Shown here: piece after piece, positions 1 to 45,635 of the stretch
How positions within the stretch are numbered: position 1 is the first letter of the stretch
How the letters are laid out: every line of letters starts with the position of its first letter
Origin: an uncultured SAR116 cluster alpha proteobacterium
GTDB lineage: Bacteria > Pseudomonadota > Alphaproteobacteria > Puniceispirillales > Marisalimonadaceae
DNA: 45,635 nt
Direction of reading: 5' to 3'
Assembly: GCA_902592615.1 (NCBI GenBank)
Contig: CACJFI010000011.1
Coordinates: 1-45,635 of the forward strand
The notes under the pieces: model-generated
Seen by the model: the letters and a program-made list of their open reading frames with translations, nothing else
Databases searched by the model: none
Told to the model about the DNA's origin: nothing
Made by a program: the position numbers and the translations under genes

Positions 1-1224
1 TTTTTGTACAGCTATCTTTTGTTTTTATTAGGAAAATTTGAATACTCTGTAGATAACAATGAATTGAGAAAGATAATTAGCAAATGGTTTTTTATGTGTT
101 CTTTAACAGGAAGATATACAGGGTCACCAGAGTCAGTTTTAGAAGCAGATATTAGAAGATTAGATATGGGTGAAAAAAAACCTAGCTGGTTTGTAGAATA
201 TCTTGATTCACTCATTTCCTCACAATTTATACCAGAATTTTGGGAAATTACACTTCCTCAAAAGTTTGATAACTCAGGTGGCTACAGTCCATATCTCTTT
301 GGTTACCATGCTGCACTGAATCTTTTGGGTGCTACCGCTTTATTTTCTGGTGTGAAAATATCAGAGATTTTGGATCCTGCCGTATCTAGTAGAAGATCTT
401 TAATTGAAAGACATCACTTATTTCCAAAATCATATTTAAGAAGTGTTGGTATTAATGGCATTTATAGCATAAACCAGATTGCAAATTATGCATTTTTAGA
501 ATGGGATGATAACAACAAAATTTCTGATAAGCCACCGTCTCAGTATTTTCCACAATACTTTTCAAAATTAAGCGAAAATGAACGCAAAATGGCAAATTAT
601 TGGCATGCTCTTCCAGATAATTGGGAGAACATGGAATATTGGAAATTTATAAAAGAAAGACGCAGGTTAATCAGTTTGGTTATTAAAGATAGTTTTAAAG
701 TTTTAAATAAAGAAAAAGAACCACTTGTAACATATGAAAGCTTGGGACCATCAGTTTCAGAGTTATTAAAGAGTATGGAAACATCTCAAATTGAATTTAA
801 ATCTTCGGCTAGAGTTTCATTTAAAGACGATATTCCTGAAAAAGTTGTAAATGAAAGCGTAATCAAAACAATAGCTGCTTTTATGAATTCCGATGGAGGC
901 ACCCTGGCTATAGGTATATCTGATGATGGTGATATTTTAGGTTTAGAACAAGATCTAAACTATAAAAATCAAGATTTAGATCAATATCAAAATTGGCTTT
1001 CTACGCTTATGATGAATAGAATTGGTAAAAGTGTTATTGCAAATTTAGTGCAGATAAGATTTGAAACTTTAGGTGATAAACTAGTTTGCCTTGTGGATGT
1101 AAAAAAATCAAATAAACCTGTTTTCGCCAACAATTCATCAGGAGATGAAACTTTTTACGTAAGAGTAGGTAACTCAACGAGAATTCTTAAAGGGCGTGAA
1201 ATTACAGATTATACAGACAAATAG
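1..1224 (+). CDS. GmrSD-like (DUF262/DUF1524) protein fused to a Schlafen AlbA_2 domain, 5' partial
   Basis: The reading frame is open from the first base, so the N-terminus, presumably the DUF262 (GmrS-like ParB/NTPase) part, lies off the window; a TTG at 4 is only a possible start. Numbering from that codon, residues 1-130 resemble the helical part that follows DUF262. Residues 135-180 look like the DUF1524 HNH-type nuclease core (ERHHLFPK at 135-142, then N157, N161 and NNKISDK). Residues 262-400 look like an AlbA_2 (Schlafen-type) domain, with EFKSS at 264, FMNSDGG at 293, GISDDG at 304 and FYVRVGNST at 384. GmrSD proteins are type IV restriction enzymes against modified phage DNA; AlbA_2 domains occur in regulators and nucleases, some of them in defence. 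A defence role is inferred from family and island location. It ends before a small gene at 1289. Confidence 0.75.
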   Translation, partial: FLYSYLLFLLGKFEYSVDNNELRKIISKWFFMCSLTGRYTGSPESVLEADIRRLDMGEKKPSWFVEYLDSLISSQFIPEFWEITLPQKFDNSGGYSPYLFGYHAALNLLGATALFSGVKISEILDPAVSSRRSLIERHHLFPKSYLRSVGINGIYSINQIANYAFLEWDDNNKISDKPPSQYFPQYFSKLSENERKMANYWHALPDNWENMEYWKFIKERRRLISLVIKDSFKVLNKEKEPLVTYESLGPSVSELLKSMETSQIEFKSSARVSFKDDIPEKVVNESVIKTIAAFMNSDGGTLAIGISDDGDILGLEQDLNYKNQDLDQYQNWLSTLMMNRIGKSVIANLVQIRFETLGDKLVCLVDVKKSNKPVFANNSSGDETFYVRVGNSTRILKGREITDYTDK

Positions 1225-1288
1225 ACATATATGTAAACTTTCTGAAATTACGATTATTTATTTCCATTTGATAAGAGAGGAGTAGCTT

Positions 1289-1471
1289 ATGACGAGTACC
1301 TTGCAAAAAATACGAGATAGGCAACTAGCAAAAGGTAAAGATGAAAATTCTTTTGTTGTTAAAAATTTAAGATGCCAAATTGAAGCAGAAAAATCAGGGA
1401 AAGGTTTTGCCGAGCTCTATGTAACTGGATCCGCAAACAAACCGACAAGTGAGAAAAAACAAAAAAAGTAA
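1289..1471 (+). CDS. Small basic hypothetical protein on the island
   Basis: This 60-residue frame starts at ATG 1289 behind a good ribosome binding site (AGAGGAG, about 1276-1282). It is lysine-rich, with a KKQKK tail, has no membrane segment, and contains a short folded-looking middle (NLRCQIEAEKSGKGFAEL). I do not recognise the family. It sits 64 bases after the GmrSD/AlbA gene in the same direction, so the two may be co-transcribed. An antitoxin, a DNA-binding accessory or a phage-like small protein are possible; nothing in the sequence decides. Confidence 0.55.
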   Translation: MTSTLQKIRDRQLAKGKDENSFVVKNLRCQIEAEKSGKGFAELYVTGSANKPTSEKKQKK

Positions 1472-1602
1472 AAAAAATAAAAAAAGAAAAATTAATTGTA
1501 CACATTTTGTACTCACTTTTTCGAGGGAATCGGTGGGAACTCTGTAGCCGTATTTCCTTGAATACCTACCTCTTTACACGCCACGCATAGGTTTTTTACG
1601 AA
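1472..1602 (+). other. Non-coding island end with direct repeats and a hairpin
   Basis: No gene is seen here. The stretch holds two direct copies of a TGTACNCA word (1497-1504 and 1508-1515, 11-base period), which could be arm-type integrase sites. It also holds a possible stem of GGGAATCGG (1525-1533) with CCG-T-ATTTCC (1548-1557), with one bulged base. It is richer in GC than its surroundings and stops exactly where the tRNA-Asp fragment begins. The functional reading as an attachment-site flank is inference. Confidence 0.35.
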
Positions 1603-1647
1603 CTGTCACGCCGGAGGTCGCGAGTTCGAGTCTCGTCACTCTCGCCA
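1603..1647 (+). other. 3' fragment of tRNA-Asp (putative attR site)
   Basis: From the anticodon loop onward this matches tRNA-Asp: loop CTGTCAC with anticodon GTC at 1605-1607, the 3' anticodon stem GCCGG, variable loop AGGTC, T-stem GCGAG, T-loop TTCGAGT, closing CTCGT, acceptor strand CACTCTC, discriminator G and an encoded CCA. The 5' half is absent: ACGAA precedes the loop where CCGGC would be needed, and no GAGAGTG-like 5' acceptor strand lies upstream. The 45-base length and abrupt left edge are typical of the displaced tRNA 3' end left by site-specific integration. It cannot make a functional tRNA. Confidence 0.85.
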
Positions 1648-1688
1648 TTTTATTAAGTTTTAAATCAAAAATATAATAAGATTAATTT

Positions 1689-2696
1689 TTAATATGATTT
1701 GTTCTTTATAAAATAGTCCATTCTGTCTACTGACTTAACATTAAATTTAACTTTTTTTTTATCTCTAATTATTTCAAGTTGTATATTAACTCCTATATCT
1801 CCTGAATTCCAAATTGACATATAAAAATTTTTTACACTACTTATATAATTTCCATTAACTGCATTTATTATATCATTCTTTCTTATGCCAGATATATCTG
1901 AAGGTCCGCCTTTACTTACTTTAGTGACAATAACTTTACCAGAAGAATCATTAGTTGAAATTCCTAAATATGGTTTCATACCTGATTGTGGACGACCATA
2001 TTTTAAAAGATCATTTAAAATTGGTTTTAGGAGGTTTATTGGAACAAACATATTTCCAGGTGTTATAGTACCGGGGGAGGCTGCGTCAGCAACAAAAAGT
2101 GAGCCTATACCTAATATTTCCCCTTTAGAATTAACAAGAGGAGCTCCAGCCCAAGATTGATTCATTGGTAGTGTATAAATTGGTTTTTCCAAGAAATATT
2201 CCCACCAACCTACAAAAGGTCTTCTTGAAACCATTTTAGCAATTGATCCTATTCCTCTATTAGGTGAGGGAAGAATTAACAAAACATCATCTAATTCTAT
2301 TTTATCTGAATTACCAAATTTTAGCGGAATTAAATTGGCTTTAATTATAGGTGAAACTATTCCAAATCCTGATGAGTGGTCATATCCAGTCAATCTACCA
2401 GGTATTTTTTTCCCATTAGGCAGTCCTATTTTTATGTCGCTTGCTTCAATAACGATGTAACCGATAGTGAGAATATTATTTTGGTCAATTATGACACCGC
2501 TCCCTTGACGAACTGTGCCAAGACTTTTTGATGTTCTTGCGTCATCAGGAACCATTGTATCAATACTTACTACTCCATTATAAAAATTTTGAATTTTATC
2601 TTTTGTTAAAGATGATTGATCCGCACATACAATTGAAGATGCAAAAAATAATGATATAAAAAAATATTTTTGACAAATACGAAATATATACACCAA
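1689..2696 (-). CDS. Exported HtrA-like PDZ protein with a degenerate protease site
   Basis: This 335-residue protein has an N-terminal signal peptide (hydrophobic 11-24, likely cut after VCA), a trypsin-like S1C fold (about 40-230) and one PDZ domain (about 240-325, starting at PYLGIS). The fold anchors are plain: GSGVIID at 66-71 and a GAPLVNSKGEILGIGSL strand pair. All three catalytic positions of DegP/DegS differ, however: the TNNHVV histidine is Tyr80, the aspartate of SDIAL is Gly110, and the serine of GNSGG is Ala183. It should therefore bind, not cut, unfolded or tagged periplasmic proteins; this is inference from residue loss. It is the first chromosomal gene after the island scar and is divergent from the VOC gene. 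Confidence 0.85.
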   Translation of the reverse strand: MVYIFRICQKYFFISLFFASSIVCADQSSLTKDKIQNFYNGVVSIDTMVPDDARTSKSLGTVRQGSGVIIDQNNILTIGYIVIEASDIKIGLPNGKKIPGRLTGYDHSSGFGIVSPIIKANLIPLKFGNSDKIELDDVLLILPSPNRGIGSIAKMVSRRPFVGWWEYFLEKPIYTLPMNQSWAGAPLVNSKGEILGIGSLFVADAASPGTITPGNMFVPINLLKPILNDLLKYGRPQSGMKPYLGISTNDSSGKVIVTKVSKGGPSDISGIRKNDIINAVNGNYISSVKNFYMSIWNSGDIGVNIQLEIIRDKKKVKFNVKSVDRMDYFIKNKSY

Positions 2697-2778
2697 ATTA
2701 CACCCCTATTAAGTATGATGTAATACCAAATCTACGAGTGGCTAGTACAATTTGAATCATAAAATATATTTAATAAAT

Positions 2779-2812
2779 AAAGCAAGGAATTTTAAATTTA
2801 ATGAATTGCTTT
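2779..2812. repeat. AT-rich inverted repeat between divergent genes
   Basis: AAAGCAA (2779-2785) and TTGCTTT (2806-2812) form a 7-base inverted repeat around a 20-base AT-rich loop, followed by a short T run on the + strand. It lies between the divergent HtrA-like and VOC genes. A weak terminator or an operator are both possible. The stem has only two G/C pairs, so chance is not excluded. The rest of this 161-base gap shows no gene. Confidence 0.3.
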
Positions 2813-2857
2813 TTAACCTGTTAATAATTAAAACTATTAAATTATAATTAACTTAAA

Positions 2858-3280
2858 ATGATGGCAAATATGAAGCTTCAATTACACCACATAAATTTGT
2901 CTACTGATAAAGTAGATGAAATGAATGATTTCTATTTAAATGTTATGAAACTTAAAATAGAAACTGAAGGATTACCAGTTTTAGAGAGAAAAAAAGGTTA
3001 TTCTGGAGACGTGGCTTTTGTATCAGACGGTAAAATACAAACACATTTAGCAGAAAAAGATTTGGATGTTTGTTTTAAAACTGGTCATACAATAAATCCA
3101 CTTGAAAAAGGTCATATAGCTTATCGCACAGATGACTTAGAAGCTTTTAAAAAACATTTAAATGAATTAAAGATCAATTTTTCAGATTGGGGTGAAACTG
3201 CAGTAGCAGGATGGAAACAAATATTTTTTCATGATCCAGATGGAAATATAATTGAAGTTCACGAAATAGAAGAAAAATAA
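2858..3280 (+). CDS. VOC family (glyoxalase/bleomycin-resistance-like) protein
   Basis: This 140-residue protein has the paired beta-alpha-beta-beta-beta modules of the vicinal oxygen chelate fold. Candidate metal ligands are the His of HHINL near the N-terminus, the His of GHIAYR in the second half, and the Glu of IIEVHE at the C-terminus. DPDGNIIEVHE is the classic closing motif of the family. Members include glyoxalase I, ring-cleaving dioxygenases and FosA-like resistance enzymes; the substrate cannot be told here. No clear ribosome binding site is visible, and Met2 or Met5 are alternative starts. An exporter gene follows after 45 bases. Confidence 0.8.
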   Translation: MMANMKLQLHHINLSTDKVDEMNDFYLNVMKLKIETEGLPVLERKKGYSGDVAFVSDGKIQTHLAEKDLDVCFKTGHTINPLEKGHIAYRTDDLEAFKKHLNELKINFSDWGETAVAGWKQIFFHDPDGNIIEVHEIEEK

Positions 3281-3325
3281 CTTTAAAGTTATAACATTAA
3301 ATAATTATAAGATTGGTATTCAAAT

Positions 3326-4507
3326 TTGAAAAAGCCCAATATTAATTTGTTGGCAGTAATAGTCGCTGTACCCGTAATAGGAATGACTATTATAGCACCT
3401 GCTTTAACTATTATAAAAAATGACCTCAATATTTCTTTTGAAGATACACAATTAATTTTAACATTATACTTTATTTTTCTAGCGTTCGGTCAGATGTTAT
3501 CCGGACCATTTTCTGATAAATATGGAAGAAAACCAATTTTACTTGTAGGAGCTTCAATTTATTCAATCTCCGCCTTTTTTGCATCTTTGTCATCAAATAT
3601 AGAAATCTTATTGATACTAAGATGTTTTCAGGGATTTGGTGCTGCAGCATGCCTTTCAGTTGGAAGAACTATTTTGAGCGATTGTTATGAAATTAAGGAA
3701 GCAGCAAAGGAAATGTCAAAAATGACAGCTATAATGGCAGTTATTCCAATTTCTTGTTTTATCCTAGGAGGGTTTCTTGCTGAGTATTTAGGATGGAGAA
3801 GTAATTTAATTGCTTTAGGTTTATTAAGCCTGATTCTGATAATAGCCATATCATTATTTTTAAAAGAGACATTAATAAAAAAGGCTAAGAGCATAAGTTT
3901 TCAAAATGTGTTTATAGTTTATAAAGGATTGTTGAAAACCCTTTCATTTAATTATTTTACGATTACTACTGCAATGCAAACGTCTATGTTCTTTGCAATG
4001 AATGGTTTTATGCCTTACGAATTTGAAAGACAGGGAGTAAGTATGTCAGAGTTTGGAATATGGTTTTCATTTACATCTATAGGATATATTTGTGGGAATA
4101 TTATAAATAGTCAATTAAGTCTTAAAATTGGTTTAGAAAGAATGTGTCTTTTAGGAACAGCTTGTTCTTTTATTACTGTATCAATATTTTTTTTGAATAA
4201 TAATTTATTCCAAAATGGTCCAATTGTTTTATCATTGATCTGTATGTTGTTTGGATGTTCAAACGGTTTTGCAGTAGCTAACAGTATGACTGGGGCAATA
4301 AATTCGTCTAAATTAAATAAAGGTGCAGCAAGTGGTTTAATGGGTGCTTTCCAAGTTGGTTCTGGAGGATTAGCTGGTTTTCTGATAATATATTTTGGAG
4401 GAGCACAAAATTTTAATATATGTTTATATGCATTATTCATTATGTCTAGTATTTCAATAATATCCTCTTACTTGATATTAAAAATGAAAAAAATTAGTAT
4501 TATTTAA
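3326..4507 (+). CDS. MFS drug-exporter-like permease (Bcr/CflA type)
   Basis: This is a 393-residue inner-membrane protein with about 12 hydrophobic segments. The loop after segment 2 carries the MFS motif A (GPFSDKYGRKP), and segment 4 has the RCFQGFGAA pattern of DHA1 exporters. The length is normal for Bcr/CflA proteins, which expel bicyclomycin, chloramphenicol or other small molecules by proton antiport. The start is a TTG codon (KKPNINL follows). The upstream VOC gene is in the same direction and may share a transcript, so a detoxification pair is conceivable. The substrate is unknown. Confidence 0.8.
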   Translation: MKKPNINLLAVIVAVPVIGMTIIAPALTIIKNDLNISFEDTQLILTLYFIFLAFGQMLSGPFSDKYGRKPILLVGASIYSISAFFASLSSNIEILLILRCFQGFGAAACLSVGRTILSDCYEIKEAAKEMSKMTAIMAVIPISCFILGGFLAEYLGWRSNLIALGLLSLILIIAISLFLKETLIKKAKSISFQNVFIVYKGLLKTLSFNYFTITTAMQTSMFFAMNGFMPYEFERQGVSMSEFGIWFSFTSIGYICGNIINSQLSLKIGLERMCLLGTACSFITVSIFFLNNNLFQNGPIVLSLICMLFGCSNGFAVANSMTGAINSSKLNKGAASGLMGAFQVGSGGLAGFLIIYFGGAQNFNICLYALFIMSSISIISSYLILKMKKISII

Positions 4508-4509
4508 AT

Positions 4510-4781
4510 ATGATTGATGATCAAAATATTGAATAGTTGATTCACATCATCATTTCTGGGATTTACATAAAAATTATTATCCTTTCTTATCCGATAAAAT
4601 AGATCCAGATTTCTTTTTAGGTGATTATAAAATAATAAGACAAAATTATCTTCCTGTTGATTATGAAAGAGACATAAAAAATCATAATGTTGTTGGCACT
4701 ATTCATTGTGAAGCAGAGTGGGATAGGGATGACCAGCTTGGAGAAACGAAATGGATAGAAAATTTAGCTAAGAAAAATTAA
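4510..4781 (+). pseudogene. Remnant of an amidohydrolase (2-pyrone-4,6-dicarboxylate lactonase-like)
   Basis: From 4536 a frame without its own start codon reads VDSHHHFWDL, the N-terminal metal-binding signature of amidohydrolase_2 proteins, and continues to ETKWIENLAKKN before a stop at 4779. An ATG at 4510 gives MIDDQNIE and then stops; inserting one A near 4533 would join it in frame to IVDSHHHFWD. So a single-base deletion killed the reading frame, and the protein ends after about 90 residues where the family normally has 270-300. The rest of the gene is gone; the next gene starts at 4860. It accounts for most of the gap between the exporter and the aminotransferase. Confidence 0.8.
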
Positions 4782-4859
4782 TTACATGCTTATTACTCAA
4801 TAATTTAAATTTTTTTTTAATTGTGTTAATTAATTATTTTATTTCTTGTGGAGTTATGA

Positions 4860-5957
4860 TTGAGTATTCAATTTACTGATATTGTTAACAAATTACCAGC
4901 CTCTGTACCTTTTGTAGGTCCGGAAGCTCAAGAAAGAAGTATTGATCAACTTTTTAAAGCTCGCATTGGAGCTAATGAGAGTGTTTTTGGACCTTCAGAA
5001 AAAGCAATTTCAGCTATGAAAAAACAATTAAGTGAAGTCTGGATGTATGGTGATCCAGAAAATTTTGATTTGAAATATGCGCTGGCAAAAAAACATAAAG
5101 TAAATTTTGAAAATATTGTTGTAGGTGAAGGAATTGACGGTTTACTAGGATATCTGATTAGATTGATAATAGAAAAAGGAGATAATGTCGTTACTACTGA
5201 TGGCGCGTATCCAACTTTTAATTATCATGTAGAGGGATTTGGAGGAAATCTACATAGAGTACCTTTCTGCGATGATACGGAGGACTTACAGAAATTACTT
5301 GACAAAGTCAAAAAAACATCAGCAAAGATATTATATGTATCAAATCCAAACAATCCAATGGGAACAATTAATAAACCGTCAGATGTTCAAACATTAATTC
5401 AGAATCTTCCAGAGACCACCTTGTTATGTTTGGATGAGGCTTATATTGATTTTGTAGATGATAATTTTGTACCTAAGATTTCATTGGAGACAAAAAATGT
5501 GATTAGAATGAGAACTTTTTCAAAAGCATATGGAATGGCAGGATTAAGGGTTGGTTACGCAATAGGAGAAAAAGACTTAATCTTGAATTTTGAAAAAATA
5601 AGAAATCATTTTGGCATGTCAAGAATTTCTCAAGTAGGAGCATTGGCTGCGCTAGAAGATTATGATTTTATTAGTGATGTAATTCATAAAGTAAAATTAT
5701 CTAGAAATAGAATTGCTGATATTGCTAATAATAATAATTGTAAATTTATTCCTTCTTTTACAAATTTTGTAGCAATTGATTGTTTAAAAGATAGTAAATT
5801 TGCAAAAAAAGTACTTCAAAATTTAATTAACAAAGGTGTTTTTGTGAGAATGCCATATTCATTTCCTCAAAATAGGTGTATAAGAGTGACAGTAGGATTA
5901 GACAAAGATATTGATTTATTTGAAAAATATTTTCCAATAGCATTAAAAGAAAGCTAA
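4860..5957 (+). CDS. PLP-dependent aminotransferase, HisC-like
   Basis: This 365-residue fold-type I aminotransferase has SNPNNPMG at 161-168, the PLP-ring aspartate in LDEAY (Asp192), the Schiff-base lysine in RTFSKAYGMAGLR (Lys222) and the phosphate-contact Arg230. It resembles histidinol-phosphate aminotransferases, but no other his gene is near, so it may act on another amino acid. A TTG start at 4860 is forced: a stop codon lies directly upstream in frame (4857-4859), and GGAG at 4850-4853 is well spaced for TTG but not for the out-of-frame ATG at 4856. The aldehyde dehydrogenase gene follows after 63 bases; together they suggest amine or amino-aldehyde catabolism. Confidence 0.85.
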   Translation: MSIQFTDIVNKLPASVPFVGPEAQERSIDQLFKARIGANESVFGPSEKAISAMKKQLSEVWMYGDPENFDLKYALAKKHKVNFENIVVGEGIDGLLGYLIRLIIEKGDNVVTTDGAYPTFNYHVEGFGGNLHRVPFCDDTEDLQKLLDKVKKTSAKILYVSNPNNPMGTINKPSDVQTLIQNLPETTLLCLDEAYIDFVDDNFVPKISLETKNVIRMRTFSKAYGMAGLRVGYAIGEKDLILNFEKIRNHFGMSRISQVGALAALEDYDFISDVIHKVKLSRNRIADIANNNNCKFIPSFTNFVAIDCLKDSKFAKKVLQNLINKGVFVRMPYSFPQNRCIRVTVGLDKDIDLFEKYFPIALKES

Positions 5958-6020
5958 TTAAATAACATATCTCAAATCTTAAACTGAAATAATAATTTAA
6001 TTAAAATAGGGAGTTTTTAT

Positions 6021-7466
6021 ATGTCAACAAATTATCCAGATACCCATCTTTTTCTTAATGGAGAATGGAGAGAAGCTGTAGCAAAAGAGAGTCTTGAAAT
6101 TATAAATCCAGCAACAGAAGAAGTTATTGGTAAAGTATCACATGCTAGAAAAGAAGATTTAGATATTGCTCTAAATGCTGCTGAAAAAGCTTTTGACAGT
6201 TGGAAAAATGTCTCTGCTTATGAAAGATCAAAAATATTGAGAAAGGCTGCTGACATAGTCCGTAGTAAAGCGGATTACATCGCCACACTTATGACTATGG
6301 AGCAAGGTAAACCTGTTATTGAAGCCAAGATGGAAACAATGGGTGCAGCAGACTCTATTGATTGGTATGCAGAGGAGGGAAGAAGAGCATATGGAAGGAT
6401 AATTCCTTCAAGAGCTCCAGAGGGTGTGTACCAATTTGTTTTTAAAGAACCTGTTGGTGTGGTTGCTGCTTTTACTCCTTGGAATTTTCCTTTAAATCAA
6501 GTTGTTAAAAAAGTTGCTGCAGCCTTTGCCGCTGGTTGTACTGCGATTGTAAAAGGACCTGAAGAAACTCCTGCAAGTGTAGCTGAGTTGATCAAAGCTT
6601 TTGATGAAGCTGGAATGCCTAAAGGCTCAATAAATTTAGTTTATGGAATACCTGCTGAAATTTCTGAATATTTAATTGCTCATCCTGTCGTAAGAAAAGT
6701 TACTTTTACTGGATCTACAGCAGTTGGAAAATTATTAGCATCTCAAGCAGGAACGCACATGAAAAGAGTTACCATGGAACTTGGTGGTCATTCCCCTGCT
6801 ATTGTTTGTGAAGATGCGGATGTAAAAACAGCTGTGAAAATATTGAGTGCCAATAAGTTTAGAAATGCTGGACAGGTCTGTATTTCACCAACCAGATTTT
6901 TAGTGCATGATTCAGTTTATGACGAATTTGTTGACGGGTTTGTCAAACAAGCTGATTCTATAAATGTTGGCAACGGACTTGAGGATGGAGTCAAAATGGG
7001 TCCACTAGCTCACGACAGAAGACTAACCGCGATTGAGGGGTTCGTTGCAGACGCAGTTGAAAAAGGTGCAAAAATTTTAACTGGTGGTAAAAGAAAAGGT
7101 AATAAAGGCTACTTTTTTGAACCCACCGTAATGACTAATGTCAGTAAAGAATCTAGGATTATGAATGAAGAACCTTTTGGCCCATTAGCTCCAATAAATT
7201 CATTTAGTTCAATTGATGAAGTAGTTGAAGAGTCCAACCGTCTAAACTACGGATTAGCAGCATATGCCTACACAAACTCTGCAAAAACTGCGCAAGATCT
7301 TGGTCAAAAAATAGAAAGTGGTCAGGTATCAATTAACCATCATGGATTAGGGTTAGTAGATACACCATTTGGTGGTGTTAAAGATTCTGGATATGGATCA
7401 GAAGGTGGCCCGGAGGGTTTAGATGCGTATATGACCACCAAGCTAGTATCACAAACTGGGTTATAA
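6021..7466 (+). CDS. NAD(P)-dependent succinate-semialdehyde dehydrogenase-like ALDH
   Basis: A full-length 481-residue aldehyde dehydrogenase. The oxyanion asparagine is in FTPWNFP (Asn155), the coenzyme lysine is Lys178, the general base is Glu253 in MELGG, and the catalytic cysteine is Cys287 in NAGQVC. The overall pattern is closest to the GabD/SSADH group, which oxidises succinate semialdehyde or related omega-aldehydes to acids. A GGGAG site precedes the ATG. The gene ends in a strong terminator, closing a unit with the HisC-like aminotransferase. The exact substrate is not decided by sequence. Confidence 0.85.
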   Translation: MSTNYPDTHLFLNGEWREAVAKESLEIINPATEEVIGKVSHARKEDLDIALNAAEKAFDSWKNVSAYERSKILRKAADIVRSKADYIATLMTMEQGKPVIEAKMETMGAADSIDWYAEEGRRAYGRIIPSRAPEGVYQFVFKEPVGVVAAFTPWNFPLNQVVKKVAAAFAAGCTAIVKGPEETPASVAELIKAFDEAGMPKGSINLVYGIPAEISEYLIAHPVVRKVTFTGSTAVGKLLASQAGTHMKRVTMELGGHSPAIVCEDADVKTAVKILSANKFRNAGQVCISPTRFLVHDSVYDEFVDGFVKQADSINVGNGLEDGVKMGPLAHDRRLTAIEGFVADAVEKGAKILTGGKRKGNKGYFFEPTVMTNVSKESRIMNEEPFGPLAPINSFSSIDEVVEESNRLNYGLAAYAYTNSAKTAQDLGQKIESGQVSINHHGLGLVDTPFGGVKDSGYGSEGGPEGLDAYMTTKLVSQTGL

Positions 7467-7486
7467 AAAGTAAAAAAAGAAAAACT

Positions 7487-7513
7487 AAAGCAGTCTATCT
7501 AGGCTGCTTTTTT
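7487..7513 (+). terminator. Rho-independent terminator after the ALDH gene
   Basis: AAAGCAGTCT (7487-7496) pairs with AGGCTGCTTT (7501-7510) through one G-T wobble, giving a 10-pair stem with a 4-base loop (ATCT) followed by a T run to 7513. It lies 20 bases after the ALDH stop codon, in the right orientation to end that transcript. It is the clearest terminator in the window. Confidence 0.9.
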
Positions 7514-7597
7514 CTATGTATGGAAAAATTTTTTATTTAAAAATAATAAAAATTAATTTATTCTTTTATAACGTTTAATTTTATAGGTAATTAGATT

Positions 7598-8425
7598 ATG
7601 GAATGGGTACCTGCACCAACACCAATAAATGAAAACAGAAGATCCCAAGCTGTTGAAAAAACTGGTATTATTGGCACAGATCAAATTTATTTATTTGATA
7701 TTTATGTTGAAATTGCAAAAGATATTAGTGGCTATGATGCTGGGAGTTTCAGTTTATATGACTCTAAAAACCAATGTATGATTTCTGAAATTGGTAAACC
7801 AGAACCAAGAGAAATACATCGCAAAGCAGATAAGGCTGCGAGTATTTGTTCATATGTTTTACTAGAAAAAAACCCGCTGATTGTATTTGATTTAAAAAAA
7901 CATGAAATTTTTAAATATCATCCTGCTGTTGAGTCTGGCATGGTTCATAGCTATTGTGGATTTCCTGTGAGAAATAATGATGGCTATGCCATGGGAACTT
8001 TTTGCATTTTCCATTTTTCTGGTATAAAAAAATTATCATCTGAAAAAATTGGTTTAATTGAAAAATTAGTCTCTAGATTAGCCCTTCAAATAGACACGCA
8101 AACTGAACAAAAAGAATTGACATCTCAAAAAATCTCAAAATCAATTGATGTTTTTCTTGATAGTAATTCTGCATTTAATATTAATGATTACAAAACCTTT
8201 ATAGATATTTGTAGTGGTCTTACCTTGGCTAAAGAAAATGCAATTAATCTTGTCAAATACGGTTTATGTGAAATTAAAAATGAGACTGTGTTTCTTTCAT
8301 CTACAGGAAACGAGTTACAAGAAAAAATGAATATATTTACTAAAGTTCACAATCAGATAAAAGTTGAAGGAAGTGAGGCCAACACTTTAATTGATAGTGC
8401 ACTTAATAAATTGGGTGAGTTATAA
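7598..8425 (+). CDS. GAF-domain sensor protein with a possible winged-helix tail
   Basis: In this 275-residue protein, residues 25-165 fit a GAF domain: a helix, then strands including AGSFSLYD and a closing YCGFPVRNNDGYAMGTFCIF pattern typical of GAF domains in bacterial sensors. No kinase, cyclase or phosphodiesterase domain follows. The last 90 residues contain LVKYGLCEIKNETVFLSS, TG and NEL, a spacing that recalls the wing of a winged-helix domain; this is a guess. The stop codon overlaps the start of the next gene by one base (TAATG), so the two are translationally coupled. It opens a three-gene signalling group after the terminator at 7513. Confidence 0.7.
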   Translation: MEWVPAPTPINENRRSQAVEKTGIIGTDQIYLFDIYVEIAKDISGYDAGSFSLYDSKNQCMISEIGKPEPREIHRKADKAASICSYVLLEKNPLIVFDLKKHEIFKYHPAVESGMVHSYCGFPVRNNDGYAMGTFCIFHFSGIKKLSSEKIGLIEKLVSRLALQIDTQTEQKELTSQKISKSIDVFLDSNSAFNINDYKTFIDICSGLTLAKENAINLVKYGLCEIKNETVFLSSTGNELQEKMNIFTKVHNQIKVEGSEANTLIDSALNKLGEL

Positions 8426-8757
8426 TGTTTGCAAAAGTTTATCAGTATAAATTTGGAACCGTAGCAGAAGCAAAAGTTGCTGCCTCTTTCTGTGCAGATA
8501 ATTTAGGTAAAAAAATCAGTAAATACAAATTTCAATCATTAAATGTTATGATCGGTAAAGATGGTGATCTTTCAATTTTTATTAAGTTTGATACAATTGA
8601 TAGGTTAAAGAAATACGAGTCTGAGTCTGACGAATTCATAAAAGAGTTGAAGCAGACATTTGTGTTCAAGGAAAACCAATATGCAGGTGTTTTTGTCTAT
8701 AATTATGAAGCAGAGGCCACTTCATCTGAAATTAAAATTACCCCTCCGGCTGCCTAG
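8425..8757 (+). CDS. Small alpha/beta protein coupled to the GAF gene
   Basis: A 110-residue protein of unknown function, without signal peptide or membrane segment. Its length and alternating pattern (MFAKVYQYKF, a helix with AEAKVAASFCADNLGKK, two strands, a helix, then YAGVFVYNY) suggest a ferredoxin-like dimeric alpha-beta barrel as in ABM-type proteins. It starts on the last base of the GAF gene stop, so the two products are probably made together and may interact. The C-terminal tail is proline- and alanine-rich. I do not recognise a named family. Confidence 0.65.
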   Translation: MFAKVYQYKFGTVAEAKVAASFCADNLGKKISKYKFQSLNVMIGKDGDLSIFIKFDTIDRLKKYESESDEFIKELKQTFVFKENQYAGVFVYNYEAEATSSEIKITPPAA

Positions 8758-8832
8758 GCTTTAAATTATATTATTTTGTTAAAGAATAAATAACAAATTT
8801 TAGTATTACATTAAAATTTTAGTGAGGTTCTT

Positions 8833-9609
8833 ATGAAAAAAGATCAGAAAAAAAAAGATAATATTATACTAAAAAAATATATTCCTAAATTAGCAAAACA
8901 TTTTAAAGTTCGTGAATTAACAAAAGAAGACCTTAAACCTAACAGAGATAACGAAGAGTGTTTTATTATTAAAGAAGGTTCAGTTCTAGCAAGAGATAGA
9001 ACCGGTAAGACATTTAGTTTAGATCATGGACATCCTATTGGTTTTGCTGAAGCCATGGTTTCCAGGCCTTACGAATTAGAATATATTTTAAAAGAAGATT
9101 CATCCGTATATACTTTTAAAAGTAGTTCCATAAGGAAGGCTCTGGCTGTTTCATCCTCTCTTACTAGAGGTGTTGCTAAGTATACATTAGATAGGATTTT
9201 TAATACAAAGAAAAGTAAAACTTATCATCTTATTGATGATGGCTTTTTATCTAAACAGGTAGAACGCTTTCCTATGAGAGATTTTGCTGACGATGAGACT
9301 ATATTCATGCGAAATCAAAAACCTAAATTCTTTTTTTATGTTGAATCAGGTAAGGTTGAACTCCACTCAAGAACGGATAAAGTAGTTGCAACATATTATC
9401 CAGGTGACTCATTTGGAGAAATGGCGTTATTTACAGATAGCTATAGATCTGCAACAGCAAAATCAGTTGGTAAATCAACTCTTCAATTAGTAAGTAGAGA
9501 ATATATTAAAGAATATTTTGAAAATGAAGATCCACTAGTTAAATTTAGTCTGGTGTGTATATTGGAAAGATTACGTGCAATGAACAATCTACGAAATTTG
9601 ATTTTATAA
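8833..9609 (+). CDS. Protein with two cyclic-nucleotide-binding-like domains
   Basis: A 258-residue protein made of two cupin-like cNMP-binding units. The second (about 135-245) has a good phosphate-binding cassette: PGDSFGEMALF followed by YRSATA, with the Glu and Arg that hold the cyclic phosphate. The first (about 20-125) has IKEGSV and GFAEAM but lacks the arginine and is probably structural. There is no C-terminal helix-turn-helix, unlike Crp/Fnr regulators; the chain ends in a short helix. So it should sense a cyclic nucleotide and act through a partner. It follows the GAF pair by 75 bases in the same direction. Confidence 0.75.
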   Translation: MKKDQKKKDNIILKKYIPKLAKHFKVRELTKEDLKPNRDNEECFIIKEGSVLARDRTGKTFSLDHGHPIGFAEAMVSRPYELEYILKEDSSVYTFKSSSIRKALAVSSSLTRGVAKYTLDRIFNTKKSKTYHLIDDGFLSKQVERFPMRDFADDETIFMRNQKPKFFFYVESGKVELHSRTDKVVATYYPGDSFGEMALFTDSYRSATAKSVGKSTLQLVSREYIKEYFENEDPLVKFSLVCILERLRAMNNLRNLIL

Positions 9610-9646
9610 TTCTTATTATCTTTATAATTTCAAAAATTTATATTTT

Positions 9647-10543
9647 ATGGAAAAATTTTTTGACAAATGGATAGCGGTTGATTGGGGCACTAGCTCTTTT
9701 CGTGCTTATTTAATAGAAAATAACGATATTTTGGGAGATGTAGAAACTAATGATGGAATGAAATTTGTTCAAAACCACAATTTTGAAAAAACTTTAGTTA
9801 GTTTGCTAGAACCGTGGTTAGATCACAAACATAAAATTGAAGTTTTAGCAAGTGGTATGGTAGGTTCAAAACAAGGTTGGATAGAAGCCCCTTACCAAAA
9901 AGCACCGTGTAACTTAAATAATATTGAGTTCATATCGCCATCTATTAAAGATAATAGATTTTCTCTTAAAATTTTTTCTGGTATTTTACAAAGTAATAAA
10001 CCAGATGTTATGAGAGGTGAAGAAACACAGATAGCTGGATTTTTATATGATAATCCAAATTTTAGGGGATCAATATGTTTGCCAGGGACCCATAGTAAAT
10101 GGGTTCAAATCGAAAATGGAAATATTGTAAATTTTAAAACCTTTATGACAGGTGAATTATTTGAGATAATTTCTAAAAATTCAGTATTAATTCATAGTGT
10201 TACTTCAAATAAGATTAAAAAGATTGAATTAAAAAGAGCTGTTGATGAAATCTTTAAAAACCCTGAATTTTTTGGAAATGCATTATTTCAATTAAGAGCA
10301 GATGACCTCATTAATTCCAAAGGATCTGTAATATATAAATCAAAATTATCGGGATATTTACTAGGTTTAGAATTATTAGGTAGTTTAGAGTTTTGGGAAA
10401 AAAAGGATATAGTTTTGATTGGAAATGCAGATTTAATAGAAATATATGAGTATATTTTACATAAAAAAGTAAATTCTATAAAATTATTTTTATCAAAGGA
10501 TATGGTATTAAAGGGGCTAAAAAATTTTAAAAACAAACTTTAA
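9647..10543 (+). CDS. dgoK: 2-dehydro-3-deoxygalactonokinase
   Basis: A 298-residue sugar kinase with the family opening IAVDWGTSSFRA (the phosphate-binding strand, Asp12) and the internal ASGMVGSKQGW and LPGTHSKW blocks typical of DgoK. It phosphorylates 2-keto-3-deoxygalactonate to the 6-phosphate in the De Ley-Doudoroff route of D-galactose or galactonate breakdown. The length is normal. The aldolase for the next step begins 9 bases after its stop, so the two form an operon. No galactonate dehydratase or sugar dehydrogenase is in the window. Confidence 0.88.
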   Translation: MEKFFDKWIAVDWGTSSFRAYLIENNDILGDVETNDGMKFVQNHNFEKTLVSLLEPWLDHKHKIEVLASGMVGSKQGWIEAPYQKAPCNLNNIEFISPSIKDNRFSLKIFSGILQSNKPDVMRGEETQIAGFLYDNPNFRGSICLPGTHSKWVQIENGNIVNFKTFMTGELFEIISKNSVLIHSVTSNKIKKIELKRAVDEIFKNPEFFGNALFQLRADDLINSKGSVIYKSKLSGYLLGLELLGSLEFWEKKDIVLIGNADLIEIYEYILHKKVNSIKLFLSKDMVLKGLKNFKNKL

Positions 10544-10552
10544 TAAGGTTAT

Positions 10553-11188
10553 ATGACTAATAATAAAAACATATTTAATTCAAAAAGACCATTAATAGCT
10601 ATTTTAAGAGGTATAACGCCTCTTGAAGCAGAAAGTGTTTCAGATGTTCTAATAGAAGCTGGTATCAGTATAATAGAAGTACCTCTAAATTCTCCTAAAC
10701 CTTTTGAAACAATAGAAAGAATGGTGAGATATCATGGTGAAAATGGTATTTTTGGAGCTGGAACCGTTTTAAGAGAATATGATGTTTATAGAGTTCAAGA
10801 AGTTGGTGGAAAAATAATAGTTTCTCCAAATTTGAACACTCTTGTTATCAAAAAAACAAAAGAACTAAATATGTTCAGTATACCTGGAGTTTTTACTGCA
10901 ACAGAGTGTTTTGATGCCTTGGATAGTGGAGCTGATGCGCTCAAATTTTTTCCAGCATCTCTTTTAAAAGTAGATAACTTCAAAGCTTTAAAGGCAGTTT
11001 TGCCAGAAAATACTATCTCTATTGCTGTGGGTGGTATAACTGAAAATATATTTCAAAGTTGGTTAAAAGTAAATATTAATGGTTTTGGCTTAGGGTCTAA
11101 TCTTTATAAACCTGGAATGTTAGTTGAAGAAGTAAAGCTAAAAGCACAAAATATTGTAAAGATTTATGATAAATGTATTCAAGGTTGA
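10553..11188 (+). CDS. dgoA: 2-dehydro-3-deoxy-6-phosphogalactonate aldolase
   Basis: A 211-residue class I aldolase of the KDPG/KDPGal family. It shows the catalytic Glu42 in IIEVPLNSP, the phosphate-binding GAGTVL block, and the Schiff-base lysine Lys131 in ALKFFPAS. It splits 2-keto-3-deoxy-6-phosphogalactonate to pyruvate and glyceraldehyde 3-phosphate. The sequence is closer to DgoA than to Eda (EVPLNSP rather than EITLRT), and the preceding kinase supports that. The ATG has an AAGG site. Formate dehydrogenase genes follow after 13 bases, perhaps on the same transcript. Confidence 0.88.
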   Translation: MTNNKNIFNSKRPLIAILRGITPLEAESVSDVLIEAGISIIEVPLNSPKPFETIERMVRYHGENGIFGAGTVLREYDVYRVQEVGGKIIVSPNLNTLVIKKTKELNMFSIPGVFTATECFDALDSGADALKFFPASLLKVDNFKALKAVLPENTISIAVGGITENIFQSWLKVNINGFGLGSNLYKPGMLVEEVKLKAQNIVKIYDKCIQG

Positions 11189-11201
11189 GTAAAGTTCTAT
11201 A

Positions 11202-12854
11202 ATGACAAAATATAAATTGAATAATGATTTTAAAAAAAAAATATTATCTGATGATCAAATTTCACTTAAAAGAATTTTATCACAATTAGAGTTTAGACGT
11301 GATTTATTAATTGAACATTTACACAAAATTCAAGATCATTTTGGGTATTTATCAGAAAAAAATCTATCATTTTTAGCTGAATTTTTAAGTTTAAGTAAAG
11401 TTGAAGTATATGAAGTAGCATCTTTTTATTCTCACTTTGACATTGTAAAAGATGGTGAACATCCTCCTCCAGAAACAACTATAAGAGTATGTAATTCTCT
11501 ATCTTGTCAAATTTATGGATCTGAAAAATTAAAAAATAAAATAATTGAAAGATATAAAGATCAAAATATAAGGGTGATGGATGCTCCTTGTATGGGACGT
11601 TGTGCTCTTGCTCCAGTCTTAGAAATAGGACATTACCATGTAGAAAGTGCAAATTTAGAAAAAGTTTCTGAAGCACTTGAAAAGAAATGGAAAAATCCAG
11701 TAATTCCAAATTATCAATCTTTTGATGATTATGTAAATAAAGGAGGATATCAGAAATTTAGAGAAATAAAAGATCGCCATGACATTTGGTATGACAATAT
11801 TATCAAAGCTGATTTGAGAGGGCTTGGGGGTGCTGGGTTTAGGACAGCAAAAAAATGGGAGCTTGTTTCGAAGGAAAATGGATCAAAATTTTTAGCAGTT
11901 AATGGTGATGAAGGAGAACCTGGAACATTTAAAGATAAACATTATCTTGAAAAAGAACCTCACATGTTTTTAGAGGGAATGTTAATGGCTGCGACTTCTA
12001 TTAACGCTGAAAAGTGTTTCATTTATATTAGAGATGAATATCCTGCAGTCTTAGAAATTTTAAAAAATGAAATTATGAAACTTGAAAAAGAAAAAATTAT
12101 TCCTTTAAATTATATAGATTTGAGAAGAGGCGCTGGAGCCTATATATGTGGCGAGGAAAGCGCTATGATTGAGAGTATAGAAGGTAAAAGGGGTTTGCCT
12201 AGACACAGGCCACCATACGTTGGTCAATCTGGTATTTTTGGGAAACCAACATTAGTTCATAATGTTGAAACTCTTTACTGGGTAGCAAAAATAATGAGAT
12301 ATGGTCCTGAAATTTTTACTGATTTTACTAAAAATAATTGTGTAGGACTTAGAAGTTATTCTGTCTCAGGACGAGTAAATAAACCAGGTTTATATTTACT
12401 GCCTTCTGGTTCCACTATTTTAGATATAATTGAAGCTTCAGGAGGTATGATTGAAGGGCACAAATTTAAAGCTTATCAACCTGGAGGGGCATCCTCTGGT
12501 ATTTTACCAGCTACTATAAATAATGTTCCATTAGATTTCGATACACTTGATAAATATGATACCTTCATTGGCTCTGCAGCAGTAGTGGTTCTATCTGACA
12601 AAGATAAAATAAGAGATGTAGCTTTAAATATGGTTGAATTTTTCAAGTCTGAAAGCTGTGGTCAATGTACTCCTTGCAGGGTAGGATGTGAAAAAGCCGT
12701 TAATATAATGAAACAAAAAGATTGGGATATCTCTCTTCTTGAGGATTTGTGTGAAGTAATGGAGAGTTCATCAATTTGTGGGTTAGGTCAGGCAGCAACA
12801 AATCCTATAAAATCAAGTATTTCCTACTTTAGTAAGGAATTAAGAAATGAATAA
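11202..12854 (+). CDS. fdsB: NAD-dependent formate dehydrogenase, fused gamma-beta subunit (FdsG-FdsB)
   Basis: This 550-residue protein joins two normally separate subunits. Residues 1-155 are the thioredoxin-like FdsG/NuoE part with the [2Fe-2S] cysteines Cys97, Cys102, Cys130 and Cys134. The rest is the FdsB/NuoF part: the FMN/NADH site in GLGGAGFRTAKKWE, NGDEGEPGTFKD, the RRGAGAYICGEESA block, and the [4Fe-4S] cysteines 486, 489, 492 and 526. It passes electrons from the molybdenum subunit to NAD+. It overlaps the alpha subunit by 8 bases. A Hox or Nuo origin is less likely because a molybdopterin formate dehydrogenase follows directly. Confidence 0.9.
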   Translation: MTKYKLNNDFKKKILSDDQISLKRILSQLEFRRDLLIEHLHKIQDHFGYLSEKNLSFLAEFLSLSKVEVYEVASFYSHFDIVKDGEHPPPETTIRVCNSLSCQIYGSEKLKNKIIERYKDQNIRVMDAPCMGRCALAPVLEIGHYHVESANLEKVSEALEKKWKNPVIPNYQSFDDYVNKGGYQKFREIKDRHDIWYDNIIKADLRGLGGAGFRTAKKWELVSKENGSKFLAVNGDEGEPGTFKDKHYLEKEPHMFLEGMLMAATSINAEKCFIYIRDEYPAVLEILKNEIMKLEKEKIIPLNYIDLRRGAGAYICGEESAMIESIEGKRGLPRHRPPYVGQSGIFGKPTLVHNVETLYWVAKIMRYGPEIFTDFTKNNCVGLRSYSVSGRVNKPGLYLLPSGSTILDIIEASGGMIEGHKFKAYQPGGASSGILPATINNVPLDFDTLDKYDTFIGSAAVVVLSDKDKIRDVALNMVEFFKSESCGQCTPCRVGCEKAVNIMKQKDWDISLLEDLCEVMESSSICGLGQAATNPIKSSISYFSKELRNE

Positions 12855-15603
12855 TAAAATTTCATTTTTCCTAAATACTAAAAAAGTTGAAGCTTACAAC
12901 AATGATACAATTTGGGATGTTTCTAAAAGAGAAGGAATAGAAATTCCTCATCTTTGTCACAGTAATAAAAATGGCTATAAACCAGATGGTAATTGTAGAG
13001 CTTGTGTTGTAGATGTTCAAGGAGAAAAAACATTAACAGCTTCTTGTATAAGAAAACCTACAGAAGGAATGAAAGTTTTAACCAATACTCCAAAAGTTGA
13101 AAATTCTCAAAAATTAATTTTAGAATTACTCTTATCAGATCAACCTAAAATAAAAGATAAAAACTTTCAGAGAAATCCTTTTTGGAACATACTCCATAAA
13201 AAAAAGATCAATAATTCTAGATTTTTACCAAAAAATAAGGACTATGTTCCAAACATAGATCAAAGTCACCCTGCAATGACTGTGTCCTTAGATGCCTGCA
13301 TACAATGTGGACTATGCATTAGAGCATGTAGAGATGTTCAGGTAAATGATGTGCTAGGAATGTCTGGAAGGGGAGCTGACAGCTATCCTGTTTTTGACAT
13401 GAATAATCCTATGGGTGAAAGCAGTTGTGTTGGTTGTGGTGAGTGCGTTCAAGCTTGTCCAACTGGCGCTCTTATTGAAACTTCTTTATTAGATAAAAAT
13501 AATGATCAGACAATTTTTCCTGAAAAACAAATAAAGAGTTTATGTCCCTTTTGTGGTGTTGGTTGTCAAACCTTAGTAAGTGTAAAGGATAATAAAATAG
13601 TAGCGGTTGATGGCCAAAATGGTCCTGCTAACGAGAATAGACTATGTGTCAAAGGACGTTTTGGCTTCGACTATATAAATAGTCCACAAAGATTAACCAC
13701 CCCACTAATTAGAATTAGCCAAAAAACAAAATCTTGGGACATATCAATTGATGACAAAGATATTTATAAATATTTTAGAAAAGCTTCATGGGAAGAAGCT
13801 CTAGATTTTGCTTCTAATCGATTTACTAAAATTTTAAAAAATAATAACAAAAATTCTTTAGCAGGTTTTGGATCAGCAAAAGGTTCGAATGAAGAAGCAT
13901 ATATATTTCAAAAATTGATAAGGACTGGTTTTAAGACAAATAATGTAGATCATTGTACACGACTTTGTCATGCATCTTCTGTAGCTGCATTATTAAAATC
14001 AGTTGGATCAGCAGCTGTGTCAGCTCCATTTACAGCTGTAAAAGATAGCGAGTGTATAATTTTAATAGGAGCAAGACCTGAACAAAATCATCCTGTTGCA
14101 GCTTCATATTTTAAACAAGCAGTCAAAAATGGGACAAAATTAATTATTTTAGATCCAAGAAAGCAAAGCCTATCAAGATACGCGACACATCATTTGCAAT
14201 TTAATCCAGGACAGGATTTAGCTTTATTAAATGCTATGATTTTTACAATTATTGAAGAGAATTTAACAAATAAAGAATATATAGAAAATCATACTGAAGG
14301 GTTCAAACAATTAGAAAAAGAGATAAAAAAATTTAATCCTATTTTAATGGAAAATTTATGTGGAATACCAAAAGAAATAATTAGAAAAGTTGCAAGAATA
14401 TATGCAAAGGCAAAAACATCAATTATCTTTTGGGGAATGGGTATTTCACAACATGTACATGGAACTCAAAATGCTTTTTCATTAATAAATTTAGCATTGA
14501 TCACAGGACATCTAGGAAAACCAGGCACAGGTTTGCACCCTTTAAGAGGACAAAATAATGTACAAGGTGCTTCTGATGTAGGGCTAATACCTATGTCATA
14601 TCCAGATTATAATTCTGTTAAAATAAAAACAAATAACGAAAAAATGGAGAAATTTTGGAATTCAAATTTAGATCTCAATGAAGGCAAAACAGTTGTAGAA
14701 ATTATTAAGGATATCGATGCAGGTCTAATTAAAGGGTTGTATGTTCAAGGTGAAAATCCTGCCATGTCAGATCCAGATTTAATTCAAACTAGAAAAGGTT
14801 TAGCTAAGTTAGATCATTTAGTTGTTCAAGATATATTTGTGACTGAAACAGCATGGTTTGCAGATGTAATTTTGCCAGCAACTGCTCATGCTGAAAAATT
14901 AGGAACTTATACTAATACTAATAGACAAGTACAAATAGGAAGAAATGTAATAGAACCTCCAAAAGGTGTAAAACAAGATTGGTGGATCATTCAAGAAATT
15001 GCTAGAAGAATTGGATTAGATTGGAATTATACTTCACCAAAAGAAATCTTTAATGAAATGAAATTAATAATGCCTTCTCTAAATAATATCTCTTGGGAAA
15101 GGTTAGAAAAAGATAATTATGTGACTTACCCTGTAAAAAGTGAGAATCTTCTGGGTGAGGATATTATATTTCACGACGGTTTCCCCACGCCAAATAAGTT
15201 AGGTAAAATTGTGCCAGTAGATATCATTTATCCTAATGATGAAATAAGCAGTGATTTCCCAATGATATTATCGACAGGTAGATTGTTAGAGCATTGGCAT
15301 ACTGGTACTATGACAAGAAGAGCATTAGTTTTAGATGAACTGGAGCCAGTTCCAATAATTTTCATTAATGAAATAGACAGTAAGTTTTATGATCTTGATT
15401 TAACCAGAGAAGTAATAATTGAAACAAGGCGAGGAAAGATAAAATTAAAAATTAGACATGACAATGACCTTCTTCCTGGTATGTTATTTTTACCATTTTG
15501 TTTTAAGGAAGCTGCAGCAAATATTTTGACAAATTCAGATTTAGACCCTGTTGGGAAAATTCCAGAGTTTAAATATAATGCTGCTAGAATTTATCAAATA
15601 TAA
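12847..15603 (+). CDS. fdsA: NAD-dependent formate dehydrogenase, molybdenum alpha subunit
   Basis: A 918-residue cytosolic molybdopterin oxidoreductase. It has an N-terminal NuoG-like [2Fe-2S] site (Cys37, 50, 53, 67), two ferredoxin [4Fe-4S] sites (Cys151/154/157/161 and 194/197/200/204), a proximal [4Fe-4S] site (Cys233, 236, 240, 267) and the bis-MGD catalytic domain. The molybdenum ligand is most likely Cys374 in HCTRLCHASS, so this is a cysteine, not selenocysteine, enzyme. The C-terminal dinucleotide-binding domain begins near LSTGRLLEHWHTGTMTRR. It oxidises formate to CO2. The small FdsD subunit and the FdsC sulfur-transfer protein are not next to it. Confidence 0.92.
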   Translation: MNNKISFFLNTKKVEAYNNDTIWDVSKREGIEIPHLCHSNKNGYKPDGNCRACVVDVQGEKTLTASCIRKPTEGMKVLTNTPKVENSQKLILELLLSDQPKIKDKNFQRNPFWNILHKKKINNSRFLPKNKDYVPNIDQSHPAMTVSLDACIQCGLCIRACRDVQVNDVLGMSGRGADSYPVFDMNNPMGESSCVGCGECVQACPTGALIETSLLDKNNDQTIFPEKQIKSLCPFCGVGCQTLVSVKDNKIVAVDGQNGPANENRLCVKGRFGFDYINSPQRLTTPLIRISQKTKSWDISIDDKDIYKYFRKASWEEALDFASNRFTKILKNNNKNSLAGFGSAKGSNEEAYIFQKLIRTGFKTNNVDHCTRLCHASSVAALLKSVGSAAVSAPFTAVKDSECIILIGARPEQNHPVAASYFKQAVKNGTKLIILDPRKQSLSRYATHHLQFNPGQDLALLNAMIFTIIEENLTNKEYIENHTEGFKQLEKEIKKFNPILMENLCGIPKEIIRKVARIYAKAKTSIIFWGMGISQHVHGTQNAFSLINLALITGHLGKPGTGLHPLRGQNNVQGASDVGLIPMSYPDYNSVKIKTNNEKMEKFWNSNLDLNEGKTVVEIIKDIDAGLIKGLYVQGENPAMSDPDLIQTRKGLAKLDHLVVQDIFVTETAWFADVILPATAHAEKLGTYTNTNRQVQIGRNVIEPPKGVKQDWWIIQEIARRIGLDWNYTSPKEIFNEMKLIMPSLNNISWERLEKDNYVTYPVKSENLLGEDIIFHDGFPTPNKLGKIVPVDIIYPNDEISSDFPMILSTGRLLEHWHTGTMTRRALVLDELEPVPIIFINEIDSKFYDLDLTREVIIETRRGKIKLKIRHDNDLLPGMLFLPFCFKEAAANILTNSDLDPVGKIPEFKYNAARIYQI

Positions 15604-15661
15604 ATTCAAATATGTTGAAATTTGTTAAAAGATTTATTTCTGATTAAAAAGAGTTTTTTTT

Positions 15662-16684
15662 ATGTTTAAGGCTACAAAAATTAAAGAATTTTTAAAAGGA
15701 AATATTAAAATTCCTCAATTCGATAAATTAGTTGCTAATAAAGCTAGAGATTTTCAAAAACAACTAACTAAACCTGAAGGAAGTCTTGGAAAATTAGAGG
15801 ATATTGCTATTTGGATGGCAGGTTGGCAAAAAACTATTAAACCAACTATAAAAAACCCACATTGTATAATCTTCGCAGGTAATCACGGTATATCAAATAA
15901 GGGTGTTTCAGCATATCCATCTGAAGTAACCGCTCAAATGGTAGAAAACTTTAAACAAGGTGGAGCTGCAATAAATCAACTGTGTAAATTAGCAAAAATT
16001 AAATTATCTGTAATTCCAATAGATTTGGACAAACCTACAATGGATTTTTCTGAAAGCAAAGCTATGAGCGAAGAAGAAGTATTTTCCTTCATGCAATTGG
16101 GTTTTGACTCAATCCCTTCTAGCTGTGATTTACTTATTTTAGGTGAAATGGGAATTTCAAATACGACATCTGCAACTTCTATTTCCTGCGCTCTATTTAA
16201 CGAACCTGTTGATGTAATGACGGGTATTGGGACAGGTATTAATAAAGTCCAACTATCCAACAAAATAAAAGTAATTTACAAAGCTCTTCAGTTGCATGGA
16301 AAAAAATTTAAAGACCCAGTTAGTATATTGTCATGTTATGGAGGTAAAGAAATTGCAGCTATTGCAGGATCGGTAATTTCTGCCAGAATAAAATCTATTC
16401 CAGTACTTTTGGATGGATTTATAACTACAGCTGCAGCCTCTACTTTAATAAGTTTTGAAAAAAATATTTTAGATCATTGTTTAGTTTCTCATTTATCTGC
16501 TGAACCAGGTCATGCTAGGATATTAAATAATCTTAAAAAAGAACCAATTTTAGATTTGAATCTAAGACTTGGAGAGGGGAGCGGAGCAGCGATAGCTTCA
16601 CATATATTAAGAGCAGCTTTAGCTACACACAATGGTATGTCTACTTTTGACAATGCAAAAGTTTCTAAAAAAATAACTTCATGA
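15662..16684 (+). CDS. cobT: Nicotinate-nucleotide-dimethylbenzimidazole phosphoribosyltransferase
   Basis: A 340-residue CobT of normal length, with TKPEGSLGKLE near residue 36, FAGNHGISNKGVSAYPSEVT, the SAEPGHARIL block and the catalytic glutamate in LRLGEGSGAA. It makes alpha-ribazole 5'-phosphate from nicotinate mononucleotide and dimethylbenzimidazole for the lower ligand of B12. Its stop overlaps the cobS start by 4 bases. No cobalamin riboswitch is visible in the 58 bases before it, so it may be expressed with the formate dehydrogenase genes or from a plain promoter. Confidence 0.92.
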   Translation: MFKATKIKEFLKGNIKIPQFDKLVANKARDFQKQLTKPEGSLGKLEDIAIWMAGWQKTIKPTIKNPHCIIFAGNHGISNKGVSAYPSEVTAQMVENFKQGGAAINQLCKLAKIKLSVIPIDLDKPTMDFSESKAMSEEEVFSFMQLGFDSIPSSCDLLILGEMGISNTTSATSISCALFNEPVDVMTGIGTGINKVQLSNKIKVIYKALQLHGKKFKDPVSILSCYGGKEIAAIAGSVISARIKSIPVLLDGFITTAAASTLISFEKNILDHCLVSHLSAEPGHARILNNLKKEPILDLNLRLGEGSGAAIASHILRAALATHNGMSTFDNAKVSKKITS

Positions 16685-17466
16685 AAACAATTTTAAAAAA
16701 TAGATTTGTGTTAGATTTTTTTGCTTGTTTAATGTTTTTTACAAGAATACCAGTTAATTGGAAATTCTTTTCAAACAAACCACCAAATCTTACAAACGCA
16801 GCATGGAGTTTTCCTTTAATAGGTTATATAATAGGTATAATATCAGGAATCATTGGTGAACTATGTATTAACATTAATTTATCAATATTTTTATCTTGTA
16901 CGATAGCAATCGCATTTAGTGTCATGATTACTGGAGCTTTCCATGAGGACGGTTTGGCTGATATGGCGGATGGTTTTGGGGCAGGCGGTTCACCAAAAAA
17001 AATTAATAAAATAATACATGACAGTCGTCTTGGAACTTACGGAACAACAGCATTAATCTTAGGATTATTAATACGGCTAGGGCTAGTAATAAATTTGGTA
17101 GAATTAGGTTATTCATTATTATTGATTTTATCTTCTAGTATTGCTTCAGGAAAATTATCAATAATTTTCACAAGAAATTATTTTACTGTCTCAACTTTTT
17201 CAAAAACAGGTAGTATTATTAAGACTGTTTCTAATAAAATGCTAGTAATAGCCTCTTTAATCTGGCTAATACCAGTAGTTTATTTCTTTCCTTTCTGGGG
17301 TGTTTTAATAGGATTTTTTTTGAATTCAGGAGTAATTTTTTTTATAGGTAAAATGTCTCAAAAAAAAATAGGTGGTATTACTGGAGACATACTTGGAGCA
17401 ATTGCCTTTACAACTGAATTAGTTTTTTTGCTTGGGATAATAATTTATTTAAGGCATGTATATTGA
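16681..17466 (+). CDS. cobS: Adenosylcobinamide-GDP ribazoletransferase
   Basis: A 261-residue inner-membrane protein with 5-6 hydrophobic segments. The active-site loop FHEDGLADMADGFGAGGSP (near residue 82) carries the aspartates that bind magnesium in the CobS family, and DSRLGTYG follows. It joins adenosylcobinamide-GDP with alpha-ribazole phosphate, the last assembly step of cobalamin. Start and stop overlap both neighbours by 4 bases, giving tight coupling with cobT and the phosphatase gene. Confidence 0.92.
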   Translation: MKTILKNRFVLDFFACLMFFTRIPVNWKFFSNKPPNLTNAAWSFPLIGYIIGIISGIIGELCININLSIFLSCTIAIAFSVMITGAFHEDGLADMADGFGAGGSPKKINKIIHDSRLGTYGTTALILGLLIRLGLVINLVELGYSLLLILSSSIASGKLSIIFTRNYFTVSTFSKTGSIIKTVSNKMLVIASLIWLIPVVYFFPFWGVLIGFFLNSGVIFFIGKMSQKKIGGITGDILGAIAFTTELVFLLGIIIYLRHVY

Positions 17467-18086
17467 TGAATACTTGTAGATTATATCTTATACGTCATGC
17501 TCCAGTTAAAAAAAAAGATGGTTATGTCCCAGAAAATAATCCCAAAGCAATTATAAATTCTGATCATTTAAAAAAGCTTGCCGCATATATTCCAGATAAT
17601 AGCTTATGTTATGTTAGTCCTTTAAAGAGAGCTATTCAAACTGCTGAAGAATTGTCCAAATATAAAAATTTTAAGAAAATAGTAATTGAAAAAAAATTGA
17701 GAGAGCAAAACTTTGGAGAATGGCAAGGAAAAAAAATATCATTAGTTTGGGAAGAAATAAAAAAATTTAAAACTCAACATAACTTTTCATTTCTTTGTCC
17801 TGAAAATTGTCCTCCAAAAGGTGAAAGTTTTCTAGATCAATGTAAACGCGTCTCTGAATTTGTTAATAATCTTAATTTTCACGATCATACGTCATTGATT
17901 TTTATTTCTCATTCCGGAACAATTAGAGCCTTTTTGTCTCAAATTTTGGACTTGGATCCTAACAAAGCAATAGGAATAGAGATTTCTTATTTAAGCATTA
18001 CCTCTATAGAGGTTCTTAAGAAAGATAATGTCAGAAATAAAGGTGGTAAATATCGGTTATTAAGTGTTAACAACCAATTTATATAA
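17463..18086 (+). CDS. cobC: Histidine phosphatase, probable alpha-ribazole phosphatase
   Basis: A 207-residue protein of the phosphoglycerate-mutase-like superfamily. The phospho-accepting histidine is in YLIRHAPV (Arg11, His12), with SPLKRAIQTAEEL, REQNFGEWQGK and the second histidine in FISHSGTIRAFL. The gene overlaps cobS by 4 bases, which supports a role in removing the 5'-phosphate from ribazole or cobalamin phosphate. CobC-type names are used for several unrelated proteins; the one meant here is the Salmonella-type phosphatase. Confidence 0.8.
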   Translation: MMNTCRLYLIRHAPVKKKDGYVPENNPKAIINSDHLKKLAAYIPDNSLCYVSPLKRAIQTAEELSKYKNFKKIVIEKKLREQNFGEWQGKKISLVWEEIKKFKTQHNFSFLCPENCPPKGESFLDQCKRVSEFVNNLNFHDHTSLIFISHSGTIRAFLSQILDLDPNKAIGIEISYLSITSIEVLKKDNVRNKGGKYRLLSVNNQFI

Positions 18087-18125
18087 ATGATATCTAATAA
18101 AGTTTGAGTATGTTAAAAAATTAAA

Positions 18126-18632
18126 ATGAAAAATTGGCAAAATAGACTTTATAAAACTCTAAAAAATGACGGAATTAAAATATTTAGCTATGTCCCTGAT
18201 GCTGGACATAAGATATTAATAGAAAATGCAACAAAAGATAATTCAGTCATTGCAATTCCTCTCACATCAGAAGAAGAGGGCGTAGGCATCGCTGCTGGTT
18301 CTTATCTAGGAGGATCTAAAGCTGTTTTGTTAATGCAAAGTAGTGGTGTTGGAAATTGTATTAATCAATTATCATTAATTAAACATGGTCAATTTCCTTT
18401 TTTTACTATTATAACAATGAGAGGTGAATTTGGTGAAGGAAATCCTTGGCAATTTGCAATGGGTGAAGCAGTAATACCAACATTAAATTCAATGGGAGTA
18501 AATTGTATTAAAATTGAAAAAGAAGAAGATGTTGAAAGTACAATAAAAGCTGCTTTGAGAATGGTATTTAAGTCAGAGAGATCTGTTGCTGTTTTACTTT
18601 CACAGAAATTAATCGGGGCTAAGATATTTTAG
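18126..18632 (+). CDS. comD: Sulfopyruvate (or phosphonopyruvate) decarboxylase, alpha subunit
   Basis: A 168-residue protein matching the pyrimidine-binding half of a thiamine diphosphate decarboxylase. The cofactor-activating glutamate is in PLTSEEEGVGIAAG (Glu50 or Glu51), and the GGSKAVLLMQSSGVGN block is typical of ComD. ComDE decarboxylates 3-sulfopyruvate to sulfoacetaldehyde, in coenzyme M synthesis in methanogens and in sulfonate breakdown in bacteria. A split phosphonopyruvate decarboxylase is the alternative. The beta subunit starts 15 bases later. Confidence 0.78.
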   Translation: MKNWQNRLYKTLKNDGIKIFSYVPDAGHKILIENATKDNSVIAIPLTSEEEGVGIAAGSYLGGSKAVLLMQSSGVGNCINQLSLIKHGQFPFFTIITMRGEFGEGNPWQFAMGEAVIPTLNSMGVNCIKIEKEEDVESTIKAALRMVFKSERSVAVLLSQKLIGAKIF

Positions 18633-18647
18633 TAAAAATTATAAAAA

Positions 18648-19220
18648 ATGAATTTATTAGACAGAAAAAAAGCAATTCCTATTTTGATTGGTGATCATAA
18701 GAGATTTCTTATTATTTCAGGTTTGGCAGGGTCAGCAAAGGATATTGGTTTTTTGACTAAAGAAAGTCCAAATACATTTTTATTTGGTGGTGCCATGGGA
18801 GGTGCGTTGCCAACTTCTCTTGGTCTTGCTCTATCAAGACCCAATGATAGAGTTCTTTGTGTTTCGGGTGATGGTGATATTTTAATGTCTATGGGTTGTC
18901 TGGCGACAATAGTAACTATTACACCTAAGAATCTTATTATTATTTGTGTTGACAATGCGTTATATTTGGAAACTGGTGGGCAAACATCTCATACAGGTTT
19001 AGGCGTAAATCTAGAAATGATTGCAAAGGGTTGTGGCTTTTCTATTACCAAAACTATAATAACACAGCAGGAATTATTAGAAGGAAAAAAAATTCTTGAT
19101 AATTTTAGCGGACCAGCTTTCATACTATTAAAGGTTAGTGGATCAAGTCCTCCTAAATATTCTAGAAATTGGAATGCTTCTGAAGAAAAATTTAAATTCA
19201 GAAAAAATTTAATAAACTAA
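18648..19220 (+). CDS. comE: Sulfopyruvate (or phosphonopyruvate) decarboxylase, beta subunit
   Basis: A 190-residue protein matching the diphosphate-binding half of the enzyme. The Mg2+/diphosphate motif runs from GDGD (74-77) to Asn103 in CVDN, about the usual 28-30 residue spacing. GGAMGGALPTSLGLAL and LETGGQTSHTG are typical of ComE and phosphonopyruvate decarboxylases. It makes a working enzyme only with the preceding subunit. No sulfoacetaldehyde acetyltransferase, sulfolactate dehydrogenase or phosphonate gene is near, so the substrate stays open between sulfopyruvate and phosphonopyruvate. Confidence 0.78.
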   Translation: MNLLDRKKAIPILIGDHKRFLIISGLAGSAKDIGFLTKESPNTFLFGGAMGGALPTSLGLALSRPNDRVLCVSGDGDILMSMGCLATIVTITPKNLIIICVDNALYLETGGQTSHTGLGVNLEMIAKGCGFSITKTIITQQELLEGKKILDNFSGPAFILLKVSGSSPPKYSRNWNASEEKFKFRKNLIN

Positions 19221-19230
19221 ATATTTATCT

Positions 19231-19258
19231 TTGATTAAATTAGTAAATATGTTAACTA
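19231..19258 (+). promoter_or_regulatory. Possible promoter of the marR-emrAB unit
   Basis: TTGATT (19231-19236) and TAACTA (19253-19258) are spaced by 16 bases, a plausible sigma-70 pair about 36 bases before the marR start. The palindrome at 19258-19281 begins on the last base of the -10 box, where a bound repressor would block initiation. In this AT-rich sequence such matches also occur by chance. Confidence 0.4.
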
Positions 19259-19281
19259 AATAGTTTCCTAGTAAACTATTT
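19258..19281. promoter_or_regulatory. Perfect palindrome, probable MarR operator
   Basis: AAATAGTTT and AAACTATTT are perfect 9-base inverted arms around a 6-base spacer, 12 bases before the marR start codon. MarR-family dimers bind palindromes of this size and commonly repress their own gene and the adjacent efflux genes. A weaker inverted pair (TTAGT 19240-19244, ACTAA 19255-19259) overlaps its left side. The sequence symmetry is direct; binding is inferred. Confidence 0.65.
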
Positions 19282-19293
19282 TGTAGGTATTGT

Positions 19294-19728
19294 TTGAAAG
19301 AATCATTTGAAGATAATATAGGTTTGTTAATTCATGATGTAGCTCGATTACTTCGTGTTTTATATGATCGTCAAATGGCTTCTATAGGTCTAACTAGATC
19401 TCAATGGTGGCTCTTAACTTATTTATATTTTAAAGATGGCATAAAACAATCCGAACTTGCAATACTTATGGATATGGAAAAAGCACCATTAAGTAGACTT
19501 ATAGACCGCATGGAATTAAAGGGATGGGTTGAAAGAAAAAGTGGAAGTAAAGATCGAAGAATAAAAAATATTTATTTATCTGAAAAAATTAAACCTCTTA
19601 TTAATTCCATGAGGGACAAAGCAGCAATTTATAGAAAAGATTCTTTATCAATATTAAATAATCAAGATCTCAACAAGTTAAGGGATTTACTACAGATTTT
19701 AAAAAAAGATTTATCTTCAAAAGTATAA
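19294..19728 (+). CDS. MarR-family transcriptional regulator
   Basis: A 144-residue protein with the MarR winged helix: recognition region KQSELAILMDMEKAPLSRLIDRMELKGWVER and the wing SGSKDRRIKNIYLSEK, with the usual D-R-R of the wing tip. It starts at TTG behind TAGGT (19284-19288). It leads a unit with an EmrA-like adaptor and an EmrB-like pump, the standard layout for a repressor released by the toxic compounds the pump exports. The palindrome just upstream is its likely binding site. Confidence 0.88.
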   Translation: MKESFEDNIGLLIHDVARLLRVLYDRQMASIGLTRSQWWLLTYLYFKDGIKQSELAILMDMEKAPLSRLIDRMELKGWVERKSGSKDRRIKNIYLSEKIKPLINSMRDKAAIYRKDSLSILNNQDLNKLRDLLQILKKDLSSKV

Positions 19729-19746
19729 AATAAAGGAAAAGAGTTA

Positions 19747-21006
19747 ATGTCAAATGAAGTTGATAAAGAATTAAATCCTAGCAATAGAGTAGTTAGATTT
19801 TTATTATTAATTCTACTTCCCATTTTAGTTGTGCTCACCACAGTGGGTTATTTTTATTCTTTAGGTAGGTTTATATCAACTGAAAATGCATACATAAAAG
19901 CTCCTATTATTTCTGTTCAATCTGAGGTTTCTGGAAGAGTAGATATGGTATTTATTAAAGATAATCAAAGGGTAAATAAGGGAGATAAACTTTTTAAAAT
20001 TGATACCGAAAAACTTGAATTGGATTTAAGTGAACAAAAACAGAATCTTATAAATATAATTAAAGAAATTGAGAATAGAAAATCAAAATATAACGAGGCG
20101 AAAGAAGAAGTAAAATTAGCAAAAGAAGAAATTAAATTTTATTCTTCTGAAATTAAGAGAGTGAATTCTTTAGTGAGTGTTGAGGTTAAGTTAGCGAAGG
20201 AAAAAGTTGAATATCAAAAATTAGAGCTTAATAGAATTAAAAATTTGGTTAAAAAAGGAGTTGGTCTTCAAAGTAAACTTGATGAAGCAAAATTTCTTTA
20301 TAATTCTGCCATAGCTAATTTAAAATATGTAAATCTAAATAATGATTTAGAAAAAATTAAATATTCGTATTTGTCTTCAAAACAAAAACTAAAAATAAAT
20401 CAAGATAAACTCAAAACAATACTGACCACTTTAAATGGTAATGAAAAAATTTTGCCAAAAAAACATCCATTATACTTAAAACATAAAAGTAAATTAAATA
20501 AAATAAACTTTGATATTAAACAGTCTATTATATTTGCTAAACAAGATGGGATTGTTGCTAAATTGAATCTAGAAAAAGGAGAGTATATAGATGTTGGAAA
20601 AATTCTATTTGCAATAGTTGATGAAAAAAATTCTTGGTTAGAAGCTAATTTAAAAGAAACTGACTTAACCAATATAAAAATTGGTCAATCAGCATATTTT
20701 ATTCCGGATGCATATCCTGATACAAAATGGAAAGCCCAAGTGCAAAGTATAAGTCCTGCCACAGGAGCTGAATTTTCAATTTTACCACCACAAAACTCTT
20801 CTGGTAATTGGGTGAAAGTTGTTCAAAGAATACCTGTAAGAATTTCGATTGGTGATCCGATTAATAAAAATAAAGATAATTTAAATGCTGATAAACAGCT
20901 TAGGGTAGGTATGTCTGTGTCGGTTACGATAGACACTAAGTATGAGAGTGAAATTCCAATAATAATCCGACCTTTTGCTTCTATTTTTAAATCACTAAGA
21001 GATTAA
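19747..21006 (+). CDS. emrA: EmrA-like periplasmic adaptor (HlyD family)
   Basis: A 419-residue membrane fusion protein: one N-terminal membrane segment (about 18-40), a biotinyl-lipoyl half motif (SVQSEVSGRVDMVFIKDNQRVNKGD), a long lysine/glutamate-rich coiled coil (about 95-235), the second lipoyl half (AKQDGIVAKLNLEKGEYI) and a beta-barrel domain. It bridges an inner-membrane EmrB pump to an outer-membrane channel. The outer-membrane partner (TolC-like) is not in the window. It starts 18 bases after marR and ends 1 base before the pump gene. Confidence 0.88.
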   Translation: MSNEVDKELNPSNRVVRFLLLILLPILVVLTTVGYFYSLGRFISTENAYIKAPIISVQSEVSGRVDMVFIKDNQRVNKGDKLFKIDTEKLELDLSEQKQNLINIIKEIENRKSKYNEAKEEVKLAKEEIKFYSSEIKRVNSLVSVEVKLAKEKVEYQKLELNRIKNLVKKGVGLQSKLDEAKFLYNSAIANLKYVNLNNDLEKIKYSYLSSKQKLKINQDKLKTILTTLNGNEKILPKKHPLYLKHKSKLNKINFDIKQSIIFAKQDGIVAKLNLEKGEYIDVGKILFAIVDEKNSWLEANLKETDLTNIKIGQSAYFIPDAYPDTKWKAQVQSISPATGAEFSILPPQNSSGNWVKVVQRIPVRISIGDPINKNKDNLNADKQLRVGMSVSVTIDTKYESEIPIIIRPFASIFKSLRD

Positions 21007-21007
21007 G

Positions 21008-22510
21008 TTGTCACCTCTAATATCTGAAACTAATAATTCTTTTAAATGGTTTATTTTAGCTACAGCAACATTTGTAACTATGCTTTATGCGATGAATGTA
21101 ACAATAGCTTCAATTGCATTATCAGACATGAGAGGAGCTATGGGAGCAACACAAGACCAGATTTCTTGGGTTGTAACTGGAAATATAGTTGCAACAGCAA
21201 TCTTTACTCCTTTTGCTGGCTGGTTATCTTCGAGAATACAAATTAGAACAATTCTTTTTTTTAGCGTAATAGGTTTTATAATTTCTTCCATTTTTTGTGG
21301 AATGTCAGATTCTTTAGAAGAAATTGTTATTGCAAGGGTAGCACAAGGCATTTTTGGTGCACCACTTCCGCCACTTTCACAAACGCTGGTTTTAGCAGTA
21401 TTTCCAAAAAGACAAATTTCTGTGGCTATGGCAGTTTGGGGAATGGGTACAATTCTGGGTCCTGTGATTGCACCAACAATTGGAGGATATCTTGGTGAAT
21501 TACTAAATTGGAGATGGATTTTTTACACCTTAGTACCATTTGGTTTTTGTGCTTTATTAGCTGTAATTGCCACAGTTCCAAAAAGACCAGTTGAAGGTAG
21601 AATGCATTTAGACTGGGTTGGTTTTTTAGCTCTTGCATGTAGTGTTGCTGCATTACAAATAATGTTCGATAGAGGAGAAAGAAATAGTTGGTTTGATAGC
21701 ACAGAGACTATTATTGAGTGTGGAATAGCTATTATTGGCTTTTATATCTTTATTACTCACAGCCTGACAACAAAAAAGCCTTTTATAAATTTAAGTATCT
21801 TTAAAGACAGAAATTACACTGTAGGTCTTATTCTAATATTCTTCTTTGGCATGTTAAATTTTGTTCCAATGGTTATCTTTCCACCTCTACTACAAGAATT
21901 GAGAGGGTATCCTCAATCTATAATTGGATTAATATTAGGAATGAGGGGAATAGGAACGTTTGTTGGTTTTGCAATAATAGCTTTTACAAGCAGGATTGAC
22001 TCAAGAATAATTATTTTTTTTGGCTTTGGGATACAAGCTATCTCAGGTCTTTACATGTCAACCTTCGATATAAATATGACCTTTTCACATATAGCCTGGG
22101 CCAGCTTAGTTCAGGGTTTAGGTGTTGGTTTGACTTGGCCTCCAGTGAGTGTTATTTGCTTTGCAACCTTGTCAAATAAATTTCACGGAGAAGCTACAGC
22201 TATGTTTCATCTAATTAGAAATATTGGATCAAGTTTTTTTATTTCAGTAAGTGTTGCAGTTGTTCTTCATATGGGTCAAATTAACTTTGAAGAAATTGGT
22301 TCTACAGTATCCTTATGGAACCAAGGGATTAACTTTTCAGATGTCATTAATTCATTAGATGATTTGAATGTTACAAAGTTAACAAATGAATTAAATAGAC
22401 AAAGTCTTATGGTTGGGTATATAGATGCATTTAAATTATATTCATGGGTAGGTTTTTTATCTATACCATTAATTTTTTTAATAAAAATAACAAAGACTCA
22501 AAATAATTAA
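21008..22510 (+). CDS. emrB: EmrB-like multidrug MFS transporter (DHA2, 14 TM)
   Basis: A 500-residue inner-membrane pump with about 14 hydrophobic segments, of DHA2 type. The opening (MNVTIASIALSDMRGAMGAT), WVVTGNIVATAIFTPFAGWL in segment 2, and the motif C-like WGMGTILGPVIAPTIGG in segment 5 are typical of EmrB. It starts at TTG 21008, one base after the adaptor stop, so it is coupled to it. With EmrA it would expel hydrophobic or uncoupler-like compounds by proton antiport. The substrate is not predictable. Confidence 0.9.
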   Translation: MSPLISETNNSFKWFILATATFVTMLYAMNVTIASIALSDMRGAMGATQDQISWVVTGNIVATAIFTPFAGWLSSRIQIRTILFFSVIGFIISSIFCGMSDSLEEIVIARVAQGIFGAPLPPLSQTLVLAVFPKRQISVAMAVWGMGTILGPVIAPTIGGYLGELLNWRWIFYTLVPFGFCALLAVIATVPKRPVEGRMHLDWVGFLALACSVAALQIMFDRGERNSWFDSTETIIECGIAIIGFYIFITHSLTTKKPFINLSIFKDRNYTVGLILIFFFGMLNFVPMVIFPPLLQELRGYPQSIIGLILGMRGIGTFVGFAIIAFTSRIDSRIIIFFGFGIQAISGLYMSTFDINMTFSHIAWASLVQGLGVGLTWPPVSVICFATLSNKFHGEATAMFHLIRNIGSSFFISVSVAVVLHMGQINFEEIGSTVSLWNQGINFSDVINSLDDLNVTKLTNELNRQSLMVGYIDAFKLYSWVGFLSIPLIFLIKITKTQNN

Positions 22511-22531
22511 TTCTGATTTATAGGGAAATAC

Positions 22532-23419
22532 ATGGTTAATAATATAATTCTTATTGATGGTGGTATGGGCCAAGAATTAATACATAGATCAAAAGTTAAA
22601 CCAGATGGTCTCTGGTCAGCAAGAGTGATGCTTGATAATTATGACTTAGTTGTGGATTTGCACAGAGATTTTATAAAAGCTGGTGCAGAGGCAATAACAT
22701 TAAATTCTTATAGTGTCACACCACAAAAGTTAAAAAGACATAATCTGGAAGAATTATTCATACCTCTTCAAAAAAGTGCAATTAAAGCGGCCATTGAGGC
22801 CAAAAAGTCATCGTCAGTTGAAACTGATATAAAAATTATTGGCTGTTTGCCTCCACTAGTTATGAGTTATAAGACAAATATAGGCATGGATAAGAATGAA
22901 GCAAAAGATACTTATAAGAAAATAATAGAAATTCAAGAACCACACGTAGAAATACTTTGTTGTGAGACAGTTTGTTCAATTGAAGAAGCTCATACAGCAA
23001 CTGAAACTGCTTTAACTACTGATAAAAAAGTATGGTTGAGTTTCTGTGTCAAGGAAGAAGACGGAACCTTATTACGATCTGGAGAGAGTTTAGAAGATGC
23101 TTTAAAAGAATTTAATAATTCAAAAATTGATTCCTTTTTAATAAATTGTGCTCCACCTGAAGCTATTCATTCTTCAATTAACGTTATGAAAAATTTTTCC
23201 AAGCCGTATGGTGCTTTACCTAATGCTTTTGTAACAGTAAATGACCTAGACATTCACAATGATGTATCAATTCTTAAAAAAAGATCTGATTTAAACATTA
23301 ATAAATTTACAAGTGAAATATTGAGTTACATTAAAAATAATGCTTCTATAATAGGAGGATGTTGTGAGGTAGGTCCAAAATATATAGAAGCACTAAAAAA
23401 CGAAATTTTTAATAAATAG
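22532..23419 (+). CDS. Homocysteine S-methyltransferase family protein
   Basis: A 295-residue (beta/alpha)8 barrel with the zinc cysteines of the family: Cys206 in INCAPPEAI and Cys277-Cys278 in IGGCCEVGP. LIDGGMGQELIHR at the N-terminus and ITLNSYSVTP are also typical. Relatives methylate homocysteine from betaine, S-methylmethionine or dimethylsulfoniopropionate-type donors; which donor is used cannot be told. The length fits the short YbgG/MmuM group. A good AGGGA site precedes the ATG. It lies 21 bases after emrB. Confidence 0.85.
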   Translation: MVNNIILIDGGMGQELIHRSKVKPDGLWSARVMLDNYDLVVDLHRDFIKAGAEAITLNSYSVTPQKLKRHNLEELFIPLQKSAIKAAIEAKKSSSVETDIKIIGCLPPLVMSYKTNIGMDKNEAKDTYKKIIEIQEPHVEILCCETVCSIEEAHTATETALTTDKKVWLSFCVKEEDGTLLRSGESLEDALKEFNNSKIDSFLINCAPPEAIHSSINVMKNFSKPYGALPNAFVTVNDLDIHNDVSILKKRSDLNINKFTSEILSYIKNNASIIGGCCEVGPKYIEALKNEIFNK

Positions 23420-23444
23420 ATCAAGTTGTTGGAGTTAATAAGGA

Positions 23445-24284
23445 ATGAAATTTAATGGAACTCAGAATTATATTTCAACTGAAGATTTGAACGTTGCAGT
23501 AAATGCAGCAATCTCACTTGAAAAACCATTATTAATTAAAGGTGAGCCAGGAACTGGAAAAACAGAATTGGCTAGACAAGTATCGGACAGCCTAGGATTA
23601 GGTATTATTGAATGGAATATAAAATCCACAACAAAAGCTCAGCAAGGATTATATGAATATGATGCCGTTAGTCGTCTCAGAGATAGCCAACTAGGCGATA
23701 AAAAGATAGAAAATATTGGAAATTACATAAAGAAAGGTAAGATTTGGAATGCTTTTGAATCTAAAGAAAGATCAGTACTATTAATTGATGAAATTGATAA
23801 AGCAGACATCGAATTTCCAAATGACCTACTTCAAGAGTTAGATAAAATGGAATTTTTTGTTTATGAAACTAGTGAAATTGTTAAAGCCAAAAAAAGACCC
23901 ATAGTAATAATAACATCTAATAATGAAAAAGAACTTCCAGAGGCATTTTTAAGACGATGTTTTTTTCATTATATTCAATTTCCTGAAATTGATACCTTAA
24001 AAAAAATTGTTCAAGTACACTTTCCTGAAATAAAAAAATCATTACTAGAATCAGCACTAAATAGATTTTTTGAAGTTAGAGAAATTCCTGGATTAAAGAA
24101 AAAACCATCAACTTCAGAGGCCTTAGATTGGATTAAACTTTTATTACTTGAAGATATTAATCCAATAGATTTAAAAAGTGATGGAAAGGATTTGTTGCCT
24201 AAGTTACATGGCGCTCTAATTAAAAATGAACAAGATATTCATTTGTTTGAAAGATTAGCTTTCATGGCAAGAGGAAATAGATAA
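23445..24284 (+). CDS. MoxR-type AAA+ ATPase
   Basis: A 279-residue ATPase with Walker A GEPGTGKTE (33-41), Walker B VLLIDEIDKAD (111-121), sensor 1 in IVIITSNNEKELPEAFLRRC, and the arginine-finger pair RR in the same segment. MoxR proteins act as chaperones that, with a VWA-domain partner, insert metals or mature large enzyme complexes, as CoxD does for CO dehydrogenase. The VWA partner follows after 4 bases. No CoxL or MoxF-like client gene is near, so the client is unknown. Confidence 0.88.
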   Translation: MKFNGTQNYISTEDLNVAVNAAISLEKPLLIKGEPGTGKTELARQVSDSLGLGIIEWNIKSTTKAQQGLYEYDAVSRLRDSQLGDKKIENIGNYIKKGKIWNAFESKERSVLLIDEIDKADIEFPNDLLQELDKMEFFVYETSEIVKAKKRPIVIITSNNEKELPEAFLRRCFFHYIQFPEIDTLKKIVQVHFPEIKKSLLESALNRFFEVREIPGLKKKPSTSEALDWIKLLLLEDINPIDLKSDGKDLLPKLHGALIKNEQDIHLFERLAFMARGNR

Positions 24285-24288
24285 AAGA

Positions 24289-25479
24289 ATGTTTCTAAAT
24301 TTCTTTTTCAAACTAAAAGATGCCAGAATTCCAGTTACATTAAATGAATTTTTTACATTTTTAGATACAATTAAATTAGACTTTATTCAATTTAACATTG
24401 AAAATTTTTATTATATGGCTAGAGCTAGTTTAGTGAAAGACGAAAGGCTAATAGATCGATTTGACGTTGTGTTTGGTGAATATTTTAAGGGCATTGAAAC
24501 CTTAAAATTAGAAGATGTGCTTGAACATTTAAGAGTCCCAAAAGAATGGCTTCAAAAAATGTTGGATAAGCATTTTACTAAAGAAGAAATTGAGGAGATA
24601 AAATCTTTAGGTAGTTTTGATGAACTAATGAAAACACTTGAACAAAGACTAAAAGAACAAAAAAAACGTCATCAAGGTGGTAATAAATGGATAGGTACAG
24701 CAGGTAAATCACCCTTTGGAGCTTATGGATACAATCCAGAAGGAATTAGAATTGGACAACATGCAAGGGGGCAGGGAAAAGCTGTAAAAGTATGGGACAA
24801 AAGAGTATTTCGTGATTTTGATGATACAAGAGAATTAGATACACGAGGAATGCAAGTTGCATTAAAAAGATTAAGGCAATGGGCAAGAACTGGTATTGAT
24901 GAAGAGTTAGATATTGATAATACAATATCACATACTGCTAAAAATGGTTATTTAGACATAAAAACCAGAAAAGAAAGAGAAAATGCAATTAAAATATTAC
25001 TTTTTCTTGATGTAGGTGGTTCTATGGATGACTACATCAAACAGGTAGAAAATTTATTTTCGGCTGCAAAAAATGTTTTCAAAAACCTTAACTTTTTTTA
25101 CTTTCATAACTGTCTATATGAAGGTGTATGGAAAAGTAACGTAAGACGATGGAAAGAACAATTTTCTACAACAGAAATTTTTAGGACATATGGAAAAGAA
25201 TACAAATGTATCTTCGTTGGTGATGCTTCAATGAGTCCATATGAAATTTTAGTAGAAGGCGGTGGTAATGAACATTTTAATCAAGAAACAGGACAAGTTT
25301 GGTTAGAAAGAGCTATTGCCAAGTGGCCGTCAAATGTTTGGATTAATCCAACGAAAGAGGAGCATTGGAATTATTCTCAGTCTACACATATTATTAAAGA
25401 AATATTTTCAAATAGAATGGTACCCTTAAGCATAAAAGGAATAGAAGAAGCAACTAAAATTTTATCCAAAACTAATTAA
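24289..25479 (+). CDS. VWA-domain protein (CoxE-like), MoxR partner
   Basis: A 396-residue protein of the VWA_CoxE type. The C-terminal half is a von Willebrand A domain with a MIDAS-like motif DVGGS (241-245) and a downstream GDASMSPYEI block. The N-terminal half is helical, followed by a glycine-rich linker (GGNKWIGTAGKSPFGAYGYNPEG cluster, about 130-152) and RQWARTGIDEELDID. There is no signal peptide or membrane segment, so it works in the cytosol with the preceding ATPase. Whether the atypical MIDAS (Gly at its third and fourth positions) still binds metal is uncertain. Confidence 0.85.
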   Translation: MFLNFFFKLKDARIPVTLNEFFTFLDTIKLDFIQFNIENFYYMARASLVKDERLIDRFDVVFGEYFKGIETLKLEDVLEHLRVPKEWLQKMLDKHFTKEEIEEIKSLGSFDELMKTLEQRLKEQKKRHQGGNKWIGTAGKSPFGAYGYNPEGIRIGQHARGQGKAVKVWDKRVFRDFDDTRELDTRGMQVALKRLRQWARTGIDEELDIDNTISHTAKNGYLDIKTRKERENAIKILLFLDVGGSMDDYIKQVENLFSAAKNVFKNLNFFYFHNCLYEGVWKSNVRRWKEQFSTTEIFRTYGKEYKCIFVGDASMSPYEILVEGGGNEHFNQETGQVWLERAIAKWPSNVWINPTKEEHWNYSQSTHIIKEIFSNRMVPLSIKGIEEATKILSKTN

Positions 25480-25500
25480 AATTAATAGGTCAATTAATAA

Positions 25501-26004
25501 ATGAAAGAAAACAAAATTGGCGGCCAGTATTCAACCCCAATAATTCTTCCTGAACAGAAAGTTTTAAAAGAATGGTTGGATTATAATGGCCATATGAATG
25601 TTGCTTATTATACACTAGCATTTGACAAATCCTTAGATATATTTTTAGAAGATTTACTTGGAATTGGAGAAACTCATGCTTATGAAAATTCCCAGGGTCC
25701 TTTTGTTGTTCAAGCTCATTATCATTATTTAAGTGAGATGAAATTAAATGAAAAATTTAACGTACGCTTATTTGTAGTCGATTGCGATAAAAAAAAGATG
25801 CACTTATGTTTAGAAATTTTTTCACTGCTTCAAGAAAAAGTAATTGCAGTTGTTGAACAAGTTTTAATAAATGTAAATTTAAAACTACGTAAGTCTGAAC
25901 AATATCCATCATGGGCTTTTGAAAAACTTCTCAAACTAAAAAATGCTCATAAAAATGCCTCACTACCGTCTGCTTTTGGAAAATCAATTGGATTAAAGAA
26001 GTAG
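25501..26004 (+). CDS. Acyl-CoA thioesterase, 4HBT hotdog fold
   Basis: A 167-residue protein with the hotdog catalytic segment EWLDYNGHMNVAYYTLAFD (Asp27, Asn29, His31), followed by the long helix and the SEMKLNEKFNVRLFV strand. This matches 4-hydroxybenzoyl-CoA-type thioesterases and the betainyl-CoA thioesterases of carnitine breakdown. It would hydrolyse an acyl-CoA in the cytosol; the acyl group is not decided. It lies 21 bases after the VWA gene and 5 bases before the transporter gene, so all three may be co-transcribed. Confidence 0.78.
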   Translation: MKENKIGGQYSTPIILPEQKVLKEWLDYNGHMNVAYYTLAFDKSLDIFLEDLLGIGETHAYENSQGPFVVQAHYHYLSEMKLNEKFNVRLFVVDCDKKKMHLCLEIFSLLQEKVIAVVEQVLINVNLKLRKSEQYPSWAFEKLLKLKNAHKNASLPSAFGKSIGLKK

Positions 26005-26009
26005 AAAAA

Positions 26010-27317
26010 ATGATCATAAAATTAATCTTAACATGTTTTTGTTGGATTGCTGTTTTACCTATAATTTACGGACTTAATTTTGGTGAAACTTATATGTTTT
26101 TTTTAATATTTATATATTTTTTATTATTATTTTGGATGTTTTTATTCTCAAAAAAAACTACTAAGATAATTATTTCTCTTTTGTTTCTATTTACTTTTTT
26201 AATTTTAGATAATCTTCCATCAAAAGAGATTATTCTAAAAGCTGGAAACTTTTTTATTATTTTTTCTGCTTTCCTTCCAAGTTTATGGCTTTTAAGGGCT
26301 ACAGCTATCACAATGCCATCAGTTCAAAACACACAATCACTTCTATCAAAATTAAATGCAAAAAAAATACTTTCAGGGTTTCAAGTTACATCTCATTTTC
26401 TTGGAAGTGTAATTAACATTGGTTCTTTCCCGCTGTTATCGTCTGTACTACCTAAAAATTCAAAAATTAGTCTAAGACAGTCTGCTGGTGAAGCGTCAAT
26501 TCGTGGTATGAATACTGCGGTTTTATGGTCACCTTTTTTTGTTAGTTTTGCTGTTGGACAAATTTATCTTCCTGAAATGTCAGCATGGATGGGGATTGGA
26601 TTTGGAATCATCATAGCAACTCTTTTTAATCTTATAACAATAAAATTAATTATTGGAAAATTAACAATAAATTATCTTTTGGACTCTTTATCATGTATTA
26701 AACCAATATTTTCAAGATTACTAATTTTAGCAATATCTGTATTATTTGTTGGTCAAATTTTTAACAAAACTGCCTTGAATGCCATAATAATTGTAGTACC
26801 AATTTTAGTGTTTATTCAAATATTGAGACGACCAGAAACATTAAACTTCATTTTCAAAAATTTAAAAAATTTGATACAAAATTCTGGAGATGAAATGTTA
26901 CTAATTTCAGTATCAATGTTTTTAGGATCAATATTAACTAATTCTGTTGAAATTCAAAACTTTGTTAATAGTAATTTAGGTGATAATTTCCCTTTTTGGA
27001 TGATGATTATTTTATTACCCTTTGTAGTTTGGTGTTTCAGCTTAATCGGTATTCACCCAATAATCACTTCAGCTCCAATTTTATCTATATTTGGTCCTTT
27101 ATTATCCGTTTGGGAAGCAGCCTTTTTAATGCAAGCACATCTTATTGGTTGGTGTGCCGGTACAGCAATAAGTTTTACATCTCTTTCTGTCTTGACCAGT
27201 GCTGAAAATTTTCAAATCTCTGTATCTAAATTAGTATTTGGCCCTAACATTTTTGCCACATCTGGACTTGTAATCTTTGGGGCATTATTCTTAATTCTAT
27301 CAAACTATCTTTTCTAA
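26010..27317 (+). CDS. Multi-pass inner-membrane protein, ion-transporter-like
   Basis: A 435-residue membrane protein with 11-12 hydrophobic segments and few soluble loops. Two halves each carry a polar re-entrant-like stretch: NIGSFPLLSSVLP and QSAGEASIRGMNTAVLWSPFF in the first, IGIHPIITSAPILS and WCAGTAISFTSLSVLTSAEN in the second. Such paired loops recall the ion transporter (IT/DASS-like) superfamily of organic anion carriers. I cannot name the family with confidence. It follows the thioesterase closely and overlaps the convergent DMT gene by 18 bases at its end. Confidence 0.6.
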   Translation: MIIKLILTCFCWIAVLPIIYGLNFGETYMFFLIFIYFLLLFWMFLFSKKTTKIIISLLFLFTFLILDNLPSKEIILKAGNFFIIFSAFLPSLWLLRATAITMPSVQNTQSLLSKLNAKKILSGFQVTSHFLGSVINIGSFPLLSSVLPKNSKISLRQSAGEASIRGMNTAVLWSPFFVSFAVGQIYLPEMSAWMGIGFGIIIATLFNLITIKLIIGKLTINYLLDSLSCIKPIFSRLLILAISVLFVGQIFNKTALNAIIIVVPILVFIQILRRPETLNFIFKNLKNLIQNSGDEMLLISVSMFLGSILTNSVEIQNFVNSNLGDNFPFWMMIILLPFVVWCFSLIGIHPIITSAPILSIFGPLLSVWEAAFLMQAHLIGWCAGTAISFTSLSVLTSAENFQISVSKLVFGPNIFATSGLVIFGALFLILSNYLF

Positions 27318-28214
27318 AGTATCATTTGAATTAATTTTATCTAATTTATGTTCTATATAAGAAACATAACATACACACATCATAATTAATGTGCCCCCGA
27401 AAATTACAAAAGGATCAAATTTTTCATCGAAAATAAATAAACCTACCATAGATGCCCATACAAGTTGTAAAAACAATATAGGTTGAGTAACTACCATTGG
27501 CGCAACTTTTATAGCTTTTGTCATAGTTATATGTCCAATAGTTGCTATTATAGCAGTAACAGTGAGTACTAAAAATGCTTTAATTGAGATAGGCTCCCAA
27601 CTATAAATTGCAGAAGGAATTAAAAAGATTGTTGTAAAAATGGATAACATTGCAACAATTTCAGAAGAGGTTCTTTCTTTCGATACTACTTTAGCAATTA
27701 AATAAGACATAGTGAAAACTACAGTTGCTAATAACATACTTATCTGACCGCTTTCAATGACCTTAAAACCTGGTCTTAAAATTATTAGAGCACCTATAAA
27801 AGATATTATTATTGCTAGAAACCTGTGTTTATATAAAGTTTCATTGAGTATAAAACATGCTCCAAAAGATACAAAAATATATGTTAAAAAACCAATTGCG
27901 GTCACCTCTGCGACAGGAATAACAGACATAGCATAAAACCATAAAGTTACACCAATAGAATGAACCAAACCTCTTAAAATAAATTTTTTCATCAGTGGTT
28001 TGTCAGGTTTAAATTTAGTTAGTGAAATCAATGAAGGAATTAATAGTATTGTTCCCATAGCATATCTTAAAAAAGCAGCCTGCGGCGCAGGAACTTCTCC
28101 TTCTAAATACCGAACTGTTGCTGTAACACCTACAAACAAAATTGTAGTAATCACCATCCACAAAATACCAATTAAAGATTGATTCAAATCAATATCCTTT
28201 ATTTTATTTACCAT
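27300..28214 (-). CDS. EamA/DMT-family permease
   Basis: A 304-residue inner-membrane protein with ten hydrophobic segments arranged as two five-segment EamA repeats. The first runs from about residue 15, with a PAPQAAFLRYAMGTILL stretch; the second from about 155, with LIAKVVSKERTSSEIVAML and PMVVTQPILFLQLVWASMVG. RhaT/SAM-like members export amino acids, purines or other metabolites; the substrate is unknown. It is convergent with, and overlaps, the upstream transporter gene. No clear ribosome binding site is seen at the ATG. Confidence 0.85.
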   Translation of the reverse strand: MVNKIKDIDLNQSLIGILWMVITTILFVGVTATVRYLEGEVPAPQAAFLRYAMGTILLIPSLISLTKFKPDKPLMKKFILRGLVHSIGVTLWFYAMSVIPVAEVTAIGFLTYIFVSFGACFILNETLYKHRFLAIIISFIGALIILRPGFKVIESGQISMLLATVVFTMSYLIAKVVSKERTSSEIVAMLSIFTTIFLIPSAIYSWEPISIKAFLVLTVTAIIATIGHITMTKAIKVAPMVVTQPILFLQLVWASMVGLFIFDEKFDPFVIFGGTLIMMCVCYVSYIEHKLDKINSNDTLEKIV

Positions 28215-28257
28215 GTTAATTAAATAATTAAGTTAAGTCTAACTATTTGTTTTAAAA

Positions 28258-29883
28258 TTACATTCCTTGGTAATTAGGACCACCTCCACCTTGAGGTGTC
28301 ACCCAGTTAATATTTTGAGTAGGATCTTTGATGTCACATGTCTTACAGTGAACACAATTTTGTGAGTTGATTTGAAGTTTTGGTTTATTATCATTCATAA
28401 CTATCTCATAAACACCTGCAGGACAATATCTTGTCTCGGGATTATCATATAATTCAAAATTGGTATTTATAGGAACCTCCTCATCTTTAAGCTGTAAGTG
28501 ACAAGGTTGGTTTTCTTCGTGATTTGTACCAGAAAAAGAAACATTTGTAAGTTTATCAAAACTAATGACATTATCAGGTTTTGGATACTTTATTTCTTCA
28601 TAATTATGTTTTTTCCCAAGACTTTGGTGGTCAGTTCCGTGATGATCAATTGTCCACGGCGCATTTCCACGAAAAATATATGTATCAATTGCACTGTACA
28701 ATATAGCTTTCCAGAAACCCCATTTAAAAGAAGGTCTAATATTTCTTACTTTATACAATTCTTTCCACAGCCAACTTTTTTTAATTGCGTTTTCGTACTC
28801 TAATATTTGGTCTTTAGTATCTATGTTTTCGAAAATTGACTGTGCAGCTATTATACCCGATTTCATCGCAAGATGAGTTCCTTTAATTTTTGGCACGTTA
28901 AGAAAACCAGCCTCACAACCTACAAACAGTCCACCAGGAAAAGTCAATTTAGGTAAAGACTGAACACCACCCTCATTCAAAGCTCGAGCACCATAATTAA
29001 TTCTTCTTCCACCTTTGAGTATTTTCTTAATTTCTGGATGATGTTTAAACCTTTGAAACTCTAGATATGGAGATAAATAAGGATTTTTGTAATCTAAACC
29101 TATAACAAACCCAATTGAAATCTTATTATTGTCTAAATGGTATAAAAAAGATCCACCGTATGTATCATTATCTAGTGGCCAACCAGTTGTATGCATTATA
29201 CTTCCAGGACTACTTTTATCTGGTGAAATTTCCCACAATTCTTTAATTCCAATACCATAAGTTTGTGGAGAATTTTCTAAATTAAGATTAAACTTTTCCA
29301 TTAATGTTTTTCCAAGATGCCCCCTACAACCTTCCGAAAATATTGTTTGTTTGGCTCGTAATTCTATGCCTCTTTCAAAATTAGGACCCTCAGAACCATC
29401 CTTTAACCTTCCCATATCACATGTTGCTACACCAACAACTTTATTATTTTCGTCATACAATACTTCTGAAGCTGAAAACCCAGGATAGATTTCAACTTCA
29501 AGCTCCTCAGCCTGTTGTGCCAACCATTTTGTAAAATCACTTAAACTTATTATATAATTACCCTTGTTATGCATTTGTGGAGGGGTAGGAAGTTGATATG
29601 ACTTAGTTTCTGTTAGATATAAAAATTTATCATTAGTAGCTTGAGTTTTTAGTGGACTATTTTTTGTTTTCCATTCTGGTATAAGTTCGTCTAATGCTTT
29701 GGTTTCAATTACTGCACCAGATACAATGTGAGCTCCAACCTCAGAACCTTTTTCTATCACACAAACTGATAACTCTGAATTAACTTTTTTACTTAGTTGT
29801 TTTAATTTTATAGCTGCACTTAATCCGGAAGGACCAGCTCCTACAACAACTACGTCATATTTCATCATTTCTCTGTTAGTCAT
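28258..29883 (-). CDS. etfD: Electron transfer flavoprotein-ubiquinone oxidoreductase
   Basis: A full-length 541-residue ETF-QO. The FAD-binding GAGPSG is at 15-20, the quinone-site region includes GGVQSLPKLTFPGG and GCEAGFLNVPKIKGTH, and the C-terminal [4Fe-4S] cysteines are Cys487, 510, 513 and 516, in YCPAG and CVHCKTCDIKDP. It moves electrons from acyl-CoA and methyl-amine dehydrogenases, via ETF, to ubiquinone at the inner membrane. AAGG seven bases before the ATG supports this start. The etfA and etfB genes are not in the window. Confidence 0.95.
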   Translation of the reverse strand: MTNREMMKYDVVVVGAGPSGLSAAIKLKQLSKKVNSELSVCVIEKGSEVGAHIVSGAVIETKALDELIPEWKTKNSPLKTQATNDKFLYLTETKSYQLPTPPQMHNKGNYIISLSDFTKWLAQQAEELEVEIYPGFSASEVLYDENNKVVGVATCDMGRLKDGSEGPNFERGIELRAKQTIFSEGCRGHLGKTLMEKFNLNLENSPQTYGIGIKELWEISPDKSSPGSIMHTTGWPLDNDTYGGSFLYHLDNNKISIGFVIGLDYKNPYLSPYLEFQRFKHHPEIKKILKGGRRINYGARALNEGGVQSLPKLTFPGGLFVGCEAGFLNVPKIKGTHLAMKSGIIAAQSIFENIDTKDQILEYENAIKKSWLWKELYKVRNIRPSFKWGFWKAILYSAIDTYIFRGNAPWTIDHHGTDHQSLGKKHNYEEIKYPKPDNVISFDKLTNVSFSGTNHEENQPCHLQLKDEEVPINTNFELYDNPETRYCPAGVYEIVMNDNKPKLQINSQNCVHCKTCDIKDPTQNINWVTPQGGGGPNYQGM

Positions 29884-29918
29884 TAAATCGCCTTAAGGTT
29901 TGTTTGAAAAAATTTACT

Positions 29919-29949
29919 TTGACACTAGTAATTTTAAAATTTGTTTATA
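29919..29949 (+). promoter_or_regulatory. Weak candidate promoter between etfD and the 32-residue gene
   Basis: A consensus TTGACA (29919-29924) is followed by TTTATA (29944-29949) at a spacing of 19 bases, longer than ideal. It would start transcription about 35 bases before the small gene at 29991. The -35 match is exact but the spacing makes this uncertain. Confidence 0.3.
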
Positions 29950-29990
29950 TTATGTATTTAGTATTTAGTTATTAAAAAAAAAGGTCTAAA

Positions 29991-30089
29991 ATGAATCCTG
30001 ATGTCGGTATTATTTTGTTAATTTTATATCCTATAGTACTCGTTGGTGCAATTATTTGGTTTGGGAAACATTCTGTATCCCCTGATTAA
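29991..30089 (+). CDS. Very small single-span membrane protein
   Basis: A 32-codon frame starts at ATG 29991 behind an AAGG site (29981-29984, six-base spacing). It encodes a short N-terminus (MNPDVG), one hydrophobic segment of about 20 residues (IILLILYPIVLVGAIIWF) and a short polar tail. It points toward, and overlaps by 38 bases, the end of the SufU-like gene on the other strand. I do not recognise it; the size resembles accessory subunits of respiratory complexes. Support is the binding site, the clean hydrophobic segment, and the otherwise empty space between etfD and the SufU-like gene. Confidence 0.5.
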   Translation: MNPDVGIILLILYPIVLVGAIIWFGKHSVSPD

Positions 30090-30522
30090 TTACTTGATTT
30101 TCTTTTAAATCAACAGATTTGCAAGTTGCCTCAAATGGCATCGTAATACACTTATGTCTATTTTTTATTTCCCTGATTGGTTCAAAAATCTCCATTTCAA
30201 TTGGCAAATGATCTGACAAGTCTTTTTCAGTATTTTCAAGCCAACTTAAGAATTCATTTAAAAATCTTTCATCTGGAACTTTTTTATTTTTAAATAAATC
30301 AACAACTAACCCTGCAGAAGCCTCACATAATGCACACCCCCTTACAACTGCCGAAATATCAATTATTTTAGTTTCTACTAATTTTATTCGAACTTTTACT
30401 TCATCGCCGCACATAGGGTTACGCATTTCAAAAGATCGATTAAAATCTTCTAATGCAATTATTTTTTTATTTTTCGCAGCAAGACTTAATATTTTTTCTT
30501 GATAGATTGATAGATTATTCAA
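30052..30522 (-). CDS. SufU/IscU-like iron-sulfur assembly protein
   Basis: A 156-residue protein of the NifU N-terminal (IscU/SufU) fold. The metal-site residues are Cys38 and Asp40 in NPMCGD, Cys63 in RGCALCEAS and Cys125 in RHKCITMPFEA, the spacing seen in SufU. SufU-type proteins carry sulfur from the cysteine desulfurase or act as scaffolds. It starts at TTG 30522, directly after the stop codon of the 43-residue gene (30523), so translation is probably coupled. No other suf or isc gene is in the window. The last 25 residues are a non-conserved tail. Confidence 0.85.
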   Translation of the reverse strand: MNNLSIYQEKILSLAAKNKKIIALEDFNRSFEMRNPMCGDEVKVRIKLVETKIIDISAVVRGCALCEASAGLVVDLFKNKKVPDERFLNEFLSWLENTEKDLSDHLPIEMEIFEPIREIKNRHKCITMPFEATCKSVDLKENQVINQGIQNVSQTK

Positions 30523-30654
30523 TTATTGATTTACCATTAATAATACAACGCTTGCTACTGCGATTGCGTAAAATACATATAATAAAATGTGAGTGTTTTC
30601 GTAGACATTTTCTTCAGGAACACCGTCAGGCAAATCTTTTTTATTTTTTTTCAT
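30523..30654 (-). CDS. Small single-span membrane protein upstream of the SufU-like gene
   Basis: A 43-codon frame reads MKKNKKDLPDGVPEEN, then a 20-residue hydrophobic segment (ILLYVFYAIAVASVVLLMV) and stops. The charged, proline-containing N-terminus followed by one membrane span suggests a membrane-anchored small protein with its N-terminus in the cytosol. Its TAA is immediately followed by the TTG start of the SufU-like gene with no spare base. I do not recognise the family. The composition and tight junction argue that it is real. Confidence 0.6.
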   Translation of the reverse strand: MKKNKKDLPDGVPEENVYENTHILLYVFYAIAVASVVLLMVNQ

Positions 30655-30709
30655 TTTTTCCTCAATATTCTATGGGACAATTTTCTTTTTAATCTAATTA
30701 CTTTACAAT

Positions 30710-32404
30710 TTACAAATAAATTTTCCATACAAAGATGAAAATTAATAAAATAATAAAAAGTTGTACAACTATTAAAGTATCTTGACCAACCTCTCTGTCA
30801 AAAACCTTGTTTTTTATCATTGTATTAGCAAAAAACTTTTTTATAAATATAAAAATAAATTCAAAAAATCGTTCAATTTTTTTATTTATATTATTAATAA
30901 GATCTGATATAGGTAATAAAATCCCAGGTAACATTTTTCTATAAATCCAATCACTATTTAATACAGTTGAGTTTAGCTCTGGGGGATATATTTTGAAATG
31001 CCATAAACATATAAAAGCGAAAGCAGCAAATGTTAAAAGCTGCAACTGTCCAATAACGTGACTAAAGTCATATGGCTGATATTGGATTTGATAGGGTAAG
31101 ATTTCATAAAAATAAGATGGTAAAATACCAATTAATATGCAGAGAATTGAAGCAATAATCATTGCTATTATCATATTCAAAGGAGATTCTTTTGATTTAA
31201 TATTACTTTCATTAGCAAAAAAGGCAAAGAAAGGAACTCTTATACCTGAATAAATTAACACCCCAGCAGAAGAAAATAAAAGCATAAAGTAGGCAAAAAC
31301 TAGACCTTCTTTACCCAGTGCGGACAATATTAAGGTTTTTGTAACGAAACCACTAAATAGAGGAAAAGCAGATAAAGAAACAGCACCTATAATTGTACAA
31401 ATAGCGGTGATTGGCATATATTTAAAAAGACCACCTAACTCAGAAGCTTTACAAGTTCTTGTTCTATATAAAACTGCTCCCATACCCATAAAAAGTAATC
31501 CCTTATAAAGTATATGAACTATTGCATGAGCTACAGCTCCATTTATAGCTAATTCTGTACCAACTCCTATAGCAACAATCATAAAACCAAGTTGAGTATT
31601 TAAACAATAAGTCAAAACTCTTCGCAAATCATTTTCAATAATTGCAAAAAACATTGGGAAAAATGTCATAATTACACCAATTAAAATTAGAATTTCAGTA
31701 CCAGCAAAAGATTTTGCAAAACAAAAAATAGCTAATTTTGTTGTGAATACAGAAAGTGCAACTGTACCTATCTCTGAAGCTTCGGGGTAAGAGTCTTGTA
31801 ACCAACCATTTAATAGTGGAAAAGCAGCTTTTATTCCAAAAGCTATAAAAATTAACTGACCATATAAGGAATTAATGTTAAAATTTCTAAATTCTGCATT
31901 ACCAGTCTCTGACATTAATAAAATTGCACCTGCTAACAAAAACATTCCAGAACCAATTTGGACTATAAGGTATCTGAAAGCTGCTCCATATGATTTATTT
32001 GTTTTACCAGCAAAAATTAAAAAAACTGAAGTAATTGCTGTTGCTTCCCACCACACAAATAAAGTAAATAAGTCACCAGCATGAACTGCAGCAATAGCTG
32101 CCCCACTATAACTCATAATTGCCATATGCTGGTTCCAGTGTTTTACGTGAGCTCCATAAATGACATTTAATACAGCGGCCACGTGAAAGATGATTGCAAA
32201 TGGAAGTGTTAATGGATCTGATTGGAATAAAATGAACTCAATATCCATTAGAGTGATTTTAGTATGTAAACCAAATCCTAATGTTAATGCATAAGCTGAT
32301 ATTAGGATCAAAACCAACATATAAATCTGTCTTAAAATATGTGGTAAAAAGGGTATTAATAATGCCCCAATTATCATTATAAAACCTGGAGGAAAATTAA
32401 TCAT
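30710..32404 (-). CDS. Mrp antiporter subunit, NuoL/M-like (third D-type, possible MrpA N-terminal equivalent)
   Basis: A 564-residue polytopic protein with about 15 membrane segments of the proton-translocating ND2/4/5 family. It keeps the channel glutamate in LFVWWEATAI and the lysine in GIKAAFPLLNGWL, plus a HAIVHILYKGLLFMG helix. It is the last gene of the operon. It is longer than the two MrpD-like proteins and could take the place of the N-terminal part of MrpA, which is otherwise missing. Its start overlaps the end of the 75-residue gene by 8 bases. Confidence 0.85.
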   Translation of the reverse strand: MINFPPGFIMIIGALLIPFLPHILRQIYMLVLILISAYALTLGFGLHTKITLMDIEFILFQSDPLTLPFAIIFHVAAVLNVIYGAHVKHWNQHMAIMSYSGAAIAAVHAGDLFTLFVWWEATAITSVFLIFAGKTNKSYGAAFRYLIVQIGSGMFLLAGAILLMSETGNAEFRNFNINSLYGQLIFIAFGIKAAFPLLNGWLQDSYPEASEIGTVALSVFTTKLAIFCFAKSFAGTEILILIGVIMTFFPMFFAIIENDLRRVLTYCLNTQLGFMIVAIGVGTELAINGAVAHAIVHILYKGLLFMGMGAVLYRTRTCKASELGGLFKYMPITAICTIIGAVSLSAFPLFSGFVTKTLILSALGKEGLVFAYFMLLFSSAGVLIYSGIRVPFFAFFANESNIKSKESPLNMIIAMIIASILCILIGILPSYFYEILPYQIQYQPYDFSHVIGQLQLLTFAAFAFICLWHFKIYPPELNSTVLNSDWIYRKMLPGILLPISDLINNINKKIERFFEFIFIFIKKFFANTMIKNKVFDREVGQDTLIVVQLFIILLIFIFVWKIYL

Positions 32405-32624
32405 CGTAATAATCTTCGTTTTTCATTAACAATGAGCGTAAAATAATAGCGATCACAAAAATAGTTACACATGAAAAGAAACCAAAAATTGCTGGAAAGA
32501 ATAATACATCTTCTATTGATGTTTCTCCATGCCTATGCCCAATTAATTCAAAAATTAGAAATATAATACAGAGAAAAAGTACTGAGGTATTTATTTTACC
32601 AAATTTTTCAATTAAATACCTCAT
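32397..32624 (-). CDS. Small two-span membrane protein of the Mrp operon
   Basis: A 75-residue protein with two hydrophobic segments (about 14-28 and 43-66), a GHRHGE loop between them, and an acidic tail (NEDYYDD). It overlaps the gene before it by 4 bases and the one after it by 8, so it is clearly part of the operon. It is not one of the seven classical Mrp subunits. I infer an accessory subunit; no function is known to me. Confidence 0.75.
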   Translation of the reverse strand: MRYLIEKFGKINTSVLFLCIIFLIFELIGHRHGETSIEDVLFFPAIFGFFSCVTIFVIAIILRSLLMKNEDYYDD

Positions 32625-34078
32625 ATTTTACTCACAATCATAGATGTTAGATTTTGAAAAGGCTCTATAAAAAAGAATAATAAAATAGTCAATAAAGAAG
32701 TTATTAAAGTTGGTATTAAAATAAGTTTTGGTATTTTTAAATTAATTTCTCTTTCTTTTTTAAAAAAGAATGCTCTAGCCGGGATTTCCATTAAATAAAA
32801 TGCATTTAGCATAGTAGATATACAAAAAACAGCTATAACAACTACATAATCACTGTCAGCTGCACCTAATATTAAGTAGAATTTACTCCAAGAACCTGCC
32901 ATTGGAGGAACTCCAATTATTGAAAGTGAACCAATAAAAAAAGAAAGAAAAATTAGAGGCGCTGCTGTACCGTGACCATTTAAATCTGAAATTTTTGAAA
33001 TCTTTGCTCCAACATAAAGAGCTCCTGCTACAAAAAAAAGAGTAATCTTACCAGTAGCGTGTGTAATTATGTGTAAAGCAGCGCCTTGTGTTGCCATTGA
33101 AGTAGCCAATGCTCCACCTAAAGTAATATAAGACAGTTGACTAATTGTTGAGAATGCTAGCCTTGCTTTTAAATCATCTTTGTAAATAGCTATTATACTT
33201 GTTGCTAGAAGAGTAAAGGATGCTAGCCAAATTAACCAATCTGAAGCTCCTGTTTTGGCTAAAAAATCTATTCCAAAAACATTTGTCAGCACTATTAACA
33301 TCGTAAACACACCTGCTTTTACAACTGCTACAGCATGTAAAAGGGCAGAAACAGGTGTAGGAGCAACCATGGCGGCAGGAAGCCATTTATGAATTGGTAT
33401 TAGTGCTGCCTTTCCAATTCCAAAAACAAACATTGCTAACAATAGTGGGGTATAAGCTAAATTTATTTTACCATTTAAAACACCACTTTGAGACATTTCT
33501 AGAGAACCTGTAGCAACCCAAACCCATATAATTGCTGGAAGCAGTAATATGACCGAAGATCCGACCAAAATGGACATATATAATCGTCCCGCTTTTTGAG
33601 CCATTTCATTCTGCTTATGAGTAACTAATGGATATGTTGAAAATGTAAGCACTTCATAAAAAATGAATAAAGTTAGTAAATCACCAGCATAAGCAAGACA
33701 TAAAGCGGCATGAATAGCCATTGCATAAAATGTATAAAATCTTGTTTGATTTTTTTCCTTATTTCCTCTCATGTAGCCGATTGAATACGTAGCTGCAAAA
33801 ATCCATAAAAATGAAGCGACTAGTCCAAAAATAGCTCCCAAGGGTGTGACTTTAAAACCAATTGATATTCCTTCAGCAATTTTAATAATTTCTAAATTTA
33901 TGCTTTGATTATTAAGTGCCGAGCTCATAATATTAAAGGCACCCCAAGAACTAATAACACCGCCGATTGGTCCCAAGCAATCTCTTAAAATTGAATTTTT
34001 TGAAATTAATGGAGTTAAAACACAAACAATTAGAGGTGCTGAAATTGTGATTAATATAAAATTTTCAATTGATATCAT
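32621..34078 (-). CDS. Mrp antiporter subunit D-like (second copy)
   Basis: A 485-residue ND2/4/5-type membrane protein with about 14 segments. It shows the glutamate in LFIFYEVLTFS, the lysine in GIGKAALIPIHKWL, and the AMVAPTPVSALLHAVAVVKAG block typical of MrpD/NuoN-like subunits. It is one of three such subunits in the operon and presumably one ion-translocating module of the complex. It overlaps both neighbours by 4 bases. Confidence 0.88.
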   Translation of the reverse strand: MISIENFILITISAPLIVCVLTPLISKNSILRDCLGPIGGVISSWGAFNIMSSALNNQSINLEIIKIAEGISIGFKVTPLGAIFGLVASFLWIFAATYSIGYMRGNKEKNQTRFYTFYAMAIHAALCLAYAGDLLTLFIFYEVLTFSTYPLVTHKQNEMAQKAGRLYMSILVGSSVILLLPAIIWVWVATGSLEMSQSGVLNGKINLAYTPLLLAMFVFGIGKAALIPIHKWLPAAMVAPTPVSALLHAVAVVKAGVFTMLIVLTNVFGIDFLAKTGASDWLIWLASFTLLATSIIAIYKDDLKARLAFSTISQLSYITLGGALATSMATQGAALHIITHATGKITLFFVAGALYVGAKISKISDLNGHGTAAPLIFLSFFIGSLSIIGVPPMAGSWSKFYLILGAADSDYVVVIAVFCISTMLNAFYLMEIPARAFFFKKEREINLKIPKLILIPTLITSLLTILLFFFIEPFQNLTSMIVSKI

Positions 34079-35565
34079 TTTAGATTCCCAATTAATTTTT
34101 CAGCGGCTTCAAAGCTTCCATTTACAACCAATGAGGCATCTAAACCAAAATAAATATTTAAAAAAGTTATAATGATAAGTGACAGATAAATTTTTGGATT
34201 CTCTTTTATTACAATTTTTTTTGGTGCACGCATCCATAAGACTTCTATCATTTTCCACAAATAAACAACTGATAATGCCGAACTTATTAAGATCAGTATT
34301 GCTATCCAAATACCATCTGAGCTGATAGATGCTTTAATTAGATATAATTTAGAAATAAATCCAGCTGTAAGTGGTAATCCTGCCAGACTTAATGAGCAAA
34401 GAACAAAACAAAAAAAAGTGACAGGCAATGCTCGTCCAAGTCCAGATAAATTATTTATAGTAACTCTTTTTTTTATGTAAAAACCAATTGATGTTATGGC
34501 TATGAACAAACCAGCTTTAATTATCGCATGATTGAACATATGTATAAAACCTGCAGCTATACTTGCTTTTGTTCCAATAGAAAATGCCAGAGCAATATAT
34601 CCTATTTGAGCAACTGAAGAATGAGCTAGTAACCTTTTAATATCCTTCTCATATATAGCCATAATCGTGCCTGCAAACATAGCTATGATTGAAAGAGGAA
34701 GAATAACAAACAATAAGGTATTATTAATTAAATTTTCTGAATTTTCAAAAATAGAAAATAATATTCGGGCTAATATATACAAGGAAGCTTTAGTGGCAGT
34801 TGCAGCTAATAATACAGATACAGCTGACGGAGCATAAGCGTATGCTCTCGGCAACCAAATATGCAATGGAAAAACAGCAGCTTTAACCATAATACCAATA
34901 ATCATAAAACCAAAACCTGCTATTAATGCTTTGTTGTTGTTGAGATCAGTAATTCTATTTGTCAGATCTGTCATATTTAAAGTGCCAGTAATTCCATATA
35001 ATAACCCTACGCCTATTACATATAGCGTTGCCCCAACTGCGCCTATGATTAAGTAATTGTAAGCAGCAACTAAGGCCTGTTTATCTTTTTGAGCGCCCAT
35101 TGCTACAAGTGCAACAGAGGCTAGAGAAGATATTTCTAAAAATACGAAGAGGTTGAATGCGTCACCTGTGGTTACTAGACCTATCAAACCTGCTATAGCT
35201 AAAAGCCACAGACTATAGACTTTCGATATTGATTTCTTTTCTATTTCCTCAGGTATCATCTTATATGCATAGATAGTTGCTATAAAACTAATACCAGAGA
35301 TTATTATAACCGGAATAATTGCTACTTTATCAATAATGTATTCTATTCCTACAGGAGGTATCCATTTGCCTATAGCATAAGAAATATAAGCGTGAATTTG
35401 TATTTCTTTATACAATAAAATTGAAAATAAAAATGTTAAAAAAGTACTTAAAGTAGTTAATCCCCATGAAAAAAATGTATTTGGAATTAATACAACTAAC
35501 AAAGAAGTCATCAAAGGACACAATACTACTAAAATTGGAAGATTTTTAATTAAAATATCCATCAT
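34075..35565 (-). CDS. mrpD: Na+/H+ antiporter subunit D
   Basis: A 496-residue membrane protein, the best MrpD match by position directly after mrpC. It has about 14 segments, the glutamate in LFVFLEISSLASV, and the lysine in VKAAVFPLHIWLPRAYAYAPSAVS, a classic MrpD stretch. It forms a proton-translocating half channel in the inner membrane. It overlaps mrpC and the second D-type gene by 4 bases each. Confidence 0.92.
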   Translation of the reverse strand: MMDILIKNLPILVVLCPLMTSLLVVLIPNTFFSWGLTTLSTFLTFLFSILLYKEIQIHAYISYAIGKWIPPVGIEYIIDKVAIIPVIIISGISFIATIYAYKMIPEEIEKKSISKVYSLWLLAIAGLIGLVTTGDAFNLFVFLEISSLASVALVAMGAQKDKQALVAAYNYLIIGAVGATLYVIGVGLLYGITGTLNMTDLTNRITDLNNNKALIAGFGFMIIGIMVKAAVFPLHIWLPRAYAYAPSAVSVLLAATATKASLYILARILFSIFENSENLINNTLLFVILPLSIIAMFAGTIMAIYEKDIKRLLAHSSVAQIGYIALAFSIGTKASIAAGFIHMFNHAIIKAGLFIAITSIGFYIKKRVTINNLSGLGRALPVTFFCFVLCSLSLAGLPLTAGFISKLYLIKASISSDGIWIAILILISSALSVVYLWKMIEVLWMRAPKKIVIKENPKIYLSLIIITFLNIYFGLDASLVVNGSFEAAEKLIGNLK

Positions 35566-35975
35566 TGTTTAAACTTTAAATCTATACTTTTCCCAGTTTC
35601 AATTTCATCATGATAATCTACTAGGTCTTGTGCAGAGATATCATCCTCTTCAATGCTACCGTATTCTGAGTTGATTCTTAAAACTAATGACAATCCAAGA
35701 GCTGTTGTTGCAACACCAACAACGATAGCTGTAAGTATCAATACATGTGGAAGAGGATTTGAATAAATAGTATCAATAGATGTATTTAAAATTGGAGGTG
35801 TACCACCTTTAATTTTCCCAAAAGTTATATAAAGTAAAAACACAGATGTTTGAAAAATAGTAAGTCCAACGATTTTTTTTAAAAAATTTTTTCTACCTAT
35901 AACTAGAAATAAACCAATCATCATTAAACAAAAAACTATCCAGTAATTCCAAATGCCAATTGTTGAGGATATCAT
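35562..35975 (-). CDS. mrpC: Na+/H+ antiporter subunit C (NuoK-like)
   Basis: A 137-residue protein with three membrane segments, NuoK-like. NPLPHVLILTAIVVGVATTALGL near residue 75 is the MrpC signature. The C-terminus is acidic and soluble. It is placed between mrpB (1-base gap) and mrpD (4-base overlap), the usual B-C-D order. Confidence 0.92.
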   Translation of the reverse strand: MISSTIGIWNYWIVFCLMMIGLFLVIGRKNFLKKIVGLTIFQTSVFLLYITFGKIKGGTPPILNTSIDTIYSNPLPHVLILTAIVVGVATTALGLSLVLRINSEYGSIEEDDISAQDLVDYHDEIETGKSIDLKFKQ

Positions 35976-35976
35976 T

Positions 35977-36405
35977 TTATTTCTCTTTTATTGTATTATA
36001 GCTAGCGAAAGCATTAAAGAGTGCAATCATTACGTTAGAAACTGTTAACCCAACACCAAATTCTACTAATAATATACCTATGTGTTGACCAGATTGTGGA
36101 GAAGACCCAAGTATATTGTATGACAAAAACTCATCTCCTAATATCATTGAAACAAAACCAACACCCCCATAAATGATGCCACCTAAAGCAAGTAAAATTA
36201 AATTGATATTTGATGGGAATAGTTTTTTGCCCTCTTCAATGCCAAATACAATAGAATATAAAATAAATGCACTAGCTACAATTACTCCTGCTTGAAATCC
36301 TCCTCCAGGACCAAAATCTCCATGAAATTGAACATAAAGTCCAAAAAGGATGATAGGTGCAAACAGTATTTTGGTAGATATTCTCAAAATAGGATTTTTA
36401 TGCAT
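35977..36405 (-). CDS. mrpB: Na+/H+ antiporter subunit B
   Basis: MrpB of about 142 residues with four membrane segments. It has the conserved FGLYVQFHGDFGPGGGFQAG stretch and a later GVGLTVSNVMIALFNAF. A start at ATG 36405 (MHKNPILR) is preferred over an ATG 60 bases earlier, because the family begins near here and the overlap with the preceding gene then drops from 68 to 8 bases. Confidence 0.9.
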   Translation of the reverse strand: MHKNPILRISTKILFAPIILFGLYVQFHGDFGPGGGFQAGVIVASAFILYSIVFGIEEGKKLFPSNINLILLALGGIIYGGVGFVSMILGDEFLSYNILGSSPQSGQHIGILLVEFGVGLTVSNVMIALFNAFASYNTIKEK

Positions 36406-36976
36406 TTTTTTTAAACTTTTGTTTTGGTTGAGATTTATTCTTTTTGACAGGATTTTTATTCTCAAGAAGCATAAGTACTGCTACTCCAGCGGTAAAAACA
36501 ACTATTGTTTCGCCAAAAGTATCGTATCCTCGATAACTTGCTAAAACTGAAGTAACTATGTTTGGAATACCAATATCTTCTTTAGATCCTCTAATATATT
36601 CAGGTGCAATATGTTGATGGATTGGAGCTGTTAACTGACCTATCTCAGGCAAATCATAACTACACCAGATTAATATTCCTCCAAGAATTATACATGATAG
36701 CGCTGGAATAAATTGGCTATTAATGCTTTCTTCCTCTTTTTTGGGCAAATAAGCCATAGCAGCTAAAAATAGTATAGTAGAAATTCCTGCTCCTACTGAC
36801 GCTTCTGTAAAAGCAACGTCGACCGCGTCTAAGGTTATAAACATTAAAGCTGCTACAAGAGAATAAGCACTAGTTAAAATCACAGTAAATATAACAGTTC
36901 TAGTTTTGATAAGAGCTATTGATATGCTAAGCATAATAGTAACCAAAAAGGCATTAATTAATAATTCAGAAATCAT
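36398..36976 (-). CDS. Stand-alone MrpA C-terminal module (MbhD/MbhE-like, DUF4040)
   Basis: A 192-residue membrane protein. The first part has TRTVIFTVILTSAYSLVAAL and DVAFTEASVGAGISTILFL, the DUF4040 (MbhD) signature found in the C-terminal part of MrpA. The second part (SVLASYRGYDTFGETIVVF) matches the MbhE-type end of MrpA. The long NuoL-like N-terminal part of MrpA is absent, so MrpA is split here, as in Mbh-type complexes. It overlaps mrpG by 4 bases and mrpB by 8. Confidence 0.88.
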   Translation of the reverse strand: MISELLINAFLVTIMLSISIALIKTRTVIFTVILTSAYSLVAALMFITLDAVDVAFTEASVGAGISTILFLAAMAYLPKKEEESINSQFIPALSCIILGGILIWCSYDLPEIGQLTAPIHQHIAPEYIRGSKEDIGIPNIVTSVLASYRGYDTFGETIVVFTAGVAVLMLLENKNPVKKNKSQPKQKFKKNA

Positions 36977-37293
36977 AAAGTTTTTCCAATCCTTTTGCCT
37001 ACAGGAAATATATCTTTTTTCCTTGCCAGATTTGCAGTAACATGGCTTGTAACAGGACTAGTAAAAAAAATGAATATACCAATTAATAGCAACTTAACTG
37101 TTACTAATGACCAACCAGTTTGAAACACCATCCCTAAAATAAAAAAAGCTGTACCACCTGTGTCAATCATACCAGCAGCATGAATTCTTGAAAACACATC
37201 TGGTAGTTTAATAAGTCCACAAGCACCAATTATTATTGACAGTGAGGCTATAAAAAAACAAATGCCAGTAAATATATCAAACATCAATTCCAT
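36973..37293 (-). CDS. mrpG: Na+/H+ antiporter subunit G
   Basis: A 106-residue MrpG with three membrane segments. GLIKLPDVFSRIHAAGMIDTGG near residue 25 is the family signature, and TSPVTSHVTANLARK closes the last segment. It is a small membrane subunit needed for antiporter assembly. It starts 2 bases after mrpF ends. Confidence 0.92.
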   Translation of the reverse strand: MELMFDIFTGICFFIASLSIIIGACGLIKLPDVFSRIHAAGMIDTGGTAFFILGMVFQTGWSLVTVKLLLIGIFIFFTSPVTSHVTANLARKKDIFPVGKRIGKTL

Positions 37294-37295
37294 TA

Positions 37296-37559
37296 TTATT
37301 CATCCTCTCCTAGAGAGCCAGTGCTGAAAAGTTTCAAAACAGCAACGGTTCCAATAAAATTAATTAATGCATAAACTATAGCAATATCTAAAAATTCTGG
37401 TCTGTTTGAATAGAAACCATGAAGAGAAATACCAATTACTATAACAGTTCCAAGGCTATTGACTGCTAAAACTCTATCAAATGTTGTTTTGCCTAAAATA
37501 ATTCTTATCAAAATTAAAATTCCTGTTATTGCACATGCTATCAAACCAGCTAGATACAT
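37296..37559 (-). CDS. mrpF: Na+/H+ antiporter subunit F
   Basis: An 87-residue MrpF with three membrane segments. The loop GKTTFDRVLAVNSLG (about 23-37) is the conserved MrpF stretch, and the end (DIAIVYALINFIGTVAVLKLF) also fits. It overlaps mrpE by one base. Confidence 0.92.
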   Translation of the reverse strand: MYLAGLIACAITGILILIRIILGKTTFDRVLAVNSLGTVIVIGISLHGFYSNRPEFLDIAIVYALINFIGTVAVLKLFSTGSLGEDE

Positions 37560-38026
37560 TATTTCTTACCCTCTAACCACGTTACTTTTCTATCCATTTT
37601 ATTGGTGCGAACATCATTTCCAAAATCAGCATTTAAAGCATGTACTTCAAAAACGTCTTTATGCATTTTTGTCGTTACTGTTCCTGGTGTTAGTGTTATA
37701 GAGTTAGCATACGTTACTTTCGCCACGTCGGTAACTTGAGAAGATTTTACAGTAAAAGTTTCAGGCTCAACTTTTCCGTTTATAATGACTTTCCCTGTTG
37801 CTAAGTTAGACTTCAATATTTCTTTAAATAACCATATGAGATAATTTAAAAGTCTTGGCATAAAAAATATTGGCAGACCTTCATCATCAATAAGTTTTCC
37901 GCGTTTGGCGATATAAACACAAAATGCACACGAAACTATGCCAAGGCTAATTAAAAGTACACTGTAGTATCCTGACATCAATAACCATAAACAGAGAAGT
38001 ATTAAAAAAAGAATTAATGATTTCAT
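37559..38026 (-). CDS. mrpE: Na+/H+ antiporter subunit E, first gene of the Mrp operon
   Basis: A 155-residue MrpE with two or three N-terminal membrane segments and a soluble C-terminal domain containing ANSITLTPGTVTTKM, the family signature. A GAAGG site precedes the ATG. It opens the operon, since the upstream thiY-like gene ends 76 bases before it. The whole complex should exchange Na+ (or other cations) for H+ at the inner membrane, fitting a marine or saline habitat. No clear promoter or terminator stands out in the 76-base gap. Confidence 0.92.
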   Translation of the reverse strand: MKSLILFLILLCLWLLMSGYYSVLLISLGIVSCAFCVYIAKRGKLIDDEGLPIFFMPRLLNYLIWLFKEILKSNLATGKVIINGKVEPETFTVKSSQVTDVAKVTYANSITLTPGTVTTKMHKDVFEVHALNADFGNDVRTNKMDRKVTWLEGKK

Positions 38027-38102
38027 TTATTTAAACCTTCACAAAGTAATTAATAATTCTTAACTAATGTTAGGGTTGTTTTCAATAAGAGTTTTAATTG
38101 TG

Positions 38103-39041
38103 TTATGGTTTAGCAAAGGTTTCTACTTTTATTAAATTTTTAATAATTCCTTTTCTTTTCAAAAAATTACTAAAATTTTTGTAGGTTTTTATATCATGCG
38201 CTTGTGGTCTTAGAGAAAATCTAGATATAGTGTCTTTATAAGCTCTTTTATTTAATTCATCACCTAAACCTTTTCTATAAGAAGAAAAGTCTTTCCATGT
38301 AGATACTGGATTATTAATTATTGTTAAAGTAGCTTTCTGAATTGCGCTAAAAAACTTATCAAAGAGAGGGTTATGCTTGTTTTTCTTATTTGCTATGTAT
38401 ATTAGTTCTTCATAAGTTGGTACACCGTGTTCTTCTGGATAGAAAGCTATTCCTGGATGACCAACAATGTCCATTTGGTTAAGCTCAAAATTTCTAAAAG
38501 CTCCAATTACTGCATCAACCTTTTTTGATATTAAAGAGGGTGATAATGAGAAGTTAATATTCACTAAATCTACATCAGACATATTAAGGTTATATTTTTG
38601 AAGCATTCCAGAGAGTAAAGCTTCTTCAAATCCACCAACCGAAAATCCAACTTTCTTTCCTTTGAGATCTGAAATTGTTTTAATGGGGCCATCTTTTAAG
38701 ACAACTAGTGAATTTAGCGGAACACTAACTAAAGTTCCAACTCTTACTACAGGTAAACCTTGGTCAACTTGAATGTGTAATTGTGGTTGATATGAAATTG
38801 CTAAGTCTAATTTACCCGCAGCTACTAATTTTGGCGGATCGTTTGGATCAGCTGGTTCAATCATCTCAACTTCAAGGTTAAGATCTCTAAAAAAATTTCT
38901 TTTTTTAGCTATTATTAAAGGAGCATGATCAGGATTTATAAACCAATCAAGTCCTATAGTTAATTTTTGAGATGAAGCATTTACATTACAAGAAATTGTT
39001 AAAAATAAAAAACTTAAAATTATTTTGAATACTATGTTCAT
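38103..39041 (-). CDS. thiY: ABC transporter substrate-binding protein for a thiamine pyrimidine precursor (ThiY-like)
   Basis: A 312-residue exported protein of the NMT1/THI5-like group. It has a signal peptide (hydrophobic 6-18, likely cut after NVNA), then LTIGLDWFINPDHAPL, the hallmark of ThiY, and DLAISYQPQLHIQ and GKKVGFSVGGFEEALL further on. It binds a hydroxymethylpyrimidine precursor such as the formylated form in the periplasm. A TPP riboswitch directly precedes the ATG, strong independent support for a thiamine role. The transport ATPase gene is not in the window. Confidence 0.88.
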   Translation of the reverse strand: MNIVFKIILSFLFLTISCNVNASSQKLTIGLDWFINPDHAPLIIAKKRNFFRDLNLEVEMIEPADPNDPPKLVAAGKLDLAISYQPQLHIQVDQGLPVVRVGTLVSVPLNSLVVLKDGPIKTISDLKGKKVGFSVGGFEEALLSGMLQKYNLNMSDVDLVNINFSLSPSLISKKVDAVIGAFRNFELNQMDIVGHPGIAFYPEEHGVPTYEELIYIANKKNKHNPLFDKFFSAIQKATLTIINNPVSTWKDFSSYRKGLGDELNKRAYKDTISRFSLRPQAHDIKTYKNFSNFLKRKGIIKNLIKVETFAKP

Positions 39042-39046
39042 TTGCT

Positions 39047-39124
39047 TCTCCCTCCGCTGGTTTTAACCAGATCAGGTTATAAGGGTTAATTTCTCAGCAA
39101 GACAAATGTCAAGCACCCCTGGCA
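39047..39124 (-). promoter_or_regulatory. TPP riboswitch (THI element)
   Basis: On the minus strand the conserved TPP aptamer parts appear in order: GGGGTGC (39119-39113), GCTGAGA around 39098-39092, ACCCTTATAACCTGAT (to 39071), CTGGTTAAAACCAG, and CAGCGGAGGGA (39059-39049). The GGAGG at 39055-39051 sits 9 bases before the thiY start codon, so the aptamer's own 3' end doubles as the ribosome binding site. TPP binding would hide it and shut off translation without a separate expression platform. The control mode is inferred; the aptamer itself is unmistakable. Confidence 0.95.
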
Positions 39125-39131
39125 GTTTACT

Positions 39132-39160
39132 TTTATAACAAATATACGAAAAATCAATAA
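39132..39160 (-). promoter_or_regulatory. Probable promoter of the riboswitch-thiY transcript
   Basis: On the minus strand a TATAAA -10 box (39137-39132) lies 7 bases before the aptamer's first base. TATTGA (39160-39155) stands 16 bases further upstream as a weak -35, and an overlapping TTGATT is present at 39157-39152 with too short a spacing. Transcription would begin almost exactly at the aptamer, making thiY its own unit rather than a downstream gene of the permease. Confidence 0.5.
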
Positions 39161-39164
39161 TATT

Positions 39165-39890
39165 TTATTTCCACCATACATATTTGCTAAGAACATAATC
39201 TGTAATTTTATAAATTGTAATGGTCATAAAAATAAGAATTAATAAAGCAGCAAACATGTTGTCAGTTTGTAATCTTGCATTACTGTATATCATAAATGAA
39301 CCAAGCCCTGTGCTTCCCCCTATCCATTCTCCGACAACTGCACCAATTGGGGCAAAGCAAGCAGCAACCCGAAGCCCAGAACATAATCCAGGTAAAGAAG
39401 ATGGAATTTTAATTTTACAGAACAATTGAATTTTAGAAAGGTTTAACGTTTTACCGGCATCAATTAGTTCTTGAGGAACTTTATTTAAGGCATCTGTGAA
39501 GTTAGATGTAATTGGGAAAAAAACTATCAAAACTCCAATTACTATTTTACTGATCATTCCATAACCAAGCCATAAAATTAACAACGGTGCTAAAGCAAAA
39601 ACTGGAATAGATTGGCTGGCAAGCAATATAGGCATTATCCATCTTTTTAATGTGACCGAAGAAGAAATAATCAAAGCTGTTGTTATTCCAATCAAAGAGC
39701 CAATTGCTATAGATGCTAATATTTCAACAAGTGTGTAAGATGCATGAACTAAGAGTTCACTCCAGTTTGTGTAAATTGATGCAAATATTTTTGATGGAGG
39801 AGGGATCATAAATACAGGTAAGTTAAAAAATGAACAGCTTATTTCCCATATCACAAAAATAGTTGTTGCAATTAATATTCCTCTAATCAT
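39165..39890 (-). CDS. thiX: ABC transporter permease (ThiX/SsuC-like)
   Basis: A 241-residue inner-membrane permease with about six segments of the BPD_transp_1 fold. The cytoplasmic EAA-type loop is ELIDAGKTLNLSKIQLFCKIKIPSSLPG, and FALAPLLILWLGYG and PPPSKIF are typical of ThiX/SsuC/TauC permeases. A thiamine-precursor role is inferred from the thiY gene behind it. It lies upstream of, not under, the riboswitch, which is unusual. A separate promoter for it should lie in the 54-base divergent gap with the HDAC-like gene. Confidence 0.8.
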   Translation of the reverse strand: MIRGILIATTIFVIWEISCSFFNLPVFMIPPPSKIFASIYTNWSELLVHASYTLVEILASIAIGSLIGITTALIISSSVTLKRWIMPILLASQSIPVFALAPLLILWLGYGMISKIVIGVLIVFFPITSNFTDALNKVPQELIDAGKTLNLSKIQLFCKIKIPSSLPGLCSGLRVAACFAPIGAVVGEWIGGSTGLGSFMIYSNARLQTDNMFAALLILIFMTITIYKITDYVLSKYVWWK

Positions 39891-39900
39891 TGTAACCTTT

Positions 39901-39930
39901 TTGAAATTAATTTTATATTGATTATATATA
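39901..39930 (+). promoter_or_regulatory. Candidate promoter of the HDAC-like gene
   Basis: TTGAAA (39901-39906) is followed by overlapping TATATA boxes at 39923-39930 with 16-18 base spacing. Initiation would fall only a few bases before the ATG at 39945, giving a very short leader. The region is so AT-rich that the -10 match is weak evidence on its own. Confidence 0.35.
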
Positions 39931-39944
39931 TTAAATAGAAAAGA

Positions 39945-41072
39945 ATGCAGAATTATTTATTTACAAGTGATATTTTTAGAGGTTCTAGGTATGAAAAAGG
40001 CCATCCTCTTGATATGGACAGAGTTTGGCCGAGTGTTGAGCTTATAAGATTAATGGGATGGATAAATGAAAATCAAATTATTAAAAATTCTCCAGCAGAG
40101 ATTAGTGAGTTAATTAAATTTCATGATTTAGACTACGTAAAAGCATTAAAAAAAGCGGAAGAGGATCAATCTCTTCCTGACAACCTTAGGAGGCAATTTA
40201 ATATTGGTATTGGAAACAATCCAATATTTAGTGAGGTTTTCTCAAGGCCAGCAACTGCTGCTAAAGCTTCTATTAAAGCCGTTGAAATGATAGCGCATAA
40301 AAAAGCCAAAAAAATATTAAACATATCTGGTGGAACTCATCATGGAAGAAAATCTCAAGCTTTCGGCTTTTGTTTTCTGAATGACTGTGTTTTAGCAATT
40401 CTAAAAGCTTTAGAAAAAGGTTTTAAAAATATCGTGTATGTAGATTTAGATGCTCATCATTGTGATGGGGTTCAAGATGTTTTTTCTGAGAATGAGAATG
40501 TTTCAATTATATCAATTCACGAAAAAAATAGATGGCCGAAAACTGGTAAATTTGAAGATAATAAACTTTTCAATGTGATGAACTTCCCGGTTAATGAAAG
40601 TTTTAATGATAATGAAATAGATTATATTGTATGCAACGTTATTACTCCTTTTATAAAAAAAAAGAAAGCTGATCTTTTAATAATCCAAGCTGGAGCTGAC
40701 ATGCTTGATGGCGACCCTCAATCAAGAATTAGTTTGACTAATAATGCATATTGGAAGGCAGTAAGGGATGTTCAGTCTCTTAATGAAAATGTCATAATAT
40801 TGGGTGGTGGCGGTTATAATCCATACTTAACAGCTAAGGCGTGGGCTGGAAACTGGGTTTTAATTAATGATAAAGAGGAATATTTAAATCAAGAAATGAA
40901 ATCACAGTGTTATGATCTTCTTAAATCATTAAGTTGGCACAATAGAAGAGTTAAGAATGGGATCCCTCATAAATGGATCAGCACTTGGAGAGATGAATGT
41001 AAAAATTATCCAATAGGAGATGAAATTTTATCTCTTGTAGATAAAATATTAAAGATCAAAAAATTATGTTAA
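39945..41072 (+). CDS. Histone-deacetylase-like amidohydrolase
   Basis: A 375-residue zinc deacetylase of the HDAC/AcuC/acetylpolyamine group. The charge-relay pair is in GGTHHGRK (His132, His133). The zinc ligands are Asp169 and His171 in DLDAHHCDGVQ and Asp252 in GADMLDGDP, and the catalytic tyrosine is in LGGGGYNP (Tyr291). All key residues are present, so it should be active. Bacterial relatives deacetylate acetylpolyamines, acetyl-CoA synthetase or other small substrates; this one cannot be assigned. It overlaps the DUF192 gene by 7 bases. Confidence 0.88.
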   Translation: MQNYLFTSDIFRGSRYEKGHPLDMDRVWPSVELIRLMGWINENQIIKNSPAEISELIKFHDLDYVKALKKAEEDQSLPDNLRRQFNIGIGNNPIFSEVFSRPATAAKASIKAVEMIAHKKAKKILNISGGTHHGRKSQAFGFCFLNDCVLAILKALEKGFKNIVYVDLDAHHCDGVQDVFSENENVSIISIHEKNRWPKTGKFEDNKLFNVMNFPVNESFNDNEIDYIVCNVITPFIKKKKADLLIIQAGADMLDGDPQSRISLTNNAYWKAVRDVQSLNENVIILGGGGYNPYLTAKAWAGNWVLINDKEEYLNQEMKSQCYDLLKSLSWHNRRVKNGIPHKWISTWRDECKNYPIGDEILSLVDKILKIKKLC

Positions 41073-41533
41073 AAAAAATTAAAATAATTTTATTAGGATT
41101 TTTCCTAATTATTTTATCAAATACATTAGTTGCTGAAAATAACCGTCCAGACTTTAAACAAATAATATGCTCTATTAATGTGAAAAAAAATAATCCTCAA
41201 GAGTTGTTTCTAGACATAGCTGACAATCAACAAAAAAGATCTTATGGACTGATGAATAGAAAGGATATGAAATCTAATTCTGGAATGATATTTATTTGGA
41301 AAGATAGCCAAATTCGGAATTTTTGGATGAAAAATACACATTTTAATTTAGATTTATTTTTTTTGAACAAACAAGGTGAAATAATTGAGATTTTTAAAAA
41401 TGCTAAAGCATTTGATGAAACAAATATTAAAAGTCAAAACAAAGTAAATTTTGTAGTTGAATTAAAATCTGGAGAATATCCACTTCTGATAGGGGACAAA
41501 TTTAACTGCCTATTTAAAGAATTATTGAAATAA
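41066..41533 (+). CDS. Exported DUF192 protein
   Basis: A 155-residue protein with a signal peptide (hydrophobic 6-20, likely cut after LVA) followed by a DUF192 domain: GLMNRKDMKSNSGMIFIW, NFWMKNTHFNLDLFFL and the FVVELKSGEY end. The family is widespread and of unknown function; it forms a small beta-barrel-like fold in the periplasm. The gene overlaps the HDAC-like gene by 7 bases, and a tRNA-Pro gene follows after 61 bases. Confidence 0.85.
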   Translation: MLKKIKIILLGFFLIILSNTLVAENNRPDFKQIICSINVKKNNPQELFLDIADNQQKRSYGLMNRKDMKSNSGMIFIWKDSQIRNFWMKNTHFNLDLFFLNKQGEIIEIFKNAKAFDETNIKSQNKVNFVVELKSGEYPLLIGDKFNCLFKELLK

Positions 41534-41556
41534 TTTAAATTTCTTTAAAGTAAAGC

Positions 41557-41584
41557 TTGATTTTGAAGATTTCTAAAGTATAAA
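41557..41584 (+). promoter_or_regulatory. Promoter of tRNA-Pro
   Basis: TTGATT (41557-41562) and TATAAA (41579-41584) are spaced by 16 bases and end 10 bases before the tRNA 5' end, the usual distance for a tRNA transcript with a short leader. It lies between the DUF192 stop and the tRNA. Confidence 0.55.
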
Positions 41585-41594
41585 TCGAGGTATT

Positions 41595-41671
<77 letters not shown>

Positions 41672-41739
41672 TTAACGAGTATGTTAAAAACTTATAATTG
41701 TTATTCTATATATGATAATGAGATTGTGCTTATTTTAAA

Positions 41740-41955
41740 TTAGATATCATAATTTATGTCTACTAACTTGTCTCCTTCATTTATAATATCATTTTCTTTA
41801 ACATATATATTTATAATCTTACCCCTTTTTTTAGTAGTTACTGGAATAAGCATTTTCATACATTCTATTATTAATAAGTCAGTTTCTTTTTCTACAAGTT
41901 GATCACGCGAAACCAAAATTTCACTAACTGTTCCCGATACCTCTGAATAAATCAT
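41740..41955 (-). CDS. Stand-alone biotin carboxyl carrier protein
   Basis: A 71-residue protein consisting only of a biotinyl-lipoyl domain. The biotin lysine is Lys34 in ECMKM, which has Cys instead of the usual Ala or Val before MKM. The flanking glycines (SGTVSEI, INEGDKL) shape the two half-barrels. It lies 18 bases behind a carboxyltransferase gene on the same strand and should carry carboxybiotin for it. No biotin carboxylase gene is in the window. Confidence 0.85.
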   Translation of the reverse strand: MIYSEVSGTVSEILVSRDQLVEKETDLLIIECMKMLIPVTTKKRGKIINIYVKENDIINEGDKLVDINYDI

Positions 41956-41973
41956 TTTGATTTCCTTTTTAAA

Positions 41974-43521
41974 CTATGGTCTCATTGTTCTACTTGTAAT
42001 ACCTGTTTTTCTTAACGGTGCTGATAAATCAGCAAATTCACACATAATTTTACGTGTATGTCTTGGATCAATAATTTCTTCTATTAGAAAAGACTCAGCA
42101 GATCTAAAAGGCGATCTCAATTTGTTCAATCTTGTTGTGATTTTTTGCAATTCTAATTTAGGATCATTTGCATTTTCAATATCTGATCTATATGCAGCTT
42201 CTATTCCTCCTTCTAGTGGTAATGATCCCCAACGTGCAGAAGGCCACGCAAATCTAGAAATATAACTACTTCCTCTTTTGTGAGCTGCACCAGCTACTCC
42301 AAAACAATTTCTTATAATTATAGACATCCATGGTGTTTTAGTTTGCCAGATTGCGGACATAGCTCTAACACCTTCTTTAATTGTGCCTTTTTTCTCTGCA
42401 TCTAAACCAACTTGAAATCCAGGGCAATCTACTAAATAAATAACTGGTAAATGAAATGTTTCGGCTAAATCAACAAATTTTTGAACTTTTTTACAAGTAT
42501 CAGACGTCCAACAACCACCGTATGAGTATGGATCGCTAGCCATTAATGCTATGGGCCAACCATTAAGTCTGCAAAAACCAGTAACAATTGATTTCCCATA
42601 TTCTTTACCAATTTCGAAAAAAGAACCCTTATCAACTAAATCTTCAATAATAGGTCTTATTTTGTAAACAGATTTGATGTTTTTTGGAATTGCTTCTATT
42701 AACCATTCTGAAGCCCTTTTTGGATCATCTTTACTAATTATTTGATCACTTAACTGATAAACAGAATTTGGTAAATAAGATAAAAATTTCTTCGCAGCAT
42801 CAAAAGCTTCTTCTTCGGTATTTACGGCATCATCGACTGCACCAGATTTTAATTGAATTTCATAACCACCTAATTCATTTTTTGATAACTTTTGCCCTAT
42901 CTGCTCCACAACTGGTGGTCCTGCCACAAAAACAGCTGACTTTTCTTTGACCATAACAGAATAGTGAGAACAAGCTAAGTGAGCTGCACCAAGACCTGCA
43001 ACAGAACCCAGACCTAGTGCAACTCTAGGTATGGTCCCCATACTTTCTACAACTAAATTCCATCCTTCTACCTCTGGCACATTGGCTCTACCCGAAGTCT
43101 CTATTGTTTTTACGGATCCTCCTCCACCAGAACCTTCAACTATTCTGATTAGAGGCAATTGTAAAGATAGCGCCATCTGTTCACATTTTAGGTGTTTTTC
43201 TTTTATGGAAGCGTCTGCAGAACCACCTCTTAATGTAAAATCATCCCCACCAACAATAATGTTTCTTCCATCAATTTTTGCTTTCCCAAAAATAAAGTTT
43301 GATCCTTTAAAATCTATCAAATCATTATTTTCATTATATATTGCATGTCCTGCTAATTTTCCAACTTCATTAAACGAAGATTTGTCAGTGAGTATATCAA
43401 TTCTCTCTCTAATTGTATAAAGTCCAGCATCATTTTGCTTTTTAATTCTATCTTTACCACCAAGATTTTCAGACAATTTTTCTCGACTAACTTTTTCTTC
43501 TAATTCTTTTTCCCAACTCAT
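41974..43521 (-). CDS. Acyl-CoA carboxylase beta subunit (carboxyltransferase)
   Basis: A 515-residue carboxyltransferase of the PccB/MccB family, with both crotonase-like halves. The first has GGGSVKTIETSGRANVPEV and GLGSVAGLGAAHLACSHY; the second has DCPGFQVGLDAEKKGTIKEG and NCFGVAGAAHKRGSSYISRFAWPSARWG. It transfers CO2 from biotin to an acyl-CoA such as propionyl-CoA or methylcrotonyl-CoA; the sequence does not settle which. It works with the 71-residue biotin carrier gene just downstream. Confidence 0.88.
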   Translation of the reverse strand: MSWEKELEEKVSREKLSENLGGKDRIKKQNDAGLYTIRERIDILTDKSSFNEVGKLAGHAIYNENNDLIDFKGSNFIFGKAKIDGRNIIVGGDDFTLRGGSADASIKEKHLKCEQMALSLQLPLIRIVEGSGGGGSVKTIETSGRANVPEVEGWNLVVESMGTIPRVALGLGSVAGLGAAHLACSHYSVMVKEKSAVFVAGPPVVEQIGQKLSKNELGGYEIQLKSGAVDDAVNTEEEAFDAAKKFLSYLPNSVYQLSDQIISKDDPKRASEWLIEAIPKNIKSVYKIRPIIEDLVDKGSFFEIGKEYGKSIVTGFCRLNGWPIALMASDPYSYGGCWTSDTCKKVQKFVDLAETFHLPVIYLVDCPGFQVGLDAEKKGTIKEGVRAMSAIWQTKTPWMSIIIRNCFGVAGAAHKRGSSYISRFAWPSARWGSLPLEGGIEAAYRSDIENANDPKLELQKITTRLNKLRSPFRSAESFLIEEIIDPRHTRKIMCEFADLSAPLRKTGITSRTMRP

Positions 43522-43547
43522 TTTGAACTATCTATCCTTAATGCTCA

Positions 43548-44891
43548 TTAGTCTTCAATAAGAAGCGTTTCCATATTTTTTCTGTAAGATATGATATCAT
43601 CTACATCAAGAAGTTCTACATCATCTATACTTACTATTTCATCTTTTTTAACAGGATTTTTTAATTTGACATTGTGTGCAAGACCAATTGGTAAAGCTTT
43701 AATTTTAGAAGATACTTTTGCAGGAATTGCTTTTGCCCAAACACAATATCCTCCTTCTCCGTCTAAAATATCTCCCATGCTAAGGTCATGTTTGGCGGTG
43801 GCAACAGCATCACCATTCCAAACAAGAGAAAAACCTGTTGGCTCATTTCTCAGAACAGTTGAAAGAATACTAGTATTTGTTTCTAATCCTATCATATGGA
43901 AAGGTCTCCACATTGATGCATACCATCCAGTTTCATCTGTTAACAATCCATATTGACGGAAACAATCACGAGTATATTTGTTTGGTGCTTTGAATGTTAC
44001 AAACATACCGTAACAAATATTATTATAAACATTTCTACCATCAGGTTCTCGACTAGCAGCAATATCCACAAGCCCTGATTTCGTAAGTCTGCCCCCATTA
44101 GCAATTGGTTTGAAAATAGTTGACAAGTCGTGAATACCAGCTGGATAAAATGAAAGTCCGTCCTCAGGACAATCTAGACCAGTAGCATTAGCAACTGCAG
44201 CCATTTCAATTGCAGCTTTAGTTCCATCTGTAAAAGAATTGTACATTTTAGGATTAAAATCACCGGTTGATACTTCCTCTTTTGTCCAACCAAAATAATC
44301 CCAAACCGTATCAGGTGTTGAATATCGATAATGAGGTTGAAAATTCATTCCTTTTCCAGCTGCAACTAGTTCAAATCCATTTGTTCTGACCCAGTCAACA
44401 AGTTCACATATTGCAGCTGGTTGATCTCCATAGGCCATACTGAAAACAACATTATTTTCTATTGCCTTTTGGTTAAGGTAGGGGCCACATAGAACATCGG
44501 CTTCAACATTAACCATAATAACGTGCTTAGCATTTTCAATTCCCATAAGAGCATGTCTAACCCCAAATAGAGGATCACCAGTTGCCTCAATAACACACTC
44601 AATCTCAGGAATTTTACACACATCTGCAGCATTTTCGGTCATCCATGTTCGTCCAGAATTCATTGCATCATTAATACTTTTAGCAAAGCAATTTGAGGTA
44701 TCCCAACCTACTCGATTAAAGGACTCTTTTGCTTTTTCGACATCAAGATCTGCTACTGCTGATATAATCAAACCATCGATATGACGTGCTTGAGACAAAA
44801 TCATAGAACCAAATTTTCCTGCACCTATCAAACCAACCCTGACAGGTTTTTGCTGCTTTTTACGGGCGTTTAACATGCTGCTTAAGTTCAT
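43548..44891 (-). CDS. NAD(P)-dependent oxidoreductase with C-terminal SAF domain
   Basis: In this 447-residue protein, residues 16-160 form a Rossmann domain like that of homoserine dehydrogenase (GLIGAGKFGSM, GAGKFG at 23-28). A central domain follows, with GKGMNFQPHYRYSTPDTVW. The last 70 residues form a SAF domain (DGEGGYCVWAKAIPA, then LPIGLAHNVKLKNPV). Relatives are annotated as homoserine dehydrogenase-like or, misleadingly, as FlgA-like, and are common in catabolic gene groups. The exact substrate is unknown. It is 26 bases upstream of the carboxyltransferase gene. Confidence 0.82.
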   Translation of the reverse strand: MNLSSMLNARKKQQKPVRVGLIGAGKFGSMILSQARHIDGLIISAVADLDVEKAKESFNRVGWDTSNCFAKSINDAMNSGRTWMTENAADVCKIPEIECVIEATGDPLFGVRHALMGIENAKHVIMVNVEADVLCGPYLNQKAIENNVVFSMAYGDQPAAICELVDWVRTNGFELVAAGKGMNFQPHYRYSTPDTVWDYFGWTKEEVSTGDFNPKMYNSFTDGTKAAIEMAAVANATGLDCPEDGLSFYPAGIHDLSTIFKPIANGGRLTKSGLVDIAASREPDGRNVYNNICYGMFVTFKAPNKYTRDCFRQYGLLTDETGWYASMWRPFHMIGLETNTSILSTVLRNEPTGFSLVWNGDAVATAKHDLSMGDILDGEGGYCVWAKAIPAKVSSKIKALPIGLAHNVKLKNPVKKDEIVSIDDVELLDVDDIISYRKNMETLLIED

Positions 44892-44976
44892 TTGCTAAAT
44901 CTACTAACTTTCTCGATTTATAATAATAAATTTTATCATCTTAAATTTTACAATGTCAATTTCATGCTAATAATAT

Positions 44977-45635
44977 TTATTTCCATTTAGGCTGTCTCTT
45001 TTCTACAAAAGCTTTTAAACCTTGTTGAGCGTCTGGGGTAATTGCAGCATTACAAAAATCTTCAACTGCATTTGCAACGCTTCTCCTGTAATCCAGATCA
45101 TTTGTTCTTAAAAATGCTGCTCTTCCCAAACTCATAGCTGTTGAGGACTTTTTTGATAAATTTATTGCTATTTCGTTAACTTTCTTTTTAATTTCAGCCG
45201 ATGAAACTTCACGACTTATTAATCCCAACATAAGGGCTTCATCCGAGTAGAATGTTCTACCAGAAAAAAGTAAGTCAAATGCTTTATATCTTCCAACAAC
45301 TTTTGGAAGATGTGTAAAATGAATTGCTGGTAACAATCCTAAGTTTATTTCTGGATATCCAAATGAAGCTTTTTCTGAAGCAATAATTAAATCACATGAT
45401 ATAGCAAGCGTCATTCCACCACCTCTTGCCGCTCCATTGATTGATGCTATTGTAGGTTTCCCCATGTTATATTGAACATCCCAGAGATCTATATAGAGGC
45501 GCTTTAAAAACTCTCTAATTTCTAATCCTGACTTATTTAATAAAAGATTTAAGTCTAGACCTGCAGAAAATATTTTATTGATATCGCTTTCTATAATAAT
45601 AACTCTAACGTCTTTATCCTTGGAGGCAATTTTGA
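44977..45635 (-). CDS. Enoyl-CoA hydratase/isomerase family protein, 5' partial
   Basis: The minus-strand frame is open to the window edge, so the true start lies outside; a Met at 45465 is internal. About 218 residues are visible. FSAGLDL upstream of that Met is the first oxyanion-hole signature of the crotonase fold, and NGAARGGGMTLAISCDLIIAS is the second. FGYPEINLGLLP and a C-terminal PDAQQGLKAFVEKRQPKW also fit. The usual acid/base glutamate in the second signature is replaced (GGGMTLA), so hydratase activity is not certain. It belongs with the acyl-CoA genes downstream. Confidence 0.85.
   Translation of the reverse strand, partial: KIASKDKDVRVIIIESDINKIFSAGLDLNLLLNKSGLEIREFLKRLYIDLWDVQYNMGKPTIASINGAARGGGMTLAISCDLIIASEKASFGYPEINLGLLPAIHFTHLPKVVGRYKAFDLLFSGRTFYSDEALMLGLISREVSSAEIKKKVNEIAINLSKKSSTAMSLGRAAFLRTNDLDYRRSVANAVEDFCNAAITPDAQQGLKAFVEKRQPKWK

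What the first reader, a model, noticed from the sequence alone, without database searches (positions are those of the whole stretch)
1..1224. GmrSD-like nuclease module fused to a Schlafen AlbA_2 domain on the island
The protein joins a DUF1524 HNH-type nuclease part (type IV restriction of modified phage DNA) to an AlbA_2 domain normally seen in Schlafen-like regulators and nucleases. The island location suggests anti-phage defence, and the AlbA_2 part could be a sensor or a second effector. I am not aware of a characterised defence system with this exact architecture.
Basis: partly seen in the sequence, partly recalled or inferred. Interest (0 to 1): 0.7.

Follow-up and report, generated by a model that had tools for sequence, protein, structure and literature searches.

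The report
Defence gene in integrase-less phage-site island
The flagged gene is the second half of a likely three-part bacterial antivirus protein (DNA sensor, DNA cutter, Schlafen-type RNA cutter), and it sits in a tiny 3-kb island that has no integration enzyme but carries the attachment-site arms of a temperate phage family, so it may spread by borrowing that phage's integrase.

Summary
Observation confirmed. Window 1-1224 encodes the C-terminal 407 residues of a DUF262-DUF1524-AlbA_2 protein cut by the contig start. The missing N-terminus, a GmrSD_N domain (5.5e-34), lies at the end of contig C22 of the same genome; 67 residues (about 200 bp) fall between contigs. Eleven aligned fusions from proteobacteria, one actinobacterial MAG and haloarchaea keep the DGQQR, HxFP and Schlafen E-x4-E...D residues, so both nucleases look intact. 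One homologue lies inside a type I R-M operon.

The island is unexpected. The gene lies in a ~3-kb insertion in tRNA-Asp, bounded by a 45-bp repeat and shown by empty sites in congeners. It has no integrase. Its ends match the attP (right 90-97%, left 76-91%) of temperate phages seen in nine IMG/VR contigs, next to their tyrosine integrase. Three congeners carry similar mini-islands with other cargo: a DndB-like protein (two genomes) and a trypsin-like protease. Arm repeats mostly agree between left and right ends and, in the phages, track the integrase N-terminus.

Best reading: a dual-nuclease defence gene in an integrase-less cassette that uses a phage integrase in trans. Mobility and phage protection are untested. 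New variants of known kinds.

The parts
1..1224 (+). C-terminal 407 codons of the DUF262-DUF1524-AlbA_2 gene (its codons 1-283 are at C22:18530-19378; about 201 nt missing between the contigs)
298..705 (+). DUF1524 / GmrSD_C-like HNH nuclease region (approximate limits, residues 100-235)
   Evidence: PADLOC HEC-05 C-terminal end at residues 155-234; weak GmrSD_C in aligned relatives; alignment
412..429 (+). HHLFPK motif (residues 138-143) of the HNH site
   Evidence: H-x-F-P invariant in the aligned fusions
778..1188 (+). SLFN_AlbA_2 domain (residues 260-396); catalytic-type E260 (778-780), E265 (793-795), D308 (922-924)
   Evidence: Pfam 3.5e-19; alignment; SLFN13 E205/E210/D248 (PMC5862951)
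1289..1471 (+). 60-aa ORF of unknown function between the fusion gene and the right end
   Evidence: no family match
1493..1602 (+). right end of the element, homologous to the phage attP arm
   Evidence: 157 bp incl. core 97.5% identical to phage contig L098
1497..1504 (+). arm-type repeat TGTACACA
   Evidence: same repeat at C22:18332-18339 and 18343-18350
1508..1515 (+). arm-type repeat TGTACTCA (one base off TGTACACA)
1603..1647 (+). attR core: 45-bp copy of the 3' end of tRNA-Asp; the intact tRNA-Asp(GTC) is at C22:18186-18262

Best explanation
The finding is the cargo gene of a ~3-kb integrase-less integrative element in tRNA-Asp. The cargo is a single protein of about 757 residues: DUF262 (GmrSD_N, NTP-dependent recognition of foreign or modified DNA), DUF1524 (HNH-type DNase) and a C-terminal Schlafen AlbA_2 domain with the catalytic residues of a tRNA/rRNA endoribonuclease. 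Most likely mechanism: the DUF262-DUF1524 part recognises and cuts incoming phage DNA, and the AlbA_2 part is a second, RNase effector, probably cutting tRNA, that stops growth when the DNA part is engaged or fails. The element moves with the integrase of a temperate phage family: it keeps the core and both arms of their attP, so infection or lysogeny by such a phage could excise and insert it in trans. Shown here: architecture, conserved residues, element borders, empty sites, attP homology, no integrase in the sequenced part, arm agreement. Inferred: recognition of modified DNA, RNase activity, abortive infection, mobilisation in trans.
For: Domains. N-terminal half on C22. Invariant DGQQR, HxFP, E-x4-EFK and D in the aligned fusions, matching SLFN13 E205/E210/D248. 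AlbA_2 swapped onto other N-termini. Type I R-M neighbours. Element: 45-bp repeat and tRNA-Asp, empty sites. Ends homologous to phage attP beside an integrase. Further mini-elements with other cargo at the same tRNA. Arm repeats co-vary with the integrase N-terminus. Cargo more alike than flanks between G005 and G006.
Against: No activity data. Adjacency of the two contigs and the ~201-nt gap are inferred. No helper integrase in 58 family genomes. No cargo relative in IMG/VR. One own right-arm repeat is off by one base. Only 4 mini-elements with 3 cargo types. Outer ends of G005 and G006 are more divergent than the cargo. Structure prediction failed.
Confidence: 0.6

Rival explanations
1. Prophage remnant: a temperate phage carrying the cargo integrated at tRNA-Asp and later lost everything except the cargo and its two ends; the element is now a fixed relic.
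For: Ends are phage-derived; no integrase in any family genome; the own second right-arm repeat and G006's right core have decayed.
Against: Three cargo types with the same two ends and no phage gene at one site need repeated precise deletions; left and right arm repeats mostly still agree; the G005/G006 cargo moved after the hosts split. Origin by deletion and present mobility in trans are compatible.
Confidence: 0.25
2. RNase-only effector: the DUF262-DUF1524 part is a sensor and the AlbA_2 RNase is the only active nuclease, guarding a type I R-M system as PrrC does.
For: Position between HsdS and HsdR in G717; the same AlbA_2 type sits on unrelated N-termini.
Against: The HNH residues are invariant too; the own mini-element has no R-M genes in the sequenced part.
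Confidence: 0.2
3. Plain GmrSD-type DNA restriction in which AlbA_2 is only a nucleic-acid-binding or regulatory add-on.
For: DUF262-DUF1524 enzymes restrict DNA without AlbA_2 (family knowledge; HEC-05 models match).
Against: The E-x4-E...D residues of an active Schlafen RNase are invariant from haloarchaea to proteobacteria.
Confidence: 0.2

Closest known systems
GmrSD-family type IV restriction enzymes (GmrSD, BrxU, SspE; PADLOC HEC-05)
   Same: DUF262 with DGQQR (phmmer of P0001 to BrxU 7p9k 2.8e-10) and a DUF1524-type HNH part; HEC-05 model matches
   Different: Carries an extra C-terminal Schlafen AlbA_2 domain with catalytic residues; modified-DNA specificity unknown
Schlafen AlbA_2 endoribonucleases (SLFN11-14; bacterial Schlafens linked to defence)
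   Same: AlbA_2 domain, phmmer match to SLFN12, E-x4-E...D residues as in SLFN13
   Different: Single AlbA_2 copy fused to a DNA restriction module; RNase activity untested
Phage satellites (PICMI, PICI, P4-like, PLE, tycheposons, VEIMEs)
   Same: Small site-specific island, tRNA site, defence-type cargo, dependence on a phage
   Different: Known satellites are described as using their own integrase and excision factors (PMC10803314); here no integrase and the ends are those of the phage attP
Integrase-less att-flanked cargo (CALIN arrays; CIMEs, from general knowledge)
   Same: Cargo between recombination sites with the recombinase supplied in trans (CALIN: PMC11389934)
   Different: The helper here would be a temperate phage integrase, not an integron or an ICE

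Membership tests
GmrSD-family type IV restriction | DUF262 / GmrSD_N domain with DGQQR | tested here: met
   C22 half 5.5e-34; DGQQR invariant
GmrSD-family type IV restriction | DUF1524 / GmrSD_C HNH domain | tested here: inconclusive
   No Pfam match in the own protein; HEC-05 C-terminal match; sub-threshold GmrSD_C in relatives; HxFP...N conserved
GmrSD-family type IV restriction | Cleavage of modified phage DNA | not testable with these tools
   needs protein and phages
Schlafen AlbA_2 RNase | AlbA_2 domain | tested here: met
   Pfam 3.5e-19
Schlafen AlbA_2 RNase | E-E-D active-site residues | tested here: met
   E260, E265, D308 by alignment against SLFN13
Schlafen AlbA_2 RNase | tRNA/rRNA cleavage | not testable with these tools
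   needs protein
Phage satellite | Site-specific integration with direct repeats | tested here: met
   45-bp repeat and empty sites
Phage satellite | Own integrase/excision genes | tested here: not met
   None in the sequenced part of the element; the ~200-bp gap is too short for one
Phage satellite | Induced and packaged by a helper phage | not testable with these tools
   no cargo relative in IMG/VR, a weak test
Integrase-less cargo moved in trans | Both att arms of a helper retained, no recombinase gene | tested here: met
Integrase-less cargo moved in trans | Moved by a helper integrase | not testable with these tools
   Indirect only: arm/integrase co-variation, cargo transfer

The most novel reading that the evidence does not exclude
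A class of minimal (1.6-3 kb) defence cassettes that carry no mobility gene but keep the full attP (core plus both arms, matched in arm specificity) of a temperate phage family; they spread with the phage's own integrase, and their small cargo, here a GmrSD-Schlafen dual nuclease, defends the cell.
Probability: 0.45. Interest if true: 0.8.

Novelty: new variant of a known kind. Interest (0 to 1): 0.62.

Why it matters
If the fusion works as read, one polypeptide joins a type IV-like DNA restriction module to a Schlafen RNase effector, linking DNA restriction to tRNA-based abortive infection. If the element moves as read, defence genes can spread in about 3 kb with no mobility gene, on the integrase of a phage, whereas known satellites are described as using their own. 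The arm/integrase co-variation gives a testable rule for which phage moves which cassette, and the short attP-like ends are a simple signature for finding more of them.

Tried and rejected
tmRNA as insertion site: the first RNA search gave a weak tmRNA 3' match; the intact gene on C22 is tRNA-Asp. HPnc0260 matches are below the family's gathering score and were dropped. RNA structure in the right end: z -0.84, not better than shuffles. Structure prediction from an alignment of two gave pLDDT 41 and was not used. No relative of the phage integrase in 58 family genomes. Cargo relatives in IMG/VR: none. Arms in annotated phages: only the tRNA core matches. G035, G003 and G014 carry 80-82% right-end-like sequences, but G035's core is degenerate and G003/G014 have none, so they were not counted. 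The G032 insertion at the same tRNA shows no such right end and was not counted.

Full report
What is in the window. The frame 1-1224 is open at the contig start and encodes 407 residues. The window is the whole of contig C11 of an unnamed 1.72-Mb, 104-contig genome, estimated 84.6% complete. Pfam gives SLFN_AlbA_2 at residues 260-396 (3.5e-19) and no DUF1524 match; PADLOC gives the C-terminal end of HEC-05 at residues 155-234 (8.8e-7). The only relative found in genome contigs is a 764-residue protein (P0001, locus L002) on a contig labelled Actinomycetota, 51% identical, with GmrSD_N and SLFN_AlbA_2.

The missing half. A search of the own genome with P0001 found a second place, C22:18539-19378, at the very end of a 19,379-bp contig. 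It is the start of the same gene: ATG at 18530, 283 codons, GmrSD_N 5.5e-34. In the two closest full-length relatives (L002, L124) exactly 67 residues lie between the own halves, so about 201 nt are missing. The two contigs were not joined; their adjacency follows from the relatives (below).

Conserved residues. Eleven fusions (own as two halves, L002, G008, G438, G281, G717, G666, G695, Haloquadratum, S. meliloti, DL31) were aligned. DGQQR of DUF262, H-x-F-P of DUF1524, and in AlbA_2 the E-x4-E-F-K, GG and the D of G-(V/I)-x-D are the same in all. SLFN13 needs E205, E210 and D248 for RNase activity (PMC5862951). The fusion has E260 and E265 with the same spacing, and D308. phmmer links the domain to SLFN12 (8.3e-6), and the DUF262 part of P0001 to the structure 7p9k (2.8e-10), which I know as BrxU.

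Distribution and neighbours. In 385 genomes of the class 9 match at 1e-10, but apart from the own genome only G281 covers both DUF1524 and AlbA_2. In 398 genomes of the phylum 7 match at 1e-30, with fusions in G717, G666 and G695 besides the own one. Two congeners (G008, G009) and one family member (G438) hold divergent fusions elsewhere. In G717 the gene lies between HsdS and HsdR of a type I R-M operon, its stop overlapping the HsdR start. Type I R-M genes lie near the G008 gene (read from the sequences, not run against a library), and annotated type I R-M and an abortive-infection protein near the S. meliloti gene. The same AlbA_2 type sits on another N-terminus in G533 (59% identical) and in G185. 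Enrichment was not tested against a control.

The island. C22 carries an intact tRNA-Asp(GTC) at 18186-18262; the window carries a 45-bp copy of its 3' end at 1603-1647. In congeners G037, G021, G018 and G027 the C22 flank, tRNA-Asp and the sequence from C11:1603 on lie next to each other; G039 shows the same more divergently. G021 aligns over 6.3 kb of the left flank and 2.5 kb of the right. Of 40 genus genomes 31 hold the core; by the neighbouring genes 26 of these look empty, four carry a mini-element with arms, and G032 carries another insertion. The own element is about 3 kb: left end, fusion gene, a 60-aa ORF, right end. No integrase is in it.

Other mini-elements at the same site. G005 and G006 carry a 2.1-kb element with a DndB-family protein (PF14072 4.8e-22; PADLOC DndB 1.2e-8) and a 73-aa ORF. 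G036 carries a 1.6-kb element with a trypsin-like protease (PF13365 7.1e-31; PADLOC RT-Protease_XI 4.5e-23). Matches in a defence library show relation, not function.

The phage link. The right-end sequence occurs in 9 IMG/VR contigs of 5.8-34 kb. In eight it runs through the tRNA core into the left arm, a whole attP; L097 is held only up to the core. Beside attP lies a tyrosine integrase of 382 aa (PF00589 1.4e-22); L099 also has a repressor and an endolysin. The own right end is 97.5% identical to L098 over 157 bp, and 90-97% to the others; left ends are 76-91%. Nothing else is shared with the phage stretches held, which are only parts of those contigs. In annotated phage genomes only the tRNA core matches.

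Arm agreement. Each end has a pair of 8-bp repeats. Within an element or phage, left and right mostly carry the same version: TGTACACA (own, G005, L098, L099, L109, L110, L112), TGTAGACA (L100), TGTTTGCA (G036, L111), TGTTAACA (L113). Exceptions are TGTACTCA in the own right end, TGTGCACA in the left ends of G005 and G006, and TGTTAACA in G006's right end. The integrase N-terminus follows the repeat: NNRYGN, SHYYGN, SHAHGK and SVNYGN at residues 25-30. L098 and L100 integrases differ at 12 of 382 positions, 8 of them in residues 12-34; but L098 and L110, with the same repeat, also differ at 5 positions there, among 36 in all. This is what arm-type integrase sites would show. The number of phages is small and this is not proof of binding.

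Evidence of movement. Between G005 and G006 the DndB-like gene is 99.0% identical, against 95-97% for two neighbouring chromosomal genes; third positions differ at 12/505 against 39/393 (Fisher p 1.5e-6). One gene was used as the yardstick. The left ends differ more (83%), so the elements are mosaic. No helper integrase was found in 58 family genomes, and that search had no positive control.

Comparison with the known. DUF262-DUF1524 enzymes are known as GmrSD, BrxU and HEC-05; Schlafen RNases linked to defence are known (PMC12839542, which cites a preprint I could not read). A text search for AlbA_2 with DUF262 found no paper, which says little, as most journals are not held. PMC10803314 describes known satellites as using integrases and excision factors of their own; PMC11389934 describes integrase-less cassette arrays moved by integrons. 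The fusion and the cassette are therefore filed as new variants of known kinds. The phages' host, packaging of the element and all biochemical steps remain open.

Noticed in passing
window 1692-2696 (-): A serine-protease-like gene at the same tRNA-Asp locus, next to the element, is found in only 13 of 40 genus genomes at 1e-20 and next to the tRNA in only some of them; it may be an older insertion.
   Followed up: partly
L107 1607-5600 (G032): Another insertion at the same tRNA-Asp with no recognised arms, holding a 344-aa and a 773-aa (TPR-like) gene.
   Followed up: partly
L103 7238-7331 and L104 2981-3075: Right-end-like sequences (80-81%) without a tRNA core next to a 172-176-aa gene without Pfam match, in front of an RND-type transporter gene, in G003 and G014.
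   Followed up: partly
L102 2276-2451 (G035): A degenerate right end (82%) with a degenerate tRNA-Asp-like core.
   Followed up: partly
L111 892-2040: The integrase of the TGTTTGCA-class phage has an in-frame stop at codon 10: sequencing error, later start or a broken gene.
   Followed up: no
L078 2574-4725 and L101 3084-5229: The same cargo (99%) has more divergent outer ends (left 83%), so ends and cargo have different histories.
   Followed up: partly
L123 4513-6660 (G533): The same AlbA_2 domain type (59% identical) on an unrelated N-terminal part: the domain looks like a module that is swapped between proteins.
   Followed up: partly
L098-L100, L110, L111, L113 integrase residues 12-34: Changes in the integrase N-terminus go with the arm repeat sequence, a possible recognition code.
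   Followed up: partly
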